Shown here: positions 1 to 64,000 of the stretch, in pieces
How the letters are laid out: the number at the start of each line of letters is the position of its first letter
Position numbering within the stretch: position 1 is the first letter of the stretch
Source: Malus domestica
Lineage: Eukaryota > Streptophyta > Magnoliopsida > Rosales > Rosaceae
Direction of reading: 5' to 3'
Assembly (NCBI RefSeq): GCF_042453785.1
Contig: NC_091674.1
Coordinates: forward strand, 24,506,001-24,570,000
DNA length: 64,000 bases
Notes under the pieces: generated by a model
Told to the model about the DNA's origin: nothing
The model's database searches: none
The model's input: the letters and a program-made list of their open reading frames with translations, nothing else
Translations under genes and position numbers: made by a program

Positions 1-654
1 TCGCTAATCGAACCTCGCTTTGCTTGCTGTTTTAACTTGAACTGCACCACTAGCATGAAAATTTACCGGTAGGAAAAGCTATGAAGGAGAAGTTGCTCCG
101 GGAGTAGCAGCAGCCAAGCAATATCCTTGCGTACGTGATGTCGGGTGTCTGAAATCAAGAGTCCAGTTCGTAATATTACGTGGATTCCAATGATCTTCAT
201 TCCCAATTAGGCTTTTTAGTCAAAATGATATCTGAAAATGACATAATTTTTCATTTTGGTATATGAAAATCACAAAAGTAGCCTCAATTTTTGTCAAATT
301 ATTTCGGCCAATTGTTTATTATATTACGGTAGTTGTCATTTTAGACCTTATTTAATAGAGATTTTTCATATAAGGACCAAATGATGAACGATGCACAAAC
401 TTAGGAAATACTTCTACCGATTTCAAATCTTAAGAACCAAAGGGAGGAGTTATGCTCATCTCAATAATCATTTTGACTTGATTAAAATTACGATTACAAA
501 TAAATAAACTATGTCACATAAATTGTGATTAGTCTTAGTTGGGCTTATGCCACCAATTTCACCGGAGCACAATAAAAAAAAAACCCATGCTTACGATTTC
601 GACACAAAAAAAAGAAAGAAAAAAAAAGTTACTTTCTGAATAACATTTACAGTC
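1..654. other. AT-rich intergenic DNA
   Basis: No coding region, RNA gene or clear repeat boundary is visible. Base composition is AT-rich with poly-A runs near 573-625. It may be decayed transposon sequence. Confidence 0.5.
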
Positions 655-1412
655 CGTACAAATAAAAAGATTAACCTAAAGAGTTTTTTAACTTTAATCA
701 TTCAAGAAGATTGAAATTTAAAATAAACCTGGTGTTATATTATATATTGATTATAATCCCTTGATGTGTCTTTAATTCAAAATAATCAATGTGCATTTTA
801 TTTAATCTCTCATTAAATATTTAAATTTATTAATATACAAATTTTAATTTATTTTTTGACCAAAAAAGATTTTATTTTAATTTATTAATTTTATTTAACA
901 TCTTCAGACTTGAAAGACTCAATTAATGTACCGCAATGTGTGTACCGAAATGTATTATATTGAACTAATGTATTTAAATGTTGGTACCAAAATATATGCA
1001 TTGAAATGTATTATATTAAATTAATGTCCCTAAATGTGTGTATCGAAATGTATTATATTGAATTAATGTACCTAAATGTTTGTATCAAATTGTATGTACT
1101 GAAATGTGTGTACCTAATTCTATGCACCGAAATATATTATAATGAATTTAATGTACCTAAATGAATAAGACAAAGTACATCGAAATATAGTGTACAACAT
1201 AAATTAGTTTATCTAAATGTTTACAACAAAATATATTACGATAAATGAAATGAAAATTATAATTATAATGAAATAAAATTAATACATTAAAAATTAGGAA
1301 GAAAGAGAGAAATAATTAAAAAATCAAAATATAATTAATAAATGAGGTTATTAATGTATGAAGAGACTAAAATTAAATTTTAATCTTACTCATGGTTTTA
1401 ATTTAAAAATCA
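655..1412. repeat. AT-rich interspersed repeat, copy A
   Basis: This stretch is closely similar to a second copy split over 27255-27685 and 30714-31165. The shared part begins with a segment about an AAGAAGATTGAAATTTAAAA core and continues into a region that repeats short units of the type 'aatgtacctaaatgt' and 'accgaaatgtattatatt' many times. No coding capacity is visible. Copy A lacks the two insertions seen in the other copy, so it serves as the uninterrupted reference. The transposon class is unknown. Confidence 0.75.
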
Positions 1413-1549
1413 TCTTTGCCAAGAATTAAAATGAAGTTTTTCATTTAAAAAATAAAAAAGAAATGATGTCTCATGTATGATGGCACAAAAGTGTGGGTTT
1501 TCAAAACCTAATAAAACAATATTAAATTTTCCACTTGCTGCACACTTAA

Positions 1550-2488
1550 GAGCAATTCCACCCCTAAGGATTTTGCGCCAGCACCCAGCGCATTTATCCA
1601 CTCAAATGAACAGTAACAGACTCCAATGAACAGTAATAGGCCAAGGCATCTCCACTCCTAAAAAAATGCGCTGGCACCCAGCGCATTTATTTAGTGTGTT
1701 TTTTTTTAAGTTTATTTCGGATAAGATTTTTAACCAATTTCGGATAAAATTTCAAATAAACTTAAAAAAAAAAAACACACTAAAATAAAATTACATACTC
1801 ATCAAATAAACTTAAAAAAAAACACACTAAAATAAAATTACATAAACTCATCAAATAAACTATAAAAAAAAAACACACTAAAATGAAATTACATAAACTC
1901 ATCAAATACTCTTTATTCTTCAACCACAAGCTTTTTGGTATTTTTTTTTCACACAAAAAGTATATGAAAGCTTTGGTAGAAAGTGTAGAAAATATTGAAA
2001 TGTGGTGTAAGGTGGAAGATGAGGGTTAGGTATTTATAGAAAAAAAAAATTTTAATTTTTTGTATTTTTTAATAATTTTTCTGTATTTTTTAATAAATTT
2101 TAATTTAGTTAATTAACGTGGACCGTTGATCTATGATCGAACGGTCCATTTTAAAAGTCAAATTTTAATTTTTTTTACCGTTGGAAATCCAACGGTCTAG
2201 AAAAACTAGCCGTTGGAAATCCAACGGCTATGATCATGCCGCGTCACTCCGGAGCACAAGTGGGCTGACAGCCCTCTGAAACCTTGTCGGGCACTCGCCC
2301 CACGCCGCCGTGAAGCGCACGCGCCAGGCCAACAGCCCGGCTTCTTGCTCAGTCTCTTTTGGGCTGGTCCATTGCCCAGCTCGGGCTGGGTACCAGTCAA
2401 CTTGAGGGGGTGGAGTCATTTGACAGGGTCCTGGCCTTGTTTTTGTGCTGGGTCCTGGGCAAAGTCCACTCCGGTGGACTTGCTCTAA
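1550..2488. mobile_element. Non-autonomous foldback element (about 0.94 kb)
   Basis: The left end (GAGCAATTCCACC at 1550) and the reverse complement of the right end (GAGCAAGTCCACC, ending about 2486) form terminal inverted repeats. The interior holds A-rich tandem units (1756-1905) and palindromic 'ccgttggaaatccaacgg' motifs near 2180-2228. Short open frames at 2206-2536 fall inside it and look non-coding. A 9-bp repeat CACACTTAA lies immediately left (1541-1549) and recurs at 2694-2702, beyond the adjoining MITE. Class is uncertain; 9 bp would suit a Mutator-like element. Confidence 0.6.
1756..1905. repeat. Tandem repeat, three A-rich units of about 50 bp
   Basis: Three consecutive units each contain a poly-A run followed by 'cacactaaaataaaattacat' and 'ctcatcaaata'. 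They lie inside the foldback element and probably arose by slippage there. Confidence 0.75.
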
Positions 2489-2693
2489 GGAGGCAGATTG
2501 TCTGCCCTTCCCATCCCCTTCTATTTGTACGGTCACAGTTAAGCCACGTCAATATTTTATATTCTTATTACTTTTTGTCTTATTATCTCTACAAAAAAAT
2601 TAATATAAAATGTTGACGTGACTTAACCGTGACTGCACAAAATAGGAGGGGATAGAAAGGACACCCAAACAGGAGGGTAGACAATCTGCCTCC
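2489..2693. mobile_element. MITE with long inverted repeats (about 205 bp)
   Basis: The ends GGAGGCAGATTGTCTGCCCT (2489 on) and the complementary end at 2693 are inverted repeats. The arms extend inward to about 75 bp, including a 'ttaagccacgtcaa' / 'ttgacgtgacttaa' pair, leaving only a short AT-rich loop. There is no coding capacity. It abuts the right end of the preceding foldback with only a TAA between their inverted repeats. Confidence 0.75.
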
Positions 2694-2702
2694 CACACTT
2701 AA

Positions 2703-4850
2703 ACCAACTTTCTTGGTTTCCAACGCACACAACCCACAAGGTTAATAAGAAAATCAGACCAAAGCAGTGGCACATTGCACAAGAATTTTGAATTTGAATT
2801 TGCCTCAGGTACTTTCACATAGCTTTGAACATAATTTGTTTGTTATAACTCCGAATTGAGTTCCTTTTGCAGCCACGTGTTTGTAAAAATAAGTACTATT
2901 CAAGAATAGTAAAACAAGAGTGGAAAAATGAAGGAAAAATTGAGGTCCACGTTAAATGCCTATGTGGCCTTGCATTTTGGTAATTTCATTACTATTGAGA
3001 ATAAAATACAATAAATCATGGAGCAGAATGTCACAACCTATTTGTCGATTTCTAGCTAAAAAAAATGGAAGTGGAAAATCTGATAGGAGCAAGAATTATT
3101 GTTTAATTTACTTAGAAAATAAAGGCATGGATCATACAGTCCAAATGAATGGATCGTTCACAGCTCTAAACAGCAATAAAATTGTCATTTTTTAAAGATC
3201 AATAAACAATTTGTTGGTGCCATTATCTTTTAGCATGTTTTTGATTGAAGCTTCTGGCTTTGCTAATCCCTACCTCATCAGATACAGACTCATCAAGTTT
3301 TAAAAATGGTCTAATTCATATTAATTACTATCTTGGTAGAAGAATGAGATCATTTAGTTTAATTTCATAATATTATTCGGACTTTGCAAAGTATAAGTTT
3401 TGTGATTTAATATATAGACGGCATGGCTCAGACTGGTTTTTAGAAAAATAAAATAAAGCGTATAAGTTTTGTGATTTAATATAGATGGCATGGCTCAGAC
3501 CATTTTTAGAAAATAAAGTAAATACCAAAAGTACCCCGCACCCACCCCCAACCTTTGTTCTTATCCTAAGAGAAAAAAATTTAAATTGTAAAGATTTATT
3601 TATTTATTTTTATACATAAGGCTAGAATTTAAGACATCTCACTTGCAAGTGAAGAAAAATATTATTAAAGCATAATACTAACTACAAAGAAATCTCTGGT
3701 TCTAGCCGAGGAAAATTGTAAAGGGTAAAAGGTAAAATGCAGCTATAGCCTATACATCATGGCTCCTCAAAGATTTGAAACAAGCAAAATTATATAGTGG
3801 ATATAACGTCCCAAAATATTTAAGGGAAGGGAAGCTAGGGTGACAAGATGTTACGGCGTTCATACTAGATTTTATTTATTTGTACTAAGGTTTATTTTAT
3901 TGCTACGCCTCTTAGAATTCAATTTTAATCTTACTATGCCATCTGTAACTCAACAGTCATCACTTTACTCTTGAAAATTCAAAATTCGCTCAACTTTGCC
4001 CCCTAGAAATCAATTTTTTGATACCATTTTGTCCCATGAAACACAAAACTCAGTCATTTTACTCTATAAACTCAAATTCGCCCCACATTGCCTTAATTAT
4101 ATTAATTATGTTATGACGGTTTGAATTGGGTGCACTAGACTAATCAATTTTATTTTTTTTTTATCTCTACAACTCAAGCATAGCAACCCAAAAATTTCTA
4201 GTTCTTAACTTCTTCTTTTAACTTAATATTTTTTTATTGTTGATTGTTAACACATAGTGGAGATTCATAATCAAATCCATTGGCACATGTTGCATAGTCT
4301 TATTCACTACAAGAAAACAGGACTTCAGTGACGATGGCAAAGCGTCACTGAATACTAAAAAATTTAGCCATAAATATAAATATTCCAAATATAACATTTA
4401 TAACACTAAATAAATAAATTTAGAAATAAAGAATATTTTCAATTAATGACATTTATTAAAACCTAAGACCTTGATAAAAAAATTGAAATGGAATAAGATT
4501 TTAATTAATGAAGTAGCAAAAAGAAGAATGAGAGCCTAATTTCTCTTTATAAATATATGTGTGTGTATATCTTATATGTATATTATGCTTGAAAGGCTCA
4601 CGCCTTAAAACGCCTTGCTTTACGCCGACACTTGTAAAAACATTTGCTATCTGTAATTGATAGAGTTGAGGTTCAAGACCATATTGGTACAGATCAAGTC
4701 TTATCCACACTATAGCATATACAATATTCAAGAATTTATGGTTTTTCTTTCCAGAAAAACTGGAGTCTGCAGTCATGGTTAACTGGAACAGTAGTTTAGT
4801 ACTACAGTAATTAATTAATTATAAAACAAAGGGATGGTAGAGAGAATAAG
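2703..4850. other. Intergenic region upstream of the NRAMP gene
   Basis: No gene is visible. Short open frames (for example 2956-3195 and 4501-4776) have no recognisable similarity and atypical codon use, so I do not call them. The region contains one local duplication (3391-3522) and AT-rich DNA. Confidence 0.5.
3391..3522. repeat. Tandem duplication, about 68-bp unit
   Basis: The sequence 'gtataagttttgtgattt' followed by 'ggcatggctcagac' and 'tttttagaaaa' occurs twice in direct order, at about 3394 and 3460, with a few mismatches. No coding function is apparent. Confidence 0.8.
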
Positions 4851-4943
4851 ATAAACACACACACACACACATGCTACACATTAGAGCAGATTAGAGGGAC
4901 TGCATTATTACTATTTTTATAATTGCATGCACTATATAGCGAC

Positions 4944-4945
<2 letters not shown>

Positions 4946-4982
<37 letters not shown>
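4946..4982. repeat. (TA)n microsatellite in the NRAMP promoter region
   Basis: An uninterrupted run of about 18 TA units lies roughly 80-110 bp before the NRAMP start codon, close after a TATA-like 'actatatagc' at 4931. It overlaps the probable core promoter or transcript start. (AC)n and (CT)n runs lie nearby at 4855-4870 and 5224-5250. Confidence 0.9.
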
Positions 4983-4984
<2 letters not shown>

Positions 4985-5058
4985 GCCTCACATTCAGGCA
5001 ATACTAGTCATCACTACTCAATTTAACTAGCTGCTGCAGATCGCAGACACAGAGAGAG

Positions 5059-8000
5059 ATGGAAAACAAAATACAAGATCAGCAACAGAGAACGAGTACA
5101 GATGGAGCTTCCAAACGCATATCAGCCATCTATTCAGAACCCACACCACCACCACCCAGCGAACACTTTGATCTTGACCTTGATCATAATACTGACCCTA
5201 AGGATGAGCCTCAGGTAATTTAATCTCTCTCTCTCTCTCTCTCTCTCTCTTAATTTTATGAAGTTTTTTAACAGAATAAAATGTTCTAAGTTTGTTGATT
5301 AATTATTCCGATGATCACTAGAAGCCTGGATTGAGAAAGTTTCTAGCACATGTTGGCCCTGGCTTCCTTGTCTCTTTGGCTTACCTTGATCCAGGCAACT
5401 GTAAGTCTCTCTCTCCATGTGTTATATACATGAAAAGTTTTGCTAAACTGCAAATTTGAACCACTGATTAAGTTGATTCTCATCTGAACGTGGGATTCAA
5501 ATTTACAATTTGACAATATAGTCTAGTAAAAACACATTAACCCACACACACACACACACGTGTATATATATATATATATAGCTCAGTCAACCTTTCATAA
5601 CAATATTTGCATGTGTACGTCCGTACATGTATATGTATTAATTAGTCTTTATGCTTTTTGTTCTTCATTTATTGACAAAAGTATATGTTGTTTATGGTGA
5701 TCTTACAGTGGAAACTGATCTCCAAGCTGGAGCAAATCACAGATACGAGGTAATAAAACAAAATTCAGAAAGGCAAAAAAAAATTTGAAAAAATAAGATA
5801 ATTATTAAAAGCAAGCATTAAGAACAAGGAAAAAGATAAAAAATGCTATTATTATCTTTTATCTTGTAGTAGATGAAACTCACATATATTGGCAAGCTCT
5901 ACCTTTAATAGAAAGATGTGGTACAAATGATGGTAGAAATAGATAGTAAATGCAGCACTACTAAAAAAAATAGTGAGGATTAATTTATCGAATTCTTTAC
6001 ATGTGTTTAGCATGCAAAAGAAAAGGCCGGCGCAGTGGCCTTATTATATATTTTGCTATGTATTTTCAGCTGCTATGGGTGATTCTTATTGGATTGATCT
6101 TCGCTCTCATAATACAGTCTCTCTCAGCAAACCTTGGTGTGATAACTGGTATGAAATGGATAGACATTATTCTAATCTTAAAAATAGCACAGATATTAAT
6201 AATATTCTATATTATATAACTACATAACTAAGGGAAATTGTATAATAAATAAATAGAGATTAGGAACAAGTTTGCTCGTTTTTGTTGTTGTTAACACAAA
6301 TGGATTGGAGGATACAGATAAGATAAACAGGTGATATGATGATGAGAGAGGAGAGAAATAAACTGAAGATTATATTATTCTGCACATAAAAGGAAAATTG
6401 AAGATCTCTATTATTGGTTTATTTTTTATTTAAATAATATTTATATTTTTTCATTTAAATTTCAGGGAAACATTTGTCAGAATTATGCAAGGCGGAATAC
6501 CCACCATTTGTGAAGTATTGTTTGTGGTTGCTAGCAGAAGTAGCCGTCATAGCGGCTGACATACCCGAAGGCAAATATATATTCACTTCAAATTTAATTC
6601 ATGTTTATGCATTAATGTGTGTGTGAATACATAACGTATAAGGGGAAAAAAAGAGGCCAAATCGGATAAATGATTCTTGTAATTATAAGGTATTTGGAAG
6701 ATAGTCCATGTGTTTAAAAATTTTGATTTAAACCCATGTGGTGTAGTTCGTTAGCAAATTTAGTCCAAAAATGATTTTTTCGTTAACTATCTGTTAATAC
6801 ATGGGTAAAATTGTACTTTGACGTGTAAATCTTATTATTTACCCTATTACAAAAAAGAAAAAAAAAAAAAAAACCCACAAACCCACAACCTCCCCCCGCG
6901 ACCCACTTCTCCATCTCCTCCCTCTTCACCTCCCATCCCTTCTCTCCCCTCAAACCCACCCCTCTCCCCAAACCCACTCCTTCCTCTTCACCACAGCAGC
7001 GGGACTAATAGGTGCTTTATCTTTCTCAGACCCGCCAAAGGCGAATACATTTTACTGGGACTCGTTATGGTCCACCTCGAACACAGAAGTAAACAAGTTG
7101 GACTTGAATTCGGGTGCCTACTCCTGAGTGGAGCGAAGTGCTAATAAATACTACAGCGGCCCTTACAATGTATTTCAAGCGTCCTAGCATTCGAAGGAAA
7201 TTCCAGAATATATTGCAAGGTTCAAAATTACCATTTTCGTTCACAGTGATTTTCCCTCTGATTTTCTCAGTAACCAAACATATCGTCAAATGATTCAAAG
7301 CATACCTTTTGGGGTGAAGAGGAAGGAGTGGGTTTGGGGAGAGAGAAGGGATCGCGGGGGAGGTTCTGGGTCTGTGGGTGTTTTTTTTTGTTTTTTTAAT
7401 AGGGTAAATAATAGGGTTTACACGTTAAAGTATAATTTTACCCATGTATTAACAGAGAGTTAATGAAAAAATCACTTTTGGATTAAATTTGCTAACGAAG
7501 TACAGGTTTAAATCCGAGTTTTTTTTAGCACAGGGTTATCTTCCGAATACCTTATGACCACAGAGATCATTTATCCGATTTGGCCAAAAAAAAAAAAAAA
7601 TAGAAGAAAAAATATTAACAAATGTTGTATCTCTATATAATATATAGTATAGTTGACGATTCTTTTAAAGAGTATTGTAGTGATGATTCTTTAGTATCGT
7701 AGACTAACCCTATGAGAACAAGTTATAACGACGATTCTAAATTTTGGCATGCAGTTATTGGCACAGCGTTTGCCCTAAATATACTGTTCAATATTCCAGT
7801 TTGGACTGGAGTACTCTTAACTGGTTTCAGTACTCTTCTCCTTCTTGGCCTGCAGAAATATGGGGTAATTTAATATATCATTTAATTTGTTTTATTCATG
7901 TGTATTTAATTTATTCAGTTACGTATGTATGTTTGTGGTTGCATTATGTATATGGGCAGGTGAGGAAGCTGGAAATGCTGATAGCAGTGCTGGTGTTTGT

Positions 8001-9208
8001 GATGGCTGCCTGTTTCTTTGGGGAAATGAGTTATGTGAAGCCTCCGGCATCCGGTGTGCTCAAAGGCATGTTCATCCCTAAGCTCAGCGGCCAGGGAGCC
8101 ACCGGAGATGCCATTGCCCTCTTGGGTGCCCTTATTATGCCGTAAGTACATGTCTCGACAAATGCTTATGCTATCAAACTACAACTTCAATCGATGAAAA
8201 TACTTAAAATTTGATCATTAATACTTACGTCATCTAATATTTTATACATATTCTATAATAATATGTTGCTAGCTACGCTTGTTGTCTATATTATCTAACA
8301 CTTGACTATTTTGACAGGCACAATCTTTTTCTCCACTCAGCTCTTGTGCTTTCAAGGAAAATTCCAAAATCTGTCCGTGGCATGAACGTAAGCCCCATAT
8401 ATTAATCAGCTTTTTCTATTCAATTAGATTACAAATAAATAATTTATACAATTTTAAATGGCATGAAGATCCAAGTAGTTGGTTAGTTGAAAATCTCTTA
8501 TAATAGTTAAATAAGTTATAGAACTAATTATCAACTTAATGCTAAACTGTTTGTGACCTTATCTAAAACACTTATAATTATATAAAACATTGTAAAGTTA
8601 ATATAGTTTAAGGAACCTCCTGATGTCCTATAGGATGCCATCTTCTATGAATCCCTGTTATACTCTAGTTTTTATTTAGTACTAGCCTCTTGTAACGCGT
8701 GCAATTGGCCTTGTATGTTAAATTAAAGTTTTTTTTTATGGTTTTTTACAAAATAAATTAAGAAAATCAAGTTTTTTATTTATATATGTTCTATTTAAAA
8801 ATTTTGAAAATAAATTAGAAACCACCCACTAACATGGGGGTTTTGTTATGTTTTTTTACTACGTTTAAAATTTCAAATTCATTCAAAATGTTTTAAATTT
8901 TCATTCATTCAAAGTTAATATTTGTTGAATTATTTTAACTCCTTTTAATTTAATTGTAATTTTAAAATTCATGAGGGGCAATTTATGGTATTTTGAATGT
9001 TTCACCATTTTGAGGTGCTCCCTTTATATATTTAGTATTAATAAAAAAAGGTTGATTATTTTGTATTTTTTTACAAGATTATTTTATTTATTTATTATTA
9101 GTTTGATTTTTCTTTTGAAATTTTCAATTATAAGTGAGAAGCATGATGCATGCATCTACTTACTAAATATAAATCTAAAAGATTATTAGAATACTTATGG
9201 AATATACC

Positions 9209-9249
<41 letters not shown>

Positions 9250-11228
9250 TATACATATACTATATGGCCGCCATTACTGTACAAGTTCCTTAATTAATGC
9301 TTCGTATAGTGTTTATTTAACACTAATTAATTGAATTTTTGCAGGATGCATGTCGATATTTCTTGATAGAGAGTGGATTTGCATTATTTGTAGCATTTTT
9401 AATCAATGTTGCTATTATCTCCGTATCCGGCACTGTTTGCCATCAGAGCAACCTCTCGGATAAGAACAACGACACATGCAGTGATCTTACTCTCAATTCT
9501 GCTTCCTTTCTTCTCCAGGTACGAACTAATCACCTTCGTCCCTCTAATCTACATTACACGCGTGTGTGTTCACATATATATGCCAGCTTCATAGCAGGTA
9601 CCTCATTTTACTATTGCAAAAACGTGATAGGTATGACGTCTTATAAATTTCACCGTGTTTCCTAATTTTTGCTCCAAGATACAAGAGTTCTATAGAGTCA
9701 CCATGATTCTTACGGGGCCTATCATTTTATTTATGGTACATTAAACAGGCTCTCTGCTGAGAAAGGGATCGTATAATAAAATACTGTTTCCGAATATGAA
9801 ATCTGACATTGTACAAACTCATCTTATTTATAGACCAGATTGATGGTTTGTAATGTAACAAATAATAAAATACTGTTTCCGAATATAACAGGAGATAACT
9901 AATCTATTTATATGTGCAGAATGTGTTGGGACGATCAAGCAAAATCTTGTATGCCATTGCTCTATTAGCCTCAGGCCAAAGCTCCACGATTACAGGCACT
10001 TACGCAGGACAATTTGTCATGCAGGTTAAATTTATATTTCTTCATTTATTATGAGTACTTAAACATAAAACTGCAGACTTGAGCGTATGTAAGTTGGCTA
10101 TAGCAGTGCGCTCTTCCCACTACTTTAAAGTTTGAATTTCCATTCCCGTAGTTAGAGTAAAGTATAATATTTAAAATTGATGGTGATTTGCAGGGTTTCT
10201 TGGACATTAAGATGAAAAAATGGGCTAGAAACTTAATGACGAGGTGCATTGCCATTACACCAAGCCTCATTGTTTCCATTATCGGCGGATCTTCAGGAGC
10301 AGGAAGGCTCATTATCATTGCATCGGTTTGTAATTAACTGGATAATTATATTTAATTTTCTTCTCAATCTAGATACCAAAAATAATTAATTAGAGAGCAA
10401 ATTTTAAATGCATTCTGCAGATGATACTATCTTTTGAGCTCCCATTTGCTCTAATTCCACTCCTCAAATTCAGCGGTAGTGCCACCAAAATGGGACCCCA
10501 CAAGAATTCAATCTATGTGAGTGGGTTTTTTCAGCTCTCTTTGCTTTGCTTCATCTAAATTAGTTAACTGTGGAACCCTTTGAATTAACTAGTTATTAAG
10601 TAATAATCGACTGGACACAAAAAGCTTAAGTTGTTAAGAACTTCAGAGCGACAAGTGAGAGATGAAGCTTGGAGGCTTGGACACCGAAAGTCTGGTACTA
10701 TATTATTATTATGGGTCTGTTTGGACGTTATTTTGAGAAGATTCTCTAATAAGTGATTATGGCCACTTCCAAACGAACCCTGTATAGCCACTAAACCTAG
10801 AAAATTGACTCGTAGATGATACATCAGCAATGTATATCAAACTAACCCGCTAGTAGCTAGTGCTGATTGAAACTAACAATGTTGGCATTTTTTGTATGCA
10901 GATCATTGTGATATCATGGATTATAGGAATGGCAATCATAGGCATCAACATCTACTACCTCAGCACAGGATTTGTAGGGTGGATAATCCACAGCAGTCTA
11001 CCCAAAGTTGCAACTGTGTTCATTGGGATCTTGGTGTTCCCTATCATGGCCATTTACATCCTTGCAGTCCTTTACCTAGCCCTAAGAAAAGACAGTGTGG
11101 TAACTTTTGTTGAGCCCACAAAGAACGACCCAGCAGCCCAAAACCAAATGGAAAATGGGCTTCCCAACTATGGTGAGCCCCCAGTGCCTTTCAGAGAGGA
11201 CTTGGCTGATATATCTTTACCTCAATAG
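5059..11228 (+). CDS. NRAMP-family divalent metal transporter
   Basis: Proton-coupled importer of divalent metals such as Mn, Fe and Cd, predicted multi-pass membrane protein. Thirteen exons: 5059-5214, 5322-5400, 5709-5749, 6070-6148, 6466-6570, 7755-7864, 7960-8141, 8318-8387, 9345-9518, 9920-10024, 10194-10325, 10421-10516 and 10902-11228. They join in frame to 551 aa, the usual family length. Family hallmarks are intact: the metal-binding DPGN of TM1 (residues 75-78), MPHN of TM6 (250-253), and the consensus transport motif starting [13 protein letters not shown] (351-363). Sequence resembles the plant NRAMP1/NRAMP6/rice NRAMP5 group rather than the vacuolar NRAMP3/4 group, from memory. 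The start is the first ATG of the frame. Intron 5 begins with GC instead of GT and contains a 0.93-kb foldback element. Localisation, plasma membrane or endomembrane, is inferred from the family. Confidence 0.95.
6655..7585. mobile_element. Foldback element inside NRAMP intron 5
   Basis: The end GGCCAAATCGGATAAATGAT (6655) is mirrored at 7566-7585. Inverted arms of about 200 bp follow, then a C-rich stretch (about 6870-6990) mirrored as a G-rich stretch (about 7315-7385). The central 6990-7310 part is less AT-rich and not palindromic. One frame there stays open for about 40 codons and looks protein-like (includes [13 protein letters not shown]), suggesting captured gene sequence. Flanks are poly-A on both sides, so the target duplication cannot be defined. 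Arms with a captured-type centre suit a Mutator-like non-autonomous element. Confidence 0.7.
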
Positions 11229-11274
11229 AGGACATATATTTTCATATGCATATGCTTCCCACTTTGCATTACGA

Positions 11275-11412
11275 GTGTTAGTCGAACCTAATACCTGTTG
11301 AACTTCGTACCGGTTCAAGACCTTCGAGGAAAAGAGACGACCCGTGTTAGTCGAACTTAATACCTGCTGAATCTTTGTACCGTTTCGAGACCTTGAGAGG
11401 AAAGGGACCAGC
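11275..11412. repeat. Tandem duplication (69-bp period) after the NRAMP stop codon
   Basis: Two direct copies start with 'gtgttagtcgaac' at 11275 and 11344 and share 'taatacctg', 'tcgtaccg' or 'ttgtaccg', and 'agacctt' blocks with about 85% identity by eye. It begins 47 bp after the stop and so probably lies in the 3' UTR. Confidence 0.8.
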
Positions 11413-11687
11413 GTTGCACTTAAGAATTAAGATTGTAATGGTTTTTTATGAACTAGAAGATAGAAGCTCTTTAAGAAGTAGTAGGACTCTTATTGTATCA
11501 CTCCGATAATGTCCCCGAGAGGACTATGCGGTGTTCATCATATTGAATAATAAATTATCTAAGGGAAGAATAATCATTTGGTGTATCATGAATCTCTGTT
11601 GCAAAGTTGTTCATTTAGATCATAATGTATTTCCTACTGGTCATCTGCAAATTATATCCTCACATTTAAGTCATCTATGACCTGCCA

Positions 11688-11864
11688 TTCAGTACTACAG
11701 TCTGATGGTATTACTCTTCGCTTTAAGTAAGAGGTCTTCAGTTTAAATCTCATAGATGACGAATTTGATATTAAATTAGGTTGTTCATTGTGTGATTTAG
11801 TCAAACTTCATCCCTCAGTGTAAAATATATCGATGAACTAAAAAAAAAAAAAAAAAAAAAAAAA
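11688..11864 (+). mobile_element. tRNA-derived SINE with poly-A tail
   Basis: A short element ends in a run of about 25 A (11840-11864). It contains a box-B-like stretch (ggtcttcagtttaaatctc, near 11730) and a 3' body with 'gttcattgtgtgatttag' and 'aatgtaaaatatatcgatg'. That body is shared with the sequence at 55190-55280. Flanks carry imperfect direct repeats of about 18 bp (11669-11686 and 11864-11882, both 'gtcatct.tga.ct.cc'), as expected of LINE-driven insertion. It probably depended on an internal RNA polymerase III promoter; box A is hard to place. Confidence 0.75.
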
Positions 11865-12118
11865 AGTCATCTGTGATCTACCTTGTCATTTGAGCAAACA
11901 TTGTTCAAGCGTTTGACGTTGAGACCAAAAAAGACGACATAGTTGTGAAAATGGTAATACTTTTCATTGATCATAGTACATGGAGATCATATTTAACAAG
12001 GATTTTGATACAATCTATATCCTAAAATACACCATTTGACTAATTTAAACATAATTTCATAATCAATTACAACAATCAAGGAAAACATATCTTGACAAAA
12101 TCAAAGGCAAATCATATC

Positions 12119-13090
12119 TCAACATGCCTCCTCAAGTTGGTGAGTGGATATTGTACACTCCCAACTAGCCAAGCAGAGTTTCAAAGTAGGCTTTCCTACT
12201 GGCTTTGTGAACAAGCCAGCCAAGTTTGAACTTGTCGGTGTGTACGCAACGGAAACTAAACCTGATGTGAGATGTTGTCGTACTAGATGGCAATCCAGCT
12301 CTATGTGCTTCGATCGCTCATGAAAAACAGGATTATTGGAAATATGTAAAGTAGATTGGTTGTCACAATGTAAAGTTGCTGCCCTCGGATGTTCAACATG
12401 TAATTCCTTAAGTATGTACCAAAGCCATATGAGTTCACAACACACATTTGCCATGGCTCAGTACTCCGCTTCAACAGAGGAATGTGCAATGGTACTTTGT
12501 TTTCCAGGAAATCAGTGCATTCCCAAGAAATGTACAATAGCTTGTAACTGATCGTTTGGTGATAGGGCAAGTTGCCGAATCTGAGTCACAAAATGCCTTC
12601 AACTTGATATTATTTTGAGATGGAAGGAACAAACCTTGACCCGGTGATTCTTTAATACAAAGCACGACCTTTATTGCGACCTCTAGATGTGGTTGATGCG
12701 CCTTGTGTATAAAACGGCTTAGGATGTGAACGAAAAAATTAATGTCTAGCTTGGTCACTGTCAGATATATAAGTCGTCTCACTAAATGATTGTATCTAGT
12801 GAGGTCATGGAAAGGAATTCCTCCATGGAACGCTGAGGGTCGAGCACCTAGTAAACCCCTATCATCAATGACCTCGAGGGCATATTTACGTTGTGAGACA
12901 AATATCATTTTCTATGATCTTGCCACCTATATACCCCAAGAAATATTTCAGAAGTCCCAAATCCTTAAATGCAAGAACGACGATGGAAAAAGTCTTTCAC
13001 CATTTCAATTACTTGAGAATTATCCCCTGTAATAACGACACCACCAACATAAACTAATACAACAGTAAAAGAATTATACATGGGAACTCG
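12119..13090 (-). pseudogene. Ty1/copia polymerase remnant (RT end and RNase H)
   Basis: Minus-strand frames encode the C-terminal part of copia reverse transcriptase and the RNase H domain. Recognisable pieces include a degraded YVDD-type core (read as YVGG near 13040), the block around 12471-12908 ending near the RNase H start, and 'HCDNQSTLHISNNPVFHERSKHI' typical of copia RNase H near 12300-12370. Three frames are needed to follow it, so it is frameshifted and dead. It abuts, head to head, a copia fragment on the other strand. No LTR is visible for it. Confidence 0.85.
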
Positions 13091-14518
13091 CTATTCTTCC
13101 GAAATGACACAAAGCCATCGAAGTCAAATGGGTGTATAAGACAAAGAAGAATGCCAACTGAGAGGTCGAAAGATACAAGGCGAGATTAGTGGTGAAGGGC
13201 TATAGTTAAAGAGTCGGAATCGACTAGATGAGGTATTTGCACCCGTTGCTCGGTTGGAAACTATACGATTACTAATTTCTTTAGCAGCTCAAAACAAATG
13301 GAAGATTTAACAAATGGATGTGAAGTCCGCTTTCCTAAATGGAGTCCTTGAAGAAGAATTCTACATTCAGCAACCGACAGGCTATGAAATCAAAGGGCAT
13401 GAAGACAAAGTTATGAAGTTGAAGAAAGCTCTCTATGGGTTAAAACAAGCGCCACAAGCATGGAATAGTCGCATCGACAAGTACTTTCAAGAGAACAACT
13501 TCATCAAGTGCCCTCATGAACATGCTCTCTACGTCAAAGTCAAAGATGAAGATATTCTGATTGTGTGCTTATATGTGGATGATCTAATCTTCACCGGAAG
13601 TAATCTAAGTATGTATGAAGAGTTCAAGAGAGTGATGACCAAAGAATTCGAGATGACCGACATCGGGCTGATGGCATACTACCTAGGCATTGAAGTCAAG
13701 CAGAACAAAGAAGGCATTTTCATCTCCCAAGAAAGCTACACAAATGAGATACTGAAAAAGTTCAAAATGGAATACTGCAAGCCTATAAGCACGCCAATGG
13801 AGTGCGGAGTCAAACTAACCGAGCATGACGAAGGAGAAAGTGTAGATCCAACATTTTTCAAGAGTTTAGGTGGAAGTTTGCGCTACTTGACATGCACAAG
13901 ACCAGACATTCTCTATGCCGTCGGATTAGTCAATCGCTACATGGAGAATCCCATAACTACACACTTGAAGACCGCCAAAAGAATTCTTCGATACCTTAAA
14001 GGTACTGTTAACTTTGGCTTGTTCTATTCAAGTTCTGATAACTACAAACTTGCTGGATATAGCGACAGTGATTAGGCAGGAGATTCCGACGATAGAAAAA
14101 GCATTACTGGATTTGTGTTCTTCATGGGAGACACTGCATTCACATGGATGTCGAAGAAACAACCGATTGTCACTCTCTCTACTTGCGAAGCCGAATACAT
14201 AGTTGCTACCTCATGTGTCTGTCATGCAATTTGGCTGAGAAACTTGCTAAAAGAATTAAGCATGCCACAAAAAGAGCCAACAGAGATCTATGTCGACAAC
14301 AAGTCTGCAATAGCTCTAGCAAAGAATCCAGTATTCCATGACAGGAGCAAACACATAGATACATACTATCATTACATAAGATAGTGTATTGCAAGAAATG
14401 ATGTGCAAGTGGAATACATGAAGTCACAAGACCAAGTCGCCGACATATTCACCAAACCACTTAGGCAAGAAGACTTTGTCAGATTGAGGAACGCAATCGG
14501 CATGTCAAGACAAGATTA
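13091..14518 (+). pseudogene. Ty1/copia polymerase fragment (RT and RNase H), with stops
   Basis: This encodes the 3' half of a copia polyprotein. Reverse transcriptase starts at about 13115 and includes MDVKSAFLNG (13317), LYGLKQAPQAW, YVDDLIFTG (13573 on) and the conserved LGG-RYLT and TRPDI blocks. RNase H follows with TLSTCEAEY and VFHDRSKHID to about 14500. The first 200 bases contain stops and a frameshift, and there are stops at 14075 and 14384. Gag, protease and integrase are missing. A purine run ('aagggggga', 14519) and the 3' LTR follow directly, so only the 3' end of the element remains. Confidence 0.93.
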
Positions 14519-14526
14519 AGGGGGGA

Positions 14527-15012
14527 TGTTGAATTGTAATCTTGTCTTGGCCCAAAGATAATGGATCTAGCCCATACACAAAGAAAGATCCATGCACATG
14601 CTAGAGAATTCTAGCAAAGTTCAAGTTGATGGAAGAGTCTAGAAGAATGGTGAGAATTCCACCAACATACAAGATTAATGTAGATAATTCTAGCTTAGGA
14701 AGGTAGTGGAATTATCTATATATCTCTAGCATGATGCTTCCATGCTTCTCCAAGTTTCCATCCATGCCTATAAAAGGAGAAGGCATCCACACCATTTGAA
14801 ACAACCAAGAGAGCAAGTAGTGAGAAGTGAGAAGGAGCAACAAAGCTTCTAAGAGTGTTTGAGTGTTTCCTCTTGTACTAAGTTTGTGAGTGAATAAAAA
14901 TCTTGTGTAATACATTGAGTGTTCTTTCTCTTGCTTATCAATTCTGCTACATTACATTCTTCTTTGTGAAATAAACATCTCTAAAGTAGTGAAGTCTTTT
15001 TAAGCCCCAACA
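14527..15012 (+). mobile_element. 3' LTR of the truncated copia element
   Basis: The 486-bp segment starts TGTTGAATTG just after the polypurine tract and ends CCCCAACA at 15012, so it has TG...CA ends and a short inverted TGTTG/CAACA. A TATA-like 'tataaaagg' lies at 14769. There is no matching 5' LTR in the window. The target duplication cannot be tested because the left end is lost. Confidence 0.85.
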
Positions 15013-15162
15013 TTGTCTTCATTCAATGGTTTGGAGACCAACATCAGGCTAGGATGATCAGAATGGTGTATGTAATAGGGGTTGGAATGATGTTTTTTTT
15101 TGCATCTGGTTTGTTAACTCCAAAAGTAGGAGATGAGTCACGATTAGTGGCCATGGTATTTG

Positions 15163-15549
15163 GTTTTTTTTTTTTTTGTCGAAAGTAGAATTGTATTAAT
15201 AATCAAATACGAGTGGAAACATTTGCATCTTCTGTTAAAATATTAGACAGAAATTCTGGTCCTAATTCATTCTAGCCAAATCTCTCGCCATGCTTCAGAA
15301 CGTACACCACCACCATATGGGCTGCACGATTGCATTGCTGATGGGTGACTTCACCGACTGGAATGACCGCATCATATTCCAAAAATCAACCAAAAAGACC
15401 TCTATAGAAACATCAGTTTGGATCTCTTTGTTGAGCATTTGAACCAATCCTTTTGAATCGGTTTCAACATCCAGCACCTCACCTAATTTGGGAATATCCC
15501 TTAGCATACACATCTCCATAGCCAAACGGATAATAGCTGCCTCAGCCAT
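15163..15549 (-). pseudogene. LINE 3' end with RNase H-like remnant
   Basis: A minus-strand frame of 84 codons contains 'MAEAAIIRLAMEMC' and 'VETDSKGLVQMLN', the pattern of the plant RNase H-like (RVT_3) domain in which the D of ETDS is catalytic. Downstream on the same strand come a stop and a poly-A tail (poly-T on the plus strand at about 15163-15178). This fits the 3' end of a 5'-truncated LINE. Confidence 0.7.
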
Positions 15550-15559
15550 AATGGGTGAT

Positions 15560-16105
15560 AAAAATCTACCCCCACCCTCCCTTCCCGCTAACTTTGGAAT
15601 AGTTCATTTTCTGTATCGGTCAACTTCGAACCGATTTTAGCTTTCATTTCCGGTTTGTTTGTAATAAGCTAATGTATATGGCGTTTTCATCCGCTTTTGA
15701 CTCTGGCGTGCCGTCATCCTGCGGGTCAAGGTCCAGGTAATGTATATGGTGTTTTCATATGATTGTTATGTTGTTTTGTCCTTTTATGTACTGGAACTTT
15801 ATTCTCCTTTCCAGATCATATTAATGCTTTCAACATTGCAGCAGGGCGCCACCGACTGATCTCCTTTGATTTCCTTTACCCGTTGAGAGTCAGATAGCAG
15901 AGTAATTGGTGATAATTGGACAGAAGAACCTTCATCTTATTTAACCAATTCGTTCAAGAATGCCATTGTGGGGAGTCGTACCCTTGATGGGTACTTCTCT
16001 AAGAGGCAGCGAAGCTGACATGATGAACTGAGTTTTTTGATATGCCTATTGGTATAATGATCTGGCTGAGAGGAATATGAGTTCCTTCTCAATGAAAGCA
16101 CCAAT
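15560..16105. other. Unassigned sequence, probably retroelement interior
   Basis: No gene is visible. On the minus strand the part next to 16105 begins 'ATTGGTGCTTTCATTGAG', a sequence I associate with the start of the internal region of some Ty3/gypsy elements. That is from memory and uncertain. Confidence 0.35.
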
Positions 16106-16990
16106 TGTTGGAACCAAATTCACACACCTCTATGAGCGGTAGTCGAGCGCAAATCCGAGCAACCTCCAAAACAGTGAAACAACCATGAGCAAGCTTAAAA
16201 CCAGAGGGTGTGCCGATCAAAGGCTCTCCGACGGTCAAGTTAGTGAATAATTTTAGACTCAAGTAACATGCAAGAAAATTCAAGCGTTTAGATTGCGGTA
16301 TCATAGATGAACCCTAGGTGGGTGTATTTATACCATGGGGAGATAGACATTTTTAGGATATAATCTTTGTGCTAAGCCGGGAGAATCCTAGAAGATATCT
16401 AGATGTAGATATTGCATCATCTTAGGAGTTGTGATTACTTCCAATACCCTTAGGTTGTATGAACTCCAAGACTTAAAGAATCTGATTATGTCCATCTGGA
16501 CCAGATCGCGTGTCTTGCGGAACAAGCATGGTCATCTAGAAGAGTAGCTAGGACTCCACCTAATGTTCCAGAGTAGAGTGATGGTGGCACCGCTACTCCA
16601 TTTAATACAACTCCACTAAGAGCTGGTGAGTCCATGACCGAACTTATGAAGTAACTGTATTCAGATCACACTTACTCTGGCCTTGAAAAATTATGGTCCC
16701 ACACAATAGTGTAGACACCCTTGAGCAAATTAGATGTTGAGATTCTTGTGTTAATAATTCATATATCATTCATTGGTTCGATTTTGAATGAAGTATGAAT
16801 TCAAAAGTCTTCTGATTTTCCATTTGTTTTTTTTCGGCAGTCCTTTCAATTTTCTTGTAAAGAATCTTTTCCTTACAAAAGTTGAACAAACATAACCGTA
16901 CCAATACAAGAAATATGTAGAGTCAATAATATTCAATAGTTTTGGTTTAATGATGAACCCTAGCCACGTTGAGTGGCTGTAATACCACAT
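16106..16990 (-). mobile_element. Possible LTR of a gypsy-type element
   Basis: On the minus strand the segment would run from about 16990 (TGTGGTATTAC) to 16106 (GGTTCCAACA), giving TG...CA ends, and it is followed by the 'TGGTGCTTTCATTGAG' sequence noted in the adjoining entry. No second LTR and no clear target duplication are seen, so the upstream limit is a guess. The two open frames inside it (16089-16304, 16766-16990) have no recognisable protein similarity. Confidence 0.35.
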
Positions 16991-17416
16991 GTAAGGTGTA
17001 TAACTAGATTACATCAACCTAGTACTAGGTTACAATACAACCTAGACAATTCATGTAAGCAACAAGTATGCAATGGCAACTAGGGTCCAAGAATACCTAC
17101 ATTACTGGGACGCCATTGATGAAAGCACGAGATCATCTTCTACTTCCAGCACTTAATAGTTCCTTTACTGTATAAATAGGTTTCAGTATTTCTAGGAGTT
17201 CAACGTGTGGAAGCTGGGATTAAACCTCATACATAGCTATGGCTTTTACACAACCGAACTATTGACAATTGTATAAGTCAACCCTATCAACTTTAATTAT
17301 AATTGAGTCTTATATTGATTTGATATCTTTGCATTGAATCCTAATAAGGATTCCTATAAGTCAGCTGCGTGGAGCAAAGACTCCATGATTTTCACGATAT
17401 CAAGATTTCCATAACA

Positions 17417-17696
17417 CTTGGGGCCTGTTTGGTGGGCTAGATGAGATTGAACCTGTTATGGCCTGTTTGGTGGGCTAGATGAGATTGAACCTTAAGGATA
17501 TGATTGGATTGACATGAACTTGTAAAACATGACTTGTAGCCCATGTATAAAGATAGGTTAGATAACATACTATATTGTGGATTCATAACGCATCATGTCT
17601 AGCCTATCAATTTCACATTTTGACACAACAAGCAATAGTTGAACTCAAGTCCATTTTAATTGATCACAACCTATCTCATCCAACCCACCAAGCGGG
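17417..17696. mobile_element. MITE with a duplicated left end
   Basis: The right end (about 17665-17695, 'ctatctcatccaacccaccaagc') is the inverted complement of 'ggcctgtttggtgggctagatgagat'. The left end occurs twice in direct order, at 17417 and 17459. This end motif is typical of hAT-type MITEs in plants. No coding capacity is present. Confidence 0.6.
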
Positions 17697-17699
17697 ATC

Positions 17700-18700
17700 T
17701 TGTATCTCAAGCAACCTGTAAAACACGTTGCTTGTAATCCAAGTAATCTAATCTATCACTCAATGCATTCACTCGAACTTTTACAAATGTTCACTTGTAA
17801 GATTATCTATACATATGTATTTAAAGAGTAATTACGTTGATTCTTACCTAATTATCTAGTCTAAACTCAAAATATTTATCCGACAACATGAGATTGCATT
17901 ACAAGATAACGAAACAATAGTACGTTGTATAATACATTTGACTGATATATACATAGCATTATAGATGGCTATTTAGTTGCTTTCATATATTCTCATCTGA
18001 ATTAAAAACAACAATTTTTATTGACTGCAGTTCGTTTAAAAACAAAAAAACAGATCGTCATCCTTTAATATAGAGCATGCTTGGTCTTGTCTCTTCATTA
18101 CTAAATTTTTATTCAAGGAATAGGAGATGCTTAATTAGTGGGTTCATAATTTATAAATCACTTGGCTAAGTGTCTATCTCTCCTTGTTAAGTACTGTTTA
18201 TGTAACCATCATATGGCAGTCAAAATATTAGGTTGATTCTTACCTAATCGCTTATTCAACCATCTTTTTTTTGTTGGTTCGTTGTTGTTGTTTCTGTTGT
18301 GGTGTTGCTTTTGCGGAATGTTTTTTTCTTTTTATTCCAAACTGTTTGGATGATGTTGATCAAGAGAATCTACGGAATAGTCATCCGTACAACTCTTTTT
18401 ATAGATTCTTTGGACTGTCAAAAGAGATATATATATACACACACACATACGGGGATGCCAAAACTTTGATATTTTGAGGCTTTTTTCGTCTTTCATATTT
18501 TATGAGAAAGCTTGAGGATGTTATGTTAAAATGTTTTTCTTTCGTGTCAAACAATATGAAGCATAATATTATGTAGACCAAAGAAAAGAAGAGGAAGGAA
18601 ACTCTTAAACCAGTTTTTTCCTCTTTTTGTTTTGTAATTGGCTAAATGTTTTTCATTTATATCTTTTCAAACTAAACTGGCAGGGAAAAGATCCATATAA
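17700..18700. other. AT-rich intergenic DNA
   Basis: No gene, RNA or repeat boundary was recognised. The short frames at 18271-18581 are low-complexity and are not called. Confidence 0.45.
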
Positions 18701-18725
18701 TTTAACAAGTGGAGAAAAAAATTCT

Positions 18726-18812
18726 GAAAGTGGCGACTTTTACTCCTTAGTGCTCATTGAAAGTGGCGACTTTTACTCCTTAGTGCTCATTGAAAGTGGC
18801 GACTTTTGCTCA
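18726..18812. repeat. 33-bp tandem repeat, about 2.7 units
   Basis: The unit begins 'gaaagtggcgacttttact' and ends 'cttagtgctcatt'. Two exact copies are followed by a partial one that has lost its middle. Because 33 is a multiple of three, a local plus-strand frame repeats ESGDFYSLVLI, but nothing else supports a gene. Confidence 0.9.
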
Positions 18813-18894
18813 TTGACCAATAAATCATAGGTCTGCATGAAAGCGACAATAAATCATATGGCTGTAGGTTAAGAGTGTTCTTCTTTACACACCA

Positions 18895-19590
18895 AGGCAT
18901 AGGAATAGCAAAAAGGTTCACGGAAGTATCCGCAGATACCTAATTAAGTCTAATGGGGCAGTTATGGAAGACAATAAACGGTTATAAGGCGGGTTTGGGG
19001 ATTTTTTCATAAACCCAACTCGGGTATGGAGCGGTGATGGTATTGCCATTCCCTGACCCTTACCCGACCCCGATTACGTATGTTAAACTATAGATGCAAT
19101 TCTAATAAATTATGTTTGTGAGTCATCTTTATTAGTCGTGCAATGTCTTTTATTTCCTTGCTATTACAATTGTGTGAATTTTTTTTGAAGTTATTTACTT
19201 TGTTATTAGCTTTTTATTTGAAGTACATATGATATTATCTACACTAAGAGGTGGGGGCTATCCATATAATTTGGTTCAAATTCGTCTTTGATGAGAATCA
19301 AACCTAAAATCTTTTACTTACAAGTGAAGGGAAATATCACTAGACTGTAATACTAACCGGTTGTTATTAGCTTTTTTTGGTTTACATTTCTTAAGCTAGT
19401 TGATTATTGATTATCTTGTGTTGCATAATCAAAATTTAGAGATCATTTTTTCATGATAGGCAGGTTTAGGGGACGGGGAATCCCCGTTTGAGAAGATGAT
19501 AATAAATACGGTAAGGGGAAAAAGTCATCAACGAAGGCGGGGATGGAGGTAGTACCCCACCACCACCCACCACCCCACCCCACTCTGTTG
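18895..19590. other. Degenerate transposon-like sequence
   Basis: G-rich blocks ('gcgggtttggggattttt', 'ggacggggaatccccg') and C-rich blocks ('ttacccgaccccg', 'accccaccccac') sit in opposite senses about 500 bp apart, as in decayed foldback elements. Ends cannot be fixed. No gene is seen. Confidence 0.35.
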
Positions 19591-20107
19591 CCATCCCGAT
19601 CAAGGCATCATTTTCTCAATATCGCTTGTATAATCTAAAAAATGTTACTGATCCAAAATAGTTAGTTGAATTTTAGTAACAAAAAATAATTCCATGGATC
19701 GAGTGTCTTTCTATAAATTAAATAAATAGAGACAGATACAGAGAAGATAAAAATCCTTAATTCCACGTTGGTGGCAGGGGGACCGGGCTAGATCTCTCAC
19801 GTCCGGCAGCCTTTTACGATCAAACTTGGATGTGAAGTGGTTGAGTTTGTTGGATCTATTGCGTGATGCTTTGGGATTATCAGGTGTATTGGAGCCGTGA
19901 TGTCCTTCTCTGCATAATCAAGATAGGAGCATGTCATTTTTGTATGCCACAATTAGTTCATCTCTCATATGATATTGCAGCACTAGACCATTGGTTTATA
20001 TATTTGGTGCTTCCGTCTCGTTTAGTTTCTTGTTACATTAGGGGTTATTATTATTATTATGTAGTGTCATATCTTTATTTGCAGGTATCCTCTTATTGGA
20101 GTCATGT

Positions 20108-21370
20108 TCTACTTAGAAGGTGACGAAGCCATAAAGTAAGGTTGATGTGTAAAAGTAAGGATAAATTTAAACTTTAAATAAATAATCTAGAGTGCACAAC
20201 GTGACTGGGTGGTAACCCTTATTACAAAACGTGAAGTTCAGAGCATAGTGTAGAAAGATAAAAGTTGTCTCATCCGTAAAGGATGATTATTTAGTACATA
20301 AGCAGCCTACTTTGACTGAAGGACAATTAGCTACTTCCACTAAAACCTCGTTCTCCCACTAGCTCAATCTCTACGTTCTTGAGGGGCTAAAACAAAGGTG
20401 AGTGGGCCTAGAAAATAAAGTTTTCTTAAACATTTTTGAAAATGTGTAACCCCTCCCTATAAAATAGTATATGATTTCCCAAAGTAATAATATAATAATA
20501 GGTTGTAGGGAACCTGCAGCACAAATGAGTTAAAGGATATAGGGTGCTACTACGAAATATCTCATCATCAAAACTCAAATAGCTGTCATAAAATCGCAGT
20601 TATGAAAATCATTAAAAATTCACTGCTATGAAAATCACTGCTCATTATCTATGTAGGCACACAAGCCATACAGAAAGTAGCTGCATGAATAGGCTAGGTG
20701 TAGATTTTACGTTCTAGTACTACATCACGTGAAACTGGTGCTACACGCATCACATAACAACAAACCTAAGGACAGGCTGACACCTAACTTTGGATCCAAA
20801 AGGAACGTAAACGGTGCATGTGAACATACATGTAAAGCTAGTCCTTAACCCAGGACAGTACAAGTAACTAATAAACATTGTGCACACATGTAACAATGAG
20901 CATATATAATGAATAAATACATCATGCCACATTTTATACTCGCAGTTAATAAAAATATAAAGTATAGAAAATCTAATAAGAAGATAAACAAGACATGTAA
21001 CATCATAATATATAAAAGCAGTTGTCAGGAAAAATCACATATACACATATTTACTTAAAAACGAAAAGACCTACTCACGTAACCAGAGCATGCTTGCTCT
21101 CGATAAGCCTTGTCATTCGTCAATCCGAATAAGCTTATACCTATACCAAGTCACATTGGCTTAACAAAATACTTAAAATACAAATCATACACAAAATGGG
21201 CAGATTATAGTTAATCTGTCCAAAATGCTCTAATTTCATTAAAATACCAAACAGCCCTAAAGCTTCAACAAATCTTGCATTTTGGTCCTTGTTGTAAAAA
21301 CAGTACAACAAGGTTGTTATTTTTCCAAGATTTCTCACCATACTAAGCATCTACTATATGAATCACCATA
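20108..21370 (-). repeat. Partial second copy of the gypsy-type LTR
   Basis: Several blocks align in the same order with the 3-kb LTR at 27686-30713. The block 'aaggtgacgaagccataaa' occurs at 20116 and 27750. A 'ttggatcca' / 'ttggattcaaga' block with following 'gtaa.cggtgc' lies near 20795 and 28565, and a 'ctcacgtaacc' / 'ctcacctgagg' block lies near 21073 and 29386. The ends are missing and divergence is high, so this is an old, truncated copy. It stops where the copia polyprotein remnant begins. Confidence 0.55.
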
Positions 21371-23934
21371 CTAAGCATATTGTTGACTTTTGTATTTATC
21401 TGGAGCATTACATCCCGGTGGAAGATCCATATAAATCTCTTCTGTCAAGTCTCCATGCAAGAAGACGTTCTTCACATCGAACTGTTGTAATGGCCAATTA
21501 AGATTTGTAGCCAAGGACAACAAAACACGAACTGTGTTGATCTTGGCTACAGGTGCAAATGTATCTGTGTAGTCGATTCCATATTTTTGAGTGTATCCTT
21601 TTGCTACCAGTCTTGCCTTGAAACGATCCACCGTCCCATCTGCTTTGTATTTCACAGTATAGACCCATTTGCATCCCACAGGTTTCTTGCCAGCTGGCAA
21701 ATCTGTGATCTCCCAGGTAGCATTCTTCTTCAAAGACTTTAACTCTTCATTCATTGCTACTTGCCAACGTGGATCAGTTAAAGCCTCATGCACACTGTTA
21801 GGAATAGATACAGTAGATAATTGATGCATAAACGACTTATTTGATTCTGACAGGTGACTGGTAGACACATAATTACTTAACAGGTATAACACATTAGACT
21901 CAGGGTTGGGCTTACTCACCGGATACCTAGTTTTGCATTTAAGGTCGGCTTCATAAGTAAGTTTAGGAATACCTCGGTTGACGCGATCAGGGAGATGACG
22001 TAGTGGTGGTGCATCCGGGATCGAAGACGATTGATTATGGTTATTGGGACTCAAGAACAACTGTGAGGTAGCTGGCGACACAGGGCTGTCCGGTGGTGAG
22101 GAAACTGGCAGTGAGCTATCAGACAGAGAGTTATCTGGCGATGTCGACTCGTCCTTTTCAAGGTTTTCAACATTGTTTCCATGTGAATGATCACCACTTG
22201 TCTCCAAGACATTACCACTTAATTCCAATTCATTCACATCATTATTTTCGTGTGAATGATCACCACTTATTTCCAAGACATCACCACTTAAATCCAAATC
22301 ATTCACTCTATCTATATCTGGAATAGTATAATCAAGAGTTTGAACTTCTTTCTGATTCTCCCCCTGAAGTGAAGACTCGGGATTGGCAAAGTACATATCA
22401 TTCTCATGAAACGCAACATCCATAGTGACAAACAACTTATTCGTCGGTGGGTGAGAACAACGGTATCCTTTCTGCCTTGATGCATACCCCACAAACACAC
22501 ATCGTAAGGCTCGAGGTTCAAGCTTACTTCGCTGTTGTTTATGAAGATGAACGAAGGCCACACAACCAAACACATGAGGTGGAAGATTAGGGACTGCAGA
22601 AGCATCAACATGTGAAGAAAGTGCCTGAAGGGGTGTCTGAAAATCAACCGATCGGGATGGAACACGATTAATGAGATACGCAGCTGAGGTGAGAGCTTCT
22701 CCCCAATAGGATAACGGGAGATGAGCCTCGGGTAAAGAAGCACGAACAACCTCCAGAAGCTGACGGTTCTTGCGTTCGGCAACCCCATTTTGTTGTGGAG
22801 TATATGGACATGTAGTTTGATGAACAATCCCATGATAATCAAGAAAGGCACGAAGTTCAGAGTTAACATATTCGCCACCATTATCACTCATGAGAACCTG
22901 TATTTGTGACTTATATTGTACTTGTACCATTTTGTAAAACTGTTGAAACAAAGAAGTAACTTCACCTTTGGATTTCATCAAACAAACCCAAGTCATACGT
23001 GTGTAGTCATCAATAAAAGTAACGAACCAATGAGCACCACCAAATGTAGCAGTTTTAGATGGACCCCAAACATCAGAATGAATTATCATAAATGGAACAG
23101 AACTTTTATTCAAACTGGATGGAAACAAAGCACGATGACTTTTAGCTAGTTCACAAACACCACATTTAAAGCTAGAAACATCATGCTTAACAAATAGGCT
23201 AGGAAACAACCTCTGGAGATAGCCGAAAGAAGCATGTCCAAGTCGACGATGCGACAACCAAACCTCCGAAGCTTTATTTCTATCCCTCGGATTTCCGTCC
23301 ACTGCAAGAGCGTGAGTCAACATTCGAGAGCTGTTTGATGTCAGCTCCAAGTAGTAGAGCTTCCCCTTCCTAATACCATAACCAATCGTCTTGCGAGTCC
23401 GAATGTCTTTAAAAACACAAAAGGAAGGCCAAAAAATCACAAGACAATGTAGGGCGACAGTTATTTGAGCAACAGATAATAAATTATAGTCAAGAGAAGG
23501 AACAACAAGCACGGTATCAAGACTAAGGGTATCTGACAGGGAGACAGTGCCTTCTCCAATAATGGGAACAACATTACCGTTGGCAACACTCACAACAGTT
23601 TTGGTAGGTGGTTTTAGGATTTGTACCTGTCTAGATTCACAAGTCATATGTTCAGTAGCACCGAAATCAATTATCCATGTATTATTCGTAACAGATGCAG
23701 AAACTTTTAAAGCCTTACCTGTGTTACCTGTATTAGAATCTATTTTCGATTCGACAATCGACGTACACGACTTGTTACAGTGGGGATCACAAGTCCTGAA
23801 CTGTTCTTGATCGGTCCTACTCTCATGTCCAGTTCGGTCAAATCCATTTGAAAAAGGACAAGCATGGGTAGCCATTGTGAAGTCGTTGCACGTGTGTACG
23901 GGAACCAAATGCAGCAGCAACTATGAGGCCCCAA
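21371..23934 (-). pseudogene. Ty1/copia polyprotein, integrase plus truncated RT
   Basis: A long open frame of about 849 codons. In order: a protease-like remnant ([12 protein letters not shown], with the usual catalytic D-S/T-G now DFG), GAG-pre-integrase (ELTS...HRRLGHAS), and the integrase core with HSDVWGP, FIDDYTR, SDNGGEY and [10 protein letters not shown], which supply its D, D and E. Then comes a linker and the N-terminal part of reverse transcriptase ([32 protein letters not shown]). The frame ends abruptly after the LPPGC block, before the YVDD active site. Gag is absent upstream because a solo LTR interrupts the element there. Despite a long open frame it cannot be autonomous. The linker contains an internal duplication (about 22175-22300). 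Confidence 0.93.
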
Positions 23935-23935
23935 A

Positions 23936-25846
23936 TGAAGGGAAATTTATGAGATTCTAGAATGGGATTTCATAATGACTATCATGCATATACAAATCAA
24001 ATTTAATATACGAAAGCAGCGGAAGCATTTATAACATATTATCAAAGTTATAGTCATGCAAATCCCCTTCAAGGTTCATAGGTTTATATATAATGCATCA
24101 AAACATTTTTAAAGAATCAAGAACAAAGTGAAGGTTAGTCTAATACCTCTTGATCTAGACTTGAGACAAAGGATGGACCACCTCCAAGCCCTTTGCTCCT
24201 TGAAATCCTTGAGCCTAGCTTCCCTCCTTGCCTCATCCACTTTGTTAGAATGAGTGCTCCTAGATTCTCTTCAAGTTTCCAAAGTAGGAAACCTCTAAAG
24301 ATCCTCACCCACTAGTGTAGTGAGAAGGATGAAGGAATAACCAAAAGGGTGTAAGAGATGTTAGTAAAAACCCCCTTTGGTGGCCGGCCTTTGTGTAGTT
24401 TAGAGAGCTATTTTCTTTTGCCTCTTTGTTGTTCAAAACTCACAAAAAACCCTATGAACAATATCTTATAAAGTTCCTTATATAGACAAAAGAAACCTAG
24501 TCAACAACTTGACTAAATATCTCACTCTTTTCACACCTAAAGTGGCCGGCCTCTTTGTTGTTTGTTTGGGCTTTGGGCTTTTAATATTTCAAGTCATCCA
24601 ATGCTTGAATAAAAGCCCAATGGGTTTAGGCCCAATAAGCCTAATTAAACCCGAACGTTTCTTTAAACCCAAAACGATCTTTATCGCTTTTATGATTTAT
24701 TTAGACTTTCCAAATTAATCACAACACATAATTAATCCAATTAATTGTTTCCTTCATCCATTAATTACTCACTACAATAGTGTATTGGTGAGCAATCTTT
24801 TAGGTTCTAATTAGTAAGGCAGTGAGGTGATTGGCACCAATCTACTTGATTAAATTTAATTCAATCACTTAGTGAATTGAAACTTCATTTCAATTCATCT
24901 TCTTCTTTGATGACTACATTTAATCATCTAGAAGAACTCACAAGCTATGAGTAACATCTAACCATATGTCATAGCTACCCAAGCTAATGTAGAAGTTTAT
25001 TCGGAGAACCTATTCAGTTGGAATTACAATGTAATTCGATCCTTCTCTAATACAATACTCTCAATCACATTACTAGGGTATGGATATGTTATGTCAAACC
25101 CCTAATGTGATTATTCCTTCTTATATGATTCAATTGAGTCGTATAGGAACGCTTTCCTTTATTACGCTCGATACTTCGGCCGAAGATTCCCGAATCATAT
25201 CTTAGAGTATTCTTCCTCTCTTATCGAAGATTAGAGATCCCTTGTTGCGCATACACTTGCCTTCATGACTAAGTGGCTTAACCCCAATCATGCCGTGGAC
25301 ACCTGCGGATGGGATGACTTTGACATAATCAAAGATTAAGTACTTAGCCACAAGACAACAACGATGCCTCAGGTTAAAGGACTACTTACATTATTCCAAC
25401 CATTAGAGTTACTTGCTTGACATGTGAGTAGACCTCCATGCAAGTACTCTTGTTCGATTGTGTTAAGTGAACTCATTCCCTTAATGAGCACCTACATACT
25501 TGTCTTAGTGTCACAACATGAATGGGATGAGACTTTCCATCCTTCCATTTGAAGTAGACACAGTATGTACCGGTCTAAGCATTGTCAGTATCCCTCCGAC
25601 AATCCAGTGACCAGGAACCTTTTGGACATTTGGTTATGTGAAGAAGGTCTCTGTAGTCTAACATCATTAGATTACTTCTTCAATCGATCCATTGTCCATG
25701 GATACACTATTTAGGACATATATCGTTTATTGAGATAGTCCTAATTAGTATCTTTGCCATTTGATGTATAAGAGTCATCCATACATCAATTCAATTGTCC
25801 TGAAAGGTTTCTTCCAAAGATTGACTTTTAGGGCATATTTCCAACA
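23936..25846 (-). mobile_element. Solo LTR (1.9 kb) with 5-bp target duplication
   Basis: On the minus strand the segment starts TGTTGGAAATATGCC (25846) and ends ATTTCCCTTCA (23936), giving TG...CA ends. It is flanked by the perfect 5-bp repeat CCAAA at 23931-23935 and 25847-25851. No internal region or second LTR is present, so it is a solo LTR left after recombination between two LTRs. It sits between the 5' leader and the polyprotein of the copia element and so post-dates that element. The frame at 24509-24718 within it is not a gene. Confidence 0.9.
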
Positions 25847-25851
25847 CCAAA

Positions 25852-25865
25852 AACAAATACTAGTA

Positions 25866-25896
<31 letters not shown>

Positions 25897-26340
25897 AACC
25901 CTTCTTCCTTTTTTTTCCGCAACAGCACATCAATCTTTTTTTCCTATTTCGCAACAGCAAGCTTTTTTATGTTGTTCTTCAAATAGCAACAAGTGGGTCA
26001 CTGGGTTCAATCGAATCTAGGCACGCAAAATAGATACACAGGTCGAAATCTGGGACAAATTTCAGGCAGTGGGTTGAATCTCGGTTCGTGGTGGTGGATG
26101 CAGGGAGCGGCTGGGTGAACTCAGATCAGCAACGACGGCGTCGCTCTCTGGTTGATCGGCGCACTGCACAACTGGGTGCGTGGCGGGTAGTTCGGGTTCT
26201 CGGGTCAGCAACGACGGCATCGCTCGCTGGTCGGACGGCGTTGCACAACTGGCTGCGCGGCTGGTAGTTATGGTTTTCCGTATAGAGCACGATCTCGTCT
26301 CTTTTTTTTTTCAAAACCTAGGCTCTGGTGCCAAGAAGAG
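25852..26340 (-). mobile_element. 5' leader of the interrupted copia element
   Basis: On the minus strand, at about 26335-26320, lies 'TTGGCACCAGAGCC', close to the TGGTATCAGAGC primer-binding site complementary to initiator Met-tRNA. GC-rich then AT-rich leader sequence follows, up to the solo LTR. A recognisable gag is not present, so an internal deletion is likely. The TA-run at 25867-25892 is a microsatellite. Confidence 0.5.
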
Positions 26341-27250
26341 AATGCTTTGAATTATGATATATTTTTCTCAATAAGAGGAACTTATAGGTGTACAACCCTA
26401 ACATAAAAGGAAAGAAAACTAATTACAAGTGATTACATGGGATTACATATCAATTAAGCATATGCTATATGAGTTTGAAATGGGAAACAATGGGAATAGA
26501 AGTATACAAGAATTAAGGCCCCTAAATGGCTAGGAAAGTCGAATTTTGCTGGATTCTCATGAACTCGAAAAGGGTTTTCGTTGAATTTCATTGCAGCAGT
26601 CCTGGAATCGAGCATGCAAGACTCGAACTAGGTCTAGATAACCTGAAGATGGAACAAAATGGGCTTGGTCTCGTCAGAACGGAAAATATTTGGCCAGAAT
26701 CTTTGCCGGAGTTCTCTGCAGCTAGCCGGACATGGAATCCGTTATTCCGTTCAAAACTCACAAGTGTGAAACCAAAGCTCACATGCAAGGTTATAAAGTT
26801 AAACAAAATGATGAATGGAATGCAAGGAGTGATTTCAAACCTTACATTGTTCGAGGACACCGAGGAGTATCGCCAGAGTTCCTCCTTCGCGTCGGAGCTC
26901 CTTGGTTTGAAGGTTTTTCCTCCAAGTTTCGAATAACAGATGTTAGAAAAGGATTCGTGGTTATGAAAGGGTTGCAGAGATGGTGGCGATGTCGTGGTCT
27001 GCTGTAGGACAGCGGCGAGCTGCTGTCTGCATTTGTTGTGCCATGAAGAGGGAAAAGGGACAAGAGAGTTAGATGAAAAGAAAAGAAAGAAAGAGAAATA
27101 AGTGGGAAGAGAGAAAGAATCGGCTGAAATGAGGGAAAATGGGACCGTGAGGGAGAGAGATGTGATGGAAAAAGTGATGGGATATGGCGTGTGTGTGTAA
27201 GAGAGGGAGAGGGAGAGAGAGAGGGGGGAGAGAAGTGAGATAGTGGAAGA
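26341..27250 (-). mobile_element. Possible 5' LTR region of the copia element
   Basis: This is inferred only from its place directly upstream of the primer-binding-site-like sequence on the minus strand. The part at 26341-26500 is AT-rich with terminator-like sequence. The part at 26520-27050 has more balanced composition and several overlapping open frames on both strands, none recognisable. A GA-rich low-complexity tract lies at 27060-27260. LTR ends could not be placed. Confidence 0.3.
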
Positions 27251-27398
27251 GAAAGAAAATATATTTTAAAAATGAGGTTTCTTTAACTTTAATCTTTTAA
27301 GAAGATTGAAATTTAAAATAAATTTGGTGTTAGATTATATATTGATATAATCTCTTAATGTGTTCTTAATTCAAAATAATCAATGTGCATTTTATTTA

Positions 27399-27542
27399 GA
27401 GAGTTTTAACAAAACAATCCCAGTACTGTTTACTTTTAACGAAAAACCACATTTTTACTTTTAACTGTCACTATTCACTATACATTTAAAAATGACTTTG
27501 CGTTAAAAGCGAAATTTTTTTGGACTTTTAGTTAGTTTTTCT
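27399..27542. mobile_element. MITE, 144 bp, 9-bp target duplication
   Basis: The copy-A repeat is uninterrupted here. In copy B the insertion starts GAGAGTTTTAAC, ends AGTTAGTTTTTC, and is flanked by TTTTATTTA on both sides (27390-27398 and 27543-27551). Internally it shares 'ttaacgaaaaaccacatttttac' with the MITE at 42331-42484, so the two are of one family. Confidence 0.85.
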
Positions 27543-27685
27543 TTTTATTTAATGTCTCCTATTAAATATTTAAATTTACTAATATACAATTTTTAATTTA
27601 TTTTTTTTATCAAAAAAGAGTTTTTTAATTTATTAATTTTATTTAACATTCTTCAATCTTGAAAGACTCAATTAATGTACCTAAA

Positions 27686-30600
27686 TGACACACCCCGACC
27701 TGGAATGTCCATTAGGACTCCGAATTGAGTTGTGCTGGCCGACACCTGGAAGGTGACGAAGCCATAAAATGTGATGATGTGGAAAATTGTGAATAAATTT
27801 AAACCTAAGAGTGCCTAAATACCAAAGTGCACTGGTGAGCGGGAATGAACTCATTTCACACGTTACGTTAAAGCATAAGCAAGTACAAAAGAGTGAATTA
27901 GGAATCGTACCCTCGAAATAATCTCCAATACTAAGAATCGCCATGAATCTTCGACGATAAGAAAGCTCAGCTAATAAAACCTGGAAGGTGAAGACAAGAC
28001 AAGGGTGAGTGGCCCTAGAAATGAAATTTGAATAGAAACCATCTAAAACATTATAACCTCTCGCTGCAACACCTGTATAGATTCCAAAAAATCATGCCAC
28101 ATATCAATGTAAAATCAAAAGTATATCAACAATAAACCATAAATATACCATAACACAACGTCTCATTAGTAATATCAATAATCATGTGATTAATAACCCA
28201 TACTAGCATGTAAGTCGAAGTCACCTTTGGTGACATGTACGACTGCACTCATATCTCATCAATCAATGCTAACTCATAAGTCGGAGTCACCTATGGTGAC
28301 CTGTACGACTTATCCATATATCATCACATATGCTAGCTCATAAGTCGGGAGTCACCTCTAGTGACCTATACGACTTATCCATATCTTAATAAGTATACAT
28401 GCACACAAATCGGAACCACCTAAAGTGGTCTGTATGACAGGACTGGGTGTAAATAAATACGCTCAAGTGCTACGATCACGTGAAGGCTGTGCAAATAATC
28501 GCGGGTCACCTATGAGTCGTAACCACCTATAATGGTCTGTACGACAAAACTATGCACCTACCTTGGATTCAAGATGAGCGTAAGGTGCGGGAGGTGAACA
28601 TCACGTTAAGGACTGTGCCCTGGCCACGGGCAAGAGCACTAACACTGGGGTGCTGGTTTATGAGCTCTCAATGTATCTCAACATAACATGTACGATTCAT
28701 AGGCAACCCGTACAATAGTGTCGGAGTTGCTTAAAACATGCATGTAGTCATGCCATAACTTCATCATTTCAATAAATATCATAATTCACCTGAACTTACA
28801 TGTGTGTCCCGCGTTCATCTTCGCACTTCAAAGCATTCATAATAATTTTGTTCAAGTAGTATACCCATGGATATGACATAATGCAAAACAAAAACTCAAC
28901 CATATCATAGTATTTTTCCAATATATATAATGTGGCGTAAAATGCACAATCTATAATGCCCTACTCCCGAGTTATTTATTTTCGGAAATAATGATCGGGG
29001 ATAAGTCCAACTAAACACTAGTTAGATTAACTATCATTACTTACGTTTCCTTATTTCAGTTTCTTGATTCCTTCCACATTGATTTATGACCAACATCCAA
29101 TCACTAAAACATAAGGTTAAATATCATATTTTCACCAATTTCCTTCACATTGCTCAATTCCCAAACAAGGTTTTTGTTTCAAATGATGTATGGATGCATC
29201 TAACATCTCGTTAGACTGTCTACGTACCCTAAACAGGGATCAAGTCATTCGTAGTTCACTATAGTATTTCAAAACATTCACATTAATAATAAGCAATAAT
29301 CGATTTATAAACATTTATGGAATTGTCTATCATATATATATATATATATATATATAATACACAATATAATGGAAAAGACCCACTCACCTGAGGTTCGTGA
29401 CACGACTCCCTAGCACGCGTGTCGAGACATCACAAACCATCGTCGCCTATGACCAATTATCAAATCACATCTCAGAGTTCTGACTGATAAAATACATAAT
29501 TTACATAAAACGCATCTCTACGTAATTTAATTCGGAAGATCTGCATCACGGATTTCCGATCCATTGCTTCCAAAAATTCACATTATACTTATAGAACAAC
29601 ATCCTAAGGTTTCATTATAATCCAACGGTTGGATCTCCACCAATTGTCCAAAATCAAGTGGTAGTCAACATTTTATTTTATGAACTTACAAATCCAATTC
29701 GGAAGGATCCGTATGTCGGATTCCCAATCCGTAAGTTTCTATGGTTCTCAAATATTACGTACTATAACATATTAAAATTGAGTAACGATCCAACGGTTAG
29801 ATTGTCGATTCATATAATAACCTATTAATGTAACGTAGAAAATTTAGATTCTAACAATCAACCTGTATCATACAATTACCAAAACTGAACTCAAAGTATC
29901 TCGTAGCCTAAGAATAACCTCGACGGCCCCCTGGCCATGCGTCGCCGCGAGTGGCGGTCGGCCGTCCTGACTTGTCGGAAATTTCAACTATTTCTACAAA
30001 TTCTAAAAAATTTCAGAAATGAAGGTCTCAATGAGTAGAGCAACTTTCATACCTGTAACTAAGGCCAATTTGGTTGGGAAAAGCCTAGATTTCATGAAAA
30101 CCCTGCCGGAACCCTAGGTGTGAATGTGCTTTGATTCGTCCTCAAATCGATTTCGACGCTCCAACCAACGATTGGGCATTGTTCCTGAGCTCAAGAGAAG
30201 TTGGTTGATGGTGGGAATTGATGGTGTCCTCAGAGTCGCCATCGCCACATCCCACGAAATAAGGCCAAATCCCATCCAATTTGTGTAGGAAATCGAAGAA
30301 GGACTAAGGAGAAGTTCCTAGGTATTGGCCCGGTGCAATTCGCCGGAATTTGACCGGAGAAAGCACCGGATTTCATGTATTCCCGCTGGGTCCAGTTTCA
30401 AAGGAGAAACGGGTCGAGGGGGACCCAGGTAGTCTACCTCTCTCCCTCTATCATTTCCCTCCTGTTTCTCCCTCTGATTCGTCCCCTCTCTCTTTCTCCT
30501 TCTCCCTGATTCATCCCCTGTTCTTCTCTTTCTTTCTAATTAGGCAGTGCCCATCTTCTTTCTATCCCTTTCCCCTTTGCTGCCATCCTGCAGCCTTCCT

Positions 30601-30713
30601 CCTTTAACCCCTCAATTAATAAAAAATAACCATAACTATAAGAATTGAATAGAATAATGAATAACAACCTTTAAAAATTTTAAAAATTGTAAAATTTGGG
30701 ATGGGTTGTCACA
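27686..30713 (-). mobile_element. Large solo LTR, probably Ty3/gypsy (3.0 kb)
   Basis: On the minus strand it starts TGTGACAACCCATCCC (30713) and ends GGTCGGGGTGTGTCA (27686), so it has TG...CA ends. It is flanked by TAAATG at 27682 and 30714 in a site that is intact in copy A; the unambiguous duplication is TAAA. There is no internal region or polyprotein. A partial relative lies at 20108-21370. The internal 'aagtcggagtcacct.tggtgac' blocks near 28210-28430 are short tandem-like repeats. The frames at 27681-27944 and 30350-30607 are not genes. Gypsy assignment rests on the LTR end motif and size, from memory. Confidence 0.75.
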
Positions 30714-31169
30714 TAAATGTTAGTACCGAAATGCATTATATTGAACTAATGTATTTAAATGTTAGTACCGAAATGTATTATATTAAATTAATGTACCTAA
30801 ATGTGTGTACCGAAATGTATGCACCAAAATATTAGTACTGAAATGTATTATATTGAATTAATGTACCTAAATGTTTGTATCGAAATGTATGTACCAAAAT
30901 ATGTAGACCTAAATCTATACATCGAAATGTATTATAATGAATTTAATGTACCTAAATGAAGAAAATAAAGTACATCGAAATATATTGTATAACAAATATC
31001 TAAATATTTACAACAAAATATATTACAATAAATGAAATAAAATTAATACATTAAAAATTAAGAAGAAATAAAATAATTAATAAATTAAAAAATATTTAAT
31101 AAATAAGATTATTAATGTATCAAGCCATTAAAATTAGATTTTATTATTCATAATTTTAATCTAAAAATT

Positions 31170-32380
31170 ACCACATATTGAAACACACAACAATCAAGAT
31201 TAAAGTCTAAGGGTTGTAACGGGGCTAAGGGTATTGGCTAACAAAGAAAGATAAGGATAAACAAATGTTCTTAAAGCAATAGTAAGCAAAGTAATGAAAT
31301 CAACTTAGAATTCACTCTTGAATGTAGCAAATAACTCGAAACACTAAGGAGATTTCGTACATACTTAGGGTCATATTCAAACTGTTTGGACCATTTCTTC
31401 AACAACCAATACTTGTGAGTTCTTTTTCACTTTTTTCACAACTTTTTTCTTTCTTTTTCTTTTCTTTTCTTCTTTTCACGATTTTTTCTATTTTTTTTCT
31501 TTCTTTCTTCAAACCCATGACTATTTCATTGGCACACAAAACCCAAACTTTTGAAAACCCTTCCCCCACACTTGTTTTCTACAATATTGTTGATCAAAAT
31601 GAATTCCCTTTAAGTCATGCTCCACTATACTTCAAGAATAAAGGCATGGATAGTCCTATTCTAGGCTAGGTAAGAATAATGTGACTAACAAAGAAAATAG
31701 GCTAATTAAGGCTCAAAGGGGTTAAACCTACAAAACAAATGCATGGGATGAAAGCTTTTTGGCTCTGGTGATAACTACTAAACAATTTCATCTTGTTATA
31801 TGTTATGCACTCAATTTTAAGCTTTGAATGAAACGGGCATGAGTTCTAATATTTGGAACTAAAATGATAAAACGCATTCTAAGTAGCAACCAAGCAAAGA
31901 GTAATGAGATCATGCAACGACTTTAGAAAACAAGAAATCACATATTAATAACTCTCCAAATAAAGTTTATAGGCTCAAGTCTCTCAGGGTTGTAGCGTTA
32001 ATTTGTGTTCCTTCCTTTAAGCATGTTACAAAAACTGATTTATTTTCTTTTGTGATTACATGTGAATTTGTTAATGACAACTACAACCAAGCATAAACCA
32101 AAGAACATATCAAACTTCTACCCATGTTTGTAATTTTCTTTAAATTAAAATGAAGGTTTTTATAACAAGAATAGGAATCCAGATCCGCAGTGACCTGCCG
32201 TTAAAAAAACCCGGCCCGGTTATTCAGTCGTCTTCATTTTCGAACATCCCTCTGGCTCTGGAGTAAAAGCATAACCACCTCATCGATTCCGATTTTCCCA
32301 CGCACTTTCTAGGCATCCAAACACTTTGTAACTAAATCTAAAGAAGAAAAGCAAGTGAGAGAATTAGAAAATCTAACTCC
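31170..32380. other. Intergenic DNA upstream of COG2
   Basis: No gene is visible. A pyrimidine-rich tract lies at 31415-31510. The last 150 bp before 32382 should hold the COG2 promoter and 5' UTR; no clear TATA box was seen. Confidence 0.4.
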
Positions 32381-32381
32381 A

Positions 32382-35300
32382 ATGGCGGATCCAATCGCAG
32401 CGCCGCACAGATCCGCCGCGAACCTCTTCTCGGACCCGCTCGACTCCCACCCTCTCTGGTTCAAGCCCGCGCTCTTCCTCTTTCCGGAGTTCGATTCCGA
32501 GTCGTACATCTCCGACCTCCGCACCTTCGTCCCCTTCGACACGCTCCGATCCGAGCTCCAGTCTTACCTGGCCTCCCTCAACCATGAGCTCATCGACCTC
32601 ATCAACCGAGACTACGCCGACTTCGTCAACCTTAGCACCAAGCTTGTCGACGTCGACTCCGCGGTCGTCCGCATGCGGGCCCCGCTCGTCGAGCTGAGGG
32701 AGAAGATCGAACAGTTCAGAGGCTCAGTGCAGGACTCGCTCGTGGCCTTGACGAACGGATTGAAGCAGAGATTAGAGGCGGCCGAGGCCAGAGAGGTCTT
32801 GGAGCTCCTGCTTGATACGTTTCATGTCGTTTCTAAGGTAATGCGTCTCTGAATTTAGCTTTGGCGTTTGGGAGTTTGGAGCATGTGACAGTGATTTGGT
32901 TGAAGAATTTAGTATGAATTTCATTGCTTATTGATTGAGCCTTGATATTATTTGATGTTCTTTTCGATCTGAAATCGCATTGCGTGGCACTGTCTGGGTT
33001 TCCAATTTGAGAGCTTTTAAGAAGAAGAGAAGATTAAACAGAGTGGAAAACCAGTCTCAATTCACCGCAATGTTGTTTTGATTTTTGTTCCCATTCCGCA
33101 ATGTTGTTTTGATTTTTGTTCCCATTCTCCTACTTTGAATGCAGGTTGAAAAACTAATAAAAGAGCTGCCAAGTGTGCCGGCTGATTGGTCGAACGGAGA
33201 TGTAAATTTGGCAGAGAAGAATTCTGTTAGCAATGGAACTTCCTTACAACATGCTGAGAATGGAACAAATCTCAGAGACACTCAAAGCATGCTTTTGGAG
33301 AGAATTGCTAGTGAGATGAACCGGCTAAAGTTCTATATCGCTCACGCAAAGGTTGCTTTTTTCTCTCTCTCACGCAATCAATTTTTTATTACATCCGACT
33401 TTGATATCTGTAGCTGTGGCTTGAGTTTGAATTGTAGCAGAATTCAGTTCAAACTTGTCGGGTGCATTTTCAACTGTGGCTTCAAGAAGTGCCGAGCGGT
33501 TAAATTTTGATGGTTTTATTTTTCTTTTTGCTATTGATTTTCTTAAGTTTGTGTAGGCGACAGTGAAAAAATGTGGGTCTATATATGTAAGCTAATTTTG
33601 TTCAGATGTCAGATGCCTGAATTTTTGAGAATTCTTGCCCAGGATCTTATATTACTTCCTTTCCATCCACACTAATTTTGAACATTGAATTGTTTTATTA
33701 TGGGCTTGGACATTTTGTGCTCATCTATTTTCTCTATTATGCCAGTACAGAACCTGCCTTTCATTGAAAACATGGAGAAGAGGATTCAGGGTGCCAGCCT
33801 ATTACTAGATGCTAGCTTGGGACATTGTTTTGTAGATGGACTGGAACATCGAGATGCAAATGCAATCTACAATTGCTTACGTGCATATGCTGCAATAGAT
33901 AACACTAGGAGTGCAGAAGAACTTTTTCGCATGACTATAGTAGCTCCATTGATACAAAAAATTATTCCTCATGGAACATCAGGGGCCGCTACAAGACCAT
34001 CTGGAGATGACCTTGAGAATGATTACAAGCAAATCAAGACATGTATTGAGAATGACTGCAAATTTTTGTTGGAAATTTCTTTCGAAGGTATTGAAGAAGT
34101 CCAATTGCTGCTGCTTTGCAGTATCATACTCCCATTACAATTATCTGAACTCATTTGTATCAGAATACAACATATTGCTTCAATCGTGCAACTTAATTTA
34201 ATGGCCATGGTTCTGTGATGCACCCTAGTCTACGGATTAAGCATGTGTATTCATGTAGACTGAAATCATTTGTTACTCCTTTACATCATCATTTTACAAG
34301 ATGCACCATGCTTTGTTCTCTTTCTTTTTTTGTAGCATTATCATTTCATTTATCTTTAACTCATTTATCTGGATTCTCCTTGCCTCAATTTCATTGTTTC
34401 ATTTGTATACAATGCTTCTGAGATGCACCATGATTTTATAAATTTAGCAGATGGCTAATTCGTCATCGATCCATGGTAACATAAAAAGGCCATGCTATAG
34501 GTTATAAATTATAAGAATTTATATGGACCTGTATGCATGAATGTTATATCTCTATATTTTCAAGTCACTTTACTGTTTTTATGGGTTTCTTTTCCCAGAG
34601 AATTCTGGTTTGCACGTGTTTGACTTCTTGGCAAATTCAATCCTCAAAGAGGTTCTCTCAGCAATCCAAAAGGGGAAACCCGGTGCTTTTTCTCCTGGAA
34701 GACCAACAGAATTTTTGAAAAATTACAAATCAAGCCTAAAGTTCTTGGCTCATCTAGAAGGTAGAAATTAGTATCTCCCCATTATCTCATTTAAGTTTTA
34801 AAATTTGGAAGTTCAATTGCTGCTGACATTGTATTGTCATGCAAGGCTATTGTCCATCCGGATCAGCTGTTTCCAAATTTCGAGCCGAAGCTGTTTATAT
34901 TGACTTCATGAAGCAATGGAACCTTGGAGTTTATTTCTCTTTGAGGTACTTGGCAGAACTCTTGGTGGTTGCTGATTTTATCGAATATGAATTGAGGTTT
35001 TATGTTGTGGACTGCTCTGTTAATTTATTACTAGAATTACCTCAGGTTTCAGGAAATTGCAGGGGCTCTAGATTCTATACTTGTGGAGACTAATCTTCTC
35101 CCTGTGCATAATGTACCTTCTGGTCAAGGAAATTCTCCAGATTTAACATTAAAACAAAGTGTCACTTTGTTAGAGTGCTTGGAATCCTGTTGGAGAGAAG
35201 ATGTTATTGTTCTTTCTTGCGCTGATAAGTTTCTTCGCTTATCTTTGCAGCTTCTTTCAAGGTCAGTTTGAGGAGATTGGCTGATAAATTTTAGTCTAGA

Positions 35301-37668
35301 CCATAGTTTTGTTACTAACGACATATTTGTGACTCTATCATAGATACTCAAGTTGGCTGTCATCTGGACTGACTGCTCATAAGATGGGTCAAACCGGCTC
35401 CAAATCTGGTTCTGAATGGGCTACTGCAGCTGTTCCTGATGATTTTATATATGTATGCTTCATGTCTTGATTTTACTAATATAAAATAGCGTCTAAAATG
35501 CACTAAATCCATGCATGGCTAAGAGGGTAAAATAAGACTAAAAGTCTTCTTGGACTTGTATAAACTTGTGAAAAGACTTCACATATTCTGTAATGTAATT
35601 GGATCGTGCCACATCTCACCAATATACATCAGTTATGAATCTTAATACAGAGACTGACACATGTTGGTTTTGCAGATTATTCATGATACAGACCGGCTGT
35701 ACAAGGTGGTTTGTGGTGACTTCCTCGGGCATGTACTTAAGCTTCTTTCTTCTTGTCCTGCCGATGTTCTAGATCTCGTAAAACAGAGCCTTTTACAAGG
35801 AGGAAAATTATTGAATGATTTAGTGCCTCAAGTTATCAACACAATTGTAGAGGCACTAGTTGAAAAATCTGCTGCGGTAAGTTTTGATTGATTAAGAACT
35901 TCTCCAAGAGAGACTCTAATTTTTTGTTAAACTAGCAAGTGAACAGTGTCAAAAAACTATTTTAGCTACTCAGTTCAACTTTCATCTCCGGCAAGAGCCT
36001 ATTTTAGCAACTTTGAATATTTTATTATTAACAATTCAAACCCAACCCACTCATTTCCTAAAACACCCTTTTCTCTCTTCCATTTCTCCTTGCTCAAGGG
36101 TCCACCCTTGAGTTTTATTATTTTGGTAATATTTAGCACGTGAACAGTTGCTCTCTAAATATAAAGAGTGACTCTTCATTTTGCCATAATAGTCTTTTAC
36201 AGCATCTCTTGGAGATGAAATTTTTAAGTTTGACTATTTAAAATAAAGTTGGCCTGTTTTACAGCATCTCTTGGAGATGCTCTAAGAATATATTTTGGGC
36301 TAATCGTGCAATGCAATAAACTGGACCCCTTGGTTTTGCACACACCTTTAAAAATGTGAAGCTGGGTGATGGGTTTAAACATCATGTGAGAGATATATCC
36401 TGGTGCTCTGTTTTGGGTCTTTAACGGATTTTCTTAATTTATCATTTCCTGTCTTGTGAAGTCTATATTCGTTTTGATGTTACCTTCCTTAAAAAAATGT
36501 AGGAATTGGCACAGCTAAAGGGAATAACTGCAACGTACAGGGTGACTAATAAGCCTCTTCCCGTCAGACATTCACCCTATGTGGCAGGAGTATTGCGTCC
36601 CCTGAGGGTATGCGGCCTTCTATCTTTATGGCTAAAATTGGCATCATGTTCCGAAACAAGTGAATGGTTTTTACTTTTATTTTTCCTTCCCTACTGTTTT
36701 CAGTTAATAGATTTAGCTGTAGCAATAATCTAGGGTCCCATCTTGCAAAACTGGGTCTTTCAGAAATTCAGATGAGGTGGAATACAGTGTCAGTCTTATT
36801 GCTCTTACCACTCATAGGATATGGAAGAGACATTTAATTCTTGCACTTACGATCACATGTTTTAGTGCTATCGGATCCCTGTGGTAACATTTTTCTTTAC
36901 TCCAAGTAAAACCGATTAGCTGTGGAAATTTTTTTTGCCTTGTGCTAAATGGACTTGGTAAAACAGACATAACTGTTTTTAACGTTGTTTTAGATGGATT
37001 TTTAATTTGCAAAGTATGGAACATCTTTTGATCTTCAGAATGTGCACCCTGAATTTTATTCCAAATTATGAAATATATACTGAACAAGCAACAACTCTCA
37101 GGCCTTTTTGGAAGGAGAACGAGCTACAAAGTATCTTACTAGGGATGCTATCAACGAAGTGCTGCTCAATGCTGCAACTGAGATTACTGGTCGTTATTAT
37201 GAGCAAGCTTCCAATGTCGTCAGCGTGGTTAGTGTCCGGATGCTGAAATGGCCCTTCAAATACATAACCTTCTGCAATTCATACTTGTTGAATTCTAAAC
37301 TCCTAACTATCATGATCAGACTAGGAAAATGGAGACTTCGCTCCAGAGAATAAGGCAAGGTGCACAAAGACGAGGCGGAGCAAGTTCAGATGTTTCTGAT
37401 CAAAATGTGTCCGACACTGACAAGATATGCATGCAAATTTTCCTCGACATTCAGGTAAGAACTGGCCTCCGTTATCCATCTATGTTGTTGGGCAAACGGC
37501 TAACAAATTATTGACTTAATACAAGATGATTAATGGTGACGTATATGGTTGTCAGGAGTATGGCCGTAACCTTGCTGCCCTCGGTGTTGACGTTTCCAAT
37601 ATTGAGGCATACCGTTCCTTGTGGGAATGTGTTGCTCCTCCAGAGAGGAAAAGTGTGATTGATTTATG
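32382..37668 (+). CDS. COG2: Conserved oligomeric Golgi complex subunit 2
   Basis: Subunit of the COG tethering complex, which captures retrograde vesicles at the Golgi and so keeps glycosylation enzymes in place. Twelve exons: 32382-32837, 33145-33351, 33751-34087, 34599-34760, 34846-34945, 35046-35261, 35344-35452, 35676-35876, 36503-36607, 37102-37227, 37320-37454 and 37555-37668. They join in frame to 755 aa, about the length of the Arabidopsis protein. The N-terminal COG2 domain is clear (LFSDPLDSHPLWFKP near residue 15, then a predicted coiled coil around 60-150 ending near LELLLDTFHVVSKVEKLI). The C-terminal part from about 560 (the AELAQLKGITATYR block) to the end matches the conserved C-terminal domain. 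The start at 32382 gives MADP...; an upstream in-frame GTG is not credible. All introns are GT-AG. Intron 1 has a 31-bp duplication and intron 8 a MITE. Confidence 0.95.
33066..33127. repeat. 31-bp tandem duplication in COG2 intron 1
   Basis: The unit 'cgcaatgttgttttgatttt' plus 'tgttcccatt' occurs twice back to back, just 17 bp before the intron 1 acceptor at 33144. It may alter the branch-point or polypyrimidine region. Confidence 0.9.
35890..36288. mobile_element. Probable MITE in COG2 intron 8
   Basis: The left end 'aacttctccaagagagact' (35898) pairs with the inverted right end 'agcatctcttggagatgctctaa' (36262-36284). The block 'ttttacagcatctcttggaga' also appears at 36194, so the right end is duplicated. 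Interior is AT-rich without coding capacity. The target duplication was not resolved. Confidence 0.6.
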
Positions 37669-37669
37669 A

Positions 37670-39630
37670 AGTTGGGCATTCAGCCCTTCCCGATTTGTAA
37701 GTGTACTTTCTTGCTTTCCAAATTCAAAGAATTTTGTTATAAGTTGATTAGTTGTGAAGTGGTTATGCTTATTGCAAGAGGTTTATTAATAATAATTTCT
37801 CCAAAGATTAAATTAGATTCTTAAAACAACCACTCTTAAATTAGTTTCTTAAAACCACCATTCTTTGCTTCTCCCCATGCACAAAGTTGAAGCTCATGTA
37901 CCAAATTCATGGAGAGCAACTTATATGGAATGAGTTCACCGTCATGTGGCCTTCCAATTTAGTAATATATTGGCATATGGAGAAAAACTTGCATTTTGGT
38001 AATATGTTATTGGATAAACGATGCCACATGACATTAAATCCGTTCCATATAAACTTTTTAAAACTGATGAAGGTACCAAATTGAAGCCTCTATGCATGGG
38101 CCTAGGGTCTGATGTCCTTCAAACCAACTTATTATACTAATTTTTCCTTTCGGAAAAACAAAAACTTATTTAACTAATTTTTTTTTTTGTAACGGGCTGA
38201 TGTGATGATGTAAAATTTATGTTCTTTTTTTCGGTCAAACAAGAGAACTTCCATTAAATTAAAACTAGTACAAGACCCAAAAAGAGTCGGGGCAAAATGA
38301 GAACTGCAACCTAAGAAACAACAAGAGTCCCACACAAGTTTAGGTCTGAAGGTTGCAAAAACAAACAAAAAACCTAATCTCAAGCAGCATAAACCAAACT
38401 CCCGCCAGCTTCATATCCTCGGAGGAAGTCAAACTCCGAACCGACAAGGTAAACATCAGATCCAAGTCCCCTTCTCGAACTCTTGTAATGATATACAAAG
38501 AAAGTATCTTATGGGTAGAAAGTGAGGCTAAGGGGATATGTAAAATACTTTTAATGTGGTGGAGACTACATAACACAGCCTCAATGAGGATTTGGCATAT
38601 GCCGGTTTGGGGAGGGGAAGTGAGGGACAGAAGTGGATCTGATATCCAATTTTTTTATCGGAGCTTGCCGATTCGAGCACATGGTGGGGTGGATATTGAA
38701 TATCACTACTAAGGAGGAGGGAGGAAGGAAATTTAAAAGCAAAAAGCAGACAAAAAATGCCGAATAAGGGGCATGAAGCCCAAATCTGAGACAAACTTAG
38801 AGGATAGTTGAGACTTGGCTCAAAGAAGAACTGAGATGAAACTCAAGGGAGAACCGAGAATAAAAATGAAGGAAGAAGACTGGAAAGGAGGAAGGAAGAT
38901 GAGGTGGGATGCAAGGAGGGGAAGGGGCAGAGGAGATGGGAGGGGAGGAAAAGAGGGAAAAGGGCAAAGGAGAGGGGAGGGAAGGAGGAGGAAAAATGAG
39001 GGAGTAGTGGGTTGCCGCCTACCCCAAGCAAGAGCAGGGGGCGGCGGCTGAAACTTTGAAACTGGCGTTGGGTTTCTTCTGGATCTGGGTTTTGAAGCTC
39101 ACATACAGAGAGGACAAGTCTCATTTCGAATTTGATGCAAATCATTTACCCATTTCATGCCTCATTTATTCATAACAAAAAATAAATTTTCACCTCATCT
39201 AATAACAAAAAAAATTAGTGTAGGAAGTCGGTGCCACTAGATTGAGAGAGATTTTTCAATATCCCCGAAATCCAAAGCGATATGCCACATTATTATACAA
39301 GTGGTGGAAATTTTTTTTTTTTAAGTATCCCTCTAATTGTATAATTACATGCGATGTACTGGTCGAGAGATATTGAAAAATGTCTCATAGTTTGGAGAGA
39401 TCTTTCATTGTGTGTGAAACAAGGGTGGTACACCATATGTCACACAAATGATGAGATACTTGTGTTAAAAAAATTAACAACTTATAAAATAAAAAATTTC
39501 TCAACTATATAATTGCATGTGGTGTACCACCCATATTCTGAGCATAATGAAAAATTTCTCCATAATTTGAAATCATTATTCACAAAATTGAGGCCTACCA
39601 TGTACCAAAATTGAAATCTCCGTGTACCCA
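37670..39630. other. Intergenic region with LINE-tail-like sequence
   Basis: No gene is visible. On the minus strand 38225-38300 resembles the end of a LINE ('tttaatttaatggaag' before a poly-A, seen as poly-T near 38224). Upstream of it, on the same strand, 38400-39150 might be its body, but no reverse transcriptase motif could be read. A purine-rich tract (38815-39000) gives spurious charged frames. The part at 39170-39620 is decayed AT-rich sequence. Confidence 0.4.
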
Positions 39631-39739
39631 AATTGTCACATCCCGGCTAGGGTCCACCACACCCCAGGTCCGTTCCACCACCGTAGCACGATATTGTCCG
39701 CTTTGAGCTTACCATTCCCTCACGGTTTTGTTTTTTGGA

Positions 39740-39830
39740 AACTCACGAACAACTTCCCAGTAGGTCACCCATCCTGGGAGTGCTCTGGCCTCTTTCTCGC
39801 TTAACTTCGGAATTTCCTATGGAATTCGAA
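39740..39830 (-). other. 5S rRNA-like domain of the Cassandra 3' LTR
   Basis: This is the second copy of the 5S-like segment, with 'TTCCGAAGTTAAGCG' and 'CAGGATGGGTGACCTACTGG' on the minus strand. The C box is closer to genuine plant 5S here than in the other LTR. Confidence 0.85.
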
Positions 39831-40044
39831 GTCAATGAGCTCCCAAAAAGCCTCGTGCTAGGTAGGAATGTGAATATACATTTAAGAATCACTCCTCTGG
39901 GACGTCGGCACATTTCTGGCCAGAAATTGGCTTTGATACCATTCTGCCACATCCCAGCCAGGGTCTACCACACCCTGGGCCCGTTCCACCACCGTAGCAC
40001 GATATTGTTCGCTTTGAGCTTACCATTCTCTCACGGTTTTGTTT

Positions 40045-40140
40045 TTTGGGAACTCACGAGCAACTTCCCAGTGGATCACCCATCCTGGGAGTGCTCTAGC
40101 CTCCTTCTCGCTTAACTTCGGAGTTCCTATGGAATCCAAA
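40045..40140 (-). other. 5S rRNA-like domain of the Cassandra 5' LTR
   Basis: On the minus strand it contains 'AACTCCGAAGTTAAGCG' followed by 'CAGGATGGGTGA' and 'CTGGGAAGTT'. These match the box A and box C parts of the plant 5S rRNA internal promoter. In Cassandra elements this region is known to recruit RNA polymerase III. The bases between the two boxes differ from true 5S, so it is not a functional 5S gene. Confidence 0.88.
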
Positions 40141-40702
40141 GCCAATGAGCTCCTAAAAGGCCTCGTGCTAGATAGGGATGTGAATATACATTTAAGGATC
40201 ACTTCCCTGAGCGATGTGGGATGTTACACAAATCGGCATTCGTCATCCCAAAAATCAATGGAATTGGTTACTTAATTCCCGTGAAATATTACCAAGGAGT
40301 TTCTTTTAGGGAGCATTTTTGCTCACCACTATTTAATGTGGTGTATGCTCAGCACCCTATTTATCACCGTACTAGTATATTCAAATCAAACCACTGCTAA
40401 AATTCTATCGCATGAAAAATCACTAAGAATAAGATGAATGGACAGCTAGAGAAAATCTCAACCTAATTAAACCCTTATAAACAAAAAAAATTGGCCAAAG
40501 CGATTATTTTTCTAATCTCAATTGCATAAATGATTAGTTTTCAATATGTCGGCAATGTTCATCGACATGACGATCAATTTTGATTTCGATCATTGTAGCA
40601 ATCGAAATATAAAAAATAATCAATTTGGCCGATTTACGAAAAATGGATCAATAAATATATATACACTATATATATACACAAGAGCACTGCAACTGCATAT
40701 TG

Positions 40703-41125
40703 TCACTGCATCATGATTCTGAACTCTTCAAAACTGATCAAACCATCCCCATTCAAATCATACCGTTGGATCATCACCTTGCACTCATCAATGGACTTGG
40801 ACTCACCCAGCTTGCTCAGCATTCTCTTCAAGCTGCTAGGTGTAATAAACCCACACCTCTCCACATCGTACACCTCAAAAGCCTCCCTTAAACCCTTCAC
40901 TTTCTCCTCCTCTTTCCCTCCTTCCATTAACCCCACAAGATCCTCCAAACCCAGCAACCCGTCTCCATCCGAGTCCAGCATTTCCACCGCCACCTCCGCC
41001 TCGTTCTGCAGCAGCTCTCCTCCCATCAACCCTAGCCGGCGCCTCAGCTCCGAAGGCGAAATCTTTCCATCACCATCTTCGTCAAAGTATCGGAAAACAC
41101 GTTCATATCCTTTGTCACTTTCCAT
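40703..41125 (-). CDS. Calmodulin-like calcium-binding protein (CML)
   Basis: Intronless gene for a 140-aa protein built of EF hands, a calcium sensor that would bind target proteins after a Ca2+ rise. Loop 1 is at residues 15-26 (DEDGDGKISPSE), loop 2 at 51-62 (DSDGDGLLGLED) and loop 4 at 123-134 (DLNGDGLISFEE). Loops 1 and 4 have all expected ligands; loop 2 ends in D instead of E. Loop 3 (87-98, DVERCGFITPSS) is degenerate: position 5 is Cys and position 12 is Ser where Glu is needed, so it probably does not bind calcium. There is no myristoylation signal (starts MESDK). It resembles the short plant CMLs of the CML19/30/31 type, from memory. An equally long frame on the opposite strand is a shadow. 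The gene ends 475 bp from the Cassandra element. Confidence 0.93.
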   Translation of the reverse strand: MESDKGYERVFRYFDEDGDGKISPSELRRRLGLMGGELLQNEAEVAVEMLDSDGDGLLGLEDLVGLMEGGKEEEKVKGLREAFEVYDVERCGFITPSSLKRMLSKLGESKSIDECKVMIQRYDLNGDGLISFEEFRIMMQ

Positions 41126-41686
41126 TCACAAGTGATATCTATAGGGTTTCAAATACAGGACCTCGGATGCAAAGATATATACGCTAAACGATTACATAAA
41201 GTTATGAAAAACCTAACTGAATTCGCTTGCAATGAAACAATATTATTGCAGCCATGCAGGCATATATATATATATATATATCATTTCTGGACCGACTTAT
41301 TGCCATGTTCTATGATCATGGGGAAGTTGCTGTGAGTTTTCTGGACATTAATTTGCACGAAATGAAACATTCAAAAAAGGGAGGAAAATATAAATAAAAA
41401 TAAAGAAATGACTCCGCACAGAGTCATGTGTGAGGCAAAGAGGAAGAATAGTTGAGAGGGAAGAAACGCAGAAGCAGATTTTGCAAAGGAAGAGGGAGAA
41501 GTTCAACGATCTAGAAAGAGAGACTAGTAGTTTCATGTTTGTGGTCAACATCCTACTGCTTCTGACTTTTTGAGAAAGTGATTATTATTTCAGACACATA
41601 TGTCTGACTACGTTGTACACACGCGTATATGACGCGAAATCATTTTGTGCGTATTGCGTGGCATAGTGCATGAGATATACTCATAT

Positions 41687-41884
41687 GGAATAGGATCCTC
41701 TCCGGATCATTTTTGTGGATCAATAATTTATGCCCATTCATCGTATATTATGTGGTTAGAAATTATTTTAAAATTTTATTTAAAATTAAATATAAATAAT
41801 ATTTAACGAAAACTGACTGCACGATGTACGATGAACAAACACAATTAATTGATCATCGGATCTCCACAAAGAGGATCCTTGTCC
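41687..41884. mobile_element. MITE, 198 bp, 9-bp target duplication
   Basis: The ends GGAATAGGATCCTCT and, inverted, GGACAAGGATCCTCT define terminal repeats, with 'ccggatcatttttgtggatc' paired to 'gatcatcggatctccacaa' further in. TACTCATAT flanks both sides (41678-41686 and 41885-41893). A 9-bp duplication fits a Mutator-like MITE. Confidence 0.85.
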
Positions 41885-42147
41885 TACTCATATTAACAAT
41901 CTATACCCACAACTTTTAGTTTAGGAGGAAAACGTCAGGAGAGCAGTTTGATTATGTGGCTTGTCCGACTTTAATATGTGGATAATGTTAGAGGATTTTT
42001 TTTTTTAAGGATGACAACTCGTGGCAAGTCACGGTTAGACTCATCAGCTTAGAGCCTCAAATTCGAAACCTCCTTGTTTTTTGTATTTTGGAAGCTAGAA
42101 TCCGCACATTTACCATTGGGCCATTGTAAAGAAAAACTATTGGAGAG

Positions 42148-42262
42148 ACCATCTTTTTAAACTATAATTATAAGCCACATGATGTGACGGTTAAACATTT
42201 AAAGAATGAATCTAACCATCAATTGCCACATCATGTGATTTATAAAATATAATTTAAAATAA
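42148..42262. repeat. Short palindromic repeat
   Basis: The sequence 'tttaaactataattataagc' followed by 'cacatgatgtgacggtta' is mirrored by 'taaccatcaattgccacatcatgtgatttataaa'. This is probably a small decayed MITE. Confidence 0.5.
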
Positions 42263-42330
42263 CGGTTTTTCTAGCATCACCCGATTGTATAACATGTGAT
42301 GAGAAGACTCTTTTGACATGCTTATAAAAA

Positions 42331-42484
42331 AGGGAACTTTAACGAAAAGCACCTGGTACTGTTCACTTTAACGAAAAACCACATTTTTACACTAAAAAGT
42401 CAATCATGTTACTATTTATTTTACCCTTTATTTTGTCCTTATCATTAAAACTCAAAGTTTTTAAGCCCTTTTCATTAGTTTTCC
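42331..42484. mobile_element. MITE, about 154 bp, 9-10-bp target duplication
   Basis: It starts AGGGAACTTTAACGAAAAG and ends CTTTTCATTAGTTTTCC, an imperfect inverted pair. TTATAAAAA(A) occurs on both sides (42322-42331 and 42485-42494). The interior 'ttaacgaaaaaccacatttttac' is shared with the MITE at 27399-27542. Confidence 0.85.
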
Positions 42485-43392
42485 TTATAAAAAATGAGAC
42501 CCGTGCATTAGAGATTATCCTAGATGGAAGAGATTCTCGTTGATTAAAAAAAAATGAAAGTGCAGATTATACATGTTATACAAGAACAATATTGTTTTTC
42601 TTCCACGCGTTGTGATGCAAAATTCAGTTGTCATTTATCCAGATTGATCCATAAAGAATACTAGTTTAGTCAAATCCTTCATGTCAAACTTATTAAATTA
42701 TTCTTTGATGACCTGTCAATCATGAGCAATTATCTTTCTTATTAAAGTTTTTAATTTAATTGGTGATGATAATAAACACGAACATCGACTCAGAATTTGA
42801 ATTTACATCCAATAATTTTTTTTAACATAAGAGATATTTTACATTAAATTTATTTGAACTACAAAGAAATTTTTTTTTGAATTTAGGTGCTTAGAGGGAA
42901 CACATTACTTTAACCAACCTGATTAAGTTTAGATTTGCAATTTAATCATATGATAGAATCAGAAGAATATATTACAAAATCAACTAAAAAAGCATTAGAA
43001 AATTTTCCTACATTCACCATTTCATAAAATAAGAATATAAATATTGAAGGAAGATAAGGTATAACAAACATTTTCATCAAAAGCGCTTTTAGTTATTTTA
43101 AAAGCACTTCCAAACAAGTCCTATAACGCCAAAGATATCTTCCCGCTACAAAATTTCCACCCTGAGCCTTTGCTTGTACATCTAATTCACTGATATACAT
43201 GGAGGTTATCAGGGAAATGCTACAATTACCTACTTCACTTTCTAATTTTCAGATCCCTTTGATCTGACAACCATCCACACGTTGAGTCTTGCTGAATTAT
43301 CATTTGTCTGGCTGTTCCTCGAGCTCTATCGGATTATGTTGTTTCTCGGGGATTTTTTCAGAAGTTCAGGGAACTGTTTTCGCCTCTAGCGA

Positions 43393-50260
<6,868 letters not shown>

Positions 50261-50574
50261 TTGGGCGGACGCGCTTCGTTTAAACGGAGCTGGGTAGAAA
50301 GAGTGGTAAACAGATAAACCCCCCAAAACCCCTAATTGCATGAGCGTGGTGGTGGACGTTTCGGAGGCCCGAAACGGCGAAACGAAACCCCGGAAATCTG
50401 GAGGCTGTTGGGGTTTGCTGAGAAGCGGGAAACGGGAGGAGGGAGGGAGAGTGCAGAGTGGGGAGTGAGGATTTTAGAGGATTTTTGTAGGCTTCTGAAA
50501 TATCTCTCTTATCATTTTTGGAAGAATGAAGGTGATAAAGCACTCCCACGTGTGAGTGGGTTTTGAACATAAAA

Positions 50575-51980
50575 ATTTAAATTTTGACAGCTTATATGGC
50601 ATGACACTTTGACATCTTTTTAAGTTTTGTTTTTCAGTCGATATGTCAAATTAAATTATTATTTTATTAAATAAATTATTAAACTAATTAAAATTTAATA
50701 AAGGACATTTAAAGTTTAATCAGTAATCTGTTCACCTTCCGTGATTGAAAAGAAGAAAAAAGTAGAATAATTGCATCGATCAACTCAACATTAATTATTA
50801 TAAATGATTAAACTAATTAAAAATTAATAAAAAAAACATTTGAAGCTGCTGTTGAATTTGATAGCAACCTCTTTTGCTGCCAATCCATGTCATTGCTATA
50901 TAAGATTTAGCACTTCGTTTGGAGAATATTAGTGTGATCTTTTTTTACGGCTATAGTTGATATATACATTTTGACATCTTCTTTAGAAATGCTCTTAGTG
51001 CCTTTTTTTTTCTCTTATTATTATTACCAATTTTCTTTGATTGAAACCAAAATAAATGAACAAATACAAGCGATATTGAAAAATAGCAAGTTTCTATGTA
51101 CGATCAGTCGCATGTCGCCTTTCTTTCATAAATTTAGGTTGTTAATCACACAATTGTGTGTGCGGCCGCATAACCACTTGGGCTGACGGGCAGGCAATAT
51201 AATTTGCCATGGAAGAAGAATTTAAACACACAATCTCATATGCATAAATGCTCTTAACCAGCTCAATCACAAATCTCACGCTAAAAAATAGCTAAACTAC
51301 GTAATGACTGTTTTCGAATGTGAATAACGACTCTGTTGTAAAATAGTGGGTATGTTTGCCCATATGTATATAGTAACCCTTTCACAAGTTTAATAATGTC
51401 ATTTGTTTGTTTTCTATGTGGTTGCTCTATAAATAGAACACTGCATTTGATCAAATTAGACTTGAAGAGAAAAACAACTAATAGTAATAATATACATCAC
51501 TTCCTTTGCAATCATTTTGTGTTGGTATGATATTTTGCAACTCGCTTCTGTTCCTAGCAAATGTTATCTCTCTAACTTTTACCTATTTATAACAGACTCC
51601 TCAATTATTATCTTTTTCGCATAGATGTTAGCGGTTGGATTTCAATGTGTCAATTTTTGTGGTGAGTGTTTGAAAATTCTAAGCAAGCATTTTCCAGAGA
51701 GCAGGACTTGTACTTGCACGAGCTATTCATATTGATGTAGTGGTAAACCGGTAAATTCACATTGGATGAAAATATCCTTGGTGTCAAAAGATATGAAGGT
51801 ACAACAACACATGCATCATATGAAATAATCTGATACAATTCTTTTTATGTCCTTAAGATTAAAATTACACTCATCCAAACATGGTACGGTAACCATTGCA
51901 GCAGCAACTGCAAGAAATCCCTGAGCGTGGTAATCTTCCGGTGTCGGGAAATAACTACAGGTCCCCGGTTGCACAAGCAC
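50575..51980. other. Intergenic region between RNJ and CPI1
   Basis: The RNJ promoter should lie in the first few hundred bases on the minus strand. The rest is AT-rich. A 'aaactaattaaaatttaataaa' motif recurs near 50690 and 50820. No gene or clear transposon was found. The CPI1 3' UTR should extend from 51983 downward. Confidence 0.4.
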
Positions 51981-51983
51981 TAG

Positions 51984-54491
51984 TCAAATTTGGGCAGCGT
52001 GTCCCGGGAACCATGGCAGTCCAGGTTGAAGACACTGTTTTGTTTCTGGAATTGGGACAATAGGTCCCAGAAAGATGCGCCACAGATCTAGTATGATTGT
52101 CACCAGCATTGCGGCGCCCAGAGCATCAATGGCCGCTCTAGGCAAGTCCCATGGATCGCCAGGCTTCTCATCGATCCTGTTAACATGAACAAACACGTGT
52201 TATGAGCATTCTAAGCGATCCCATATATTTCTGATCAATAACTTGAACCAAAAGGCTGTCTGGTTCTTACCTAAGAAACATGGGAAAGCTAACGATGAAG
52301 TATATCGCATAAAACAAGGAACCAACTGTATACATAGACGCCCGGTCCACAAATTGATAGTAAGGGAACTGCACATGGTGAAGGCAAACATCATTGTAAC
52401 AGCATCTGCTCACATAGCTATCAACGAATCATTAAACTACCAGCATTTCAAAGAATGGAATGCGTAATTATGTATGAGCTTCATTATATCACAAAGGTGT
52501 CACCAACCAACAGAGATAGCGGATAAGGCATGCGGGTCAAATGGAATGCCAAGTATAAGGAAGACTAGAGGAACATGAAGAGACATATATATGAACTACA
52601 GCATTCTACCTTATCTAACCTAATATATTGATAGGCCACCTTTAGAAAGTAGTCAAAATTTACGAGTAGTTAGATGAAAGATATCATAAATGTGTTGCAA
52701 CATACGTTAGAAATAGCTACAGTCTCCAGGTATGCGATGAAATAAGAAAAAGCCAAAATCCATGCAGCCTCAGCAACCCATTGAACTTGTTCTGGCCATT
52801 CAGCAGTAAAATGGCGTAGTCTGCGAAGTGTTATATTTGATGTGACATGATAAAATAGGAAGCAAACATGTGTGAGAAGGAAGGTAGTGTGGGGTACCTG
52901 CACAGATAAAACGTGATTAGAAAAGATAGGTAGTATATTGCAGAGCGTTTCAAGATTTCTAGCTTACATTGTTCATCTTCCATGATGGGAAAGTATACGA
53001 AGCTCCCAAAACGGTGAAGAAATAGTGGGTCCAAAAGTAATTCCCAACATAGCTAAAAATTATTATCCACACGCTGGCCTGTTACAGAAATCAAAGTTTG
53101 GTTCAGGCTAAGCATAAAGTTATAATACAGATGAGAATGTCATATTAAAGAAAGTGCTAGTAGATCAATTAGTGCAGTAAAGCAGTGAAAAGAAAGGAAC
53201 CTTCAAATGACAAGAACAAGCCTCACAATGGGAATATTCGTTTTATCACATGCTTTGCAACTCGATAAACAAATGATGAGTGTTTTTTCCAAGATGTTTG
53301 ATATGATGCATATAAGCACATTATACAAAGTACCAAGAAGAGAAATATCACTGCATTCCAAATAAACGATACGTTCAGAATAACTGGCCGCAAAAGTCAT
53401 GGATAAATACAAATCACCAAAAGAAAAAAGCTGATAATCCAAATTATAAGTTTCCTTGTTCGAAGACTTTGTCCTAATTATGATATATAATGAATTTTAC
53501 CCAGGAAAACACTTGCCTTGACCCAATAACGATCCTTCCAAGCCAAGCTGCTATCCGCCTGCAACCATACTCGCAAAAAATTAAACAAAAAAAGAAAAGG
53601 TTAGAACATAAACAAACTCTGGCTAATACAATCCAAGCTTCCACTCTACTGCACTAAAAGCTTGATCATACATCGGTTCTATCAGCAAATATTTACTCTC
53701 TCTCTCTCGTATATTGGATTAAAGTATTACTAACTTCAAGATAGTAAGAAGTTTGTACTACATGGAATATAATTCGAGGGTGGAAGTAAAAGGGTAGTGG
53801 AATTGTAATTTTAACCATCATTCGACAATTGGAAACGAAAATTTTAAACGTTATTCCGGACACCCCATTTAAATTTAAGATGAAAATTGTCTAAAAAAAT
53901 GAAATTTAAGCTGAACTTAGTAACATTCAAGTAATACCTTCCCGACGAAGAGCATTGGCAACAAAAACGCAGGGACTGCGGAAACCAATCCAATTAGCAA
54001 ATACTCCAATTCTGTAAAGCTCTGCCGCATACACAGATCAAAAATCCAATTACGAAAACTAATTAGCAAAAGAAAATTGACCAATTTCACCCAAAAAAAT
54101 CAACACTTTTTCACTACTACGGACTACAAATACATTTCATCAAATAAAGTTTCCATCTTTTCTATTATTTTCATTCATTTTCTTTTGTTATTTTCTCAGT
54201 AACCAAACAGATGATACGGAAATCGAACCTCGTAGAGCTTGAAGGGCACGACGATTCCCAAGCAGAGAGTGAGCCAGAAAGGAGTGTAGAGAAGGAAGAA
54301 GAGCTCCCCCCATCTCTTGCTTGGATTCGGAGCCAACCATAAACTCGAATAACAATCCGGTTCTTCTTTACCTGCACGCATTGCCAAACACGGGCTTATA
54401 AAAAACCCGGATTATAATTCCGATACAGCAGTTCAAAACCCTAATCAATTGAAGTATTTGAATTCGAGTAGTAGCGAACTTTACCGCCCAT
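51984..54491 (-). CDS. CPI1: Cycloeucalenol cycloisomerase
   Basis: Opens the 9,19-cyclopropane ring of cycloeucalenol to give obtusifoliol, a committed step of plant sterol synthesis, in the endoplasmic reticulum. Eight exons (minus): 54491-54485, 54371-54229, 54021-53938, 53558-53517, 53078-52968, 52897-52706, 52368-52271 and 52176-51984. They join in frame to 289 aa, about the family length. Highly characteristic blocks are present: WLAPNPSKRWGELFF near residue 14, SYVGNYFWTHYFF, GASYTFPSWKMNN, NFPYYQFVDRASM, and RIDEKPGDPWDL then DLWRIFLGPIVPIP near the end. Several hydrophobic segments fit a polytopic membrane enzyme. Exon 1 is only seven bases (ATG GGC G), which explains why no long upstream frame exists. 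Intron 4 starts with GC (AAG|GCAAGT). A mitochondrial rRNA fragment lies about 340 bp upstream. Confidence 0.95.
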
Positions 54492-54829
54492 TTTGGTATT
54501 CGGATCTTTAAAACCGGTGGTATTTATTCGGATCGGGGCGGAACGCTGAGGCGGTGGGCGGTGCTTTGAGTGTTTCACCGTCTGAGTGACTAGTGAGAGT
54601 CTCCGTCGTGATTGCGCCTAGATATTGCTGCTGTTCTGTACTTGTTGTCACTTGTCGTATTGTGCTGAGGTGGCCGATTGTTTGCTAAAAAGGGTCTGTT
54701 GAGTTAGGTATTTACTAATGTACCAGTGGCGTTGAAGAAAATAATCTAATTTGACACTATAACTAGGTCATCAAAATTTGGTGCCAAAATAAATGTAGTA
54801 GTTTTATTTTTTAAAATAAGTGAGTGCAG

Positions 54830-55152
54830 CCAGCCCGGCGCTGCTATTGGCATAACAACCGGTACACCATAGGTTAGCCCAACCCAGTCCTCTCGTACTA
54901 GGGTTAGCTCCTCGTAGTTTTCCCTTTAACACCAACGGTAGATAGAAACCGAACTGTCTCACGACGTTCTAAACCCAACTCACGTACCACTTGAATCGGC
55001 GAACAACCGAACCCTTGGGACCTTCTTCAACCCCAGGATGTGATGAGTCGACATCGAGGTGCCAAACGACTCCGTCGATAAGAGCTCTTGGGAGTCATCA
55101 GCCTGTTATCCTCGGCGTACCTTTGATCCGTCGAGCGAGAGCCCTTCCACAC
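54830..55152 (-). pseudogene. rrn26: NUMT: fragment of mitochondrial 26S rRNA
   Basis: About 320 bp matches the 3' half of large-subunit rRNA in reverse orientation. Universally conserved segments are readable on the plus strand, such as 'ggtagatagaaaccgaact', 'tcacgacgttctaaaccca' and 'gacatcgaggtgccaaac'. Details such as 'gaatcggcgaacaaccgaac' and 'gactccgtcgataagagctc' follow the plant mitochondrial form more than the chloroplast 23S or nuclear 25S form, judged from memory. It is a partial copy with scattered changes, so it is a nuclear transfer and not a working rRNA gene. Confidence 0.82.
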
Positions 55153-55280
55153 GTAAATGAGAGGTCTTAGGCTCAAATCTGGTATATAGCGAATTCGATA
55201 CCAAATTAGATTGTTCATTGTATGGCTTAGCCGAACTTCTTTCTCCCCTTAATGTAAAATATATCGTTGTACTATAAAAA
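55153..55280 (+). mobile_element. 5'-truncated SINE tail
   Basis: A box-B-like 'gaggtcttaggctcaaatct' is followed by 'gcgaattcgataccaaattag', 'ttgttcattgtatggcttag' and 'aatgtaaaatatatcgttg', the same 3' body as the SINE at 11688-11864, and an A-rich tail. The 5' half is missing exactly where the mitochondrial fragment ends. Confidence 0.7.
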
Positions 55281-55640
55281 AAATAAAAAATAAAACAAAA
55301 CAAAACAAGTGAATGTAAGTTGTTTGGAGTTGAGTAGGCTAAATAATGACGTACAACCTTAACAACACCACGTTTTGCCAAAATATATCTTTAAGTATGG
55401 CTGGTTCAGTATGAGATTTTGAACTGAAATGAGATCCTAAATTAAAATATATCGTTGTACTATAAAAAAATAAAATAATAAAACAAAACAAATCAAGTGA
55501 ATGTAAGTTGTTTGGAGTTGAGTAGGCTAAATAAAGACGTACAACCTTAACAACACCACGTTTTGCCAAAATATATCTCTAAGTAGGGCTAGTTCGATAT
55601 GACATTTTGAACCGAAATGAGATCCTGAATCCTGAACCAA
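55257..55640. repeat. Tandem duplication, about 187-bp unit
   Basis: Two direct copies start with 'aaaatatatcgttgtactat' at 55257 and 55444. They share 'gtgaatgtaagttgtttgga' and 'aacaacaccacgttttgcca' in the same order and are roughly 90% identical by eye. The duplicated unit begins within the SINE tail, so the duplication followed the SINE insertion. Confidence 0.9.
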
Positions 55641-55928
55641 ATATTTTTGGGGATTTTTCGTTATGGGTTTGGGATTTTTTCGTTTTGATTTGGGAATTTC
55701 GGAAATATTTTTAAGTCCTACCTCTGAGATATGTTAATGTGGACCAATCGTTCTTGATTTCATTTCAATTTTCTTCTCAAAGTTTACGAGAGTCCAAGTT
55801 CGAATTCCTATCTCAATTACTATAGATTCCTCACAGATATGTACGTTAGTCTATGTTAATTGGATGATGTATCATTTACTTATGTTTTCAGAAGGTGAAT
55901 TTTCTAGTTAATTTGTTCGTTAAATTTA

Positions 55929-57096
55929 GGGTAAATTATATAGTACCCTCTCAGGTTTGAGGTCTATTATAACTCTATACAACATTTTTAAAACATTTCA
56001 CTTTCATACTGCACGTACTATTTTATTTTAATATAATACATTCGTTAGATTTTTCATCAATTGTTCCGTTAAGAGCTGACCTGGCTACCATATTTGTGCC
56101 ACGTGACAATTTTTTTTTTCTATGAATTTAAAAATAATTAATTAAAAAAAGTATTTAAAAAATAAAAACCCTAAAACCCATGTCTTCCCCATCCCCAATA
56201 ACCCCATCTCCTCATATACTCCATCCCCATCTGCTCTGTGCTGTATGCAACCAGAATCTTCCGTCGCCGCCTCTATCCCCATCTGGTAATCTGTCTCCAA
56301 CAAGTCCATGCCGCACCTGTCTCTCGCCTGGAACGGGTAGCCCCGGTCGGAGTCGACGAAGAAGGCATTGCTGGAGACGCGGACGCAGGGCGAGCCGGGT
56401 TCTGAGACGGAAATCGAGTTCGATTTGTCCCCATTCAAGCTAACATCATTCAGAAGTAGTCCGGTGGGGAAAAATTTGGATATTTTAGTTTTGCTGGGTT
56501 TTTTAGGATTTGAAATTGAATGGGTAGGCTTTGCATATTATTTCGAAAGATAATAGAGTGTGTTTGGTTAGAGGGAAATTGAGAGAAAATGGGTAGGAAA
56601 TGTTTGGATTTCTTTGTGTTCTGTTGAGTGTGGGAAAATTTGGAACTTTTTCAGTTTTTGGCTTCTGGGATGGAGATTGAAGGTTGTCAAGGTCTGAGTG
56701 CTGGGAGTGGGAGAGGAGGTTGTCGACGTAATCGACCAAGCTGCGATGCGAGTAGTGAGATCTCGGGTTGTTGTGGTGGTAATTGGAAGTGTAGTTAGTA
56801 GACAGGTGCGGCGTTGAGGACCTCATTTTCCGTCGGGTTGTGGTGGCGGTGGTATTGGGGACGAAGAAGGCCAAAATCCTTCACCTCAGATCCTCTTTTT
56901 TATTTTTAAAGTTTTTAATTATTAAAAAATAGTTTTTTAAATAACTAATCCTTTTTTTATTTACTTTTGAATTTTCTAACGGATGTATAAAATTGAAATA
57001 AAATAATAAGTAAATGTTTGAAATTGAAATGTTTTAAATATGTTGTATGAGGTTGTAATAGACCTTAAACTTGATGGGGTACTATTTAATTTACCC
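55929..57096. mobile_element. Mutator-like foldback element, Pack-MULE candidate
   Basis: This 1168-bp element is flanked by a perfect 9-bp duplication TTAAATTTA (55920-55928 and 57097-57105). The ends GGGTAAATTATATAGTACCC and, inverted, GGGTAAATTAAATAGTACCC begin long inverted arms of about 150-250 bp. The centre (about 56180-56880) is markedly less AT-rich. It carries open, protein-like frames on the minus strand, one with SVSEPGSPCVRVSSNAFF (56142-56438) and another ending near 56503-56874. No transposase is present. The 9-bp duplication, long arms and gene-like filling fit a Mutator-like element that has captured host sequence. The source gene is not recognised. Confidence 0.8.
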
Positions 57097-57116
57097 TTAA
57101 ATTTACTAACGGAAAA

Positions 57117-59493
57117 ATGCCCAAAACTTGGCGTGGAGATGATAAATCTTTGAGCTGCATGCTGCTTTCGGATGATGGTTCTCTTCTTGTTTCTGGTTCA
57201 GATGATGGGATGATATGCGTGTGGAACTTGATTAGGTAACAACTAAACTTTGTATTTTGCCCTCGTCACTTTTTAGATGCTAGAAAAACTTTAGGATAAT
57301 AAGAATTTAACAAATGCTATTTTTCAATCATTTGGATGGCAGTTTGCTGGATGTAGAAAATGTTGAAAGCTTTCCGTCACCATTACATTATTCAACGGAG
57401 CATAAATCCGCTATAGCTGGCTTGTTAACTACATCAGGCATCTCAAGTCCAGTGTTAATATCAAGCTCACTTGATGGCTCGTGCAAGGTCCCGAAACTCG
57501 TTTTAGTTCTTGCTCCAGAAAATTGTATCTTTTGATTGATTATCTTCTTACTGAAAGCAAATTATTCATTTAATTTATGTATCTGTTGTTAGGTTTGGGA
57601 TTTAGTCTTGGGAAACCTCATGCATACTCTAGTTTATCCACCAGGGATAACTGCAGTTGCTCTTCACCCAAAGAAGCAGTTAATTTTCTCCGGAAGTATA
57701 GACGGAAGAATTTTTGTGAACAAACTCGAAATCGGACTGGTAGAGGATTATTTGGTTGGTGCTGAAGATCAATCACCTGTGCTAAAAGGACACAAGTAAT
57801 GTCATTGGTCTTTCAAGTTAATTTCGTTAGATCGTTGGAGATAAACGTCTCCTTTTCTCAACAAAATCTTTTCTGTTATAGTTCATTTTTGTTTCACCAT
57901 CTTATTAATGTGGTTGTAAGTTGCAACTAGATTCCCTATTTTCTCTCGTTTCGAATCTGAGAAAAAAAAAATTAAACACTACTAGATTATAACAAAATAA
58001 GTGCTATTCATTTTTCCATATTATAGTTTGCTTACATACCTATAATTCCTGCAGCGGATCTGTTACTGCATTAACCTTCAGCGAATCTGGTTTGATATCC
58101 GCATCTGAGGACTGCACCATCTGCATTTGGGATATCAGCAGTTGTGAAATCATCCGAAGATTCAACCATCAGAAAGGTAACCCTTGCTTATAGTCTTCCT
58201 TTCTGTATTTTTGTTTTCAGTTTTCTTTCTTGAGAGGGTCGAGTCTGCTAACTTTCATTTTTCGTGGTATATACTATAGGCATGCATAAATGTCATTGTT
58301 CACGAGTCTACACGCCAGTTGCATTGATGCAGTAACCAAGGCTCTCATGCATGTATTGGAATCTACAAAGAGTCTCATGCATATTGGAACCATCAAATAT
58401 ATTTAATTGAGTTTTAGAGCAACACAAATAGTTAAGTAGTCATTTAAGAACATTTTAAATATTTTTGGGGTAGAGCAAAAGTCCAATTCGGACTAGAGTT
58501 TCATGGTGTTGTATTCCTTATAAATATATGTACTAAACCCTTGAGAAAGGAGATTGGAATGAATTAAAATATATTTTGCTTTGTGCAATTGAAGTGAGTG
58601 ATTTCTCCTTCTCAAATCAAGCATTTGGCTTGATCGTGTGAGCGAATCCACGATTAGCGACGTGAGCGAGCTCCGTTGCCCCTGGTTGAGTGATTCCCAG
58701 GTTATCTATCCCTCGTCTTTTCGAGACCCTTGGTCTTTCCTGCATCATGCATAATCCTATTATATGCATTCACATTGTTTTAAAATACAAATTACACAAT
58801 GTAATGTTTTATATGATCAAGATTGTTTGCTCTCTTCTATTTTAACAGGGCCTGTAACTAATCTGGCAGTGATTCCACAGTCCTCGTTGCTTCCTGTGTC
58901 AAACCATCGTAAAAAGTCTAATGCATTTGGTGTTTCTGTGCTCGGTAAGCATCCACAACCTGCCAACTCATCCAACGAGAAGATCACTCTTTTTTCACCA
59001 TGCCACTCCCGGAAACCAAATCTCCATCAATTTCCAGACCACTGATTTCGCTGCCCAACAAATACAAAACATGGAGGTCTCACTTTTTCTCGCAAACATT
59101 TGCACGTAAACGAGTTTGCTTGTAATGTTTTGGGCTAAATGTCTAAGTTCTGACCAAGGTTCATTTTAATTTTTTTTTGTTGTGAAATTTGGGCAGAAAG
59201 ATTCAATTGCCGCAATGGAGATGAAATTGGAAACATGTCTAGAGGGCCGAATGCGGGCGACAAAAATGGTGAAGCATATGAATGTGATGGAAATGAATAG
59301 GCATTTGCAATCGCCTTTGCTAGGTCTAGCGAAACTGATTCATCTTCAACGAGAAAGAGCAAGACCGATTCATCTTCGACGAGAAAGAGCAAGACCATCA
59401 TGCTTGAAAATCCCCCACTGCAAGCGGGGGAGGAGCAGCCATAAATCCTCAACTCATCTTTGTTCCCATGTGTCTACTTATTTTGCCAATTAA
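57117..59493 (+). pseudogene. RID3-like WD40 gene, 5'-truncated and frameshifted
   Basis: WD40 protein of the ROOT INITIATION DEFECTIVE 3 / Ipi3 type, whose intact relatives act in ribosome maturation and root initiation. Readable exons: up to 57235, 57343-57487, 57593-57795, 58055-58176, 58849-59076 and 59197-59493. Repeat blades are clear (LLVSGSDDGMICVWNL; VLISSSLDGSCK then VWDLVLGN; LISASEDCTICIWDIS). The last exon gives KDSIAAMEMKLETCLE, like the conserved C-terminal helix. The N-terminal blades, roughly the first 120-130 residues of the family, are absent upstream. Exon 5 must change frame between its first half (stop at 59043) and its end (QTTDFAAQQIQNME) to reach the last exon. An element with a 9-bp duplication abuts the first remaining exon. 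A short product from 57117 is possible but unlikely to be functional. Confidence 0.75.
58290..58755. mobile_element. Possible small LTR-like insertion in a pseudogene intron
   Basis: The block contains a TATA-like 'tataaatatatg' and 'gcatgcataa' / 'tcatgcataa' motifs at its two edges (58281 and 58745), with TG and CA near the ends. It makes the intron unusually long. The boundaries are weak. Confidence 0.35.
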
Positions 59494-59569
59494 TATAGAG
59501 GTTAAGATTATTATAATTACCAACTTATCAAAACTGTTTCTTTCTTCTTGTATAAGGCCATGCTATAGT

Positions 59570-59725
59570 CAGCTAGTAATTCTGTATAGTGATATCTTCT
59601 CTACTTGTGAGCGGGAGGCCTGAGGTTCGATCACCGTGACTGGCAAGTACAACACCTAATTATTATTGTTGAGGCTGCTGAGCCATTATCGTGGCGTAGC
59701 CTAAATCTCTTCATTCTCACTGTCA
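59570..59725 (+). mobile_element. SINE-like sequence
   Basis: It carries 'gtgatatcttctctacttgtg' and a good box B, 'ctgaggttcgatcacc' (59630), followed by 'ttgaggctgctgagccatt'. It resembles a tRNA-derived SINE related to, but distinct from, the other two. No clear A tail or target duplication was found. Confidence 0.5.
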
Positions 59726-59934
59726 AATGTTCTTCATTCTTATCAACAACAAATAATGTATCGAGAGGTCTTTTGCCTTGTGGTAGCTGTATCTATCACG
59801 ACTCAGTACTAGTCAGGTTGAATGTCAGAGTTTTATAAGAGCTCCTTTCGTAGTCCATGTGAGCTCCAATTAAAAGAAGGCCAAATTGACATGTTTAGCG
59901 CTATAATCTTGTAAGAAATTATTTTTTTGATGAA

Positions 59935-60580
59935 TAATGCTATATCATATTTTATACCATCTTCAACCGAGAGGGCTAAAAGGTCATATATAAGCCAAAA
60001 CATAGCCTTTTGACAAAAAACTCATCTCCTACCGAAGATGGCTATTTTTTAGCCCCTCAATAATTTATTATTTTGAGCGTCATTTGTCGTTAAATGAATA
60101 AACCTTTGGATTTCTTATATTTATATAATCTCAATAATTTTAAAGATAGAATTTCGAGTGACATGTATTGCTAAAGTGAGTAACTCTTCAGATTTCTTAT
60201 CCTTATGTAATCTTAATTTTTCGGATATGATTTCGAGTGCCACGTGTCGAGATGTAATTGGTTGGAATGGTAAGAGGTAAGAGAATAGGATGTGAAGAGT
60301 TGAAATAAAATGAGGTAAGATAATATGGAATGGTGAAATGATGTGAGAAATGGTGTTGGAATGATTTAGGTATTTATAGAAAAAAAATTTAGATTATTTT
60401 TTTTTTAAAATTCATCAAAAAAAAATATTCAAATTCCAACGGTGCTGACGTCAGCTAGCGTTGCTAGCTGGCATTATGTTGACGCTAGGTAGCCGTTGCA
60501 AGTGGGCTGGGCCAGGAGAATTAGGTTGGTTGGCTGGCTGATCTTGTAACAATTTAATGAAACTACTGTTAAAATCTTTG
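59935..60580. repeat. Degenerate non-autonomous transposon-like repeat
   Basis: The part 'gatttaggtatttatagaaa' followed by poly-A or poly-T and then 'caacgg' motifs parallels the foldback at 1550-2488 ('gttaggtatttatagaaa'). A 'tttcgagtgacatgt' / 'tttcgagtgccacgtg' pair forms a direct repeat at 60149 and 60230. Ends were not found. Confidence 0.45.
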
Positions 60581-60928
60581 TTAAATTGAGAGATTGATTC
60601 ACAAAAATACTATTAAAAGGTGGTCACGTGGTTGTTCACATGACAATTTAATGAGACTACTAATAAATTTTTCACAAAAGGATCAAAATAGTTTACGGTG
60701 GACAAATTTGGGACCACTTTTGTCAATTTTATTGTTAAGAATCAAAGTGAACAGTTATGATAATCTCAGTAACCATATTTTGCCTTCAAGTTTGTAATTT
60801 AGGCTTATTTTTAGCCAACTCGATTTCAATTCCATTGTGCTCCTGAAACTCATTATTTGTTTCACTTTGGTTTGTTTAACAGAATACACATAAATAAGCT
60901 AAATTGGAGTGAATATTGAATTTCATAA

Positions 60929-61076
60929 GGGGTGTGCTATTCACACACCTCATTTTACTTCTCACACACTCCTTAATAATTTATATCCATTGATCTTTTT
61001 CAATTCATCCAATCTGACGGCTGAAAATTAAAAAGATATGTGAGAAGTAAAATAAGGTGTGTAGATATCACACCCC
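60929..61076. mobile_element. hAT-type MITE, 148 bp, 8-bp target duplication
   Basis: Terminal inverted repeats GGGGTGTG...CACACCCC continue inward ('cattttacttctcacac' against 'gtgagaagtaaaat'). TTTCATAA flanks it exactly on both sides (60921-60928 and 61077-61084). Eight bp is the hAT signature. Confidence 0.9.
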
Positions 61077-61100
61077 TTTCATAAAATTGAGTGACGAATT

Positions 61101-61861
61101 TTGAGTCTTAGCCCCAGTTTGGGGTTGAGGTGATTTTAAAAAAAACTCCTATGAAAAAAAGCTGGGAGTGTTTTTGGTGTTTGGTAAACTTAAAAAAAAG
61201 GGCTTATTTTGGAAGCTGCTGTGAGAATAAGTTGAAATCAAAGGAAAAAGCTAAAGCTGCAATTTGTAGCTTTGGAAAACTGGTTTTTTTTCAAAGCACA
61301 TAGAACTGCAGTGCTCATTTAATGAAAAGATCCACTATCAGACTGCTTTTTTTTCCAAAAGCACTTTTACAAAAAAGTTTACCAAACACTCTGCTGATTT
61401 ATTTCACAGCCGCTTAGGGCTGGTTTGGTATTGCTGTGCTTTGAAAAAAAGCTGCTGTGAAAATAAGCGGCTGTGCTGTGAGAATAAGCGGCTGTGAAAT
61501 AAATCAGCAGAGTGTTTGGTAAACTTTTTTGTAAAAGTGATTTTGGAAAAAAAAGCAATCAAATAGTGGGTCTTTTCATTAAAGAAGCACTGTAGCTCCG
61601 TGTGCTTTGAAAAAAAGCCATTTTTCCAAAGCTGCAAATAGCAGCTTCAGCTTTTTCCTTTGATTTCAGCTTATTCTCATAGCAGCTTCCAAAATAAGCC
61701 ATTTTTTTTCAGTTTACCAAACACCTAAAACCCTCACAGCTTTTTTTCATGGGTGATTTTTTTTTAAGCACCTCACTCCCAAACTAGGTCTTATTCTCAC
61801 AGCACAGCCGCTTATTCTCACAGCATTTTTTTTTCAAAGAACATCAATACCAAACCAGCCC
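61101..61861. mobile_element. Nested palindromic foldback with Tourist-like ends
   Basis: The arm 61130-61416 is the inverted complement of 61484-61775 with 'tttggtaaactt', 'aatcagcagagtg' and 'cagcttattctca' type blocks. Inside, a segment 61417-61861 begins GGGCTGGTTTGGTATTG and ends CAATACCAAACCAGCCC, with about 70 bp of terminal inverted repeat, and is bounded by TTA on both sides (61414-61416 and 61862-61864). TTA plus GG-start ends suit PIF/Harbinger (Tourist) MITEs. How the outer arm arose is unclear. Confidence 0.75.
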
Positions 61862-62134
61862 TTAGAAGGCAAAGCAAAGTGGAATCGAGCTAAAAATAAG
61901 GGTTTAGTTTGTTTTGGGTATAAACCTCCACAATAAACCCTAGTCCGACAGACGCTCAGACACACAGCCAGCGACTCAAATTACACAACCACCGTCTGTT
62001 CGCTCGTCACTCCTCACCATCCGCCGTTGTCGCCGCCGCTAACTTCCGTTCACGTAAGACTCCCTTCTTCTTCTTCCTCAGCAAATTCTACTTTTCTCCA
62101 TTGAATTTCATTTCTGATCTCAGCCGCCGCAACC

Positions 62135-63008
62135 ATGGCTCAATTGAAGTCCATGTCCGCCTGCTCCGCCGCCAACCTCACTTTTCACGCGCCAAAAAGA
62201 GGTACATTTTCACTTTCCTTTTCTCCAAAGATGGTTTTTTTTTCTTTTCCTGAAATGATGCTGGTTAATTTCGAGAATAAAATTTAAATCTTTATGGATT
62301 TAGAACAATTTGAGGAGAAATGAGCAGTACCCCGATGCTTAAAAGCTTAAATCTTGATGGAAAAATTGTTGGATTTTACAGTTTGGTGTTGTATTCTGAT
62401 ATCAACGTGTATAATTTATTTTTGTTGTATGAGCAGAATCATATCCGTATCATGGCAGAGTTTGTTGTCCGGGGAAATTATCTTCATTTCAAGAGGTAGC
62501 TATACCTATACTGTAATACCTTGCGTACATAAATTTTCGTTCGTTTTGCCTTTTTCGCGTTTGCAATGCGATTTTTTGTTTTAATTTGTTTCTGCAGTTG
62601 GGGGCACGAAAGAGTGAGCTGCAGGGGAATGCATTTGCGGTTACCAGTGGCAATGGAAGTGTAAGAGCTCATAACAAGCAAGGTGTGGTTGCCTAATCAG
62701 AGGCTATTTCACTTGCACATTAGATAGATAGACAAATAAAGGAGCTCAATTGAGATGCCGATATATGATATTTAATTTTCAAAATTCAGTCATTCGTTTG
62801 TCGTGTAATATTGTAGGTGTTGGATGCCAATCTTATATTTACCTTTATGTGAAATTGTGAATGCAGTTATTAGAGCGGTGCTGCCCACTTACAGTGAGAC
62901 AGAAGTATCCGGATCCACGAAGGAAAGAGGACTGCGTGGCAAATTGAACAAGGTTGTTCTAGCCTATAGTGGTGGCTTAGACACATCAGTCATTGTCCCA
63001 TGGTTAAG
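62135..63008 (+). CDS. Argininosuccinate synthase, chloroplast (5' part)
   Basis: Joins citrulline and aspartate with ATP in the penultimate step of arginine synthesis. Four exons are present: 62135-62201, 62437-62495, 62598-62682 and 62867-63008, joining in frame to 117 codons plus two bases. A Ser/Ala-rich transit-peptide-like start ([17 protein letters not shown]) and a variable segment lead to the mature enzyme start. The ATP-binding P-loop is intact: [19 protein letters not shown] with SGGLDTS at residues 105-111. The remaining three quarters of the enzyme must lie beyond the window; no further exon was found up to 64000, so intron 4 exceeds 990 bp and is filled with transposon sequence. 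A 5' UTR intron (GT near 62052, AG near 62122) is possible. Confidence 0.9.
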
Positions 63009-63297
63009 GTATGCCGGTGTATTTTTCCCCCAAAAGGCATTTGTTTTCAAAACAAGTACTTAATGTCCCACGAGATTATGAGACTCATCATGATTGAATT
63101 TTATCTTCGATTGCAATTCAAATTCTGAAAATTCTGTACTTTTGTGGAGAACAATAGCTTTCATGCTTTGGAGGCATAAATTGCAGACCTATCCATATTC
63201 CAATAGTTTTTTTTTGGGACACTTTGATATGCATGTTATAATTACATAAATTTTCAAATTTTGGAATAAGTATTTTTGAGGGACAGAGGTTCAGGGC

Positions 63298-63438
63298 CGA
63301 AGGGGTAGAGGAAGACCTAGGAAAACTTTGGAAGAGACTCTAAGAAAAGACTTAGAGTACTTGGATCTAACGAAGGACATGACACAGGATCGAGCACAAT
63401 GGCGTTCTAAGATTCATATAGCCGATCCCACTCAGTGA
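63298..63438 (+). pseudogene. LINE ORF2 C-terminal tail
   Basis: A frame reads GRGRPRKTLEETLRKDLEYL followed by DRAQWRSKIHIADP and a stop. This matches the typical end of plant LINE ORF2 proteins (GRP...DRxxWRxxIHxADP). Only about 46 codons remain. It lies in the argininosuccinate synthase intron. Confidence 0.7.
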
Positions 63439-63479
63439 CTTGGATTTTCCAAGTCTCCAACCGAGAAGTTTTCCTCACT

Positions 63480-64000
63480 CGGGAAATTAAGGGAACACTA
63501 CCCCAACCTACATGCTCCACTCAGAAAGCTTCAACATACAAGCTTCAACAAAAGAAAATTCAAAGAACTTAGCGAAGAAGGCTTTGGTGTATTTAACACA
63601 ATACGTTGAAATGAAGGAAAGCTTATTTACTGATATCCCCGATAAGCTACAAATATGTACATATACATGAGTCAAAATAAACACACAAGAGGGAGCCTTC
63701 ACAAAGGTTGCTTAGGAGAAGTCTCAGCAGTCGGTAGAGCCCCAGAAAGAGAAGGCACCGGAGGGGGATCATTTGGAGCCTCAGTACTGGACAGAACCCT
63801 AGAAGGAGGAGGCATCAGAGGTTGATCATTTGGAGCTTCATTACGCGGTACAGCCCCAGAAGACGAAGGCAATAAATGCCTTTGGAACAAACCCACAAAT
63901 CTCTGATGATCAAGTAAAACCTGACCATCAGTTTCCTTCATCTGGTCAAGCTTCCTCTTCATGTTTGTAGCATAGTCATGTGCGAGCCGGTGCAACTGTT
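63480..64000 (-). mobile_element. Transposon-derived sequence with a Pro-rich frame
   Basis: A minus-strand frame (63995-63699, cut by the window end) encodes a hydrophilic start (KRKLDQMKETDGQVLLDHQR) followed by imperfect repeats of about 23 residues around 'EAPNDQPLMPPPS', 'EAPNDPPPVPSLS' and 'LPTAETSP'. No domain is recognised. Its place in an intron and its repeats suggest a non-autonomous retroelement rather than a host gene. Confidence 0.4.

Follow-up and report, generated by a model that had tools for sequence, protein, structure and literature searches.

A probable chimeric Pack-MULE lies at the edge of a 2.6-kb deletion that beheads a WDR18-like gene in apple

The window (the whole stretch of 64,000 nucleotides analysed here, C14:24506001-24570000 of the Malus domestica genome) contains a 1168-bp element that stands directly against the remaining exons of a 5'-truncated WDR18-like gene; both lie on the forward strand, and their parts are collected in Table 1. 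From 57103 the window aligns to C6:27450315 onward at 88%, and further left 53500-54810 aligns to C6:27436446-27437792 at 85%; the C14 window and the C6 regions are therefore homoeologous. The gene is called WDR18-like because the C6 protein matches WDR18 chains in a single stretch (residues 9-310, E 1e-34); other WD40 chains outscore WDR18, but over shorter best stretches. Upstream of exon 3 the C6 gene has a 130-bp intron, exon 2 (...YLWE) and exon 1, and this part of C6 has no match in the window. Displacement of exons 1 and 2 to another place in the genome was ruled out, as C6 alone carries them among the best 40 of 73 candidates scored.

Table 1. Coordinates of the element, its parts and its flanks in the window (TSD, target site duplication; NPC, non-specific phospholipase C).
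Feature	Position	Strand	Remark
Left flank, like C6:27447571-27447704 upstream of the WDR18-like gene	55798..55928	+	74%, 134 columns, E 9e-17
Left TSD, TTAAATTTA	55920-55928	+	C6 counterpart at the empty site: TAAAATTTA
Probable chimeric Pack-MULE, 1168 bp	55929..57096	+	
Left terminal inverted arm, opens GGGTAAATTA	55929..56049	+	
Module A, common to other family members	56170..56309	+	
Captured NPC exon fragment (LNGDKSNSISVSEPGSPCVRVSSNAFFVDSDRGYPFQA), open frame	56324..56440	-	host relatives
Module C, like 5' leader of LRR-protein gene (C7, C2)	56475..56683	-	in nine other elements
Module D, common to other family members	56725..56900	-	
Right terminal inverted arm	56975..57096	-	
Right TSD, TTAAATTTA	57097-57105	+	
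Exon 3 of 5'-truncated WDR18-like gene	57103..57235	+	C6 exon starts one base earlier; acceptor gone here
Exon 4 of 5'-truncated WDR18-like gene	57343..57487	+	
Exon 5 of 5'-truncated WDR18-like gene	57593..57795	+	
Exon 6 of 5'-truncated WDR18-like gene	58055..58176	+	

The element starts with GGGTAAATTA, ends with TAATTTACCC and has a perfect 9-bp TTAAATTTA on each side. Both this duplication and the long inverted arms had been noted in an earlier sequence-only reading of the stretch, and both withstand the controls. Perfect 9-bp flanks occur in 6 of 200,000 random 1168-bp intervals of the window and, with all-AT left flanks only, in 2 of 2,021 random intervals. The outer arms (121 and 122 bp) are 83% identical across 122 columns and score 123 bits, above each of 300 random pairs (mean 17, maximum 98.7). 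Inward of the outer arms there are further, shorter complementary stretches; the innermost pairing (56170-56330 against 56790-56905) is no better than shuffles, its local score of 26 being equal to the best of 500. A longer foldback with modules A and D as its inner arms is thus not supported, the score not exceeding that of the shuffles. The GC content is 24-27% in the arms, 62% in the NPC piece, 51% in modules A and D and 35% in module C.

The 651-Mb genome (19 contigs) was searched with the element, which returned at least 132 matches (best 40 of 2,202 candidates scored) on contigs C1 to C17; the copy number of the family is a lower bound because of this scoring. Thirty loci were fetched, of which four remained undelimited; both ends were delimited in 26, and these represent 23 distinct elements, 1.0-1.9 kb long, with the window element among them. 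Perfect 9-bp flanks are seen in 15 of the 23 (one of these being a T-run) and imperfect ones, with 4 to 8 of 9 bases matching, in seven; the remaining element reaches its locus edge and its flanks are outside this count. The result is a dispersed family with common GGGTAAATTACA ends, 9-bp target duplications and differing cargoes, the interiors sorting into groups that have little in common except these ends.

Ten frames out of nine family elements were scanned against Pfam. One at C13:16493096-16494414 contains a ribosomal L12 N-domain (PF16320, 2.4e-9, above the cut-off), its L12-like peptide having no match in the PDB. Another, at C16:17322283-17323683, encodes an aquaporin N-terminus that matches a plant aquaporin chain in the PDB (E 8.6e-19) and MIP in Pfam at 3.2e-4, under the cut-off of that family. 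Four of the other frames, including both from the window element, have weak unrelated matches under the cut-off and four have none. The MULE transposase domain is abundant in the genome (at least 151 matches to PF10551, best 150 of 482 candidates scored), and in this search no element combining these ends with a transposase was found; among the matches listed, the smallest distance from a transposase to a family copy is 37 kb (the two lists were compared by eye).

Two relatives share the module joins of the window element. The sister at C15:45921790-45928362 (loci L037 and L002) shares its modules with the window element and has a TSD of its own, CAAATAATA on both sides; about 5.2 kb of additional DNA split its NPC piece. 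In a C12 element (L004) the NPC module is joined to module C in the order seen here, and the flanks match at 8 of 9 bases. This phospholipase-leader chimera lineage is therefore present at three places (the C14 window, C15 and C12), and the shared joins indicate that the chimera is older than these insertions and moved after capture.

The core of the element is built of modules that differ in their genome distribution. The sequence-only reading had pointed to protein-like frames on the minus strand of the centre; such frames exist, and host relatives support the coding nature of the segment 56324-56440, but neither of the two frames scanned has a Pfam match over the cut-off. The 117-bp NPC fragment has genome relatives at C11:6253362-6253478 (85%), C3:6078182 (79%), C3:10288482 (77%) and C4:15244951 (79%). 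Within the stretches examined the frame is open for 438 codons at C11 and 446 codons at C3:6078182; the C3:10288482 and C4:15244951 loci appear broken. The C11 frame is a phosphoesterase (PF04185 at 5e-100); among solved structures its best match is non-specific phospholipase C4 (PDB NPC4, 2.8e-134), and the fragment falls within this one long uninterrupted frame. The same frame is open in the fragment, with 85% nucleotide and 76% amino acid identity to C11 over 38 residues. Pfam does not recognise the fragment itself, the sole match being to the unrelated ToxB_N under the cut-off (E 0.011-0.015). The family arms have no match at the four NPC loci (L043, L050, L052 and L053) or in the DNA up to about 1.5 kb from them; at L053 a single match of 29 bp is to the inner, AT-rich part of the right side of the element. 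To judge by these alignments, 56324-56440 is a piece of a host NPC exon, and genes of the source type are free of arms. The exact parent is unsure because the fragment is short and 15% diverged. Over about 28 synonymous sites dS and dN are 0.39 and 0.12 for fragment against C11 and 0.34 and 0.07 for C11 against C3, with dS 0.50 for fragment against C3; we make no claim on selection because the stretch is very short.

Nine further members of the family contain module C (L004, L006, L008-L012, L015 and the C15 sister). Beyond the delimited elements, its likeness is to the DNA just ahead of the first ATG in an LRR-protein gene on C7 (L047) and C2 (L036), the LRR reading of these genes having been made by eye; hence the name leader-like. 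Its origin thus looks like an LRR-gene leader, a resemblance that does not fix the true source. At L036 (C2:20236203-20239388) and L047 the module C sequence is tandemly repeated upstream of the LRR-protein gene. For modules A and D the Pfam search of their frames identified no host gene; one read-through frame of the C15 version of module A has no Pfam match, and the module D peptide is present at five places in the genome, the window and the C15 sister among them, none of which is shown to be a host gene.

Pack-MULEs are described in PMC3310237 as non-autonomous MULEs with gene fragments, a TSD of 9-11 bp and terminal inverted repeats (TIRs) of typically 100-500 bp, and in tomato the 1.0-1.2 kb class is the commonest (PMC3310237). 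The window element has a 9-bp TSD, arms of 121 and 122 bp and a fragment from an arm-free host gene; in these features and in its size it resembles the rice, tomato and Arabidopsis Pack-MULEs of that account, as it does in having copies with their own TSDs and varied cargo behind common ends. Since the TSD, TIR, non-autonomous and gene-fragment features are matched, the element is assigned to the Pack-MULEs. It departs from those of PMC3310237, so far as they are described there, in that its arms are just 83% identical and that the genome search returned no autonomous partner. The same-ended family, the 9-bp TSDs, the NPC fragment with arm-free relatives and the varied cargo of other members all bear out the Pack-MULE pattern proposed by the sequence-only reading. 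We hold with high confidence that this is a non-autonomous chimeric Pack-MULE, present in the window where C6 is empty and where upstream DNA and exons 1-2 are gone. Against this assignment count the lack of a same-ended transposase element among the 150 of 482 PF10551 candidates scored, the imperfect flanks of 7 of 23 elements and the T-run among the 15 perfect ones, the modules A and D without an identified host gene, and an NPC fragment that is short, 15% diverged and invisible to Pfam. Long inverted arms would also be expected of a generic foldback or MITE that carries no host cargo, and such an element would suit the module D peptide, which at each of its five places lies beside family arms; the arm-free host relatives of the NPC exon fragment, with their long open frames, make this alternative very improbable.

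Given a Pack-MULE, a MULE transposase encoded elsewhere would have moved the element, and the cargo may have been acquired when template switching occurred in the repair of an ancestral element. Template switching is, with gap-filling and FoSTeST, among the models given for the Pack-TIRs of animals (PMC8277862). The window element resembles Pack-TIRs, as that paper presents them, in its chimeric interior of several sources and in being multicopy after capture; unlike those animal elements it is found in a plant (PMC8277862). It likewise resembles the Pack-TYPE elements of PMC8903248, non-autonomous TIR elements defined by their ends, by a TSD and by coding DNA that they have captured. The main text of PMC8903248 contains none of the words apple, Malus and Rosaceae, and in PMC11197308, on Rosaceae transposons, Pack-MULE occurs in the reference list only. 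In a search of the Pack-MULE and Mutator-like literature, apple included, no listed title or abstract opening names the family, which may still have been published; a search with the TIR letters gave, among the matches listed, titles on unrelated mammalian subjects.

The site of insertion is defined by the left flank, which aligns to DNA upstream of the C6 WDR18-like gene. The alignment stops exactly at the end of the TSD, where C6 reads TAAAATTTA, and none of 200 random 131-bp window pieces reaches its score against the same 9.9-kb C6 stretch. Farther left there is a colinear 50-bp match (window 55506-55555 to C6:27447431-27447480); 55318-55367, in the second copy of a tandem repeat, matches the same C6 place, and a 74-bp match at 55647-55720 is non-colinear and part of a dispersed repeat. 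The tandem repeat is a 188-bp duplication (55247-55630, two copies, 92%), and the 50 bp that align to DNA upstream of the C6 WD40 gene belong to it. Between the C6-homologous part that ends at 54810 and the left flank lies, on the minus strand, a 160-bp piece of bacterial-type large-subunit rRNA (54951-55110, Rfam RF02541), probably organelle DNA inserted in the nucleus. A hybrid formed by recombination between two insertions was ruled out by the identical 9-bp flanks and by the alignment of the left flank to one C6 site.

The C6 site is empty: a single TAAAATTTA, identical to TTAAATTTA at 8 of 9 bases, is present, and as the C6 ATG is at 27448879 it lies 1,174 bp upstream of that ATG. The sequence-only reading had suggested a search for the empty site in related genomes; read on the C6 homoeolog, the single target leaves the insertion unrefuted but moves its point. 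The same reading allowed that the insertion might have hit one of the WD40 gene's coding exons, and on paper the frame it relied on exists, since excising the element and one TSD joins the left flank in frame to TNGKMPKTW. Leftward, however, the joined frame meets a stop after about 20 codons, and this leftward stretch has its counterpart in DNA upstream of the C6 gene; for both reasons its continuity across the empty site, as far as the alignment tells, is accidental. The left flank corresponds to neither exon 2 nor intron 2: with the TSD it aligns 1.17 kb upstream of the C6 ATG, and the 130-bp intron and exon 2 that precede exon 3 in C6 are both absent from the window. An insertion into a coding exon is hardly credible on these grounds; exon 3 is adjacent through a loss of 2.6 kb. 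Removing an insert and reading on is a test that can mislead where a deletion adjoins the insertion.

The segment missing from C14 is C6:27447705-27450314 (2,610 bp), the last base of which is the first of exon 3; it comprises upstream DNA, exons 1-2 and introns 1-2, and only because it is missing does exon 3 adjoin the element. The deletion abuts the outer edge of the right TSD rather than the end of the element, and its border falls within a 3-bp TTA microhomology: 57103-57105 (TTA) close the TSD and at the same time open the homology to C6 exon 3, and TTA is found on both C6 deletion edges. A deletion from the element end with loss of the TSD was ruled out, as only 2 of the 6 window bases left of TTA match C6. 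The chimeric Pack-MULE is a known type of element; what calls for an explanation is the match between TSD and deletion edge.

Three orders of events would fit the sequence. The 2.6-kb deletion may have come first, the element later landing on its scar; this yields the same final sequence and agrees with the C6 homology stopping at the TSD on the left and starting within the last three bases of the TSD on the right, yet the 9-bp target must then end 0-3 bp from the scar by chance, and we consider this order rather unlikely. The element may instead have come first, followed by an unrelated deletion that happened to end at the TSD. The TTA on both sides in C6 is what microhomology joining would leave, but such a deletion is expected to start anywhere in the flank, and this second order is doubtful. 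Third, the deletion may be linked to the insertion itself or to what the element did later. Since the other two orders need a coincidence of a few bp, the linked event is favoured; we give it about an even chance. The deletion could still coincide with the TSD edge by chance.

Linked insertion and deletion could be connected as follows. Integration of the element and filling of the 9-bp gap would leave a nick at the outer border of the right TSD; this nick would become a double-strand break, the promoter side would be resected or lost, and the broken end would be rejoined at exon 3 via TTA. Adjacent deletions of Mu are named in PMC2774946, and flanking deletions are a recognised outcome there. 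The window locus resembles maize Mu in its 9-bp TSD and in its site upstream of a gene, Mu preferring the 5' ends of genes and upstream DNA according to the same source (PMC2774946). As in the Mu type of adjacent deletion, flanking DNA is missing outward, here from the right TSD border. In the window the full TSD is kept and the deletion runs from its outer edge, which may set the locus apart from Mu adjacent deletions.

A gene-capturing transposon thus sits exactly on the breakpoint that beheads one duplicate, and the other duplicate (dS 0.18, exons 3-6) keeps the empty site. If insertion and deletion are linked, they would show one concrete way in which Mutator-like elements drive the loss of genes once a genome has doubled; if both were one event, one homoeolog would have been beheaded by the element.

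The truncated gene has lost the acceptor of exon 3 but retains the donor of that exon, the splice sites of exons 4-6 and open frames. Over exons 3-6 the window and C6 differ with dS 0.183 and dN/dS 0.23, pairwise values that are uninformative on the time since truncation. At 57117-57119 exon 3 has an in-frame ATG where C6 reads TTG. A speculative extension, to which we attach little probability, is that insertion and deletion were one event and that a WD40 protein truncated at its N terminus, beginning at ATG 57117, may now be expressed from a promoter in an arm of the element. The truncated gene also contains a 423-bp TG...CA element (58325-58747) with TGCAT on either side and up to 97% full-length identity to other places in the genome, which looks like a solo LTR or a TRIM.
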